Shown: positions 1 through 24,369 of the stretch, one piece after another
How positions within the stretch are numbered: the stretch's first letter is position 1
Layout: every line of letters begins with the position of its first letter
From: a virus
Length of the DNA stretch: 24,369 nucleotides
Reading direction: 5' to 3' (one strand)
IMG/VR virus record: IMGVR_UViG_3300003690_000069
Coordinates: 1-24,369 of that record
The notes under the pieces: generated by a model
Told to the model about the DNA's origin: nothing
Database searches by the model: none
Seen by the model: the letters and a program-made list of their open reading frames with translations, nothing else
Position numbers and translations under genes: made by a program

Positions 1-3000
1 ACAAGATAGGTAAGCTGGATGACGTTCTCCACCTTGCCAGTACATCAAAGGGTGCCCAGGCTCTTGGCCTTTCCAAAACAATGGGGCCACGACAGGCGGG
101 CATGAACCTGACATTGAAGAAGGTCTTGGCGGCTGAGGCCAAGGGCGGGTTGGACGACATACTTGGTCTGCCGGGGCTTAGGCATTCCAAGGGGTTGGCG
201 GGGGAATTTGCTGATGCCGGTGTGGATATAGCAAAGATAATGGATCAGCCGCTTACCAGTAGTGTGCATGTCGGCTTGCCTAACTTCCTGGCTAACGTGG
301 GCTTCGGGAAGTTGCGCCCACTCAAGTGGCTGAGAACTCGCCCCTTGAATATCAAGCCGGGCGGAAGGGTGGAAGGCTGGGCAGGGCTTATGGACAAGGT
401 GGGTTCATCGGTCAGGTGGAGTCGTCCGGGCCGGGAACTGGCGAGGCTGTTCAATCCCATGATGCGCAGGACGCAGGCGGGTACTCGCGTTCCCGTGACC
501 AAGGCGGCGCAGCAGGCGAGGCTCAGAGAGTACCGCTTCATGGAAAGGACGACACAACAGATCCACCGGGCGCAATATGAATTTGGGCAAAAGTGGGTGG
601 ACATGCCTCACTTCAATAAGCAGAAGATGGTGCAAGACACCGGCATTTACAGGAATATCAACAAGCTGGACGACGCTGAGAAGATGGTTCGCAAGAACTT
701 TGACGAGATGACCGCCCACATGGAAGGCTACCAGTTGATGCCAGATGGCAGCATGAAGCTCCCAGACTGGAATCCCAGGGTGGTAGCCAAACTTGAAAAG
801 AGTTATAGAGCCTCGCTGATTGCGCAGGATAAGGCTCTTAAAGGCTTGGTGAGCAGGAAGCTCACAGCAGAGACAGCATTAAGAAATGCTGGCAGGGCGG
901 CTGGTGGGTTTGGAGATCCCAAAGCGATGGCGTTGGCGCAGCGCCAGATAGATGGTCTTACCAAGCGGATAAGCAGGCTCAAGCGGGTGCGCAATTCAGA
1001 TGCGCAACTGTTGAGTGACGTGATGAAGGGGGGCAAGACGCCGGATCAGAGGGCTATCGGAAGGGCGGTTCAGGGTACAAAACAGGCTCACTTCCGGCAC
1101 AGTGGTCTTCAAATACAAGGCGCGGAACAGTTGAAGTATCAGTCGGGGTGGAAGTACCGCAACAAAGGGGGCTTGTCTCCTCACTTGAAGAGCATCGAGG
1201 GTGATCTGGACATTATTGCCCAGAAGTATCGGGACGCCTTTGAGTACGCCCAGAAAAGGGGCGTTGATATAACCCAACTGAAAGACAACTATGCACTCTT
1301 TACGCCGCGCATGTTGTACAGGGTTCCAGAGGCGACACCCAGGGGGGTGCAGAGTGCGGCTGCAATGGGGCGCAGCTATGCCAATTACGGTACGAAGTAC
1401 CAGATGGCGCGTGCCGCTACGATGAAGGGCTGGTTTGGTGGCACGGCTTTCATCAACCGCCTGAGCCGCAAGAAGAATTTTGCGGGAGCGATTAAGGCGG
1501 GGATGACATCCAAGGACACTAAGGACATCGTTGATGGTCTTGCCAAGCAGATTCTTAATGGTGAAATACGGGAGATGATTAGGGTTGGTGGCGACGATGC
1601 AATCCGTTCTTACCAGGCGTTGGGTATCCTCGATGATGCGGGTAATTTTGTTAAGAACGCCCACTTGAACCCCCATGTTCAGGAGTTGGCTACGTTCCTG
1701 GCGAAACTTGACGGGCGTATTACAGGTCTTGGTGCATCGGCCTTTGAGATAAACCCGGCTATTGCGATGTCGGGGTATTATGTGGACATTGTGCGGGCCG
1801 CGCACGCCACGGAGATTGCCACGTCGCTGATCGGGGAACATGCCAAGTTCGGGGTAAAGTTTGCTGCGATGGGGCTTAAAGGGGGCGATCAAACTGTTGA
1901 TGGCATGCTGAATGGGTGGGGCAGGACAAACAGGGGTGCCCAGCCGATACTTAAAATTCGGACTATGCGGGAACTGAGGCAACTCAATGACAACTGGGAT
2001 GAGATATATGACTTTATCGGCAGCAATAAAGACCTCAGCTTTTTGAAACAACATATAGACGATATAGTTGACCGGCCTCTTGATGATGTTATTGACAGGT
2101 GGGCCAAGGTGAACAGTGCAAACCAGCCTGTTAAGGAGGCAAAAACTCTTTCGGAGCAAATGTCCAAGGTGTTGGATGAGCTAAGGTTGCCCAGTGACCT
2201 GGCGGCAGATGCGACAAGGTATGTGAAAGCGTTTACTGACCCCAGTTCAATGAGCGAGTGGGTTCTGGCGTTTGACCGCATGACGGACTTGCTCAAGAGT
2301 TCTTTCACGACCCCGTGGCCAGCGTTTCACTTCCGAAACTTCCTGTCAGGCCAGGTAAACAACTACTTCATAGGTGCCTACGACCCCACCCACATGGGGC
2401 CGTGGAAGTACATGCGGCCTGTGTGGGATGCGAGGACACTCCTACGGGGTGGGACGATCAAGAGGATAGCCGACCAGATCCCCATGTTCAAAGGCGGAAG
2501 GAACATTCCAGATTGGGCCAAGGCTGACCCGGACAAGTATGTATCTGACTGGATAAGGACGCAGGCCCGTGCCGGTGGTTTGGTTGCCCCGTCGCAGGCA
2601 AGAGAACAACTGCTTGCTCTTGGAGAAGCGGCGGGATACGACCCACTGGGAACCCGATTCATGGGTGAGGTGCCGGGAGCAACCAGGCTTGGGGCTAAGG
2701 TGCGCGGCATCCTTGGGGATAAGAAACTGCACTGGGGCAAGAAATATATGGCTAGTGCCAGGGCAGTGGGGTATGAGGTTGAAGGGTACAACCGCCTGGC
2801 CCCGCTGATTGCTTTCTTGAAGCAGGGGTTCTCTCTTGATGAGGCCATCAAGAAGGTCAAGCTGGCGCAGGTAGACTATACCATGCTGTCAGACTTCGAG
2901 AAGAACGTCATGCGGCGTATCATCCCGTTCTACACTTTCACCCGGCGGCAGATACCGTTTGTCATAGAGCAGCTTGCCAACCCGTCCAGTGCCATGTCAC

Positions 3001-3788
3001 AGGCTGTGAAAGGTATCTCCCGTGTGCAGGGGCAGATGGCAGACCCAGAGAATCCTATACCTGACTGGATCTCGGCAGATTTTGCCATCCCCCTTCCTGG
3101 CGGGGCGGAAGGCCAGCAGCGATACCTCACCAGGGCCGGGGGTATGCTGGGTGGTATGGAAGATGTGTTCTCTCTACTCAAGCCTGGCAGGACAGCGATG
3201 GGGGCGGTTCGCAGGACACTCTCCGGTATTGGTAGTCGTATGCACCCAGGCTTGCAGGCTCCTGTAGAGCTTGCCACGGGCCAGTCCCTGTTCCTGCAAA
3301 GGCCGCTGAGTGAAACCAAGCCTGCTACGGCCCGCCTGATAGGTGGTATAACGGGAGCGGAACAGGTGCCTTCGTTCCCCGGCCCCCTTACCGAGTCCGT
3401 CATAAGCAGGCTGCCGTTCTTTGGACGCAGTGTATCCACGCTCCGCTCACTCACTGATCCTCGCAGACCCCTCACGGTAGATGGGCAGGTGTCAGCCCTG
3501 AACCTGGCTGCACGCATGATGCCATCACTAATGGGCGTGCGGATCTCGGAAGTGAACATGGAGAGGATCAAGAACCGCATCATGCAGGAGGCCATCGAGG
3601 AACATCTCAAGCACAATACATCCATCAGGACGTTCAAGCATATCTATGTGCCGGAAGCGGAGCTTGCGAACATGGACGAGCAGAGCCGTGCCCTGTACCT
3701 GCTGTACAAGCAGATTTCCAGCCAGGCTGCGAAGGCTTCACGGGCAAGGAAGAAGGAGCAAAGCCAGGCGGCTGCGTACTCTATGTGA
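1..3788 (+). CDS. Large phage virion-type protein, 5' end outside window
   Basis: The reading frame is open from the left edge (codons start at base 3), with no stop before the first ATG at 81, so the gene almost certainly begins upstream; at least 1,260 residues are visible. The product is basic and largely helical, with no signal peptide. Two stretches resemble very large proteins I associate with environmental phage structural regions: a TPWPAFHFRN segment near residue 760 (counted from the ATG at 81) and a PFYTFTRRQIPF segment near 955. The C-terminus is rich in Lys, Arg, Ala and Gln. I infer a virion-associated or internal (possibly ejected) protein, not an enzyme, since no catalytic motif was recognised. 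It is the only plus-strand gene and it overlaps the convergent minus-strand gene by 8 bases. Coding status is certain; the role is moderate to weak. Confidence 0.8.
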   Translation, partial: KIGKLDDVLHLASTSKGAQALGLSKTMGPRQAGMNLTLKKVLAAEAKGGLDDILGLPGLRHSKGLAGEFADAGVDIAKIMDQPLTSSVHVGLPNFLANVGFGKLRPLKWLRTRPLNIKPGGRVEGWAGLMDKVGSSVRWSRPGRELARLFNPMMRRTQAGTRVPVTKAAQQARLREYRFMERTTQQIHRAQYEFGQKWVDMPHFNKQKMVQDTGIYRNINKLDDAEKMVRKNFDEMTAHMEGYQLMPDGSMKLPDWNPRVVAKLEKSYRASLIAQDKALKGLVSRKLTAETALRNAGRAAGGFGDPKAMALAQRQIDGLTKRISRLKRVRNSDAQLLSDVMKGGKTPDQRAIGRAVQGTKQAHFRHSGLQIQGAEQLKYQSGWKYRNKGGLSPHLKSIEGDLDIIAQKYRDAFEYAQKRGVDITQLKDNYALFTPRMLYRVPEATPRGVQSAAAMGRSYANYGTKYQMARAATMKGWFGGTAFINRLSRKKNFAGAIKAGMTSKDTKDIVDGLAKQILNGEIREMIRVGGDDAIRSYQALGILDDAGNFVKNAHLNPHVQELATFLAKLDGRITGLGASAFEINPAIAMSGYYVDIVRAAHATEIATSLIGEHAKFGVKFAAMGLKGGDQTVDGMLNGWGRTNRGAQPILKIRTMRELRQLNDNWDEIYDFIGSNKDLSFLKQHIDDIVDRPLDDVIDRWAKVNSANQPVKEAKTLSEQMSKVLDELRLPSDLAADATRYVKAFTDPSSMSEWVLAFDRMTDLLKSSFTTPWPAFHFRNFLSGQVNNYFIGAYDPTHMGPWKYMRPVWDARTLLRGGTIKRIADQIPMFKGGRNIPDWAKADPDKYVSDWIRTQARAGGLVAPSQAREQLLALGEAAGYDPLGTRFMGEVPGATRLGAKVRGILGDKKLHWGKKYMASARAVGYEVEGYNRLAPLIAFLKQGFSLDEAIKKVKLAQVDYTMLSDFEKNVMRRIIPFYTFTRRQIPFVIEQLANPSSAMSQAVKGISRVQGQMADPENPIPDWISADFAIPLPGGAEGQQRYLTRAGGMLGGMEDVFSLLKPGRTAMGAVRRTLSGIGSRMHPGLQAPVELATGQSLFLQRPLSETKPATARLIGGITGAEQVPSFPGPLTESVISRLPFFGRSVSTLRSLTDPRRPLTVDGQVSALNLAARMMPSLMGVRISEVNMERIKNRIMQEAIEEHLKHNTSIRTFKHIYVPEAELANMDEQSRALYLLYKQISSQAAKASRARKKEQSQAAAYSM

Positions 3789-4014
3789 TCCCATTGTTGG
3801 CTTTGATGCTACCGTCGCCCAGTTGCTGCACCGCAATTGTCAGGGATGATCCCTTCTCATAGGCATACAGAGCATAGTTAGTAGTGGAGGCCGGGGTAGC
3901 AGCACTGGAGATTGTGTACCCCTTGCTTACGGTAACACTGCCATCTGTAAGCTGGGACACGACATGCTCATCGTAGTTCACATCAAAGCGGTGGATGCCA
4001 ATGATGTCAGCCAT
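3781..4014 (-). CDS. Small hypothetical protein, probably virion-associated
   Basis: A 77-residue protein beginning MADIIGIHRFDV, predicted mostly beta from its alternating hydrophobic and Ser/Thr-rich sequence. I recognise no family. Its start overlaps the stop of the upstream gene as TAATG, so the two are probably translationally coupled. It is the last gene of a minus-strand trio of Ser/Thr/Ala-rich beta proteins and runs 8 bases into the end of the convergent large virion-type gene. Membership of that trio suggests a minor decoration or tail-associated role; this is inference from context. Confidence 0.7.
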   Translation of the reverse strand: MADIIGIHRFDVNYDEHVVSQLTDGSVTVSKGYTISSAATPASTTNYALYAYEKGSSLTIAVQQLGDGSIKANNGIT

Positions 4015-4643
4015 TAGAACAGTTCATTCAGCATGAGTGTCTGTGGTATTCCGCCCGCCTTGGGTGGAGATGTGTAGGTTACGACCAGCTTGACGGCATC
4101 AGCCCCGGCGCTATCGTGCGTCTTGATCTTCATTTCCCTGTCTTCCATCATGCTCGCGTCAGTAGGGTTAAGCAAATGGATGGTCATGTTCTGGCCGGAC
4201 GACCAGCCAGAGCGATCAATAACCTCCTGTATGACGGCAGCAAAGTCTGACGAGTCAAGGAAGGCGCTGGAGGTTGATGTGGCCAGAGTCCAAGTGGTCT
4301 TGGCCGAGGTCGCTGCTGCCTGGGAGGTAGTCAGTGCGCTGTCGTTGGCAATGGCCCCGGCGCTGTCTGCATCCTCAGCATGGATGTCACAGGTCTTGCT
4401 GCTCGTTGTGTAGTTTTCGTGCAGCTTATACTGGAGCTTGGCGGTGAGAACAGTAGAGCCTTTAGGGATAGTCACTGTCAGGAAACGGAAATAGCAGGTT
4501 GTATCGGTTGATCCGGGGCCAGGGTTCACAGCCCCGATGCTGGCATAGGCGGCGCTGTTACTAAAGGTGAAGCCCCCCACGCCATCACTGACCCGGTAGC
4601 CATCATCAGCGTTGGCTTCTACTTGTACCGTGAGGCTTGCCAT
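4014..4643 (-). CDS. Beta-sandwich protein, likely surface or decoration protein
   Basis: A 209-residue protein rich in Ser, Thr and Ala. A stretch near residue 53 (FRFLTVTIPKGSTVLTAKLQ) followed by a late VIQEVIDRSGW segment near residue 138 has the layout of DNRLRE-type or carbohydrate-binding beta-sandwich domains: an early pair of strands, and a late 'xxIQxxxDxxGW' helix. There is no signal peptide. It is coupled by TAATG overlaps on both sides. In a phage this arrangement fits a capsid decoration, tail or receptor-contact protein, but the fold is assigned by pattern only and could be another beta-rich virion fold. Confidence 0.75.
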   Translation of the reverse strand: MASLTVQVEANADDGYRVSDGVGGFTFSNSAAYASIGAVNPGPGSTDTTCYFRFLTVTIPKGSTVLTAKLQYKLHENYTTSSKTCDIHAEDADSAGAIANDSALTTSQAAATSAKTTWTLATSTSSAFLDSSDFAAVIQEVIDRSGWSSGQNMTIHLLNPTDASMMEDREMKIKTHDSAGADAVKLVVTYTSPPKAGGIPQTLMLNELF

Positions 4644-5152
4644 TAGCCTATCTCGTAGTGGCCGATGATGGTAACAACGGCCTGGGTGCCTGCATCAACG
4701 TAGTCCACAGCGATGATGTCGTTCAGATCCAGCACGACCCCTGCATTTATAAGTACCGGGGTAGCATTGTCAGCGGGAATGCTGCCAGACCAGAGGGTGT
4801 TGCCGCGAGCATTGTTGACTTCATCCGCCGTGGCGGTCGCAGCAGCCGCATTGGAGCTAGACCTATTCAGGTTAATCCCCGTAACGGAAGTTCCGCTATG
4901 GGTCAGGGATGCCTCGTCAGTCGCGTGGACGATTACGGTTGTCGTGGTGTCCGAGTGACACCATACCTGGTCAATGTGCAGGTTGTGTGTGGTGGAAGTG
5001 TTCTCAACAAGCAGGATTGTGTCGTTCCCATCATAGTCATAGGCCACACTCGCCCATGAAAAGGCCAACCCATCTACCACGGAGGAGTGGAGCAGGTGGT
5101 TTTTCTGTGTCGTATACTCCGGTTGTTTTCCCGAACGTCCAGTGATGCCCAT
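4643..5152 (-). CDS. Hypothetical beta-rich phage structural protein
   Basis: A 169-residue protein starting MGITGRSGKQPEY, with repeated short beta strands (TILLVENTST, TTTVIVHATDE, ATPVLINAGVVLDLNDIIAVDYV) and a hydrophobic C-terminus. The pattern of ligand-free beta strands followed by a 'G..LDLNDIIAVD' turn resembles small phage virion proteins of unknown role. A good Shine-Dalgarno (AGGAGAAGACA before the ATG) supports the start. Its stop overlaps the next gene's ATG as TAATG. No enzyme motif is visible. A structural role is inferred from the neighbours. Confidence 0.75.
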   Translation of the reverse strand: MGITGRSGKQPEYTTQKNHLLHSSVVDGLAFSWASVAYDYDGNDTILLVENTSTTHNLHIDQVWCHSDTTTTVIVHATDEASLTHSGTSVTGINLNRSSSNAAAATATADEVNNARGNTLWSGSIPADNATPVLINAGVVLDLNDIIAVDYVDAGTQAVVTIIGHYEIG

Positions 5153-5212
5153 TGTCTTCTCCTGGTTATTTGTTTCACGTATTGTAGTTGGTTGCGGGGG
5201 GAAAGGCCATGT

Positions 5213-5413
5213 TTACTTGTTTGGCCAGAAGGCGTGCCCTGCCAGCAGCCCGAACAGGAAGGCTACAATGGGATGCTTCTGGCTTGTGGTAAACAGTGCA
5301 TAACTCACGGTGGCTTCATAGTGCCCGCTGGAATTGGCAATGACATCCCATACAAAGACAACGACAATAAATGCCCAGATTATAATTTTAGGGACTATCT
5401 CCCAGTTCGTCAT
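5213..5413 (-). CDS. Small membrane protein, holin-like topology
   Basis: A 66-residue protein with two hydrophobic segments: residues about 8-26 (IIIWAFIVVVFVWDVIA) and about 49-61 (IVAFLFGLLAGHAFW). The ends are short and charged. Size and topology would suit a small phage holin or other inner-membrane protein, but holins have no universal motif and no endolysin is visible nearby. The gene starts within the end of the RusA-like gene (26-base overlap), suggesting coupled translation. About 60 bases without a gene separate it from the beta-rich trio. Confidence 0.65.
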   Translation of the reverse strand: MTNWEIVPKIIIWAFIVVVFVWDVIANSSGHYEATVSYALFTTSQKHPIVAFLFGLLAGHAFWPNK

Positions 5414-5783
5414 CCCAGCCGCTCTCCAACTCAGTGATTGCTATGGAAAGATAACCTGGCTTTGCCAGTGGTCTGCGTATTACCCGCAGGTCATCTATCT
5501 GTTCATCATCTTCAAACACCCCGGCATATTCCAGGGAATCAAAGATTGCCTTGAGTATATTATCCAGATCCCGCCGCCTCCTGTCAGGAACAAATGCGTA
5601 GATTTCCACCTTTAGCCTCTCTGCATGGTGTCGGACACCCTCTGCTATGACGTATTCACAGATTTCGTTGCGGTAATCTCGACCCTTGGCGCTGATAATC
5701 ACACGGCCAGAGGAAAGGTTACGCCAGTAAGTGTTTACACTTGGCGGGTACGGAAAGTTTAGCAGAACAGTTTTCGAGTCCAT
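5388..5783 (-). CDS. rusA: RusA-like Holliday junction resolvase
   Basis: A 131-residue protein, close to the usual RusA length of about 120. It shows the family layout: an N-terminal FPYPPSVNTYWR strand-turn (residues 10-21), then the acidic core DRRRRDLDNILKAIFDSL (about 67-84) and DDEQIDDL (about 92-99). In RusA the aspartates of the 'DxDN' block and the later 'DD.QI' block bind Mg2+ and cut four-way junctions, and those positions are present here. It likely resolves recombination or replication intermediates before packaging. The Shine-Dalgarno GGAGAAGTGGACGA lies directly before the ATG, inside the end of the HNH gene. Identification is confident. Confidence 0.93.
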   Translation of the reverse strand: MDSKTVLLNFPYPPSVNTYWRNLSSGRVIISAKGRDYRNEICEYVIAEGVRHHAERLKVEIYAFVPDRRRRDLDNILKAIFDSLEYAGVFEDDEQIDDLRVIRRPLAKPGYLSIAITELESGWDDELGDSP

Positions 5784-6181
5784 TCGTCCACTTCTCCTTG
5801 GGTAACGCGATGCGGAGCCTTGAGTTCCGGGTCACGAAGCCGGAGCCACGCATCTAGGTCATAGTTGTCAGGGTCGTGTTTCTGTTTATAGGCAAGCTGT
5901 TGTGCATGCGGCATGGTGGCAAGGTCGTCCATGTGACATTTCTTGCATGTCCTGAAATAGTTTACCGGACTCGCCCACCGGCCAGGGGCTTGCGACTTTC
6001 GCTCAATCTCATGTGTCTCCAGGGGGAACCCTCTGTACACCTTCTTGCTGCACATCCAGCAGGTGGGGTGTTCAAGTGCCCAGTTACGTCTGCGTGTGTT
6101 CAAGGGTGTCCATCGGTTTAAGTTTGGTGTGGGGATATCGGTAGCACGCCCGCCCGGCGAAGGCTTTATAGAGCGACCCAT
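5759..6181 (-). CDS. HNH endonuclease
   Basis: A zinc-type HNH core is clear: CWMC, then ETHEIERKSQAPGRWASPVNY, then CKKCHMD. These are two CxxC zinc pairs, the catalytic His in HEI, a central Asn and the final His. It probably nicks or cuts DNA; whether it acts in packaging, recombination or homing cannot be told. The start is uncertain: I chose the ATG at 6181 (140 residues), but a TTG at 6103, or an ATG at 6253 that overlaps the upstream gene by 170 bases, are possible. None has a strong Shine-Dalgarno. The gene end overlaps the RusA start, placing it in the nuclease cluster. Confidence 0.8.
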   Translation of the reverse strand: MGRSIKPSPGGRATDIPTPNLNRWTPLNTRRRNWALEHPTCWMCSKKVYRGFPLETHEIERKSQAPGRWASPVNYFRTCKKCHMDDLATMPHAQQLAYKQKHDPDNYDLDAWLRLRDPELKAPHRVTQGEVDEWTRKLFC

Positions 6182-6578
6182 CTTCCCAGTATTCTTTCCG
6201 CTTGGCATCCTTGCCCAGCACCCAGCCGACAAGTTCCATTGTGGGGAAGTCATGGGATTTTACCAGTACGAATACCTGGTCGTCCTCATCCCTTGGGTGG
6301 AGCAGCAGGTTGCCATGCTTGTAGCTGGTACTGCGCACCTGGATGTTGGTACCCACATCTGCCACTATCTTGTCATAGTCCCTGGCAAAGTCAGTCCAGC
6401 CCTGTGAGAGGGCGAGGGCCACAGCAAGCTCTGCCCGTGCCCCGTCGACATGGATGGCTGTCCCATCCCCCTTGAAGCCGTAGGCATCCGCCTTGCCGAT
6501 GCTGTTGTTATACGCCTGCCGCTTGACTCCCGCATCATCGGCGTACTCCCGCTGTGTCTTAGTCAGTGTTATCCTCAC
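6084..6578 (-). CDS. Conserved phage protein, possible PD-(D/E)XK fold
   Basis: A 164-residue protein starting at a GTG with a good GGAGG upstream. Visible blocks are GARAELAVALAL (residues about 46-57), DVGTNIQVRST (about 73-83), HPRDEDDQVFVLV (about 92-104) and a Gly-Lys-Asp segment (WVLGKDAKRKEYW). The order Glu-containing helix, Asp before a strand, then Q-x-R/K on a strand is what a reduced PD-(D/E)XK nuclease core looks like, but the usual ExK is replaced by QVR, so activity is doubtful. It overlaps the small upstream gene by 20 bases and the HNH gene downstream. I recall similar uncharacterised proteins in phages; the function is unknown. Confidence 0.72.
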   Translation of the reverse strand: MRITLTKTQREYADDAGVKRQAYNNSIGKADAYGFKGDGTAIHVDGARAELAVALALSQGWTDFARDYDKIVADVGTNIQVRSTSYKHGNLLLHPRDEDDQVFVLVKSHDFPTMELVGWVLGKDAKRKEYWEDGSLYKAFAGRACYRYPHTKLKPMDTLEHTQT

Positions 6579-6732
6579 TGCTTTCCTCCATGAGTTCGCG
6601 TTCGTATTCCTCTACGAATCGTTGTGCCTGGGCACCTGACATAATCATCAGGGGTGACTCCTCAGAGTCTTTCCCGAAGAACAGCCACCACACCATCCCG
6701 GCCTCGTCCGTTACCTTCTTGGCTAATATCAT
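6559..6732 (-). CDS. Small hypothetical protein (57 aa) coupled to the helicase
   Basis: A short gene filling the gap below the helicase: ATG at 6732, stop TAA at 6559-6561. The start overlaps the helicase stop as ATGA, and a GGAGAAGCG Shine-Dalgarno sits in the helicase's last codons. The product begins MILAKKVTDEAGMVWWLFFG and is acidic at its C-terminus (EEYERELMEESSEDNTD). No family is recognised. The tight overlaps on both sides and the good ribosome-binding site make it a likely real gene despite its size. Confidence 0.7.
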   Translation of the reverse strand: MILAKKVTDEAGMVWWLFFGKDSEESPLMIMSGAQAQRFVEEYERELMEESSEDNTD

Positions 6733-8330
6733 CGCTTCTCCAGTTCATTAGAGATGGACTTCCATAACCATGTTGCCTTGATTTGTGGCTTGCCTTCTAT
6801 ACATCCTCTCAAGTACCACGTCGGCGTGTCTCGAACAAGCTCCCCGCGAAACCTGCCGAAGGGGAACCTCGCGCCCCGTTTACTCTTTGTCCGTACTACC
6901 CCTTCCGGGCTGTCACCGAAGGGGTCAATGGACTGTGTTCTGTACTCTGCCCTGGCTGCTACACGGGCACGCTCCTCCCGTGCTGCTTGTTCCTGTTCAA
7001 GCTGGAGTTGCTTCTGTGCTGCCTTGAGTGCTTCGTCGATCTCGATAACTTCATCGGACTCGACAAGGTTTTCCTTGGCTCTTTCGACAGCCTCGATTCC
7101 CCAGGTGCCACCCATCACATCCGGGGATGTCATAATCTTATGGGCGAGTGTCACGTCTACAAGGTCAATCATCTTGAAACGTGGCTTGCTGCTGGCTGCT
7201 ATGGCTTCACAGCGTGTGTCTGCGGTGGAACTAGCGAAGTCCACGGTGCCCTCCAGTGGGCGTGTGCCACGTCCGAATATCTGTGTGTAGAGCATCTTGG
7301 ATCTCGTTGGCCGGGCCATGATAATACATTGCAGGCCGGGAAAGTCCCAGCCGGTTGTCAGGATACCCACGTTACACAGGTGCGTCACTCCATCAGGGTC
7401 TTTCGTGAAGGACTCCAGGGCGTCGTGCCTTTGCTGTGGGGTACATCTACTTGTATCGGCACATATCCACGCCGACTTGATCCCATAGCTATCTGAGAGC
7501 CTCTCTGATACCATCTGTGCCTCTGCCACACTTGCGCAGTAGATGGCTGTCTTGAGTCCCCTTGTCTCCCGTGCGGCTATCTCAGCGATCTCATAGATAG
7601 TTTCGTACTTCTCTAGCTGCTGGCTCAGGTCTATCTGGTTGAAGTCCCGGCCCATCGTGGTGGAGGACATGGTAACTTCCGAGAGGTTGAGGGACTGGAG
7701 GCGTATGCACCGTGCCTCTGCATTGACCAGCCAGCCATCACGTATGCCATCCACGATACCGTACTGGTAGACACAACCCTCGTAGAGGTTGGCCATGCTC
7801 TTGCGGTCGTGTCTCTTGGCTGTGGCGGTGACACCCAGTACCTTGGCTCCCTGTGCCATGAAGTGGTCAAGGAGGTTCGCCCAACTCTGTGTGATGGACA
7901 GGTGTGCTTCATCCACAACGACCAGGCCCACATCCTTTATCCTCCTGTACCTACCCCGCACAAGGGTATCCTTGCTGGCCACAACGAAGGGGCTTCGACT
8001 CCATGTGGTTTCATCTGACCAGTTGTGTGCCTGCTCGATGCCGGGATGCACGCCAGTACGCTGTGCAATCTTCTGTGCTGCTTGGGCGACGAGGGTAATC
8101 ATCGGTGCTATCACAAGGCATCTGCCTCTTTCCCAGCGACTCATTAGCTGGGTAAAGATTTCTGTTTTGCCCAGGCCCGTCGCCATTTCCACAATGACAG
8201 CATCCATATCACCGAAGGCTGACTCCACAGCAATGCGAGCGTTGCGTTGGTACGGTCTTTCGACAAAGCCAGAGGCATCAGGTGCGCTCGGCTCATCAGC
8301 AGTAAACCCTCTCAGGTATGTCTGGCTCAT
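6729..8330 (-). CDS. SF2 DEAH-type DNA helicase
   Basis: A 533-residue superfamily 2 helicase. Motifs in order: Q-like PYQRNA, motif I MATGLGKT, Ia IAPMITLV, II DEAH, III TAT, IV/V TAIYCASV and ILTTGWDFPGL, VI QIFGRGTRP. Together these form both RecA-like lobes, as in UvsW/RadD-type phage helicases that remodel branched DNA. After the second lobe there is a charged linker and a C-terminal block of about 45 residues (FPFGRFRGELVRD...WYLRG) resembling the DUF3820/exonuclease X C-terminal domain. The Shine-Dalgarno GGGGGATGA before the ATG supports the start. It is coupled by ATGA overlaps to genes on both sides. It is likely part of the recombination and replication set. Confidence 0.93.
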   Translation of the reverse strand: MSQTYLRGFTADEPSAPDASGFVERPYQRNARIAVESAFGDMDAVIVEMATGLGKTEIFTQLMSRWERGRCLVIAPMITLVAQAAQKIAQRTGVHPGIEQAHNWSDETTWSRSPFVVASKDTLVRGRYRRIKDVGLVVVDEAHLSITQSWANLLDHFMAQGAKVLGVTATAKRHDRKSMANLYEGCVYQYGIVDGIRDGWLVNAEARCIRLQSLNLSEVTMSSTTMGRDFNQIDLSQQLEKYETIYEIAEIAARETRGLKTAIYCASVAEAQMVSERLSDSYGIKSAWICADTSRCTPQQRHDALESFTKDPDGVTHLCNVGILTTGWDFPGLQCIIMARPTRSKMLYTQIFGRGTRPLEGTVDFASSTADTRCEAIAASSKPRFKMIDLVDVTLAHKIMTSPDVMGGTWGIEAVERAKENLVESDEVIEIDEALKAAQKQLQLEQEQAAREERARVAARAEYRTQSIDPFGDSPEGVVRTKSKRGARFPFGRFRGELVRDTPTWYLRGCIEGKPQIKATWLWKSISNELEKR

Positions 8331-8521
8331 TCATCCCCCCGTCGTTTCTTCCACGCCGAGTTGACGGCTGCATAGACATCCTCTGGTGAGGCGGAGAGTA
8401 GAGCATCAAAGTAATATGTGACCACATCAAGGGGATGAAACTTGCGGACGACTATTTCCCATGAGTCTTTTATGGCATACCGCCCTAGAGGGTGTTCGAC
8501 CGCACGGGTCGTTGCCAGCAC
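8327..8521 (-). CDS. Small hypothetical protein upstream of helicase
   Basis: A 64-residue protein with a GTG start at 8521. It ends GRYAIK...KKRRGDE and its TGA overlaps the helicase ATG (ATGA). The composition is mixed, with a mostly helical C-terminal half (PEDVYAAVNSAWKKRRG). I recognise no family. The start lies 6 bases after the stop of the preceding 54-residue gene and the Shine-Dalgarno is weak, so translation probably depends on readthrough coupling from upstream. Confidence 0.6.
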   Translation of the reverse strand: MLATTRAVEHPLGRYAIKDSWEIVVRKFHPLDVVTYYFDALLSASPEDVYAAVNSAWKKRRGDE

Positions 8522-8527
8522 CGCCGG

Positions 8528-8692
8528 TCAGCCAAATCCAGTGTGAGGATGAACAAATTCTTCGTCAGCAAGTTTCCCGCAAAGGACTGGACTGTTCCGA
8601 TCTGCGTGCCACTTGAGGCGATTGAGTTGGGTATCAGTTAGCTTGCCGAACGCACTAGCCAATGTACGCCTGCGGTTCTTTTGTGTAGGCAT
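8528..8692 (-). CDS. Small basic hypothetical protein (54 aa)
   Basis: ATG at 8692, TGA at 8528-8530. The start shares one base with the stop of the upstream gene (TAATG). The product begins with a basic MPTQKNRRRTLASAFG stretch, then KLTDTQLNRLKWHADR, and ends FVHPHTGFG. The basic N-terminus could contact nucleic acid, but no family is recognised. It exactly fills the gap between two other coupled genes, which is the main argument that it is real. Confidence 0.6.
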   Translation of the reverse strand: MPTQKNRRRTLASAFGKLTDTQLNRLKWHADRNSPVLCGKLADEEFVHPHTGFG

Positions 8693-8907
8693 TACTCGTT
8701 CTCCTCTCCAGTTACAGGGGGGGCGTGTTTCATTAGGCGTGCGTAAGACTCGCTGAAACGCTTGTCGAACTCCTGTTCCACTAGCGGCTGGGTAATCTCC
8801 CCGATCTCATTGAGGGCTTTCCATAAGACTTTCTTTAACCTTCTCCTCTCTGGGAGCTTGTGAAGCCGCTCGATAATAGACATGATTTCACATAGCTTTT
8901 CAAACAT
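8692..8907 (-). CDS. Small helical hypothetical protein
   Basis: A 71-residue, strongly helical and charged protein (MFEKLCEIMSIIERLHKLPE...) with a possible short coiled coil at residues 5-40. No family is recognised. A near-ideal Shine-Dalgarno (GGAGGGCGACG then ATG) fixes the start. The gene overlaps the end of the Lar-like gene by 8 bases and its stop overlaps the next start as TAATG, so it is part of the same translational chain. Confidence 0.7.
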   Translation of the reverse strand: MFEKLCEIMSIIERLHKLPERRRLKKVLWKALNEIGEITQPLVEQEFDKRFSESYARLMKHAPPVTGEENE

Positions 8908-9088
8908 CGTCGCCCTCCTGGGTTACAGGTTCTCTACGATTCCACTGCCGGATAGCAGCGGTAACGACACTGCCGGGCATGAACGCCCCGCACTTCTCGC
9001 ATGTTACGGTGGCCAGGAAGTATCCATGCACACCCTCATCCACCTTCGCCCCTCCTCCACAGAAGGGGCACGGTTTAACTTCGTCCAC
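8900..9088 (-). CDS. Lar-like zinc-ribbon protein (restriction alleviation family)
   Basis: A 62-residue protein with the Lar family layout: VKPCPFCGGGAKV (first CxxC, residues 7-10), TCEKCGAFMP (second CxxC), then an AIRQWNRR C-terminal motif. Family members in Rac prophage and phages are linked to relief of type I restriction, though most homologues are untested. The start is a GTG with TAGGAG six bases upstream. The location among early recombination genes is typical for Lar-like proteins. The family call is good; the anti-restriction role is inherited from the family name only. Confidence 0.85.
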   Translation of the reverse strand: MDEVKPCPFCGGGAKVDEGVHGYFLATVTCEKCGAFMPGSVVTAAIRQWNRREPVTQEGDDV

Positions 9089-9097
9089 GTCAGGCTC

Positions 9098-9478
9098 CTA
9101 TGGCATCAACTTGTGCCGATGTTTTATAGCAAGGCGTTTCCTCTCTAGGATTTCACGGTCATAGTTACCCGTTGTTTCCCGAAAGCTCACGCTCTGGATC
9201 TTACGAATGATACCGTCATCCCATAACATCAATACCCACTTGCCCTTCTCCTTCCTTAGCCGGTATGTCCCTGGCTCGGCCATACGCCAGTCACGCACAT
9301 GGTACGACCACGTCGGTCGCTCACCCTGCGGGTCAAGGTGGTGCTTGAATTCCCAGAAGATGAACTGGTCAAACCTGTGATCCCAGTCTCTCCCGTGTAC
9401 ATGGTTAAGTTCTATGATGGCCACGGTGTCATCCTTAACGGGTGACAGTGACACAATCAGCACAACAAGGTAGAGCAT
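9098..9478 (-). CDS. Conserved hypothetical protein with hydrophobic N-terminus
   Basis: A 126-residue protein whose first 13 residues (MLYLVVLIVSLSP) are hydrophobic, either a short membrane anchor or a signal-like start, followed by VAIIELNHVHG, FDQFIFWEF and a basic C-terminus. I associate the 'IIELNHVxxxxxxxFDQxIFWxW' pattern with uncharacterised proteins of environmental phages. No catalytic motif is recognised. The ATG lies directly after an 8-bp hairpin that holds the Shine-Dalgarno in its loop (see 9479-9500), so translation may be controlled. Confidence 0.75.
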   Translation of the reverse strand: MLYLVVLIVSLSPVKDDTVAIIELNHVHGRDWDHRFDQFIFWEFKHHLDPQGERPTWSYHVRDWRMAEPGTYRLRKEKGKWVLMLWDDGIIRKIQSVSFRETTGNYDREILERKRLAIKHRHKLMP

Positions 9479-9500
9479 GTAGTAGCCTCCCAGCTACTAC
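9479..9500 (-). promoter_or_regulatory. Hairpin presenting the ribosome-binding site, candidate CsrA target
   Basis: On the minus strand GTAGTAGC and GCTACTAC pair perfectly (8 bp) around the loop TGGGAG, and the ATG of the next gene follows immediately. The Shine-Dalgarno core GGAG is therefore in the loop, eight bases from the start codon. CsrA proteins bind GGA motifs shown in hairpin loops near start codons, and this window encodes a CsrA. The structure is seen directly; control by CsrA is inference. Confidence 0.6.
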
Positions 9501-9511
9501 TATTTTACACT

Positions 9512-10117
9512 CTACTCCTGCTGGATTGCCTCGCGTTCGTCGATGCGCTCCTGGGCACCCTTGTAAACATCTTCAAGTTCGATCATCTGATCGACACTAA
9601 AGGACATGCCCTTGTAGTGGGCACGAATCTTCTCGATCTGGTCAAGGCTTTCGGCTTGCCGCAAGGCATCGAGTGCCCTATCGTACTTCTCGGCCAGCCC
9701 CTTGTTACCGTTGAGGCTCTGGACATAGCGGCTGTCATCGAATTTCCCCTCGAAGACATCGCTGTTAAAGCCCAGGGTAGAGAGGCACTTGCTTCTCAGG
9801 TCAGTGATCAGCTTCTTTCGGCACTCGTCACCGGGCCGATACCGCATTTCATTGGACATGGGAAACTCTCCACCAGGATAGTAGAAGCGGGCGGTGAGGG
9901 TGATCTCCAGTATGGCTCCCTCCGGGTCGGTAACCGTTTCGTACTCCAGGTTTGTCACCCCCCAGTGGGTGCCGTATGGGCCAAACAGAATAGTTGCGTT
10001 TCGCAGTTGAGCTTGCGCGTCGATGGCCGTGAAGCCGCCACGTTGACTGACTCGCTTGGTAATCTCCGGGTCGGTCACGCAGACCTGATCCCATATTTTC
10101 ATGTTGTTCTTGTCCAT
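9512..10117 (-). CDS. Rad52-like single-strand annealing protein
   Basis: A 201-residue protein resembling phage annealing proteins of the Rad52 superfamily. It shows DPEITKRVSQRGGFTAIDAQAQLRNATILFGPYGTHWGV (residues 16-54), an aromatic beta strand ITLTARFYYPGGEFP, and RSKCLSTLGFNSDVFEGKFDDSRYV (about 128-152), matching the 'K.LS.LGFSADVF.GKFDD' block of that group. Such proteins bind ssDNA, form rings and anneal complementary strands. The RecE-like exonuclease lies immediately upstream, the usual nuclease-annealase pairing. A GGAGGACAAATAAC leader fixes the start. The C-terminal third is helical and acidic, perhaps an SSB or partner contact. The exact subfamily is uncertain. Confidence 0.75.
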   Translation of the reverse strand: MDKNNMKIWDQVCVTDPEITKRVSQRGGFTAIDAQAQLRNATILFGPYGTHWGVTNLEYETVTDPEGAILEITLTARFYYPGGEFPMSNEMRYRPGDECRKKLITDLRSKCLSTLGFNSDVFEGKFDDSRYVQSLNGNKGLAEKYDRALDALRQAESLDQIEKIRAHYKGMSFSVDQMIELEDVYKGAQERIDEREAIQQE

Positions 10118-10118
10118 G

Positions 10119-10931
10119 TTATTTGTCCTCCAGTAAATGAGTAATGCTTCCCCACCCTGGGGAATGCCATGAATCCATGTCTCTGCAATCCTTAATGTCG
10201 TCGAGCGACTTGTGGTTTGCTTCTCTCCCTTCTGCTATGAGGTCACTCGGAACCTCGTACACGATTGCCTCGTAAGGCTCAAAGTTCCGCACCGCTATGA
10301 TGATGAACTTCTCGGCCTCAAACACATCCAGGTAGTGTGCTGCCTGCTGGTGGTACTTGTATTTCCAGACAGCATCCTTGATGAAAGATCGCTTGGTTGG
10401 ATGTCGTGTTGTCTTGTAATCCACGATGATGTCACCTATCACCAGGTCGGCCTTGGCCTTAACCGGCATCCCCTGTATCTCATTGGTGCAGACAACCTCG
10501 CTTGTGTCTGGGCCGGCTGATGCGACAAAGGCTTGCGCTGCAGGGTTGGCCGACATGGATACGACCATCTTGGTGACGTGAGCCATCTCATCCGGGGTAA
10601 CGCAGGGGATGTCACCCGCCAGTTCCCTGTAGTCGGCAACCAGTTCCCGGTGTGCCTTCTTGCGGAGGTTCAGTGGCTCGCCATCCACGGAGTCAGGCAG
10701 CACAACCACGTAGTCTGAGGCGTTGGTGCCAGAGGCAGCCATGTATTCCACATGGTTGTGCATGGCAGAGCCGATGCGTAGGGCATCGCTGCTGGTGTCA
10801 TCATCCAGTGTCTTGAGGTTGTAGCGATGGTGGTACGACCAGGAGCCTGCCTCCCGAAAGTATTTCATCATCGAGTTTGAGATTTCGTCCCTGTCAAAGT
10901 AATCCTTACAGCCTTCTATAATCGTTTTCAT
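10119..10931 (-). CDS. RecE/YqaJ-like PD-(D/E)XK exonuclease
   Basis: A 270-residue nuclease of the RecE/Cas4/RecB type. Landmarks: RIGSAMHNHVEY (the G.A.H...E motif, residues about 52-63), KAKADLVIGDIIVDYKTTR (motif II Asp and motif III D-x-K, about 157-175) and YKYHQQAAHYLDV (the QxxxY motif, about 192-204). The active-site His, Glu, Asp, Asp and Lys are all present. It probably resects dsDNA 5' to 3' to supply ssDNA for the Rad52-like protein encoded directly downstream. No cysteine cluster of the Cas4 Fe-S type is seen, so it is not Cas4 proper. The Shine-Dalgarno GGATCTGATAG lies inside the preceding gene. Confidence 0.88.
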   Translation of the reverse strand: MKTIIEGCKDYFDRDEISNSMMKYFREAGSWSYHHRYNLKTLDDDTSSDALRIGSAMHNHVEYMAASGTNASDYVVVLPDSVDGEPLNLRKKAHRELVADYRELAGDIPCVTPDEMAHVTKMVVSMSANPAAQAFVASAGPDTSEVVCTNEIQGMPVKAKADLVIGDIIVDYKTTRHPTKRSFIKDAVWKYKYHQQAAHYLDVFEAEKFIIIAVRNFEPYEAIVYEVPSDLIAEGREANHKSLDDIKDCRDMDSWHSPGWGSITHLLEDK

Positions 10932-11181
10932 CTATCAGATCCTCCATCGGTGTTACGATAGCCCCAGCCTCGTCGATTGTGAGGTTGAGGTTATCATCCA
11001 TGCCATGAGCAAAGACCGTTTCCATGCACAGGTGTGCTGTCTCTGGCTCGAAAATGTAAACGTATGTATGGCCTGCCTTAAAGTAGACCACGCATCGCGT
11101 GAGGACTCGGCTGTCCTCAATCAGGTCGTAGTATCTGAACAGGTAACGCATCATCTGGACACCCTGGCGGGCAGCTTCCAT
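10906..11181 (-). CDS. Hypothetical protein upstream of RecE-like gene
   Basis: A 91-residue protein: a basic helix, then mixed strands (RVLTRCVVYFKAGHTYVYIFEPETAHLCME) and an acidic C-terminus (MEDLIDENDYRRL). I recognise no family. The first ATG (11181) has no clear Shine-Dalgarno; the paired ATGs at residues 10-11 are alternative starts. The end overlaps the RecE-like gene by 26 bases and contains that gene's ribosome-binding site, so it likely belongs to the recombination operon. Confidence 0.62.
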   Translation of the reverse strand: MEAARQGVQMMRYLFRYYDLIEDSRVLTRCVVYFKAGHTYVYIFEPETAHLCMETVFAHGMDDNLNLTIDEAGAIVTPMEDLIDENDYRRL

Positions 11182-11187
11182 GCGCGT

Positions 11188-11553
11188 TCACTGTTTGCGC
11201 CGCATTAGTTCATAGTGCAATATCCGCTGTACTTCAAGGAGAGTACCCTCTCCACCGCCGGGAACCCGCAATATCCATTCCTCACCCTTCTCGGCCACCT
11301 TCCTGGTAAGGTCACCAAAGGTCATTACGCCGTGGCGTTCCATCAGGTTCAGTGTCCTGGTGCAGAACTCTGCCTGTGCCAGCGGTGTAGATCCCAGCAC
11401 GCTGTTTGGTTTGTCTTGTATGGTGAACTCTGCCTGGGAGATAGCAACGTGCGCTGCCTCATAGTTACCCCGGATCAGGTGTGCTATCACCTTCTCGCCG
11501 GTACGGCGCGCCTCGGTTGGCTCCTGGCCAAGTTCATTTCCTATCAGTCCCAT
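11188..11553 (-). CDS. RNA polymerase alpha C-terminal-domain-like protein
   Basis: A 121-residue protein whose C-terminal 70 residues read like a bacterial alpha-CTD. PLAQAEFCTRTLNLMERHGVMTFGDL aligns with the 'L.VRS.NCLK...I.TIGDL' helices, and ILRVPGGGEGTLLEVQRIL aligns with 'LL..PNLGKKSL.EIK.VL', the helix-hairpin-helix turn that in alpha touches UP-element DNA and activators. The N-terminal half (residues 1-45) is helical and unrecognised; there is no alpha N-terminal domain. It could be a DNA-binding protein or could compete with host alpha-CTD. Its start lies inside the end of csrA, so the two are co-translated. The resemblance is by eye and needs profile confirmation. Confidence 0.6.
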   Translation of the reverse strand: MGLIGNELGQEPTEARRTGEKVIAHLIRGNYEAAHVAISQAEFTIQDKPNSVLGSTPLAQAEFCTRTLNLMERHGVMTFGDLTRKVAEKGEEWILRVPGGGEGTLLEVQRILHYELMRRKQ

Positions 11554-11722
11554 CTATAAGTTTTGCAGCAAGTTGATCTGCCACCTCCTTGCGATGCACA
11601 GCAACATTGTCCGGTGCCTTAATGCCGATCTTCACCCGGTCGGGAAGGATCTCCATTACATACAACTCAACGTCGTCACCAATTGTGATGACTTCCCCTT
11701 TTCGCCTAGTCAGGATCAGCAT
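11534..11722 (-). CDS. csrA: CsrA translational regulator
   Basis: A 62-residue protein, the normal CsrA length (E. coli 61). The first strand MLILTRRKGE, the IGDDVEL turn, RVKIGIKAP and VHRKEV match the family throughout. Leu4 and the Arg of VHR (position 44), the main RNA-contact residues in E. coli CsrA, are present. CsrA dimers bind GGA motifs in mRNA leaders, usually blocking translation. I chose the ATG at 11722, giving the canonical MLILTRR start with AAGAGAG upstream; an in-frame start at 11752 would add ten residues. It overlaps the HTH gene by 17 bases. Phage-borne copies may retune host or phage translation. Confidence 0.95.
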   Translation of the reverse strand: MLILTRRKGEVITIGDDVELYVMEILPDRVKIGIKAPDNVAVHRKEVADQLAAKLIDGTDRK

Positions 11723-11879
11723 TATGTTCTCTCTTGGGTATGAGCCACACATCTCCTACCTTCACGCCACCCAGCGTACCAGCCCGAAGCATCTGACGTA
11801 TACGGCCAGTGGTAACTCCCCGCTTCTCGGCTGCTTGCTTGACGGTCATCAGGTCTTTCAGTCTGTATTCATCATACAT
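11706..11879 (-). CDS. Excisionase/MerR-type HTH DNA-binding protein (57 aa)
   Basis: ATG at 11879 overlaps the preceding stop as TAATG; the stop TAG is at 11706-11708. The sequence LMTVKQAAEKRGVTTGRIRQMLRAG followed by GGVKVGDVWLIPKRE is a textbook HTH_17/excisionase winged helix: 'TVKEAA...GVS..RIRQLIR.G.L...KVG..WLIP'. Members act as recombination directionality factors, small repressors or accessory DNA-benders. It sits directly upstream of csrA with a 17-base overlap, forming a two-gene regulatory unit (DNA-level plus RNA-level). No integrase is in this window, so an excisionase role is unproven. Confidence 0.85.
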   Translation of the reverse strand: MYDEYRLKDLMTVKQAAEKRGVTTGRIRQMLRAGTLGGVKVGDVWLIPKREHNADPD

Positions 11880-12139
11880 TACTTATCGAGTTTGGTTGCG
11901 ATCTTTTCCAGGGCAGAAACGATCTCGCGGTGTCGGATGTCGTGCTTGTCCTGCATGTCAGACAGGAGGGTTTCATAGTGGTCACGCTGACGATGCAGTT
12001 CCTCGCTACATGCTTCCTGCATTTTAGTGATACGTTCCTCATGCCTGGGCATCAGTACCTTCGTGCTGTACCACAAGTACCATCCCAGCAGACCAGTCGC
12101 ACTGACTGTTCCCCAGTCCATCTGATCGAGTATGTGCAT
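11879..12139 (-). CDS. Small membrane-anchored coiled-coil protein
   Basis: An 86-residue protein with a single hydrophobic segment near the N-terminus (residues about 11-27, VSATGLLGWYLWYSTKV) and a long charged coiled coil after it (residues about 34-86, with many Glu, Lys, Arg and His). This topology resembles an inner-membrane spanin component or a membrane-tethered scaffold, but no partner lipoprotein is visible. The next gene upstream encodes another small membrane protein, so a lysis-related group is possible. Its stop is coupled to the HTH gene (TAATG). Confidence 0.65.
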   Translation of the reverse strand: MHILDQMDWGTVSATGLLGWYLWYSTKVLMPRHEERITKMQEACSEELHRQRDHYETLLSDMQDKHDIRHREIVSALEKIATKLDK

Positions 12140-12352
12140 TTACTTGTCTGGATTGATCGGCCTAACTGAATCGCCAATGATGAAGGCGATGACGATACCT
12201 GCCACAGCCATAGCTGATTCAACAGGTACGCCGTAGTCCTCGGCATGCGTCACAAAGAACGCTGTCACTGCGGCAGAGACAGCACGCTTGGAGAAGATCA
12301 GCTTCAAAAACCCAGGCAACATGCTCTTAACTTTGTCGATGATAGTATTCAT
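12140..12352 (-). CDS. Holin-like two-segment membrane protein
   Basis: A 70-residue protein: an N-terminal amphipathic basic helix, a hydrophobic segment at residues about 24-37 (AVSAAVTAFFVTHA), a short acidic turn (EDYGVPVES), a second segment at about 47-60 (AMAVAGIVIAFIIG) and a short polar tail. Size and topology fit small phage holins, or proteins annotated as holin-like. There are only two bases between its stop and the ATG-bearing leader of the downstream gene. No endolysin is seen in the window, so the lytic role is a suggestion. Confidence 0.65.
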   Translation of the reverse strand: MNTIIDKVKSMLPGFLKLIFSKRAVSAAVTAFFVTHAEDYGVPVESAMAVAGIVIAFIIGDSVRPINPDK

Positions 12353-12353
12353 T

Positions 12354-12581
12354 TCACATTCCTAACTTGGACTTGATGATGTTAATGAGTCCACTGCCCG
12401 CCCCACCCTTGAGAGCATAGAAGGCAGCGATCCCGATACCTATAAGTATTACTAGCCATTTCCTGGCTTTCGCGGCTGCCTCCTTCTTGCGCGCCTTCGC
12501 ATTCAGGATCTCGACCTTACTCGCGGATCGGTCGAGCTTATGATCTTGCTTGTCGTCACGCTTATTGTCACGCTTTGGCAT
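12354..12581 (-). CDS. Small basic membrane protein
   Basis: A 75-residue protein using the ATG at 12581, preceded by GAAGGA at good spacing; an in-frame start at 12614 has no better support. The first 40 residues are extremely charged (KRDNKRDDKQDHKLDRSASK then Lys/Ala-rich), followed by one hydrophobic segment (WLVILIGIGIAAFYAL) and a Gly-rich amphipathic end. The positively charged cytosolic part plus single membrane helix could anchor nucleic acid or protein to the membrane. It forms a run of three membrane proteins with the two downstream genes. Confidence 0.65.
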   Translation of the reverse strand: MPKRDNKRDDKQDHKLDRSASKVEILNAKARKKEAAAKARKWLVILIGIGIAAFYALKGGAGSGLINIIKSKLGM

Positions 12582-12615
12582 CTCTATGTTCCTTCTTCGT
12601 CTGCTTCGTATCATT

Positions 12616-13062
12616 TTACTCGACCTCCCTATCTTTCGACGAGTGTTTTCTTTCCCTCTCCAGTCGCCTCCTGATAGCGTGTCGCCTCATGGCACCGCGC
12701 GTCATACGATTGATGCTGTGTACCATCATCACCATCCAGGGGTAGCTCTGCTTCATGGGGTTCATCGGTGGCCTGATGCAGTGGAGCAGGATAGTCCTTG
12801 AGGTTAGGGCGGTGAGCGCCTTGGAGAAATCAAACGAGTTACGAAACGCATTCGTTGAGTCGGTGACAATCACTTCATCTCCAGACCTCAGCGCGACACC
12901 AAGCTCATGTGCTGCTGGCCTGTCCAGCCAGTATTTACAGAGGTCGTAGTCCACAAACGTCCCTCCAAACTCACCATCCAGGTCATCGGCGTAAGCCTCG
13001 ATCTCATCCTTCTGCTCGCGAAGGCTGTCCTCGCTGAACTTTATTGCGTACCCGTAGATAAT
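12616..13062 (-). CDS. Degenerate serine-recombinase-like protein, probable ATT start
   Basis: Read from the ATT at 13062, this is a 148-residue resolvase-like domain: YGYAIKFSEDSLREQKDEIEAY (catalytic-Ser region), LDRPAAHELGVALRSGDEVIVTDSTNAFRNS (matching 'LDRP.....L...L..GD.VVVTKLDRLGRS') and a C-terminal helix MVHSINRMTRGAMRRHAIRRRL. The catalytic Asp-Arg of KLDR is replaced (DSTN) and the RVS arginine is missing, so strand exchange is unlikely; DNA binding or regulation is possible. A GTG at 12954 with GGAGGG upstream is a second start candidate, but it would remove the conserved N-terminal strand. No ATG, GTG or TTG exists in the upstream part; GGAGGA lies six bases before the ATT. There is no C-terminal HTH domain. 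Confidence 0.6.
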   Translation of the reverse strand: MIYGYAIKFSEDSLREQKDEIEAYADDLDGEFGGTFVDYDLCKYWLDRPAAHELGVALRSGDEVIVTDSTNAFRNSFDFSKALTALTSRTILLHCIRPPMNPMKQSYPWMVMMVHSINRMTRGAMRRHAIRRRLERERKHSSKDREVE

Positions 13063-13262
13063 CGCTGTTCCTCCATCTCGATCATTTCTTCCAAGTAACG
13101 CTGCATCTTTCTGTAGTCGGTCAGCCTTTCAACACCAGGCTTTTTCCCTGCCCGGCACAGGTACTTGGCGATGTTCCCCTCGAAGAAGTTAAGGTTCCAT
13201 GCCTTCACCACATCGAAGGGCTGGATCTCCGAGTAAGTGTAATGTTCTGGGTTCAACGCCAT
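13041..13262 (-). CDS. DUF3310 protein
   Basis: A 73-residue protein with the DUF3310 (SaV-like) signature: PEHYTYSEIQPFDVVKAWNLNFFEGNIAKYLCRAGKK then DYRKMQRYLEEMIE. These small helical proteins occur in many phages, often near nucleotide or replication genes, sometimes labelled nucleotide kinase without proof. It is full length for the family. The end overlaps the start of the serine-recombinase-like gene by 22 bases and carries that gene's Shine-Dalgarno. Function unknown. Confidence 0.85.
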   Translation of the reverse strand: MALNPEHYTYSEIQPFDVVKAWNLNFFEGNIAKYLCRAGKKPGVERLTDYRKMQRYLEEMIEMEEQRLSTGTQ

Positions 13263-13341
13263 GTCTCATGGTAAAATGATAATGATGCCCAGCCCCAGGA
13301 GGAAAAGGAGTTAACCCCCCAAGGCCGGGACACCGGGCCAG

Positions 13342-13710
13342 CTACTCAGACGGAGGCGGCTGGGAGGCTTCGTCCTCTGAGGGTGCTGGCGTTTCTTCTT
13401 CTTCTTCCTTCATGGGAAAGATGGATGGTTGATCCTCGGCGGGAGGTACGGACTCTCCGATGGCACCAGTGATAAGGTCAACCCGACCGATTACCTCGGC
13501 CAGGGCATTGCGGTGGTAGTTAAGCTGATAGTCCCACTGATTAACCACCCGGATGAGAGCCTGCTGGATCTCCTCGATCTGCCTTCGCATTTCTCCCTGC
13601 TCTCCCAGGAGGGGGTCAAGCTCTCCCACCTTCCCCTCGATGGTGGTCAGCTTCTCCATTACCTCCCTGTTAGTTGCTCTCTTTTTCGTTGACATACCCT
13701 TGTTGGCCAT
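13342..13710 (-). CDS. Coiled-coil protein with acidic low-complexity tail
   Basis: A 122-residue protein from the ATG at 13710, which is preceded by TAAGGAGGT at ideal spacing; a start seven codons earlier is much weaker. Residues about 5-16 are basic (STKKRATNREV), about 15-85 form a heptad-rich helix (MEKLTTIEGKVGELDPLLGEQ...), and the C-terminus is a run of Glu then Pro/Ser (MKEEEEETPAPSEDE). It may be a scaffold, chaperone or partner protein; no family is recognised. About 80 bases without a gene separate it from DUF3310. Confidence 0.75.
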   Translation of the reverse strand: MANKGMSTKKRATNREVMEKLTTIEGKVGELDPLLGEQGEMRRQIEEIQQALIRVVNQWDYQLNYHRNALAEVIGRVDLITGAIGESVPPAEDQPSIFPMKEEEEETPAPSEDEASQPPPSE

Positions 13711-13720
13711 GATGACCTCC

Positions 13721-14146
13721 TTAGATTCCATAAATAACTGTCAGTACATGCTCCAGTGGAACGGTTACGTTGCCATCCATACCCTTGATTGTTACTGTGT
13801 CGTCTGTCCTGCGCTCGAATCTCCCACAGCAAAGGTGTTGTTTGAGCAGGTCAAAGTCTGGTGGTATGCCATCCAGCACCCCCGCGAACTGCTCCCCGAT
13901 TTCTTGGAGGGCTTCGTCATCGTAGTGTGTCATTGCTATCATCGCCACGCCGGGCTTGAGCCTGGGTGAAAACTTCTCCATCTCCGAGTCATGCGGGGAT
14001 GTCAGTGTAGCAACGAGGAAGTTCACACCTGGTGTGTCATCGAGTGTCTTAGTGTAGTCAATCGCAGACTTCCGCGATGTGAAAGGCCCGATGGTTTCCT
14101 GAATTACGTCAGCCATCCAGTCATGTGCCACAATCATGTACTGCAT
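13721..14146 (-). CDS. Hypothetical protein downstream of ssb terminator
   Basis: A 141-residue protein starting MQYMIVAHDWMADVIQETIG with a TATGGAGAG leader. It has alternating strands and helices (TSRKSAIDYTKTLDD, KPGVAMIAMTHYDDEALQEIG) suggesting a small alpha/beta fold, plus two neighbouring cysteines (LCCGRF). I recognise no family. It lies immediately after a strong terminator-like hairpin following ssb, so it may be expressed separately or by readthrough. Confidence 0.7.
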   Translation of the reverse strand: MQYMIVAHDWMADVIQETIGPFTSRKSAIDYTKTLDDTPGVNFLVATLTSPHDSEMEKFSPRLKPGVAMIAMTHYDDEALQEIGEQFAGVLDGIPPDFDLLKQHLCCGRFERRTDDTVTIKGMDGNVTVPLEHVLTVIYGI

Positions 14147-14162
14147 GTTTACTCTCCATAGT

Positions 14163-14223
14163 AAAAAGCGGGGGGCAAAATACCCAAAGGATTTCTTGTC
14201 TAATCCTGCGGTATCCGCCCCCC
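14163..14223 (-). terminator. Three-tier hairpin with T-run, terminator or attenuator
   Basis: Reading the minus strand after the ssb stop: GGGGGGC pairs with GCCCCCC (7 bp), inside it ATACC pairs with GGTAT, and inside that AGGATT pairs with AATCCT around AGACAAGA. The outer stem is followed by GC and TTTTT. This is the shape of a Rho-independent terminator with a composite stem. It lies between ssb and the next gene, whose Shine-Dalgarno follows within about 20 bases, so it could act as an attenuator. Confidence 0.75.
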
Positions 14224-14232
14224 ACGTTGCAC

Positions 14233-14580
14233 CTAAAATGGGACTTCCTCCGCCTCAGTTTCCGACTTGCTACCAACCGGAATCATCTGGAGGTCTTGAA
14301 CCAGGACGCGAACCCGACTCCGCTTCTGGCCATCCTTCTCCCACGTTTCATGCCGCAGCTTACCACGGATGGTAACCCAGCGGCCCTTGGTGAGGTACTG
14401 GCTGACGGTATCAGCCAGCTTACCCCAGGCTGAGAGGTCAAAGAAGTTTGTGAACTCCTCGCCCCCCTTGAAATCGTGAACAGCGATAGCGAAGTTCGCC
14501 ACGTTGTTCTCTCCAACCTGTGTCGATTCAGGGTCAGCCGTAAGCCGCCCGGTCAACACAACCACGTTCATATCAGACAT
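14233..14580 (-). CDS. ssb: Single-stranded DNA-binding protein
   Basis: A 115-residue bacterial-type SSB OB-fold: MNVVVLTGRLTADPE at the start, NFAIAVHDF, FFDLSAWGKLADTVSQYLTKGRWVTIRGKLRHETWEKDGQKRSRVRVLVQDLQMI, and a short acidic tail ending EEVPF. The acidic, aromatic-ended C-terminus is the classic partner-binding tip, here EEVPF rather than DDIPF. The linker is very short compared with cellular SSBs. It coats ssDNA during phage replication and recombination with the RecE/Rad52-like pair. TCTGGAGAAAATAAG upstream supports the start. Identification is confident. Confidence 0.95.
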   Translation of the reverse strand: MSDMNVVVLTGRLTADPESTQVGENNVANFAIAVHDFKGGEEFTNFFDLSAWGKLADTVSQYLTKGRWVTIRGKLRHETWEKDGQKRSRVRVLVQDLQMIPVGSKSETEAEEVPF

Positions 14581-14641
14581 CTTATTTTCTCCAGGGTCTT
14601 AGAATTATTACCGCCAAGGGTAACAGAAACATACAGGATAC

Positions 14642-14842
14642 TCAAGTGATACTGCCGATTGTTTCCACAATCTTGACGGCCATCTTTGCATCACCATTGG
14701 TAGCATCCATCAGCTTCTTGGCACTGATGATTGCTTCGACTGGACTGACGGCAACCAGGGCTTCCGCCTTCTTCTTTCTGTACCGCGACTTCTGTGCGGC
14801 ACTCATGCGTTGTCGCTGGGCGACAGTTCGCTTCTTAGCCAT
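14642..14842 (-). CDS. Small basic hypothetical protein
   Basis: A 66-residue protein from the ATG at 14842, preceded by AAGGAGAGTGAG. The N-terminal half is very basic (AKKRTVAQRQRMSAAQKSRY) and likely contacts DNA or RNA; the C-terminal half is helical (VSPVEAIISAKKLMDATNG...IVETIG). No known family is recognised. It lies between ssb and the ribbon-helix-helix-like gene, so a nucleic-acid role is plausible by context and charge. Confidence 0.68.
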   Translation of the reverse strand: MAKKRTVAQRQRMSAAQKSRYRKKKAEALVAVSPVEAIISAKKLMDATNGDAKMAVKIVETIGSIT

Positions 14843-14853
14843 CTCACTCTCCT

Positions 14854-15051
14854 TCAAAAGGGTTTGTCGGTTGTTGCCGACAGTTCTTCTTCCCCATCTG
14901 CATTACGACCAACAAGGTCGTACTCAGGGATGTTCTTCTCAATCAGGTCGTTCATAAGTGCGAACATTGATGTGTTACCAACGACCGCTGCGACCTTTAC
15001 TCGCTGCGCCAAATCCTCCCTCACGGGAAGTGCCCGTCTGGGTTCTGCCAT
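14854..15051 (-). CDS. Ribbon-helix-helix-like protein
   Basis: A 65-residue protein from the ATG at 15051 (GGAGG eleven bases upstream). The segment RRALPVREDLAQRVKVAAVVGNTSMFALMNDLIEKNIPEY looks like a ribbon-helix-helix: a short basic strand, then two helices split by a 'GNTS' turn, as in Arc/CopG-type repressors. The acidic tail (DGEEELSATTDKPF) is unlike most repressors. A small DNA-binding regulator is likely, but there is no toxin partner next to it. The start overlaps the neighbouring gene's last codon region. Confidence 0.68.
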   Translation of the reverse strand: MAEPRRALPVREDLAQRVKVAAVVGNTSMFALMNDLIEKNIPEYDLVGRNADGEEELSATTDKPF

Positions 15052-15052
15052 A

Positions 15053-15322
15053 TTACTTATCCTCCATAGAATTGTCACGTCCACATACACCTAACGAAAT
15101 CCGGCGTTCTCCTTGGTACTCCTCCAGGCTTTCCCGCCGTTCTCTCTGGAAATCCTCCAGGCTTTCCAGGTTCTGAATGGCAAGGGCCACCAAGTCCCGT
15201 GAGTTCCGGGCGAGGAAGATAGCAGCCAGCGAGTTACCGGCCCCGTATGATGCTGCCTCATCCAGGGTATCCTTGATGTCCCTGAGCGTAAGCATGGCAG
15301 CTTTTAGTTTATCTGTGTCCAT
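15053..15322 (-). CDS. Hypothetical protein with internal charged repeat
   Basis: An 89-residue helical protein: MDTDKLKAAMLTLRDIKDTLDE, then RNSRDLVALAIQNLESL, then an imperfect tandem repeat in which LEDFQRERRES is followed by LEEYQGERRIS. The repeat is visible in the DNA as two CAGGCTTTCC-containing blocks on the plus strand near 15125-15170. Fold and function are unknown; the charged repeat is probably an extended helix. It overlaps nothing upstream and ends two bases from the RHH-like gene's start. Confidence 0.68.
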   Translation of the reverse strand: MDTDKLKAAMLTLRDIKDTLDEAASYGAGNSLAAIFLARNSRDLVALAIQNLESLEDFQRERRESLEEYQGERRISLGVCGRDNSMEDK

Positions 15323-15392
15323 GTTACTTCTCCCATATTAGCACAAGTACAAAACAAAACAACTTAGGTTAGTAAACAAATACTAATCCAGG

Positions 15393-15497
15393 TTATTGGT
15401 AAGGCCACCAGGTTTTCTCCTCTGCTGCGTGTATAAGGGATAGTAATAGTGGCACCAGCATGGCCACTATAAATCCCCATAGCTCTATGTCATACAT
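15393..15497 (-). CDS. Tiny membrane protein (34 aa)
   Basis: ATG at 15497, TAA at 15393-15395. The product is one hydrophobic helix with short polar ends: MYDIELWGFIVAMLVPLLLS then LIHAAEEKTWWPYQ. The ATG lies within the last codons of the upstream 40-residue gene (8-base overlap) and GGAGG precedes it. Single-helix microproteins of this kind are common in phages and often target membrane complexes. It is supported by the coupling and the sensible membrane segment only. Confidence 0.5.
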   Translation of the reverse strand: MYDIELWGFIVAMLVPLLLSLIHAAEEKTWWPYQ

Positions 15498-15612
15498 CTT
15501 CAGTCTCCCTCCAGCAGGACATGATCTGCTCGCCCGTACTGTCGTCGATGTAGTAGGTGTAGTTTCCTATGGTGATATACAGAACATCGTCACCACGTAT
15601 ATCAATCTTCAT
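15490..15612 (-). CDS. Tiny hypothetical protein (40 aa)
   Basis: A 40-residue protein starting at the ATG at 15612, six bases after GGAGG; the nearer ATG at 15618 is too close to that site. It reads MKIDIRGDDVLYITIGNYTY followed by YIDDSTGEQIMSCWRETEDV, a beta-hairpin-like protein. No family is recognised. It overlaps the upstream 58-residue gene by 11 bases and the downstream membrane microprotein by 8, so translation is probably coupled. Confidence 0.5.
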   Translation of the reverse strand: MKIDIRGDDVLYITIGNYTYYIDDSTGEQIMSCWRETEDV

Positions 15613-15778
15613 CTTCATCCTCCATGTATATATCCCAATCCAACGCAAAATAACTGTTTGATCCCTCATAGCCATTCACTATTTCCTCAAACAGAATTTC
15701 ACGCATGGTTTCCGTATCCATCCCGCTGATAACTTTCTCAGCCAGAACAAGACGGTTCTTGTGATTATTCTCTATCAT
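15602..15778 (-). CDS. Small acidic hypothetical protein (58 aa)
   Basis: ATG at 15778 shares a base with the preceding stop (TAATG); TGA at 15602-15604. The product begins MIENNHKNRLVLAEKVISGM and ends DIYMEDEDED. The last codons, ATG GAG GAT GAA GAT, also provide the GGAGG for the next gene. No family is recognised. It is helical with a strongly acidic tail, like several neighbours whose tails are written by the following ribosome-binding site. Confidence 0.6.
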   Translation of the reverse strand: MIENNHKNRLVLAEKVISGMDTETMREILFEEIVNGYEGSNSYFALDWDIYMEDEDED

Positions 15779-16011
15779 TATTCATCCTCCCCTTGCAGGC
15801 TTTCCTTGTAAGCCAGGAGATCGTCGTGTGCCTTGTTGATAACCTCCTGCCACTCATCCCCGGCCATGTTCTCCAGCAGGGAGGCCGACTCCCTGACCAG
15901 CCGTATGTCGTTAGCTACGATGGCGGTGGGTGCCTTGAGTTCAATAAGTTTCAGTGTCCTCTCGGCCCTCTCCATGTAGAGCGTCAGGTTATGTATCTTA
16001 ATCATGTCCAT
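15778..16011 (-). CDS. Helical hypothetical protein with acidic tail
   Basis: A 77-residue protein from the ATG at 16011 (GGAGG nine bases upstream); the ATG at 16005 with GGAAGG is an equal alternative. The sequence MDMIKIHNLTLYMERAERTL then KAPTAIVANDIRLVRESASLLENM is amphipathic helix throughout, ending LQGEDE. No family is recognised. It overlaps the methylase gene by 14 bases and is coupled to the next gene by TAATG. Confidence 0.7.
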   Translation of the reverse strand: MDMIKIHNLTLYMERAERTLKLIELKAPTAIVANDIRLVRESASLLENMAGDEWQEVINKAHDDLLAYKESLQGEDE

Positions 16012-16618
16012 GCCTTCCTGCCTCCTTGTTAAAGTTGTATACCGCATTGGCAAACCCCGGCGGTGTGATGCTGCGCTTGTCACCCCGGTCAGCAGACGGG
16101 GGCATCTTCCAGATAACCGGCTCAACTTCTTCCGGCTCCTCTGTAATCTCAGGTGGTGGGAACACGAACCCACCGCCATGCCAGATGCACGTTTTCTTTG
16201 TGTACATATCACCGTACTCCCACGGCTGGAACATATCGTCGGGCTTGCGCCACTGGGTAGACAGCCTGCCCACCGGATTCTCCAGCATCCAGGGTGTGCC
16301 ATGCCACTCGCACAGTTTCCTGCACGATTCGACCAGCGTGAGTGCATCAATCAATCCCTGAATTCCCTTGCTCTTGTACCATCGTGCGCCACTAGACGAC
16401 AGGTTAGTACAGGGCGGGAAGGCAAAGATGATATGGGGATCAGGCAGGTCAGTCGGGGTAAGCGTTCGCACATCACCCCACCTGAAAGTTATGTTTCCTT
16501 CCACCTTATCCCCGGCCATCGAGTGTCGGGTATCAATGCACAGGCAATCGAACCCTGCCTCTGCCCAGGGCTTAACCATGTTGCCTGTGTAATCACACAG
16601 ACTAATAACAGTTCCCAT
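15998..16618 (-). CDS. Compact C5-cytosine methyltransferase-like protein
   Basis: A 206-residue protein from the ATG at 16618, preceded by AGGAGGACAAGGAC. It retains the core of Dcm-type enzymes: SLCDYTGNM (SAM-binding motif I position), FDCLCIDTRH (motif II), FAFPPCTNLSSSG with the catalytic Cys of PPC (motif IV), and MLENPVGRL (motif VI, ENP instead of ENV). There is no room for a target-recognition domain or a clear motif X, so it is about 100 residues shorter than usual. It may modify DNA to avoid restriction, with loose specificity, or act on another cytosine-containing substrate. GFANAVYNFNKEA at the C-terminus may stand in for motif X. Confidence 0.78.
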   Translation of the reverse strand: MGTVISLCDYTGNMVKPWAEAGFDCLCIDTRHSMAGDKVEGNITFRWGDVRTLTPTDLPDPHIIFAFPPCTNLSSSGARWYKSKGIQGLIDALTLVESCRKLCEWHGTPWMLENPVGRLSTQWRKPDDMFQPWEYGDMYTKKTCIWHGGGFVFPPPEITEEPEEVEPVIWKMPPSADRGDKRSITPPGFANAVYNFNKEAGRHGHD

Positions 16619-16834
16619 GTCCTTGTCCTCCTGATAATGAAAATCCCCCGGCGGTGCCGCTTCACCCTGATCCATCGACAGATGGCTCTGCCGAATCTCC
16701 ACGACCTATCCGCCTTACCCACCAGTGAGCGTTGCTTTCCATCATGCCGGTCAGTTGCGAACTGACTCTCGACAAGACAGCCAACCGAATACCACACCCG
16801 GCTGCAACCTTTCAGGTCACGCTGGCTTAGGGGG
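16619..16834 (-). other. Leader region with small dyad, no confident gene
   Basis: About 200 bases upstream of the methylase gene hold no convincing gene. A perfect 7-bp dyad GTCAGTT-GCG-AACTGAC lies near 16751-16767. A 27-codon frame from 16745 to 16662 (starting MMESNAHWWVRRIGRG) is possible but has no clear Shine-Dalgarno. The region may be a 5' leader; no promoter was recognised. Confidence 0.4.
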
Positions 16835-17146
16835 CTAGTAGTTCTCCTCCATGTAATCCTCTGAGTTATCCAGCAACCAGGGGAATGCTTCTTCTAGTGC
16901 AGCCTTAGCCTCGATTGCTACCTCCTCTCTCCCCGGCCATAAACTGGTCGGCCAGCGATCAAATAGACCGTATGCCTTGATGATCGCTACCTGCTGGGCA
17001 ACTGGCATGTAGACTCCAGTCTTGTCCATCCTTTCTCCTCCTCCAGGTGGTGGGTAATTAAACTCAATCGAAAGCTCCCTGTTCTCCTGCTCCCGCGCAG
17101 CCTCTATCTTATTCTCCCAGTCAGATTTATAGGGATCTTTGTCCAT
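16835..17146 (-). CDS. Hypothetical protein
   Basis: A 103-residue protein: a charged N-terminus (MDKDPYKSDWENKIEAAREQ), a Pro/Gly-rich loop (YPPPGGGER), and a helical second half (VAQQVAIIKAYGLFDRW, EEVAIEAKAALEEAFPWLL). No family is recognised. Its ATG follows the acidic-tail junction of the upstream gene (GAGGAGGATGAGTAATGG), so it is coupled. It ends MEENY before the non-coding leader. Confidence 0.68.
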   Translation of the reverse strand: MDKDPYKSDWENKIEAAREQENRELSIEFNYPPPGGGERMDKTGVYMPVAQQVAIIKAYGLFDRWPTSLWPGREEVAIEAKAALEEAFPWLLDNSEDYMEENY

Positions 17147-17331
17147 TACTCATCCTCCTCTATGGTGTATGTGTCACAGTGACCAACATCGGATAGGAAC
17201 TGGCCTTCGCTGAGAAGCGTTGTTATTCGCTGCATTAACGCCGCCAGCACTTGCAGTTCTTCTAGTTCCAGCGGGTCAGGTTCGGTTGTTTCCACCGCAA
17301 ACGCTATGTCAAGCATGTGGTTGTACTTCAT
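17146..17331 (-). CDS. Small conserved phage protein (KYNH family-like)
   Basis: A 61-residue protein from the ATG at 17331, which overlaps the preceding stop as TGATG. It starts MKYNHMLDIAFAVETTEPDP and continues ELQVLAALMQRITTLL, ending DTYTIEEDE. I recall similar short proteins ('MKYNH.FDIAF.VE...P....') in unrelated phages, without assigned function. The final GAG GAG GAT GAG also serves as the next gene's Shine-Dalgarno. Confidence 0.68.
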   Translation of the reverse strand: MKYNHMLDIAFAVETTEPDPLELEELQVLAALMQRITTLLSEGQFLSDVGHCDTYTIEEDE

Positions 17332-17564
17332 CACTCCTCCTCCTTGTCTTTATGAATGAACAGCGGTTCAGAAATGATCTCAAAACTTCCAGCAGGCAGC
17401 CCCTCCACATCACGCGCCTCTTCCAGTTCTATCCTGAACAGGTGAATCAATGAATCGGAGGGTGTTAAATTATCATAGCGGCCTGGAGTACGAGCAATTA
17501 TTGCCTCGTCATCCGCGCTGCTTCGACTAAACATCACTAAGATTTTATAGTCTTCATTCCCCAT
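17331..17564 (-). CDS. Hypothetical protein with acidic tail
   Basis: A 77-residue protein; the ATG at 17564 overlaps the previous stop (TGATG), preferred over a GTG one codon earlier. It begins MGNEDYKILVMFSRSSADDE and ends FIHKDKEEE. Predicted strands (YKILVMFS, SFEIISEPLFI) flank a helix (DSLIHLFRIELEEA). No family is recognised. Its Shine-Dalgarno is supplied by the last codons of the zinc-ribbon gene. Confidence 0.62.
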   Translation of the reverse strand: MGNEDYKILVMFSRSSADDEAIIARTPGRYDNLTPSDSLIHLFRIELEEARDVEGLPAGSFEIISEPLFIHKDKEEE

Positions 17565-17692
17565 CACTCATCCTCCTCGCCATGTTGCCACGCCTTCTGA
17601 CAGTCGTAGCACTTGCCATGATCTTCAATAGTTTGATCGTCATTACACAACGCACCACACTGAGGACACACTTCTAGTTTCTCTGCTGCCAT
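17564..17692 (-). CDS. Zinc-ribbon microprotein (42 aa)
   Basis: ATG at 17692, TGA at 17564-17566. The 42-residue product has two CxxC pairs: LEVCPQCGALC near residues 9-17 and KCYDCQKAW near 28-31, spaced as in a small zinc ribbon, and ends GEEDE. Such microproteins often bridge larger proteins or nucleic acid. It is coupled on both sides by TGATG overlaps. The regular cysteines make it a likely real gene in spite of its size. Confidence 0.68.
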   Translation of the reverse strand: MAAEKLEVCPQCGALCNDDQTIEDHGKCYDCQKAWQHGEEDE

Positions 17693-17832
17693 CACTCATC
17701 CTCCTCTGTTGTGTAACCAATAGGGACAGCGTCCTGCTCAATCATTTCTTGCAAGCGTTCATGTACCTCGAAGTCTGATACCGTGTCGTCCCCATCAAAT
17801 ACGACAGTGATTGTTGCTATTGTCTTGGCCAT
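17692..17832 (-). CDS. Small hypothetical protein (46 aa)
   Basis: ATG at 17832, TGA at 17692-17694. The product reads MAKTIATITVVFDGDDTVSD followed by FEVHERLQEMIEQDAV and ends YTTEEDE; strand-helix-strand is likely. No family is recognised. AAAGGAGGATGAGTAA from the upstream gene's end lies before its ATG. It belongs to the chain of coupled small genes with shared junctions. Confidence 0.6.
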   Translation of the reverse strand: MAKTIATITVVFDGDDTVSDFEVHERLQEMIEQDAVPIGYTTEEDE

Positions 17833-18126
17833 TTACTCATCCTCCTTTTTGAGTTCCTCGAATCCATCATACATTTCAAACGCCTTGATCGACGACTCAC
17901 TGTACTGGCTCATGCACACACAGTCGGGATCTCCACATGGAAGATCACCCTGGGTCGGGTTGCCAGCAATACATACTGTTTCGGTGGGCAAGGTACAGTC
18001 ATGCACCCACCTGCTAATTCTTTCAGCACACGATTTACTAAACGGCCTCGCAACCCAGTAAGCCAACTCACTTAATGGGTGTGCAATTATATTGTGGACA
18101 GGCCAGTTCCTATACATCTTGCTCAT
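17833..18126 (-). CDS. Conserved phage protein, Cys-rich
   Basis: A 97-residue protein from the ATG at 18126 (AAGGGAGAGTAAC upstream); an earlier in-frame start at 18165 overlaps the upstream gene. MYRNWPVHNIIAHPLSELAYWVARPF matches a pattern I have seen in uncharacterised phage proteins ('NW.VHN..AHPLSE...W'). The second half has six Cys, including CGDPDCVC, which could bind metal. It ends LKKEDE. Function unknown. Confidence 0.7.
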   Translation of the reverse strand: MSKMYRNWPVHNIIAHPLSELAYWVARPFSKSCAERISRWVHDCTLPTETVCIAGNPTQGDLPCGDPDCVCMSQYSESSIKAFEMYDGFEELKKEDE

Positions 18127-18142
18127 GTTACTCTCCCTTTCA

Positions 18143-18331
18143 TTACAGAGTTGCAAACGCTGCAAGTTTCTCGGTGATCAGCCCGTCTTTTCTTAGGCTG
18201 TCGATGTACTCCACCCAGGCCATGCGAATGTCAGCCCGATAATCATTCTGTCGCTTGCGTGATCGCTTCTCCTGCTGGAATTCCGGGTAAGAATTCCAGA
18301 AAGAATCCCTCACTTGTGCTTGGGTTTCCAT
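18143..18331 (-). CDS. Small basic helical hypothetical protein
   Basis: A 62-residue protein beginning METQAQVRDSFWNSYPEF, with a basic middle (QEKRSRKRQNDYRADIR) and helical end (VEYIDSLRKDGLITEKLA). No family is recognised. It uses the recurring AGGAGAGTGACATGG leader. The basic helix could contact nucleic acid; that is a guess from composition. Confidence 0.65.
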   Translation of the reverse strand: METQAQVRDSFWNSYPEFQQEKRSRKRQNDYRADIRMAWVEYIDSLRKDGLITEKLAAFATL

Positions 18332-18340
18332 GTCACTCTC

Positions 18341-18748
18341 CTATTCAATGCAGCAGCAGATACCTGCCGTGTTGTAACAGGTGTCAATATCCCGACCATC
18401 TAACTCGGATGGCAGGTACAGGTAGAGGGCGGCCCCTCTTGGATCACCCTGTATGTAGAACTCCACCCCGTCATGCTCTTTGACCAGGGCAGCCAGTCGC
18501 TTGAGTGCGCCACCCTCCATGTCGCGGGTCGCCCACCTTTCTCGAATCATATCGCCGCCGCGAGTTTCAAAGTATCGGTACGGTGTACCATCCTCGTCAC
18601 GCCGGATAGTTCCGCTGCACCCATGCTCACCCCAGGATCGCAGGGTTTTCTCAATACGCAGCAGCTTTTCAATCTCATCGAATGAAAAACCCACCCCTTG
18701 CAGGCGATTCAACAGCCGAGCATAGCGTTCTCGTTCACGTTTTGTCAT
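18341..18748 (-). CDS. Conserved hypothetical phage protein
   Basis: A 135-residue protein: a helical N-terminus (KRERERYARLLNRLQGVGFSFDEIEKLLRIE), then WGEHGCSG, DEDGTPYRYFETRGG and ALYLYLPSELDGRDIDTCYNTAGICC. I associate this layout (helices, then a small beta domain with an 'ALY.....ELDG.D.D..Y..GI' block) with proteins found in many tailed phages without known role. It starts in an ATGA overlap with the upstream 58-residue gene. Confidence 0.75.
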   Translation of the reverse strand: MTKRERERYARLLNRLQGVGFSFDEIEKLLRIEKTLRSWGEHGCSGTIRRDEDGTPYRYFETRGGDMIRERWATRDMEGGALKRLAALVKEHDGVEFYIQGDPRGAALYLYLPSELDGRDIDTCYNTAGICCCIE

Positions 18749-18921
18749 CGGTTTACCTCCCAGGCTATCGAATCCTCACCCTCATAGATCAAAGCATCAG
18801 CTTCCCCGCGATCTTGCGCGAGTCCTCGGCGGATAATCTCGGCAACGGCATCGCTGTGGGTCTTGGCTAGGGTTGCGATATACCAGGCTTTCTTTTCGGG
18901 CGTGTTGAGTTTAATACGCAT
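18745..18921 (-). CDS. Small hypothetical protein (58 aa)
   Basis: ATG at 18921 with AAAGGAG upstream; TGA overlaps the next ATG (ATGA). The product starts MRIKLNTPEKKAWYIATLAK and continues THSDAVAEIIRRGLAQDRGE, ending EDSIAWEVNR. The KLNTPEKKAWYIATLAKTHSD segment, a strand followed by two helices, could be a small ribbon-helix-helix DNA-binding protein. Confidence in the fold is low; the gene itself is well supported by its start and coupling. Confidence 0.65.
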   Translation of the reverse strand: MRIKLNTPEKKAWYIATLAKTHSDAVAEIIRRGLAQDRGEADALIYEGEDSIAWEVNR

Positions 18922-18987
18922 GACTTCATTCTCCTTTCGTTGTTACTAATCTCCTACTTACTACTACCGTGATTTGTCGGTGCTCAG

Positions 18988-19584
18988 TTACTTTTCTCCT
19001 TCTGCATAGTAAGCTGCCAGTCGGCTGGCCGTTTGCTTGTACTGCTCGCCCCTGTTAGCACCATCGCATGGCATGATTACACCGATGCCAAGGTCGCCAG
19101 CTACCGCAATCGCGTCATCGGGCTGGCCTATTCTCAGTGTCACTCGCTTGGGATTATCTACCCCATTGATAGCAAGGGCTAGGTTGTAGAGTAGTTCAGC
19201 ATCCAGTGTTACTTCCACGCCATCCCACTCCGGTAGGATACTATCCACCTTGGGATAGTGTGACTCGACGGGGCGGGGATGGATCGCATTAGCCTGGGAG
19301 TTTGTCCACCCGTACTCATCCTTATGCACCCTGCGCCCCTTACCCTTGCGGGTAGGCAGAGCCTTGACCGGGACTTCCAGCATGGATGCCCCATCCTTTG
19401 GCTCGCCAGCGGTCACATCAACCGGCACAACAGCAAGTACTTGGCCATTACTAGCAACCAGCGTACCAACACCAGAGTGTTCGTTGTTAATCAACAACCT
19501 GGGGTTGCCCATTCCATACCGAGAAGTCTTGCCCTTGTCACAAGCCTTTTCGATCTTCGTATCCACGTTAAAGCTATACTCCAT
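18988..19584 (-). CDS. Sliding-clamp-like protein
   Basis: A 198-residue protein starting MEYSFNVDTKIEKACDKGKT, with the AGGGAGAGCGACATGG leader. The second half has a clamp-like run: SHYPKVDSILPEW, VEVTLDAELLYNLALAING, KRVTLRI, DDAIAVAGDLGIGVIMPC. This is the order of 'FP....VIP', 'L....L..L..A', '..V.L.F', '.P......G....VMPM' seen in DNA polymerase III beta domains and short phage homologues. At about 200 residues it could hold only part of a clamp, so it may form higher oligomers or have lost the clamp role. No polymerase lies in this window. The call is by pattern only. Confidence 0.55.
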   Translation of the reverse strand: MEYSFNVDTKIEKACDKGKTSRYGMGNPRLLINNEHSGVGTLVASNGQVLAVVPVDVTAGEPKDGASMLEVPVKALPTRKGKGRRVHKDEYGWTNSQANAIHPRPVESHYPKVDSILPEWDGVEVTLDAELLYNLALAINGVDNPKRVTLRIGQPDDAIAVAGDLGIGVIMPCDGANRGEQYKQTASRLAAYYAEGEK

Positions 19585-19596
19585 GTCGCTCTCCCT

Positions 19597-19848
19597 TTAA
19601 TTATCATTCTCAAAACAATCTACTTCTGCCACAGATTCAATTGCTTCCTCTCCAAGAATCTTCAAGCCCTCCTCAGTTAAGGTGCCATCTCGATCACGAT
19701 ACTGGGCAGCGTACTCCTGTGAGAATCTCACAACATCCTGCAATTCCCACTCATTCATTCTGCCCATTTCGTAATCCACATACACTTCAATGACAGTATC
19801 CAGTGTACCGTCATCGCCAAGTGCATAGTCATACGCTCTAATTCCCAT
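19597..19848 (-). CDS. Hypothetical protein
   Basis: An 83-residue acidic protein: MGIRAYDYALGDDGTLDTVIEVYVDYEMG, then a helix (WELQDVVRFSQEYAAQYRD) and another (TEEGLKILGEEAIESVAEV). No family is recognised. The AGGGAGAGTGACATGGG leader matches the two neighbouring genes. It is separated from them by only 11-13 bases. Confidence 0.66.
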   Translation of the reverse strand: MGIRAYDYALGDDGTLDTVIEVYVDYEMGRMNEWELQDVVRFSQEYAAQYRDRDGTLTEEGLKILGEEAIESVAEVDCFENDN

Positions 19849-19859
19849 GTCACTCTCCC

Positions 19860-20156
19860 TTACCCTTGCAATGTAGATAATTTAGTAGGCTTAAAGTATT
19901 GGTCGCGTTCGATAGGCAGGCCCATCAAACCTCTGGCACTTTCTAGTTCATCCAGGGAGAAGTACCCTAGCTCCCTATCAGACCCATCCACTAACCCAAA
20001 GAACGTGCGCGTGCTTGGGTCATACTCTGTTGCGTACCATGTCCAACTAGAATCAGGTGTGAAAAACTTGACATGCACAATCGCATCGCCACCCAATCCA
20101 TCCTGCTCATACAAGGCAGGAATAGAATCCTCAATCGCTCTAGTCATTAGCTTCAT
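19860..20156 (-). CDS. DUF2958 protein
   Basis: A 98-residue protein with a clear DUF2958 layout: MKLMTRAIEDSIPALYEQDG, IVHVKFFTPDSSWTWYATEYD, FFGLVDGSDRELGYFSLDELE and GLPIERDQYFKPTKLS. The family is widespread in plasmids, ICEs and phages, often with anti-restriction or single-strand DNA genes, but has no known function. Length is normal. It uses the AGGGAGAGTGACATG leader. The family call is confident. Confidence 0.92.
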   Translation of the reverse strand: MKLMTRAIEDSIPALYEQDGLGGDAIVHVKFFTPDSSWTWYATEYDPSTRTFFGLVDGSDRELGYFSLDELESARGLMGLPIERDQYFKPTKLSTLQG

Positions 20157-20157
20157 G

Positions 20158-20460
20158 TCACTCTCCTATAAAGAATGCGATTACTTCTGCCTTGCTTCCC
20201 ATGATTTCCCTACCGTTTTCTTTCCAAGGATCTTTCCATGTCTCATGGTTAGTCATCCCGGCATGAGCATCATCGGCATAGAAAAGTCCAGGCTCTAGCT
20301 CGATGAAGTCGGCCACGATTTCACCATCTACCCTGACTACCCCACTTGTAGCCATGAGTGTCTGGTGAGATCGAAGCATAGCCCACCGTCGCCCATCGCC
20401 CATCATGCCACCAAGAACAGTACCTGGTATGGCTTTCGCGTACTCAAAAGTAATGTCCAT
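20158..20460 (-). CDS. Hypothetical protein
   Basis: A 100-residue protein from the ATG at 20460, preceded by GGAGGACTAGCAGC; longer in-frame starts overlap the upstream gene. MDITFEYAKAIPGTVLGGMMGDGRRWAML then GEIVADFIELEPGLFYADDAHAGMTN suggests a small beta barrel. No family is recognised. Its Shine-Dalgarno is provided by the last codons of the upstream 53-residue gene. Confidence 0.62.
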   Translation of the reverse strand: MDITFEYAKAIPGTVLGGMMGDGRRWAMLRSHQTLMATSGVVRVDGEIVADFIELEPGLFYADDAHAGMTNHETWKDPWKENGREIMGSKAEVIAFFIGE

Positions 20461-20464
20461 GCTG

Positions 20465-20626
20465 CTAGTCCTCCGTATATCCATCAAAGTAAACCCCATC
20501 CTCCCTGGTGGAAGGATCTTTACAATGCTCCTGCGCTTCATCCAGTGTCAGCCCGCGCTGCATTACCTTCCTATCTTTCCCAGTATCGGGATGGTAGAAC
20601 CGCACAATTTCATACGTCTTATCCAT
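20465..20626 (-). CDS. Small conserved phage protein (53 aa)
   Basis: ATG at 20626 after GGAGAGTAGC; TAG at 20465-20467. The product reads MDKTYEIVRFYHPDTGKDRK, then VMQRGLTLDEAQEHCKDPST, then REDGVYFDGYTED. The GLTLDEAQEHC.DP...........FDGY pattern is one I recognise from many short phage proteins of unknown function. Its end supplies GGAGGA to the following gene. Despite its size it is among the better supported small genes here. Confidence 0.78.
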   Translation of the reverse strand: MDKTYEIVRFYHPDTGKDRKVMQRGLTLDEAQEHCKDPSTREDGVYFDGYTED

Positions 20627-20635
20627 GCTACTCTC

Positions 20636-20833
20636 CTAACTATGGGTATGCCCATCAGGTTCAATACCCAGCCACATTTCCATGCCGGCTTCACCCTTCA
20701 CATGCACCATCCAACAGTCCATGCCCAAGGGAAACTGTGGCAGCCCCACCGTTTCCCACCGATCAAACAGATTTAAGTAAGCCTGTTTCTGCTCAAACGT
20801 GCCAACAATTTCCGCAAGCAATACATTATCCAT
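20636..20833 (-). CDS. Hypothetical protein
   Basis: A 65-residue protein from the ATG at 20833 (GGAGGACTAGTAGC upstream). It begins MDNVLLAEIVGTFEQKQAYL and continues LPQFPLGMDCWMVHVKGEAG, ending PDGHTHS. Probably an N-terminal helix then a beta hairpin. No family is recognised. The leader is nearly identical to those of two neighbouring genes. Confidence 0.62.
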   Translation of the reverse strand: MDNVLLAEIVGTFEQKQAYLNLFDRWETVGLPQFPLGMDCWMVHVKGEAGMEMWLGIEPDGHTHS

Positions 20834-20837
20834 GCTA

Positions 20838-21056
20838 CTAGTCCTCCAGTTTCCAAGTACACACACGATATACAGTTAGCCATAGTTCACCGATAACGTA
20901 GCCAGCGTGCTTTGATGTTCCATCTACCGTATCAACATACATTTTCCTTGCATGTTGATTGCAAAGATGTTCCATCAACCACTTGCGCGGTGGGTTATCA
21001 CCTATCTGGTAGGTGCTTCCGTATTGATCTACTGCTAAGTATCCAATCTTATCCAT
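20838..21056 (-). CDS. Conserved hypothetical protein
   Basis: A 72-residue protein starting MDKIGYLAVDQYGSTYQIGD and continuing NPPRKWLMEHLCNQHARKMY, VDTVDGTSKHAGYVIG, ending TWKLED. The 'YLA.D.YG..Y.I....PRKWL.......A.KMYVD' pattern recalls uncharacterised phage proteins. GGAGGACTAGTAGCATGG sets the start. It is the first gene after the non-coding 21.1-22.1 kb block, so it may share that block's transcript. Confidence 0.7.
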   Translation of the reverse strand: MDKIGYLAVDQYGSTYQIGDNPPRKWLMEHLCNQHARKMYVDTVDGTSKHAGYVIGELWLTVYRVCTWKLED

Positions 21057-21190
21057 GCTACTAGTCCTCCAGGTTATCTCACCCCACTACCTAGCAGGCG
21101 GGTATCTGCATCACGTACCTCCATACTGGGCTACGTCCAGTACCGCTTTGGACTTTCATCGGCTATAGGAGGTGTCTGCTGCTGTGCGTG

Positions 21191-21289
21191 CGATGCGCGT
21201 GGGAGTCGAACCCACACCTGTAATCAACCCCACCTGTACTGGGCAAGGTTGTCGGTAAGGCCGGGCCTTGCAAAGCCCTCTTACGCACC
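21191..21289 (-). other. tRNA-like T-arm and acceptor module
   Basis: On the minus strand GTGGG-TTCGACT-CCCAC is a perfect T-arm with a consensus T-loop, followed by GCGCATC and one G. GGTGCGT at 21289-21283 can pair with all seven of GCGCATC (two G-T pairs), giving a 99-base cloverleaf-like element with two other arms, including GGGC/GCCC. No proper D-arm or anticodon arm can be drawn, so I do not call it a tRNA. GATGCGT at 21378 or 21475 could pair with the same 3' strand instead, closing a larger RNA. Confidence 0.4.
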
Positions 21290-21353
21290 TCATGTGTCTC
21301 TGGCGAGGGCTGGCCTCCCGATAGGATTGTGCAACAGAGCATTCGCTATCGGG

Positions 21354-21388
21354 CGGCTGCTTCACCTCACCACGCATCTTCTGCCCTT
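21354..21388 (-). repeat. RNA-domain direct repeat, copy 1
   Basis: A 35-base segment matching 21451-21485 97 bases later; 24 bases (CCTCACCACGCATCTTCTGC plus CCTT on the plus strand) are identical, and CGGCTGCT is shared before them. In this copy the segment follows the CCCGATAG/CTATCGGG hairpin, and CCTCACC can pair with GGCGAGG near 21303. Confidence 0.8.
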
Positions 21389-21450
21389 GTATCGCCGGTG
21401 AGGCCACCACCAGGCTGGCCTTCAGGGAACAGGGAGCTACCCTGCCCTGA

Positions 21451-21485
21451 CGGCTGCTACGCCTCACCACGCATCTTCTGCCCTT
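21451..21485 (-). repeat. RNA-domain direct repeat, copy 2
   Basis: Second copy of the segment at 21354-21388. Here it follows a different stem (TCAGGG/CCCTGA at about 21422-21450), and its CCTCACC pairs perfectly with GGTGAGG at about 21397. Both copies share GGCTGGCC on the other side of the stem, so the whole domain, not just this segment, is duplicated. Confidence 0.8.
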
Positions 21486-21605
21486 CGCCACGTTCGGAGG
21501 AGTTACAGACTGGGGCTTTAATCAGGGCGAATACCCGCCGGTAATTCGTTGCCTCCCGGCACCCTGGGTTAGATCCTCACGAACCTACCACCTTAATCCA
21601 GATAA

Positions 21606-21626
21606 CTCCTTCCAGCACGTAGCTGG
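21606..21626 (-). repeat. Hairpin repeat, copy 1 (CCAGC-ACGTA-GCTGG)
   Basis: A 21-base element, CTCCTTCCAG then CACGTAGCTGG, with a 5-bp stem and ACGTA loop. It recurs at 21714-21734 with one change, C to T in the stem, which keeps pairing as T-G. On the minus strand the stem is followed by AAGGAG. Confidence 0.75.
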
Positions 21627-21713
21627 TAGACCAGCGCGATTTGCTGGCTGCCGAGACAGATTTCTAACCGATTGGTTAGTCACGTATCTGTCTGACTCGC
21701 TCTAACAACGTAC

Positions 21714-21734
21714 CTCCTTCCAGTACGTAGCTGG
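21714..21734 (-). repeat. Hairpin repeat, copy 2 (CCAGT-ACGTA-GCTGG)
   Basis: Second copy of the element at 21606-21626, 108 bases away, with one substitution in the stem that remains paired as a wobble. The two copies flank the long AGACAGAT hairpin, suggesting a repeated unit in the structured RNA. Confidence 0.75.
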
Positions 21735-21802
21735 CGACTCCCATACGATACAACGTGATATCGTTGTATTGGTACAGGCAACAACTACCCACAACGGGTA
21801 GA

Positions 21803-21851
21803 CGCAACAACCACAACACAAACAAGTATTGTTTGTGTTGTTGTTGTTGCG
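21803..21851. repeat. 23-position near-perfect inverted repeat
   Basis: Arms at 21803-21825 and 21829-21851 pair at 22 of 23 positions (one C-T mismatch) around a three-base GTA loop. The arms are built of CAACAA/TTGTTG triplets and are poor in GC for a terminator; no T-run follows on either strand. It is the longest hairpin in the window and marks the likely 5' boundary of the minus-strand RNA. Confidence 0.85.
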
Positions 21852-21870
21852 CGTTGTGTACTTATAAACA

Positions 21871-22080
21871 CCGCTATCTGTCGGTAGCTTGGCGATTATC
21901 TTTGAGAATGGCAGAAATAACGATAAGTAACGTAGCCGACTAGGGCGGTCGATATTTTAGCCGCTGGAAGGGGGTCTGTAGGCTATCGGATTGATAATGG
22001 GTAGTACAATGGGGGTCTGGTTGTCGTCCGTTAGAATGGCAACAGAGGATAATTGCACCTGGGAGTAGGTTAGGCGCATA
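21871..22080. other. Non-coding spacer, promoter not identified
   Basis: About 210 bases between the hairpin array and the terminator of the upstream gene. I see no gene and no convincing promoter; TTTATAAGT near 21862-21870 (minus strand) is a weak -10-like sequence with no matching -35. A promoter for the downstream structured RNA should lie here if that RNA is independently transcribed, since the upstream transcript appears to end at about 22080. Confidence 0.5.
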
Positions 22081-22115
22081 AGAAAACCCCCCGGCTAGAT
22101 AGTCTAGCCGGGGGG
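22081..22115 (-). terminator. Rho-independent terminator
   Basis: On the minus strand CCCCCCGGCTAGA pairs perfectly with TCTAGCCGGGGGG (13 bp) around a three-base loop, and TTTTCTTAT follows directly. It lies 20 bases after the stop of the 22136-22930 gene. On the plus strand the hairpin is not followed by T's, so it acts mainly on minus-strand transcripts and separates that operon from the structured RNA locus. Confidence 0.92.
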
Positions 22116-22135
22116 TGGTGGTGTGCTGTGGTGTG

Positions 22136-22930
22136 CTACGCTGGCAATCGTTCATGATGCTGCATGGTATCGATATCAACGTACACCGAACCATCCTCAT
22201 TCAATGGTACGTCACACTCTTTGACGGGAGTTAGAATCCAGCCAGCCTCCGCTTTAACTACCCTAGCGGTTGTCACCGTTGCTTCCTGCGTGAAGAACAT
22301 CGCCTGTTCACGCTCATGCTCTGCAAGAGTAGCACAACCAATCTCTGGTTGACTATCAACAATAAACGATTGCGATAACTTCGCCACAGGCATCCCGTCG
22401 AAGTCTGCGCGATAGGTATCTAGGTGCTTGGAATACTTGTCGCGTGACCGCTTGCCATGGTCTTTCAACGTGCTATCCGCCAACGGTTTGCTGTTGGGGT
22501 TAGGTGTGGAAGATACTTTCCTCCATACGTTACGCCGGAATCCACAGAACCTGGAGAACGTCCAGAGTCCCTGTGTAGCTGGCGATATATCCTCTCCATT
22601 CTTATCGGTGACAATCAAAAATCCTGCGTCACTCAATAACCATTGGCTAAAATCGCCAATCGAATCCTTCGACATTAACTCGGCCTGTTTGAATGTGACC
22701 GGGGAGAATCGTGCATTCTTGTCACGGGTAATTGTCGGTTCGCTAGCTGCGCCGACGAACGTAACAACCCTTCTTCCCTTCTTGAGTTTTCCAGGGTGGT
22801 TGCGCTTGTCGTAGATTCTCCAAGCAGAAATAGACTCGCACTTGGCAATCCCGTGTTCTCGATCTAGTTCAACCAGTACGTTGAACTTGTGATCGTACGT
22901 AGGCTTCTCCAACTTTCGGTACGGTTCCAT
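22136..22930 (-). CDS. Hypothetical protein (264 aa)
   Basis: A 264-residue protein starting MEPYRKLEKPTYDHKFNVLV after AAGGACTTAGTAAC. It has beta-rich ends (HKFNVLVELDREHGIAKCES; AGWILTPVKECDVPLNEDGSVYVDID) and a basic middle (GFRRNVWRKVSS, LKDHGKRSRDKYSKH). A segment SKDSIGDFSQWLLSDAGFLIVTDKNGEDI may be a small alpha/beta unit. I recognise no family or catalytic motif. The basic centre would allow nucleic-acid binding. It ends the 22.1-24.2 kb operon, with a strong terminator 20 bases after its stop, and follows a structured two-hairpin leader. Confidence 0.72.
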   Translation of the reverse strand: MEPYRKLEKPTYDHKFNVLVELDREHGIAKCESISAWRIYDKRNHPGKLKKGRRVVTFVGAASEPTITRDKNARFSPVTFKQAELMSKDSIGDFSQWLLSDAGFLIVTDKNGEDISPATQGLWTFSRFCGFRRNVWRKVSSTPNPNSKPLADSTLKDHGKRSRDKYSKHLDTYRADFDGMPVAKLSQSFIVDSQPEIGCATLAEHEREQAMFFTQEATVTTARVVKAEAGWILTPVKECDVPLNEDGSVYVDIDTMQHHERLPA

Positions 22931-23037
22931 GTTACTAAGTCCTTAAAGTAGTGCGGCCGACTATTGAATCCCGTCGGCCTGGGGATCGGACTAACGTCCA
23001 ATGGCACCCCGGTAACCGGGGTGACGTTGGAAGTTAG
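22931..23037 (-). promoter_or_regulatory. Structured intergenic element, copy 1 (two hairpins)
   Basis: Almost the whole 107-base gap aligns with the gap at 23251-23355. Hairpin A: GGCCGAC (22955-22961) with GTCGGCC (22973-22979). Hairpin B: CTAAC (22991) with GTTAG (23033), then CCAA/TTGG, then CACCCCGG/CCGGGGTG. On the transcript, B follows the stop codon of the upstream gene directly and A precedes the next gene's AAGGA site. No T-run follows either hairpin, so termination is unlikely. Confidence 0.75.
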
Positions 23038-23250
23038 TTAGATATAGACGTTATCGGTGTCGTCAATGAATGGTCCAAAGCGATAGATTGCAGACATGGT
23101 ATTAACTGGATTGCCATTGTTAATGTCGGCCATAGCAAGCTCAGGATGCTTGAATGTATCCGCAAACAGTTTGCGAACATAATCCTCAGTAACTCGGGTT
23201 ACATTGCCGGTGTCCTTGCATTGACGGAAGTATGGTCTTGACTCTGCCAT
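23038..23250 (-). CDS. Small hypothetical protein
   Basis: A 70-residue protein: MAESRPYFRQCKDTGNVTRV then TEDYVRKLFADTFKHPELAM and a strand-like end (NTMSAIYRFGPFIDDTDNVYI). No family is recognised. AAGGATTAGTATC precedes the ATG. It is flanked on both sides by the homologous structured intergenic elements, whose hairpin B begins right after its stop codon. Confidence 0.68.
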   Translation of the reverse strand: MAESRPYFRQCKDTGNVTRVTEDYVRKLFADTFKHPELAMADINNGNPVNTMSAIYRFGPFIDDTDNVYI

Positions 23251-23355
23251 GATACTAATCCTTAAAGTAGCGCGGCCGATATTGAAATCCCATCGACCTG
23301 GAGATTGAACAAACGTCCAATGCTACCCCGCAAGCGGGGTAACGTTGGAGGTTAG
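23251..23355 (-). promoter_or_regulatory. Structured intergenic element, copy 2 (two hairpins)
   Basis: Homologous to 22931-23037 along its length. Hairpin A: GGCCGAT (23274-23280) with ATCGACC (23292-23298), one mismatch, and a C-G to T-A exchange at the loop end relative to copy 1. Hairpin B: CCAA/TTGG enclosing TACCCCGC/GCGGGGTA, where copy 1 has CACCCC/GGGGTG: a compensating C-G to T-A change. On the minus strand the tip reads G-CTTG-C, a known stable tetraloop type. Confidence 0.75.
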
Positions 23356-23691
23356 TCACTCAATAAAATCTACGCCTACCTCTGTTATGTAGAATCCATC
23401 CTCTTTTGCCAATTTCCATGCCGAATCCCACAGGTCAAAGTCAGAGTCCATATCAATCTCTAGACACTTATCAAAGTCAACGTCACTTGGCATCCAGCAT
23501 TCTCGACCAACAACCTTCTTGAATGCCAGCCACATAGCCTCGTTGGCATCGCAGTAGTCATGAGTATGGCAGATTGAGTTATCTTCCAACTTGGATGTTA
23601 GGGAGCGCAGTTCCGACATTTGGTCTACCGTCAACCAGTCTGTCAGAATACTAATAAATTCTTGAGCTAGTGCGTGTCGTGTGTCTGCCAT
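23356..23691 (-). CDS. Conserved hypothetical phage protein
   Basis: A 111-residue protein from the ATG at 23691 (GAAAGGCTGTACC upstream). It starts MADTRHALAQEFISILTDWL and contains HDYCDANEAMWLAFKKVVGRE and FDLWDSAWKLAKEDGF. The 'C.DAN..M..AF....GRE...........W..AW..A' pattern occurs in uncharacterised proteins of many phages, with no known role. Its start lies after a third copy of the hairpin B element. Confidence 0.76.
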   Translation of the reverse strand: MADTRHALAQEFISILTDWLTVDQMSELRSLTSKLEDNSICHTHDYCDANEAMWLAFKKVVGRECWMPSDVDFDKCLEIDMDSDFDLWDSAWKLAKEDGFYITEVGVDFIE

Positions 23692-23763
23692 GGTACAGCC
23701 TTTCAAAACAGGGTTACAAACTGCCAATGGCACCCCGGTAACCGGGGTGACGTTGGAGGTTTG
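23692..23763 (-). promoter_or_regulatory. Structured intergenic element, copy 3 (hairpin B only)
   Basis: The 72-base gap holds hairpin B: ACAAAC (23716-23721) with GTTTGT (23759-23764), CCAA/TTGG and CACCCCGG/CCGGGGTG. The outer stem differs from copy 1 (CTAAC/GTTAG) on both sides yet still pairs, a clear covariation. Hairpin A is replaced by the leader AGCCTTTCAAAACAGGGTT (plus strand), which recurs before the next upstream gene. Confidence 0.72.
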
Positions 23764-24150
23764 TTAAGACCACGCGGGTGCATCCTGTTGGGGTACTGGG
23801 GCAGTGTAGATATGAATTCGACCGGGACGCGATTCGACGATCACGCGAGTGCCAATTGTCCAGATGTCGCTAATTTTCTTGTTGGTTAAATCGACGATAG
23901 GGTTACCGGATGATTTGTGCAGATGCACTTTCCGTTTCCCGGTTGGACTGGCATCCAGTACAACGTAAGCAACACCGCTGCCGCCATGTGCGTAGAAGTA
24001 CTCGACGTCGTAGGGCGTGCCAGCGGGCATGTTGGCGGGGTCGAAGATATGTCGACCATCCAACCATAGTTTGCCAGATCCGTTTCTCCCCTCACCGATA
24101 GTGAGAGTAGCAACTTTGATTGCGGTAGTGGTAGTCATTAGGGTGTCCAT
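23764..24150 (-). CDS. Hypothetical protein, first gene of right-hand operon
   Basis: A 128-residue protein from the ATG at 24150 (GAAAGGCTCTAAC upstream). The frame stays open to the right edge, but that extension reads poorly and crosses the likely control region, so the ATG is preferred. It has MDTLMTTTTAIKVATLTIGE, then LDGRHIFDPANMPAG, YFYAHGGSGVAYVVLD and ISDIWTIGTRVIVESRPGRI, all beta-like, suggesting a small barrel or SH3-like fold. No family is recognised. A hairpin B element follows its stop. Confidence 0.68.
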   Translation of the reverse strand: MDTLMTTTTAIKVATLTIGEGRNGSGKLWLDGRHIFDPANMPAGTPYDVEYFYAHGGSGVAYVVLDASPTGKRKVHLHKSSGNPIVDLTNKKISDIWTIGTRVIVESRPGRIHIYTAPVPQQDAPAWS

Positions 24151-24369
24151 GTTAGAGCCTTTCAAAACAGGGTTTAGCGTCCCGTCCCACGCGCGTGGGG
24201 GGGCCGTTAGTATACTAAAATCGACACACTCTAGACCAGAATTCTCAAATAAACAACAAAGTATATATATTCGCCAATTATGTACACTAGTGAACAAGTG
24301 TACACCAGGCGTCCGTATTTCTCCTGTATAGATGGTGGCCAGAAATGCACACTGAGCAAGGCTAATTCG
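24151..24369 (-). promoter_or_regulatory. Leader/control region of the right-hand operon
   Basis: No separate gene is visible in these 219 bases. They hold the AGCCTTTCAAAACAGGGTT leader shared with 23692-23763, a perfect 14-base palindrome CCCACGCGCGTGGG at 24186-24199, an AT-rich stretch (24215-24280) and the operator-like dyad at 24281-24304. A weak minus-strand promoter can be drawn as TGTACA (24304-24299), 16-base spacer, CATAAT (24282-24277). Confidence 0.5.
24281..24304. promoter_or_regulatory. Operator-like dyad TGTACACT-N8-AGTGTACA
   Basis: Two perfect 8-base half-sites separated by 8 bases, giving a 24-base symmetric site typical of dimeric repressor operators. It covers the spacer of the tentative TGTACA/CATAAT promoter upstream of the right-hand operon. 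The symmetry is seen directly; repressor binding is inferred. The HTH and ribbon-helix-helix-like proteins encoded in this window are possible binders, without direct evidence. Confidence 0.55.

Follow-up and report, generated by a model that had tools for sequence, protein, structure and literature searches.

A probable fast-changing structured RNA with a tRNA-like end, leading into a small-gene operon of an uncultured tailed phage

To our knowledge, few of the large noncoding RNAs of phages have a known function. One of them, C4, derives from the leader of an operon. Both C4 and the phage RNA M3 are processed by RNase P (PMC11143913), an enzyme that cuts RNAs presenting a stack of acceptor stem and T-arm (PMC4919913). 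Two larger phage RNAs, GOLLD and ROOL, frequently lie close to tRNA islands, and GOLLD possesses a universally conserved 3' region and a linker that can hold a tRNA (PMC12286853). MALAT1 mascRNA and Men-beta have a tRNA-like fold that is recognised by RNase P (PMC11693755, PMC4919913).

The window analysed here is the entire 24-kb virus record (24,369 nucleotides) of an uncultured tailed phage, in which the minus strand carries nearly every gene from position 24369 down to approximately 3781. Between the gene at 22136-22930 and the first downstream gene lies roughly 1 kb that holds no gene (Table 1). The first-pass annotation had marked 21091-21870, which represents the downstream three-quarters of this stretch; the element reaches upstream to approximately 22085. 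In the order of transcription, the terminator comes first and an operon of small genes follows. Relatives were gathered as contigs reaching the block, by protein searches with the neighbouring genes. These searches initially returned a single contig, and a further query added four, one of which reaches the block. The relatives compared are the 54.5-kb contig IMGVR_UViG_3300032138_000016 (denoted as G001, with its block locus denoted as L003), which was the first to be returned and encodes terminase, portal and major head genes, and the 13-kb contig IMGVR_UViG_3300031800_000043 (denoted as L014). Most genes in common with the relatives are syntenic. Identity to the window is 79-80% in the two long matching blocks of G001 and reaches 94% across 6.8 kb of L014. 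Among cultured phages, no close relative was found of the block or of most marker proteins tried, DNA similarity searches of cultured phages and plasmids gave only chance-level matches of 30-37 nt, and patterns derived from the repeats had no match in IMG/VR. A syntenic gene-free block occurs in both related phages, for three blocks in all.

The block holds no plausible gene, in agreement with the first-pass annotation. Its longest open reading frame (111 aa, 21156-21491, minus strand) has no Pfam or PHROG match. A protein frame conserved in homologues, which that annotation had named as contrary evidence, is not what L014 displays: the same frame meets a TAG within the homologous, best-conserved domain, as read from the sequence, and the gaps in the alignment of the two blocks are not multiples of three. 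As to RNA families, no Rfam model, including GOLLD, ROOL, tmRNA and the CsrB-type models, gave a gathering-level match in the window or G001. Permissive scans (to E = 10) of the window and L014 blocks returned neither GOLLD nor ROOL; they yielded only chance-level families and, in the window block, a tRNA-Sec match that scored 20.1 bits and stayed below the cut-off of 47. In its normal mode, ARAGORN called neither a tRNA nor a tmRNA in the window and no tRNA in the two related contigs G001 and L014, the window and L014 being fragments. Since both Rfam at gathering level and ARAGORN are negative, the block is not a recognisable GOLLD, ROOL, tmRNA or CsrB, and it falls outside the catalogued RNA families.

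Table 1. Features of the gene-free block and its borders, in the order of transcription
Feature	Coordinates	Strand	Details
Intrinsic terminator of upstream gene 22136-22930	22086..22116	minus	14-bp stem, 3-nt loop, T tail; bounds the element on its upstream side
Promoter- or operator-like palindrome CTACCGACAGATAGCGGTGTTTATA	21863..21887	minus	conserved; proposed RNA start region
CAA/TTG-repeat hairpin, 23 bp	21803..21851	minus	arms 96% complementary, z -7.2; near proposed 5' end
GGA hairpin 1, ACGUAC-UGGAAGGAG-GUACGU	21708..21728	minus	z -3.6; 17-nt repeat family
GGA repeat, second copy, ACGUGCUGGAAGGAG	21606..21620	minus	
Domain A, multi-branched hairpin	21499..21609	minus	closed by GGAGUUA/UAACUCC; GUGA and GGGA loops; MFE fold, z -2.5
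Domain C copy 1	21389..21475	minus	72.9 bits to covariance model R1 (itself a training sequence)
Domain C copy 2	21294..21378	minus	90% identical to L014 1766-1858; z -4.3
tRNA-like module	21192..21289	minus	7-bp acceptor GGUGCGU/GCGCAUC, internal hairpins
T-arm of tRNA-like module	21199-21215	minus	GUGGG-UUCGACU-CCCAC
Invariant 17-nt element GCAGAUACCCGCCUGCU (also written GCAGATACCCGCCTGCT)	21093..21109	minus	just ahead of downstream Shine-Dalgarno site
First downstream gene	20838..21056	minus	72 aa, no known family; block-to-gene interval without terminator

All three phages share the same opening: a terminator, then TATGCGCC, then the gene-free block. The strong upstream terminator of the first-pass annotation is borne out by its stem and T tail at 22116-22086, and its position is kept in both relatives, in L003 by scan and in L014 by reading of the sequence, with differing sequences. 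The promoter that this terminator was taken to imply did not materialise as such, because a scan of the block for sigma-70-type sites found none; there is only a conserved palindromic promoter-like element, common to the window and L003 as CTACCGACNNATNGCGGTGNTTATA. Since the palindrome has no sigma-70 -35 box, its promoter role is best regarded as putative. In G001, sigma-70 region 4 is recognised in a protein of 250 aa (L011, 15273-16025; PF04545, E 3e-15), for which the window has no homologue at approximately 8690-8910; such a phage sigma factor could be the reason for the missing sigma-70 promoters. Between its terminator and promoter-like element, G001 also carries about seven TCTCCAGG units at 15-17 nt spacing (L003 1241-1359), absent from the window block, which may be iteron-like or complementary to CTGGAGGA gene leaders. 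In L014, a pair of similar segments, each about 57 nt long (TATTCTGGTAC...CTANGGG-AGAAGGAAACAACGAACA, 1480-1700), lie upstream of the GGA repeats and are possible phage-specific promoters.

The blocks are barely alignable among the phages, and the alignment score of L003 comes mostly from the upstream control region. The neighbouring genes of L003 are about 80-90% identical, yet its block lacks most modules, amounting to approximately 490 nt that the window has. What L003 retains is the terminator position, the 17-nt GGA-containing repeat and the identical 17-nt element ahead of the downstream gene; domain C and the tRNA-like module are absent, and neither is therefore essential to the group. 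An analogous CAA/TTG hairpin is present in L003 and absent from L014. The 17-nt GGA repeat forms tandem arrays in L014 and L003 (2.9 and 2.2 copies, respectively), and its window copies are dispersed. Domain A, for which no homologue was found, occurs in the window only. The comparison of the three phages suggests a fast-changing block whose modules have been assembled, duplicated and lost one by one.

The dense, strong structure reported by the first-pass annotation is real in places and uneven overall. Three 150-nt windows stand out: the one over the CAA/TTG hairpin, starting at 21751, has a z of -6.3, the terminator window from 22051 one of -5.0 and a third, from 21301, one of -3.1, whereas those starting at 21451 and 21001 are at background level. 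The 541-nt core has a z of -2.7 on the minus strand and -2.4 on the plus strand against shuffles, a value exceeded by several 150-nt windows elsewhere in the 24-kb record. The sense fold is more stable than the antisense fold in all three blocks (-351 vs -326, -190 vs -168 and -127 vs -103 kcal/mol). By energy, the significance of the structure is moderate. Comparison, albeit of very few sequences, appears to make the better case for structure in domain C and in the T-arm and acceptor pairing.

Domain C, of about 85 nt, is present in two copies in the window and one in L014. The duplicated domains noticed at first pass correspond to these window copies, whose 35-nt 5' parts are 94% identical and 97 nt apart; their apical stems differ, while the helices are the same. 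When the three sequences are aligned and gapped cells set aside, all 66 counted cells of the 24 pairs are standard pairs, and sliding the partners by 1-3 columns reduces pairing to 31-48%. Three pairs are altered on both sides (C-G to U-A, C-G to A-U and A-U to G-C). The wobble-preserved stems of the first-pass annotation were likewise recovered, as G-U changes at two pairs that keep the domain C helices and are compatible with the sense strand only. Covariation in domain C amounts to three two-sided changes among three sequences, with a score reached by 13 of 500 shuffles; in this test, related sequences may outscore shuffles without structure, and the covariation is carried largely by one paralogous copy. 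Across 127 kb, a covariance model trained on the three sequences recovers these members and no further copy, and its best unfiltered match in L003, at 8.1 bits, is not convincing. A diverged domain C in L003, placed by eye on an anchored inner helix, was rejected, as the covariance model misses it and MAFFT leaves it unaligned.

A pattern scan covering about 119 kb of these phages, on both strands, again picked out the T-arm-like 3' module proposed at first pass, together with a paired acceptor stem. The pattern required a T-loop on a perfectly paired T-stem of 5 bp and, after it, 7 nt pairing with a segment 45-120 nt upstream. Among four matches, more than five of the seven acceptor pairs form only in the window (7/7) and L014 (6/7, with one U-U mismatch), and all five T-stem pairs form in both. 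The L014 module lies in the same place (approximately 1876-1983) and has the T-arm GUCGG-UUCGAGU-CCGAC; the 5' flank CATGAGGTGCG is common to both modules. Between the two, one T-stem pair is swapped from G-C to C-G, and the acceptor changes from G-U to G-C and from U-G to C-G. The central part of the module has been replaced, while the T-stem and acceptor pairing is retained. No CCA is encoded directly 3' of the discriminator. By pairing, the module contains the 7-bp acceptor, 5-bp T-stem and T-loop of a tRNA-like RNase P substrate, and these helices may stack. A functional tRNA with a full cloverleaf, anticodon arm and U33 was rejected on the negative ARAGORN and Rfam results. A tmRNA was rejected in the same way; forcing ARAGORN at a low threshold produced mutually inconsistent folds with no identified tag. 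A genome scan for the T-arm/acceptor 3' end gave one exact match, in a Myxococcales contig, that is not a called tRNA. Neither the window nor the G001 record contains a tyrosine integrase (PF00589), these records possibly being fragments with an integrase outside them; these two results speak against a phage attachment site derived from the 3' end of a tRNA gene.

On the operon side, the element GCAGATACCCGCCTGCT occurs exactly once per genome and is identical in all three phages, and the first genes that follow it look unrelated. A scan found no terminator between the block and the downstream gene in the window or L003, and no promoter-like site was found for that gene. The same-strand run of small genes after the block extends for about 17 kb. 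Several small genes (plus-strand coordinates of TCCTCCAG 20842 and 21065 in the window, and elsewhere) carry a near-identical leader, CTGGAGGACTAGTAGCATG, that includes the Shine-Dalgarno site and looks as if it had spread by duplication.

A gene-free block, its synteny in three phages, the helices of domain C, the T-arm and acceptor pairing common to two of them and the lack of a terminator before the operon were all computed directly. The most likely product of the block is a structured RNA that changes fast, ends in a tRNA-like part and leads into the operon. Our tentative reading, which we favour while holding it open to doubt, is that it forms a long structured 5' leader of the minus-strand operon, probably cut by RNase P at the tRNA-like module. 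A long leader is suggested because no terminator stands between the block and the operon. Transcription would proceed from right to left, presumably starting near 21865, beyond the terminator, and the RNA would carry in order the CAA/TTG hairpin, the GGA-repeat hairpins, the domain C copies and finally the tRNA-like module, with block and operon co-transcribed. The acceptor stem stacked on the T-arm (12 bp) would present the shape gauged by bacterial RNase P. Since this stack is what the enzyme measures, and the phage M3 and C4 RNAs are known substrates, host RNase P may cut at approximately 21290/21289. Such a cut would free a structured upstream RNA of about 570 nt, and the 5' end that processing leaves on the operon mRNA would be folded. 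The freed RNA or the uncut leader might serve as a binding platform, for which phage CsrA is one candidate ligand.

CsrA is proposed because all three phages encode a canonical one (PF02599; 73 bits in the window, 71 bits in G001; TRR and VHR motifs kept in 3/3) and because two of the three blocks are enriched in unpaired GGA, exceeding all 40 shuffles in L014 (7 vs 2.6) and L003 (4 vs 1.2), with zero on the antisense strand. As a ligand it is possible and weakly supported. The CsrA gene is followed by a 121-aa protein in the window (11188-11752, minus strand) and G001 (12438-12972), and both are kept in G001 and L014; this protein has a weak match to the RNA polymerase alpha C-terminal domain (PF03118, E 6e-4, below the curated cut-off). 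A stronger role, in which loop GGAs of the repeat hairpins bind phage or host CsrA so that the block acts as a CsrB/RsmZ-like sponge or a CsrA-controlled leader, would also account for the 17-nt GGA repeat in all three blocks, but we consider it unlikely. The window has 4 unpaired GGAs vs 2.0, a count reached by 25% of shuffles and not significant, and such hairpins number only two or three, far below CsrB. Furthermore, L003 has the core AACCAG instead of AAGGAG and a weak hairpin, AAGGAGG is equally a plain ribosome-binding sequence, and the Rfam Csr/Rsm models have no match. More far-reaching is a new modular leader class with interchangeable hairpin domains, a phage-specific promoter and an RNase P-cut tRNA mimic, whose freed RNA controls phage CsrA; we regard this as a long shot.

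A leader that modifies RNA polymerase by put- or nut-like processive antitermination, or that merely protects or delays the operon mRNA, would suit a hairpin-rich block situated between a strong terminator and the long same-strand gene run, with its invariant element directly ahead of unrelated first genes. Terminator-like sites in the operon are few beyond chance, however (21 on the two strands together, against 15 in shuffles), and no known put or nut sequence was recognised, so that this seems distinctly unlikely. A free-standing large ornate RNA, acting as a GOLLD/ROOL-like scaffold or assembler with the downstream gene under its own promoter, is very unlikely. Its length of approximately 780 nt, many branched domains, modularity, phage setting and tRNA-like part would fit, but the missing 3' terminator and promoter-like site, the rapid turnover, with block lengths that differ widely between close relatives, and the negative Rfam result do not. 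The leader reading fits better because the block enters the next gene without a terminator. Least probable to us is that the block holds only relics, namely a decayed tRNA gene together with DNA-level elements such as an attachment site, an origin or a packaging site, with no RNA function. The sub-threshold tRNA-Sec match, the B-box GGTTCGANTCC, a serine-recombinase-like gene in the window and G001 and the near symmetry of the CAA hairpin on both strands agree with such decay. Against it, T-stem/acceptor pairing persists with a compensating swap despite the turned-over module middle, the G-U pairs suit the sense strand only, neither record has a tyrosine integrase and the Myxococcales match is not a called tRNA. 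The serine-recombinase-like gene (window 12619-13128, minus strand; G001 11122-11493) is a 170-aa frame with the catalytic domain (PF00239) and without the C-terminal part of large integrases.

The first-pass annotation had likened the block to giant ornate RNAs and had suggested a divergent member or a new class. As a description the likeness is partly supported, and syntenic blocks, compensatory changes and the common T-arm support a large structured phage RNA, possibly of a new class; membership in or kinship with GOLLD and ROOL finds no support in Rfam. Like these RNAs, the block is large, hairpin-rich and phage-encoded. Unlike them, it has no Rfam match, tRNA island or universally conserved 3' region and reads into an operon, and where GOLLD conserves its 3' region, only the 17-nt 3' element is invariant here. 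It resembles CsrB and RsmZ in its repeated GGA hairpins within a genome encoding CsrA and differs in its few repeats, non-significant enrichment in the window, lack of a model match and lack of a free-standing 3' end. As in MALAT1 mascRNA and Men-beta, a tRNA-like fold lies 3' on a longer noncoding RNA; these RNAs are eukaryotic, and the parallel serves as a working analogy only. The three phages appear to show how a large RNA is built, duplicated and lost by modules, with a tRNA-like end constrained in its pairing in two of them, and phage CsrA offers a concrete candidate partner. If cutting by RNase P holds true, it would provide a simple rule for freeing a structured phage RNA from an operon transcript. 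The P1/P7 C4 and phi80 M3 RNAs are likewise phage noncoding RNAs, with RNase P maturation at the tRNA-like fold being only proposed here, and the block RNA is far longer, modular and has no identified antisense target. Among described systems, a processed phage leader RNA of the C4 type is the closest analogy, with no membership claimed.

Follow-up and report, generated by a model that had tools for sequence, protein, structure and literature searches.

A candidate duplicated RNA module in the leader of a leftward phage operon

Gene setting and layout of the leader

In the window (an entire virus contig of 24,369 bases, IMG/VR virus record IMGVR_UViG_3300003690_000069), every credible gene between about 24.3 kb and 4 kb lies on the minus strand. 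Two similar units lie between an upstream gene, for whose product PHROGs and Pfam gave no family match, and a long leftward operon that combines DNA metabolism genes with many small ORFs (Table 1). Because a terminator closes the upstream gene and the next ORF series starts only at 21056, we place the units within a leader, which by annotation runs from that terminator to the first small ORF (roughly 700-1000 nt) and the 5' end of which probably lies between about 22085 and 21780; a sigma-70 scan of 20900-22200 found no promoter.

Table 1. Features in and around the leader of the window (positions are those of the whole contig)
Feature	Position	Strand	Description
Upstream gene	22136..22930	-	264 aa; related genes precede the L155 and L008 leaders
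Intrinsic terminator of the upstream gene	22086..22116	-	14-bp stem followed by a T-rich tail; strong; upstream limit of the leader
Inverted repeat I1	21803..21851	-	near-perfect 23-bp hairpin in an AAC/GTT-rich stretch; 96% complementary; near the probable 5' part of the leader
Motif TACGTRNTGGAWNNAG, copy 1	21714..21729	-	16 nt
Motif TACGTRNTGGAWNNAG, copy 2	21606..21621	-	16 nt
Unit 1	21392..21475	-	upstream copy in the transcript; GAUGCGU-[GGUGAGG..CCUCACC]; inner stem UCAGGG/CCCUGA; 10 extra nt in the internal loop
Unit 2	21297..21378	-	downstream copy; outer stem GGUGAGG/CCUCGCC; internal loop UGAAGCAGCCG / AGGCCAGC; inner stem CCCGAUAG/CUAUCGGG; 21-nt loop
tRNA-like stretch	21192..21289	-	T-arm with loop UUCGACU (21217-21197); acceptor-like GGUGC (21289-21285) with GCAUC (21196-21192); two further arms in the minimum-energy fold
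GCAGATACCCGCCTGCT..GTGGG	21083..21109	-	just before the first ORF; kept in 3/3 leaders (L008 1997; L155 2006)
First small ORF of the leftward operon	20838..21056	-	72 aa; 83% amino acid identity to L155:4203-4409

Protein searches of IMG/VR led to L008 (13 kb; 80% amino acid identity for the gene at 18988-19584) and, via the helicase, to 16 loci, one of which comes from the 54.5-kb contig G002 (bases 1-9000, referred to hereafter as L155). When a 900-nt leader region was compared with 17 related records (E up to 1), eight gave any match, six of these being single 20-nt matches; stronger matches were confined to the record of L008 (E 3.4e-32) and to G002 (7.8e-5), and the leader comparison covers three contigs (the window, L008 and L155). 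The leaders of L008 and L155 occupy the matching place, between a relative of the upstream gene and a small-ORF series, and the three vary in both length and module content, that of L155 spanning about 300 nt. An AAC and then GTT stretch similar to that of the I1 hairpin is also found early in the L155 leader (about 1745-1822).

Two further observations concern the contigs at large. Read in gene direction, GC skew switches at the leader (about 21-22 kb in the window) from about 0 on its upstream side to between +0.14 and +0.27 on its downstream side, where the higher values extend for 5 kb or more in all three contigs, despite same-strand genes on both sides, which makes an origin possible. 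A resolvase-like domain (PF00239, 31.3 bits, with no visible DNA-binding part) is encoded at 13032-12649 (-) of the window; the same domain occurs in all five related records, over the cut-off in three.

The two units and their stems

Each unit has the architecture of one bulged hairpin of about 70 nt. The first-pass annotation had described two adjacent units with shared constants, an identical 24-base segment and inner stems that differ in sequence while remaining paired, and every named piece is present. The constant GGCTGGCC recurs at 21308-21315 and 21413-21420, and the direct repeat CGGCTGCT..CTGCCCTT at 21354-21388 and 21451-21485 (35 nt, 94% identity, the last 24 nt identical). In plus-strand letters, the inner stem of unit 2 pairs CCCGATAG (21317-21324) with CTATCGGG (21346-21353) over 8 bp and that of unit 1 pairs TCAGGG (21422-21427) with CCCTGA (21445-21450) over 6 bp, both stems being set in from the constants by exactly 1 base. 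When the sequence enclosed by the constants was shuffled, an inner stem equal to the real one, with identical 1-nt offsets, came back only rarely (71 of 200,000 shuffles for unit 1 and 5 of 200,000 for unit 2). The outer stem pairs in both copies, as had also been claimed: GGCGAGG (21302-21308) with CCTCACC (21365-21371) in unit 2, and GGTGAGG (21397-21403) with CCTCACC (21462-21468) in unit 1. An internal loop of constant sequence, the remaining structural claim, survives as far as the shared sequence goes, but the loop is not constant throughout, its 3' side in unit 1 carrying 10 extra nt (CUGGUGGUGG).

The working strand of the module is most likely the minus strand, since the credible genes around it are all on that strand and since the sole outer-stem change between the units reads there as U-A to U-G (read on the plus strand, it gives A-C). 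Folding energy by itself does not settle the strand: the 185-nt region spanning the units surpasses dinucleotide shuffles on either strand (z -3.83 plus and -2.54 minus, with none of 200 shuffles equalling it in either case), and the z-score favours plus-strand folding both for this region and for each unit of the window. A 580-nt stretch of the minus strand folds far better than its shuffles (z -4.95, 0 of 100). A coding role for the units was rejected, as a 111-aa ORF that runs over them hits a stop in the unit of L008, and the differences fall at codon positions 3, 1, 3, 3, 2 and 2.

To assess pairing across copies, a covariance model was built from unit 2 and the single unit of L008 (L008:1766-1858, 90% identical to unit 2 over 93 nt), leaving unit 1 out, and was run on 19 sources (189,105 bases, matches listed at E up to 10). 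Unit 1 is recovered with 38.0 bits (E 2.8e-7); the other four of the five matches are the model's own two sources and two weaker opposite-strand matches at the same places, the latter being expected from near-palindromes. In the resulting three-row alignment (few rows, and fitted to the model), 98.3% of 60 cells are paired, a level reached by 2 of 500 shuffles, and 5 of 20 pairs have changed on both sides; a shift of the partners by 1-3 columns cuts pairing to 33-47%. This covariation is carried by only three units and is in effect one stem-replacement event, the stems of unit 2 and L008 being identical. All six differences between unit 2 and L008 lie at unpaired positions, which make up 42 of the 82 (p 0.015). 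Taken together, the recovery of unit 1, the pairs changed on both sides and the restriction of unit 2/L008 differences to unpaired positions support the reading as an RNA module that the first-pass annotation had put forward, and such a module in the leader is probably under selection.

The reach of the module beyond these copies appears narrow. The covariance search that had been suggested for phage genomes succeeded, in the form used here, in finding unit 1, but matched none of eight further related records at E up to 1 (a search run without a positive control). L155, which belongs to the same phage group, gave no significant match to the model, and a hairpin with GGCCAGCC near its matching place is not established as a homologue, being no better than 71-282 of 1000 shuffles (according to the unit compared) and below covariance-model significance. 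With a single unit in L008 and no significant match in L155, the tandem, perhaps dimer-like arrangement proposed earlier is not supported as a requirement. A wider phage family found no support either: Rfam at gathering thresholds gave no match in the window or four related sources, and a DNA search returned none in 50,697 phage records. Sequence patterns told a similar story. A loose constant-loop pattern matched at least 119 stretches and, among the matches listed, only that of the L008/L092 contig (one contig) retains stem and context; a stricter one had this same contig as its single viral match. Its 36 genome matches (7 with at least 4 stem pairs) often come from Streptomyces or other actinobacteria and were taken as chance, and the exact 17-mer GGGCAGAAGATGCGTGG occurred in viral contigs six times, each in an unrelated context as judged by eye.

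Companion elements of the leader

The 16-nt motif TACGTRNTGGAWNNAG is present in exactly two copies in each of the three leaders, on the transcript strand only, and lies upstream of the units in the window. Its copies start at 1741 and 1758 in L008 and at 1968 and 1985 in L155, a spacing of 17 nt in both, versus 108 nt in the window; outside the leaders it was found neither elsewhere in these three sequences nor in 1,452,785 bases of other loci. The sequence GATRCGTGGTG at the start of the units (two copies in the window, one in L008, one in L155) resembles this motif. Immediately before the first ORF, the GCAGATACCCGCCTGCT..GTGGG element is a possible H-type pseudoknot, predicted from pairing by eye (GCAG/CUGC and CCCGC/GUGGG); a search with GCAGATACCCGCCTGCT gave six matches, two in related contigs and four in unrelated contexts.

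Downstream of the units, the tRNA-like stretch has a counterpart at about 1877-1984 of L008, with a T-arm of GUGGG-UUCGACU-CCCAC in the window and GUCGG-UUCGAGU-CCGAC in L008, followed by GCGC in both. A tRNA-like structure calls for a T-loop on top of a stack of about 12 bp and for a cloverleaf. Folded locally, the stretch takes a cloverleaf as its minimum-energy form in both contigs, a shape also reached by 48 and 79 of 1000 sequences with a shuffled 5' part; in a larger context the acceptor pairing has a probability of 0.18 for the window and 0.0 for L008, where the T-stem itself reaches only about 0.5. ARAGORN reported no tRNA or tmRNA in the window and seven loci, the Rfam tRNA model RF00005 had no match in the window's own record, no tRNA was found in L008, and the tRNA-Sec model scored 20.1 bits in 1401 bases against a cut-off of 47. 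We regard the stretch as a probable T-loop element that is only possibly a tRNA mimic. Two proposed pairings were rejected: complementarity between GAUGCGU of the unit and the tRNA-like 3' strand GCGCAUC, read by eye in the window, is absent from L008 (GAUACGU versus GCGCUCC), and the palindromic UACGUA hairpins that would allow a kissing-loop dimer are, as judged by eye, not kept in L008.

Interpretation and competing readings

On balance, and with modest confidence drawn from sequence comparison, we favour the explanation that each unit is a copy of an RNA module that works in cis within a phage operon leader. The leader would be transcribed leftward and remain untranslated, and the bulged helix, through its conserved faces AGCAGCCG and AGGCCAGC, may serve as a docking site for a factor, candidates being RNA polymerase or a phage or host RNA-binding protein. 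Once docked, this factor would set how far the operon mRNA is made or how long it is made or kept, with the downstream T-loop element offering a putative RNase P-type processing or docking site. One copy would suffice in L008, while two might raise affinity or represent a recent expansion. We give the finer mechanism (factor docking, an RNase P-type site) only a low probability, and an equally low one to the bolder proposal that the duplicated bulged-helix module, the tRNA-like element and the twin 16-nt motif form one operon-controlling device, a new class of leader RNA working by antitermination or RNase P-type processing. Antitermination would need terminators within the operon, and the 19 found there on both strands are no clear excess over shuffles (13.0, sd 3.4), a count that argues against it.

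A DNA-level element in place of an RNA, the units forming part of an array of hairpins and iteron-like TACGTRNTGGAWNNAG repeats at a replication origin or operator, we consider unlikely but, in its replication-origin form, a serious competitor. The motif's twofold presence in every leader, its tandem arrangement in L008 and L155 and its restriction to leaders among the sequences examined would suit such an array, as would the skew jump between genes of one strand; a strong transcription start can also give such a jump, however, the spacing in the window departs from the tandem one, the proteins examined include no recognised initiator, and stem replacement with kept pairing and a U-G wobble suits RNA better than DNA. 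The same replacement, with the constants unchanged and the unit 2/L008 differences confined to loops, points to selection and so makes it distinctly unlikely that the units are without a role, products of a leader that merely expands and contracts by slippage and recombination, even though its length and module content do vary among the three contigs and L008 itself carries tandem 17-mers.

Very unlikely, in our estimate, is a free-standing large non-coding RNA of the GOLLD or ROOL kind, released from the transcript at its tRNA-like end. The strong minus-strand folding of the 580-nt stretch, the modular build with a tRNA-like 3' part and the phage source all fit it, and GOLLD and ROOL, RNAs that phages and prophages carry close to tRNA islands (PMC12286853, in the part available), are likewise large and modular, with tRNAs near or in a linker (same source, same part). 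However, tRNA genes are lacking here, the leader RNA lies within an mRNA and shrinks in L155, no minus-strand terminator-like hairpin stands between the units and the first ORF, and sequence and structure do not match: the GOLLD and ROOL models gave nothing at gathering thresholds and are not among the 18 Rfam matches at E up to 10 in 1401 bases. Hardly credible is a phage attachment site, with the tRNA-like arm as a tRNA 3' end and the repeats as recombinase sites. The T-arm stems of the window and L008 differ as if taken from different host tRNAs and a resolvase-like domain is widespread in the related records, but the tyrosine integrase PF00589 is found in none of five records (all possibly fragments), and the resolvase-like ORF, no more than about 150 aa long, is 8 kb distant.

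Returning to the cis-acting leader module, two known phage systems offer precedents for it, in our analysis, and not a family to which it would belong. HK022 put is a cis-acting antiterminator RNA of phage early leaders, occurring as two similar elements, putL and putR (PMC9378689, available portion); according to that portion it shares with the present units a position near the start of a long operon and the presence of two similar elements per phage (PMC4496710, in the part available, holds nothing on put). A put site, however, is about 70 nt of two stem-loops, an arrangement that the units, each one long bulged hairpin, do not have; putL and putR are on two transcripts, whereas both copies here stand in tandem on one leader, and put itself exerts its antitermination via the zinc-binding domain of the RNA polymerase beta' subunit. 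The C4 antisense RNA precursor of P1/P7 and M3 RNA are phage RNAs cut by RNase P and resemble the present leader in joining a phage RNA to tRNA-like features (PMC11143913, available portion); C4 antisense RNA, which excerpts of PMC2864571 give as Rfam family RF01695, is not among the 18 matches at E up to 10. A literature search found, within its limits, no paper describing the RNA of these units, which looks like an orphan structured leader RNA of no known family and not a new kind of machine; its single copy in a related phage speaks for a regulatory RNA that is real but orphan.

The catalogue of structured leader RNAs from uncultivated phages is, in our own view, probably incomplete. Here pairing survives the complete replacement of a stem, the modules stand in a set order and close relatives have fewer of them, which makes the parts separately testable; if transcription or processing is controlled, the leader would add an RNA-based switch from phages that lack close relatives in the searched phage collection. 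We also observe a recurrent gene junction, GGAGGAMTAGYAGCATG, at 21070, 20847 and 20474 (-) of the window, between 2326 and 3711 of L008 and at 2553 and 4189 of L155 (3, 7 and 2 copies, respectively), where an ..ED-stop ends several small proteins and the same bases form the ribosome site of the next gene.

Follow-up and report, generated by a model that had tools for sequence, protein, structure and literature searches.

Bacteriophage T7 carries intergenic RNase III sites (R0.5, R1, R1.1, R4.7, and R18.5), hairpins of 45–50 nt that are built from an outer helix, a small internal loop, and an inner helix of about 9–10 bp, with a conserved AAGGTC...GGCCTT core and no terminator U-tract. In the promoter/stem-loop shuffling cassettes of T4-type phages, stem-loops bound accessory genes. 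The ESAS/SAS of Cluster K mycobacteriophages and the EF/EG inverted repeats of Microbacterium phages are repeated intergenic inverted repeats with a conserved leader, found at some genes of one phage group irrespective of gene identity; they are anchored at the start codon and were described as lacking support for mRNA hairpins (PMC3203893, PMC7302621). Virulent phages are also known to carry integrase-less attC clusters (TJE1, P12002L, and H101), in which a hairpin of 50–60 nt with AAC/GTT ends lies at each ORF end in one direction with extra genes between, TJE1 having three such sites among four ORFs (PMC9892861).

The window analyzed here is the complete IMG/VR virus record IMGVR_UViG_3300003690_000069 (24,369 bases), which is most likely a genome fragment. 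Its right end is occupied by a minus-strand operon of four genes in the order 128-aa, 111-aa, 70-aa, and 264-aa, which are probably transcribed as one mRNA:

23764–24150, minus strand: 128-aa gene, resident; homologue in the relative described below (57–63% identity)
23356–23691, minus strand: 111-aa cargo gene (phrog_21393); absent from the relative; distant homologues in Bradleyvirinae and Rhodobacter phages
23038–23250, minus strand: 70-aa cargo gene, missing from the relative; searches gave no homologue
22136–22930, minus strand: 264-aa resident gene at the end of the operon; also has a homologue in the relative
22086–22116, minus strand: terminator-like site closing the operon, 14-bp stem with a TTTTC tail; counterpart in the relative (L015, about 1399–1434)

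The intergenic gaps in the operon are 107, 105, and 72 nt long, whereas elsewhere in the minus-strand gene run most gaps are of zero length (median 0). No function was assigned to the four proteins by PADLOC or NCBIfam, and the 264-, 128-, and 70-aa proteins had no significant homologue among GenBank phages, indicating that the operon is present in no other annotated phage. A near-palindrome, TGTACACTAGTGAACAAGTGTACA, lies upstream of the operon (about 24280–24303) and is a possible operator; similar GTGTACACTTGTACAG motifs occur near the start of the relative's contig. On the other side of the operon, a 1.1-kb stretch without called genes (21057–22135) is a candidate origin or control region. 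It includes a strong hairpin (21803–21851) with A/C-rich and G/T-rich arms (CGCAACAACCACAACACAAACAA...TTGTTTGTGTTGTTGTTGTTGCG), and an analogous ACAAC/GTTGTTT stretch occupies the corresponding place in the relative (L015, about 1750–1820). In the relative, the operon is followed by three tandem copies of a 31-nt TCTCCAGG-type repeat (L015 1452–1544), and none was seen in the window.

Every internal gap of the operon contains one of three near-identical hairpins of 48–49 nt (n = 3):

22990–23038, minus strand: hairpin 1, with ACTAAC / TCCAA / CACCCCGG helices and a TTA loop; starts at the last stop-codon base of the 70-aa gene
23309–23356, minus strand: hairpin 2, with a doubly changed top-helix pair (C-G to T-A) and one outer T-T mismatch; starts at the last TGA base of the 111-aa gene
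23716–23764, minus strand: hairpin 3, with outer helix ACAAAC/GTTTGT and the same inner part as hairpin 1; starts at the last TAA base of the 128-aa gene

The initial annotation had placed the same hairpin at the upstream stop codon in three gaps between four genes, and this was borne out, the first stem base being the third base of the stop codon in all three (TAA-CTAAC, TGA-CTAAC, and TAA-CAAAC). The stems comprise about 19–20 pairs with small interruptions. What had been taken for a conserved 3x3 internal loop (CGT/CCA or CGT/GCA) is better read as a C-A mismatch, a G-C pair, and then a U-C mismatch or U-G wobble. Segments of 51–52 nt fold at -29.2, -26.1, and -26.8 kcal/mol (hairpins 1, 2, and 3), and none of 500 dinucleotide shuffles was as good in any copy (z -6.6, -5.6, and -5.3). 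When post-stop structures were ranked over 132 ORF ends, called mechanically and pooled from the window and the relative, the strongest five were these three hairpins and the operon-end hairpins of both genomes. Each operon-end hairpin lies within a terminator-like site with a T-run, while hairpins 1–3 are followed by no U-tract or T-run on either strand. No part of the window matched Rfam at the gathering score, and a tRNA search was also empty; the hairpins are a new sequence family, absent from Rfam. Another GC-rich hairpin, with long C/G arms, adjoins the 115-aa SSB gene and is kept in both genomes (window 14165–14233, minus strand; L015 9911–9980, plus strand).

The antisense (plus) strand of hairpins 1–3 folds better than the mRNA strand (-33.8, -27.4, and -32.5 versus -29.2, -26.1, and -26.8 kcal/mol), because a mismatch that is invariably C-A in the mRNA becomes a G-U wobble there. 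As this holds for all three hairpins, they may have a role at the DNA level. The strand evidence is mixed, in that the second hairpin described below folds better on the mRNA strand.

Both arms had been reported to change with pairing kept. Both quoted changes hold up: an outer-helix T-A pair becomes A-T, and a top-helix C-G pair becomes T-A. Hairpin 2, however, breaks one pair, its outer helix ACTAAC/GTTTGT carrying the T-T mismatch. At the loop top of hairpin 2, a G-C pair has also become C-G, a third change that an alignment gap masks. The two doubly changed pairs that were scored in the main hairpin were equaled by 109 of 500 shuffles of the three sequences. With only three sequences compared, the covariation is true but thin, and is suggestive rather than proof.

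A protein search with the 1235-aa protein from the left end of the window revealed a syntenic relative, IMG/VR 3300032138_000016 (G001), a 54.5-kb contig that matches the window in gene order over nearly its whole length, with many proteins 80–90% identical. In the relative, about 30 nt separate the 128-aa homologue from the 264-aa homologue downstream, and neither the 111- and 70-aa genes nor any hairpin is present. The two genomes thus differ here by two cargo genes and three hairpins. Because the outer genes of the relative are adjacent without a hairpin, the elements go with the two accessory genes and are not a conserved device of the whole operon. The initial annotation had suggested an RNA element for processing, stability, or translation control of each gene in the operon; a repeated structured element between the genes is well supported, conservation throughout the operon is not, and the function may be one of those named. 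Distant homologues of the 111-aa protein occur in Bradleyvirinae and a Rhodobacter phage, and its gene is thus a traveling accessory gene; the gaps around the homologues of Mallos, QDWS359, and RcSimone contain no copy of the hairpin. The edges of the repeated module are sharp: identity is 40–44 of 49 positions within the hairpin and 7–10 of 30 in the preceding coding bases, which is chance level, and the similarity therefore begins at the stop codon.

Searches of IMG/VR, GTDB species genomes, GenBank phages, and plasmids, and of the window and the relative themselves, revealed no further copy at the sensitivity used; near-identical records may have escaped such searches. A covariance model built from the three copies, the check proposed in the initial annotation, recovered only these three from both strands of the window, the relative, and the phage loci. 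Viral contigs that match exact or relaxed hairpin patterns do so within coding sequence, and the matching stretches fold differently; a covariance-model match of 22 bits (L023) was one of these coding matches and was set aside as weak. Two pattern matches in genomes (L012 and L013) show neither the outer helix nor the gene order and were taken as chance. When phages and plasmids were searched with hairpin 1 by blastn, only chance-level pieces were returned.

The remainder of each gap is a leader, and two of the three leaders contain a second hairpin:

22955–22979, minus strand: second hairpin of gap 1, GGCCGAC-GGGATTCAATA-GTCGGCC
23274–23298, minus strand: second hairpin of gap 2, GGTCGAT-GGGATTTCAAT-ATCGGCC
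22931–22989, minus strand: leader type B before the 264-aa gene, consisting of the second hairpin and the ribosome-binding site TTTAAGGA
23251–23308, minus strand: leader type B before the 70-aa gene
23692–23715, minus strand: leader type A before the 111-aa gene, AACCCTGTTTTGAAAGGCT; common to the leader of the 128-aa gene (24151–24174; 93% over 28 nt)

The second hairpin had been noted just before the ribosome-binding site in two gaps, and it is indeed present in both gap 1 and gap 2 and absent from gap 3. It has a 7-bp stem with one doubly changed pair and one U-G wobble, has an invariant GGGATT loop, lies before an AAGGA ribosome-binding site, and by itself folds only weakly better than its shuffles (z -2.1 and -1.0). 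Leader type B follows hairpins 1 and 2, and leader type A follows hairpin 3. Each gap is thus mosaic, combining one hairpin module with one leader module. Elsewhere, near-identical ribosome-binding leaders (GGAGGACTAGYAGCATGG and GAGGAGGATGAGTGATG) precede several genes of both phages (window 20453, 20826, and 21049; L015 6702–7521) and recall the start-associated sequences of Cluster K phages. The window also encodes a CsrA homologue (11534–11725, minus strand; PF02599, E 1e-20; about 83% identity in the relative), a phage-borne regulator that binds RNA.

We consider that there is about an even chance that the hairpins are boundaries for RNA processing or stability that were spread by duplication when the accessory genes joined the operon. 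At every internal stop codon, the polycistronic mRNA of the four genes would contain an RNA hairpin module of roughly 49 nt. This module would most likely be a double-stranded site of the RNase III type for processing or 3' protection, so that each cistron would end in a stable stem and the next would open with its own leader. The hairpins may have been copied along with the added genes by duplication or recombination; the copies end exactly at the hairpin edges, which makes such spread during accessory-gene addition the most likely course. The change would be a gain rather than a loss, the single relative being compatible with both. This reading is the best supported, since the plan, length, and stop-codon start of the hairpins match those of the T7 RNase III sites. 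Folding the T7 hairpins around positions that we take to be those of the sites, which are not annotated in the T7 record, gave starts at -4 (R0.5), +3 (R1), +1 (R4.7), and -2 (R18.5) relative to the end of the upstream stop codon. Hairpins 1–3 likewise have an interrupted stem of about 20 bp, lie between genes, and lack a terminator U-tract. However, they share no sequence with the T7 sites, show no AAGGTC...GGCCTT core, and are three copies only in one operon, with cleavage or protection, and RNase III as the enzyme, being putative.

The stop-codon position would also suit a control of translation, in which the hairpin blocks ribosome run-on or re-initiation, leaving each gene dependent on its own leader, and the second hairpin tunes initiation, possibly through the phage CsrA binding the GGGA of the loop and the GGA of the ribosome-binding site. 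The exact start of the hairpin at the stop codon, the invariant GGGATT loop with its covarying stem before the AAGGA site, and the CsrA of the phage itself are consistent with this, as are the start-associated leaders with inverted repeats that recur in Cluster K and Microbacterium phages (PMC3203893, PMC7302621). We nevertheless regard it as distinctly unlikely: the loop and ribosome-binding-site GGA match the CsrA consensus at only 5–7 of 12 positions, and a CsrA operator in the second hairpin was rejected on this weak match; GGA-bearing loops also precede four other genes; and leader B stands before two of the four genes only, gap 3 having no second hairpin. Stable GC-rich stems straight after stop codons could also be U-less or partial terminators that dampen read-through after each gene, but this is highly improbable, as no T-run follows the hairpins on either strand and the terminator scan lists the operon end and not the hairpins. 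The hairpins did not turn out to be the ordinary terminators that the initial annotation had set against its own reading; without the U-tract, intrinsic termination fails for all three, and the terminator-like site sits after the last gene.

A site of cassette gain and loss at the DNA level is an alternative, albeit an unlikely one: the hairpin, as single-stranded DNA or a cruciform, or merely its repeated sequence, would act as in integron attC arrays or phage stem-loop/linker segments. In its favor, the two genes missing from the relative are bounded by hairpins, the AAC...GTT ends are kept in all three copies, the gene-plus-hairpin units share one orientation like a cassette array, the bottom strand folds better, the module edges are sharp with a mosaic of hairpin and leader types, and virulent phages carry integrase-less attC clusters that look the same (PMC9892861). 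Integron attC sites were the strongest DNA-level candidate. Because three hairpins among four ORFs with AAC/GTT ends and cargo genes resemble the TJE1 cluster, attC membership was tested directly with a covariance model built from eight real attCs (about 20 bits is used in the field). The model recovered held-out attCs of TJE1, MW202573, and class 1 cassettes. The hairpins scored only 8.4, 4.2, and 4.1 bits, as against 31 bits for TJE1 and 21 for the OXA-21 cassette site, both on the bottom strand, and 25, 20, and 19 for MW202573, and membership among integron attCs was rejected on this difference (4–8 versus 19–31 bits). The R' box GTTRRRY with its complementary RYYYAAC is matched only in part (GTTAGTC, GTTTGTT, and GTTTGTA), and, in place of an L box with an extrahelical base and asymmetric arms, the hairpins have arms of equal length with mismatches only. 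No tyrosine recombinase such as an integron integrase (PF00589) was found in the window, itself a fragment, or in the relative, and neither was a Y1 transposase (PF01797) of the REP/RAYT or IS200 type. Moreover, a gain of two cassettes predicts two sites rather than the three hairpins present. It is also quite improbable that the hairpins are a non-integron single-strand recombination module, by which the phage would gain and lose accessory genes as gene-plus-hairpin units joined exactly at the stop codon.

If the hairpins are processing sites, another phage group has arrived at stop-codon hairpins like those of T7 with an unrelated sequence, and such hairpins can move together with incoming genes. 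This would account for the way in which phages accommodate foreign genes in an operon without disturbing the neighbors. If they are recombination modules, they would represent a cassette system outside integrons. Both readings are testable on a short cloned operon.

As in the T4-type cassettes, stem-loops bound accessory genes at this locus, and it differs from them in that no promoter-like site was found in the hairpin-bearing gaps of the operon. The integrase-less attC clusters (PMC9892861) share with it a hairpin at each ORF end, the single direction, the AAC/GTT ends, a similar length, and the extra genes between, and differ in arm symmetry, R box, and model score, an integrase being absent here too. 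The resemblance to ESAS/SAS and the EF/EG repeats lies in the repeated intergenic inverted repeat with a conserved leader, irrespective of gene identity; the ESAS/SAS arrangement itself, a 17-bp inverted repeat upstream of the 13-bp start-associated sequence GGGATAGGAGCCC, is not seen, as leaders A and B differ, and the hairpins, unlike ESAS/SAS, are anchored at the stop codon with pairing largely kept. The hairpins are of a known kind, that of intergenic phage hairpins for mRNA processing or of repeated intergenic inverted repeats such as ESAS (PMC3203893, PMC7302621), and what is uncommon about them is that they are anchored exactly at three unrelated stop codons and are linked to the presence and absence of genes.
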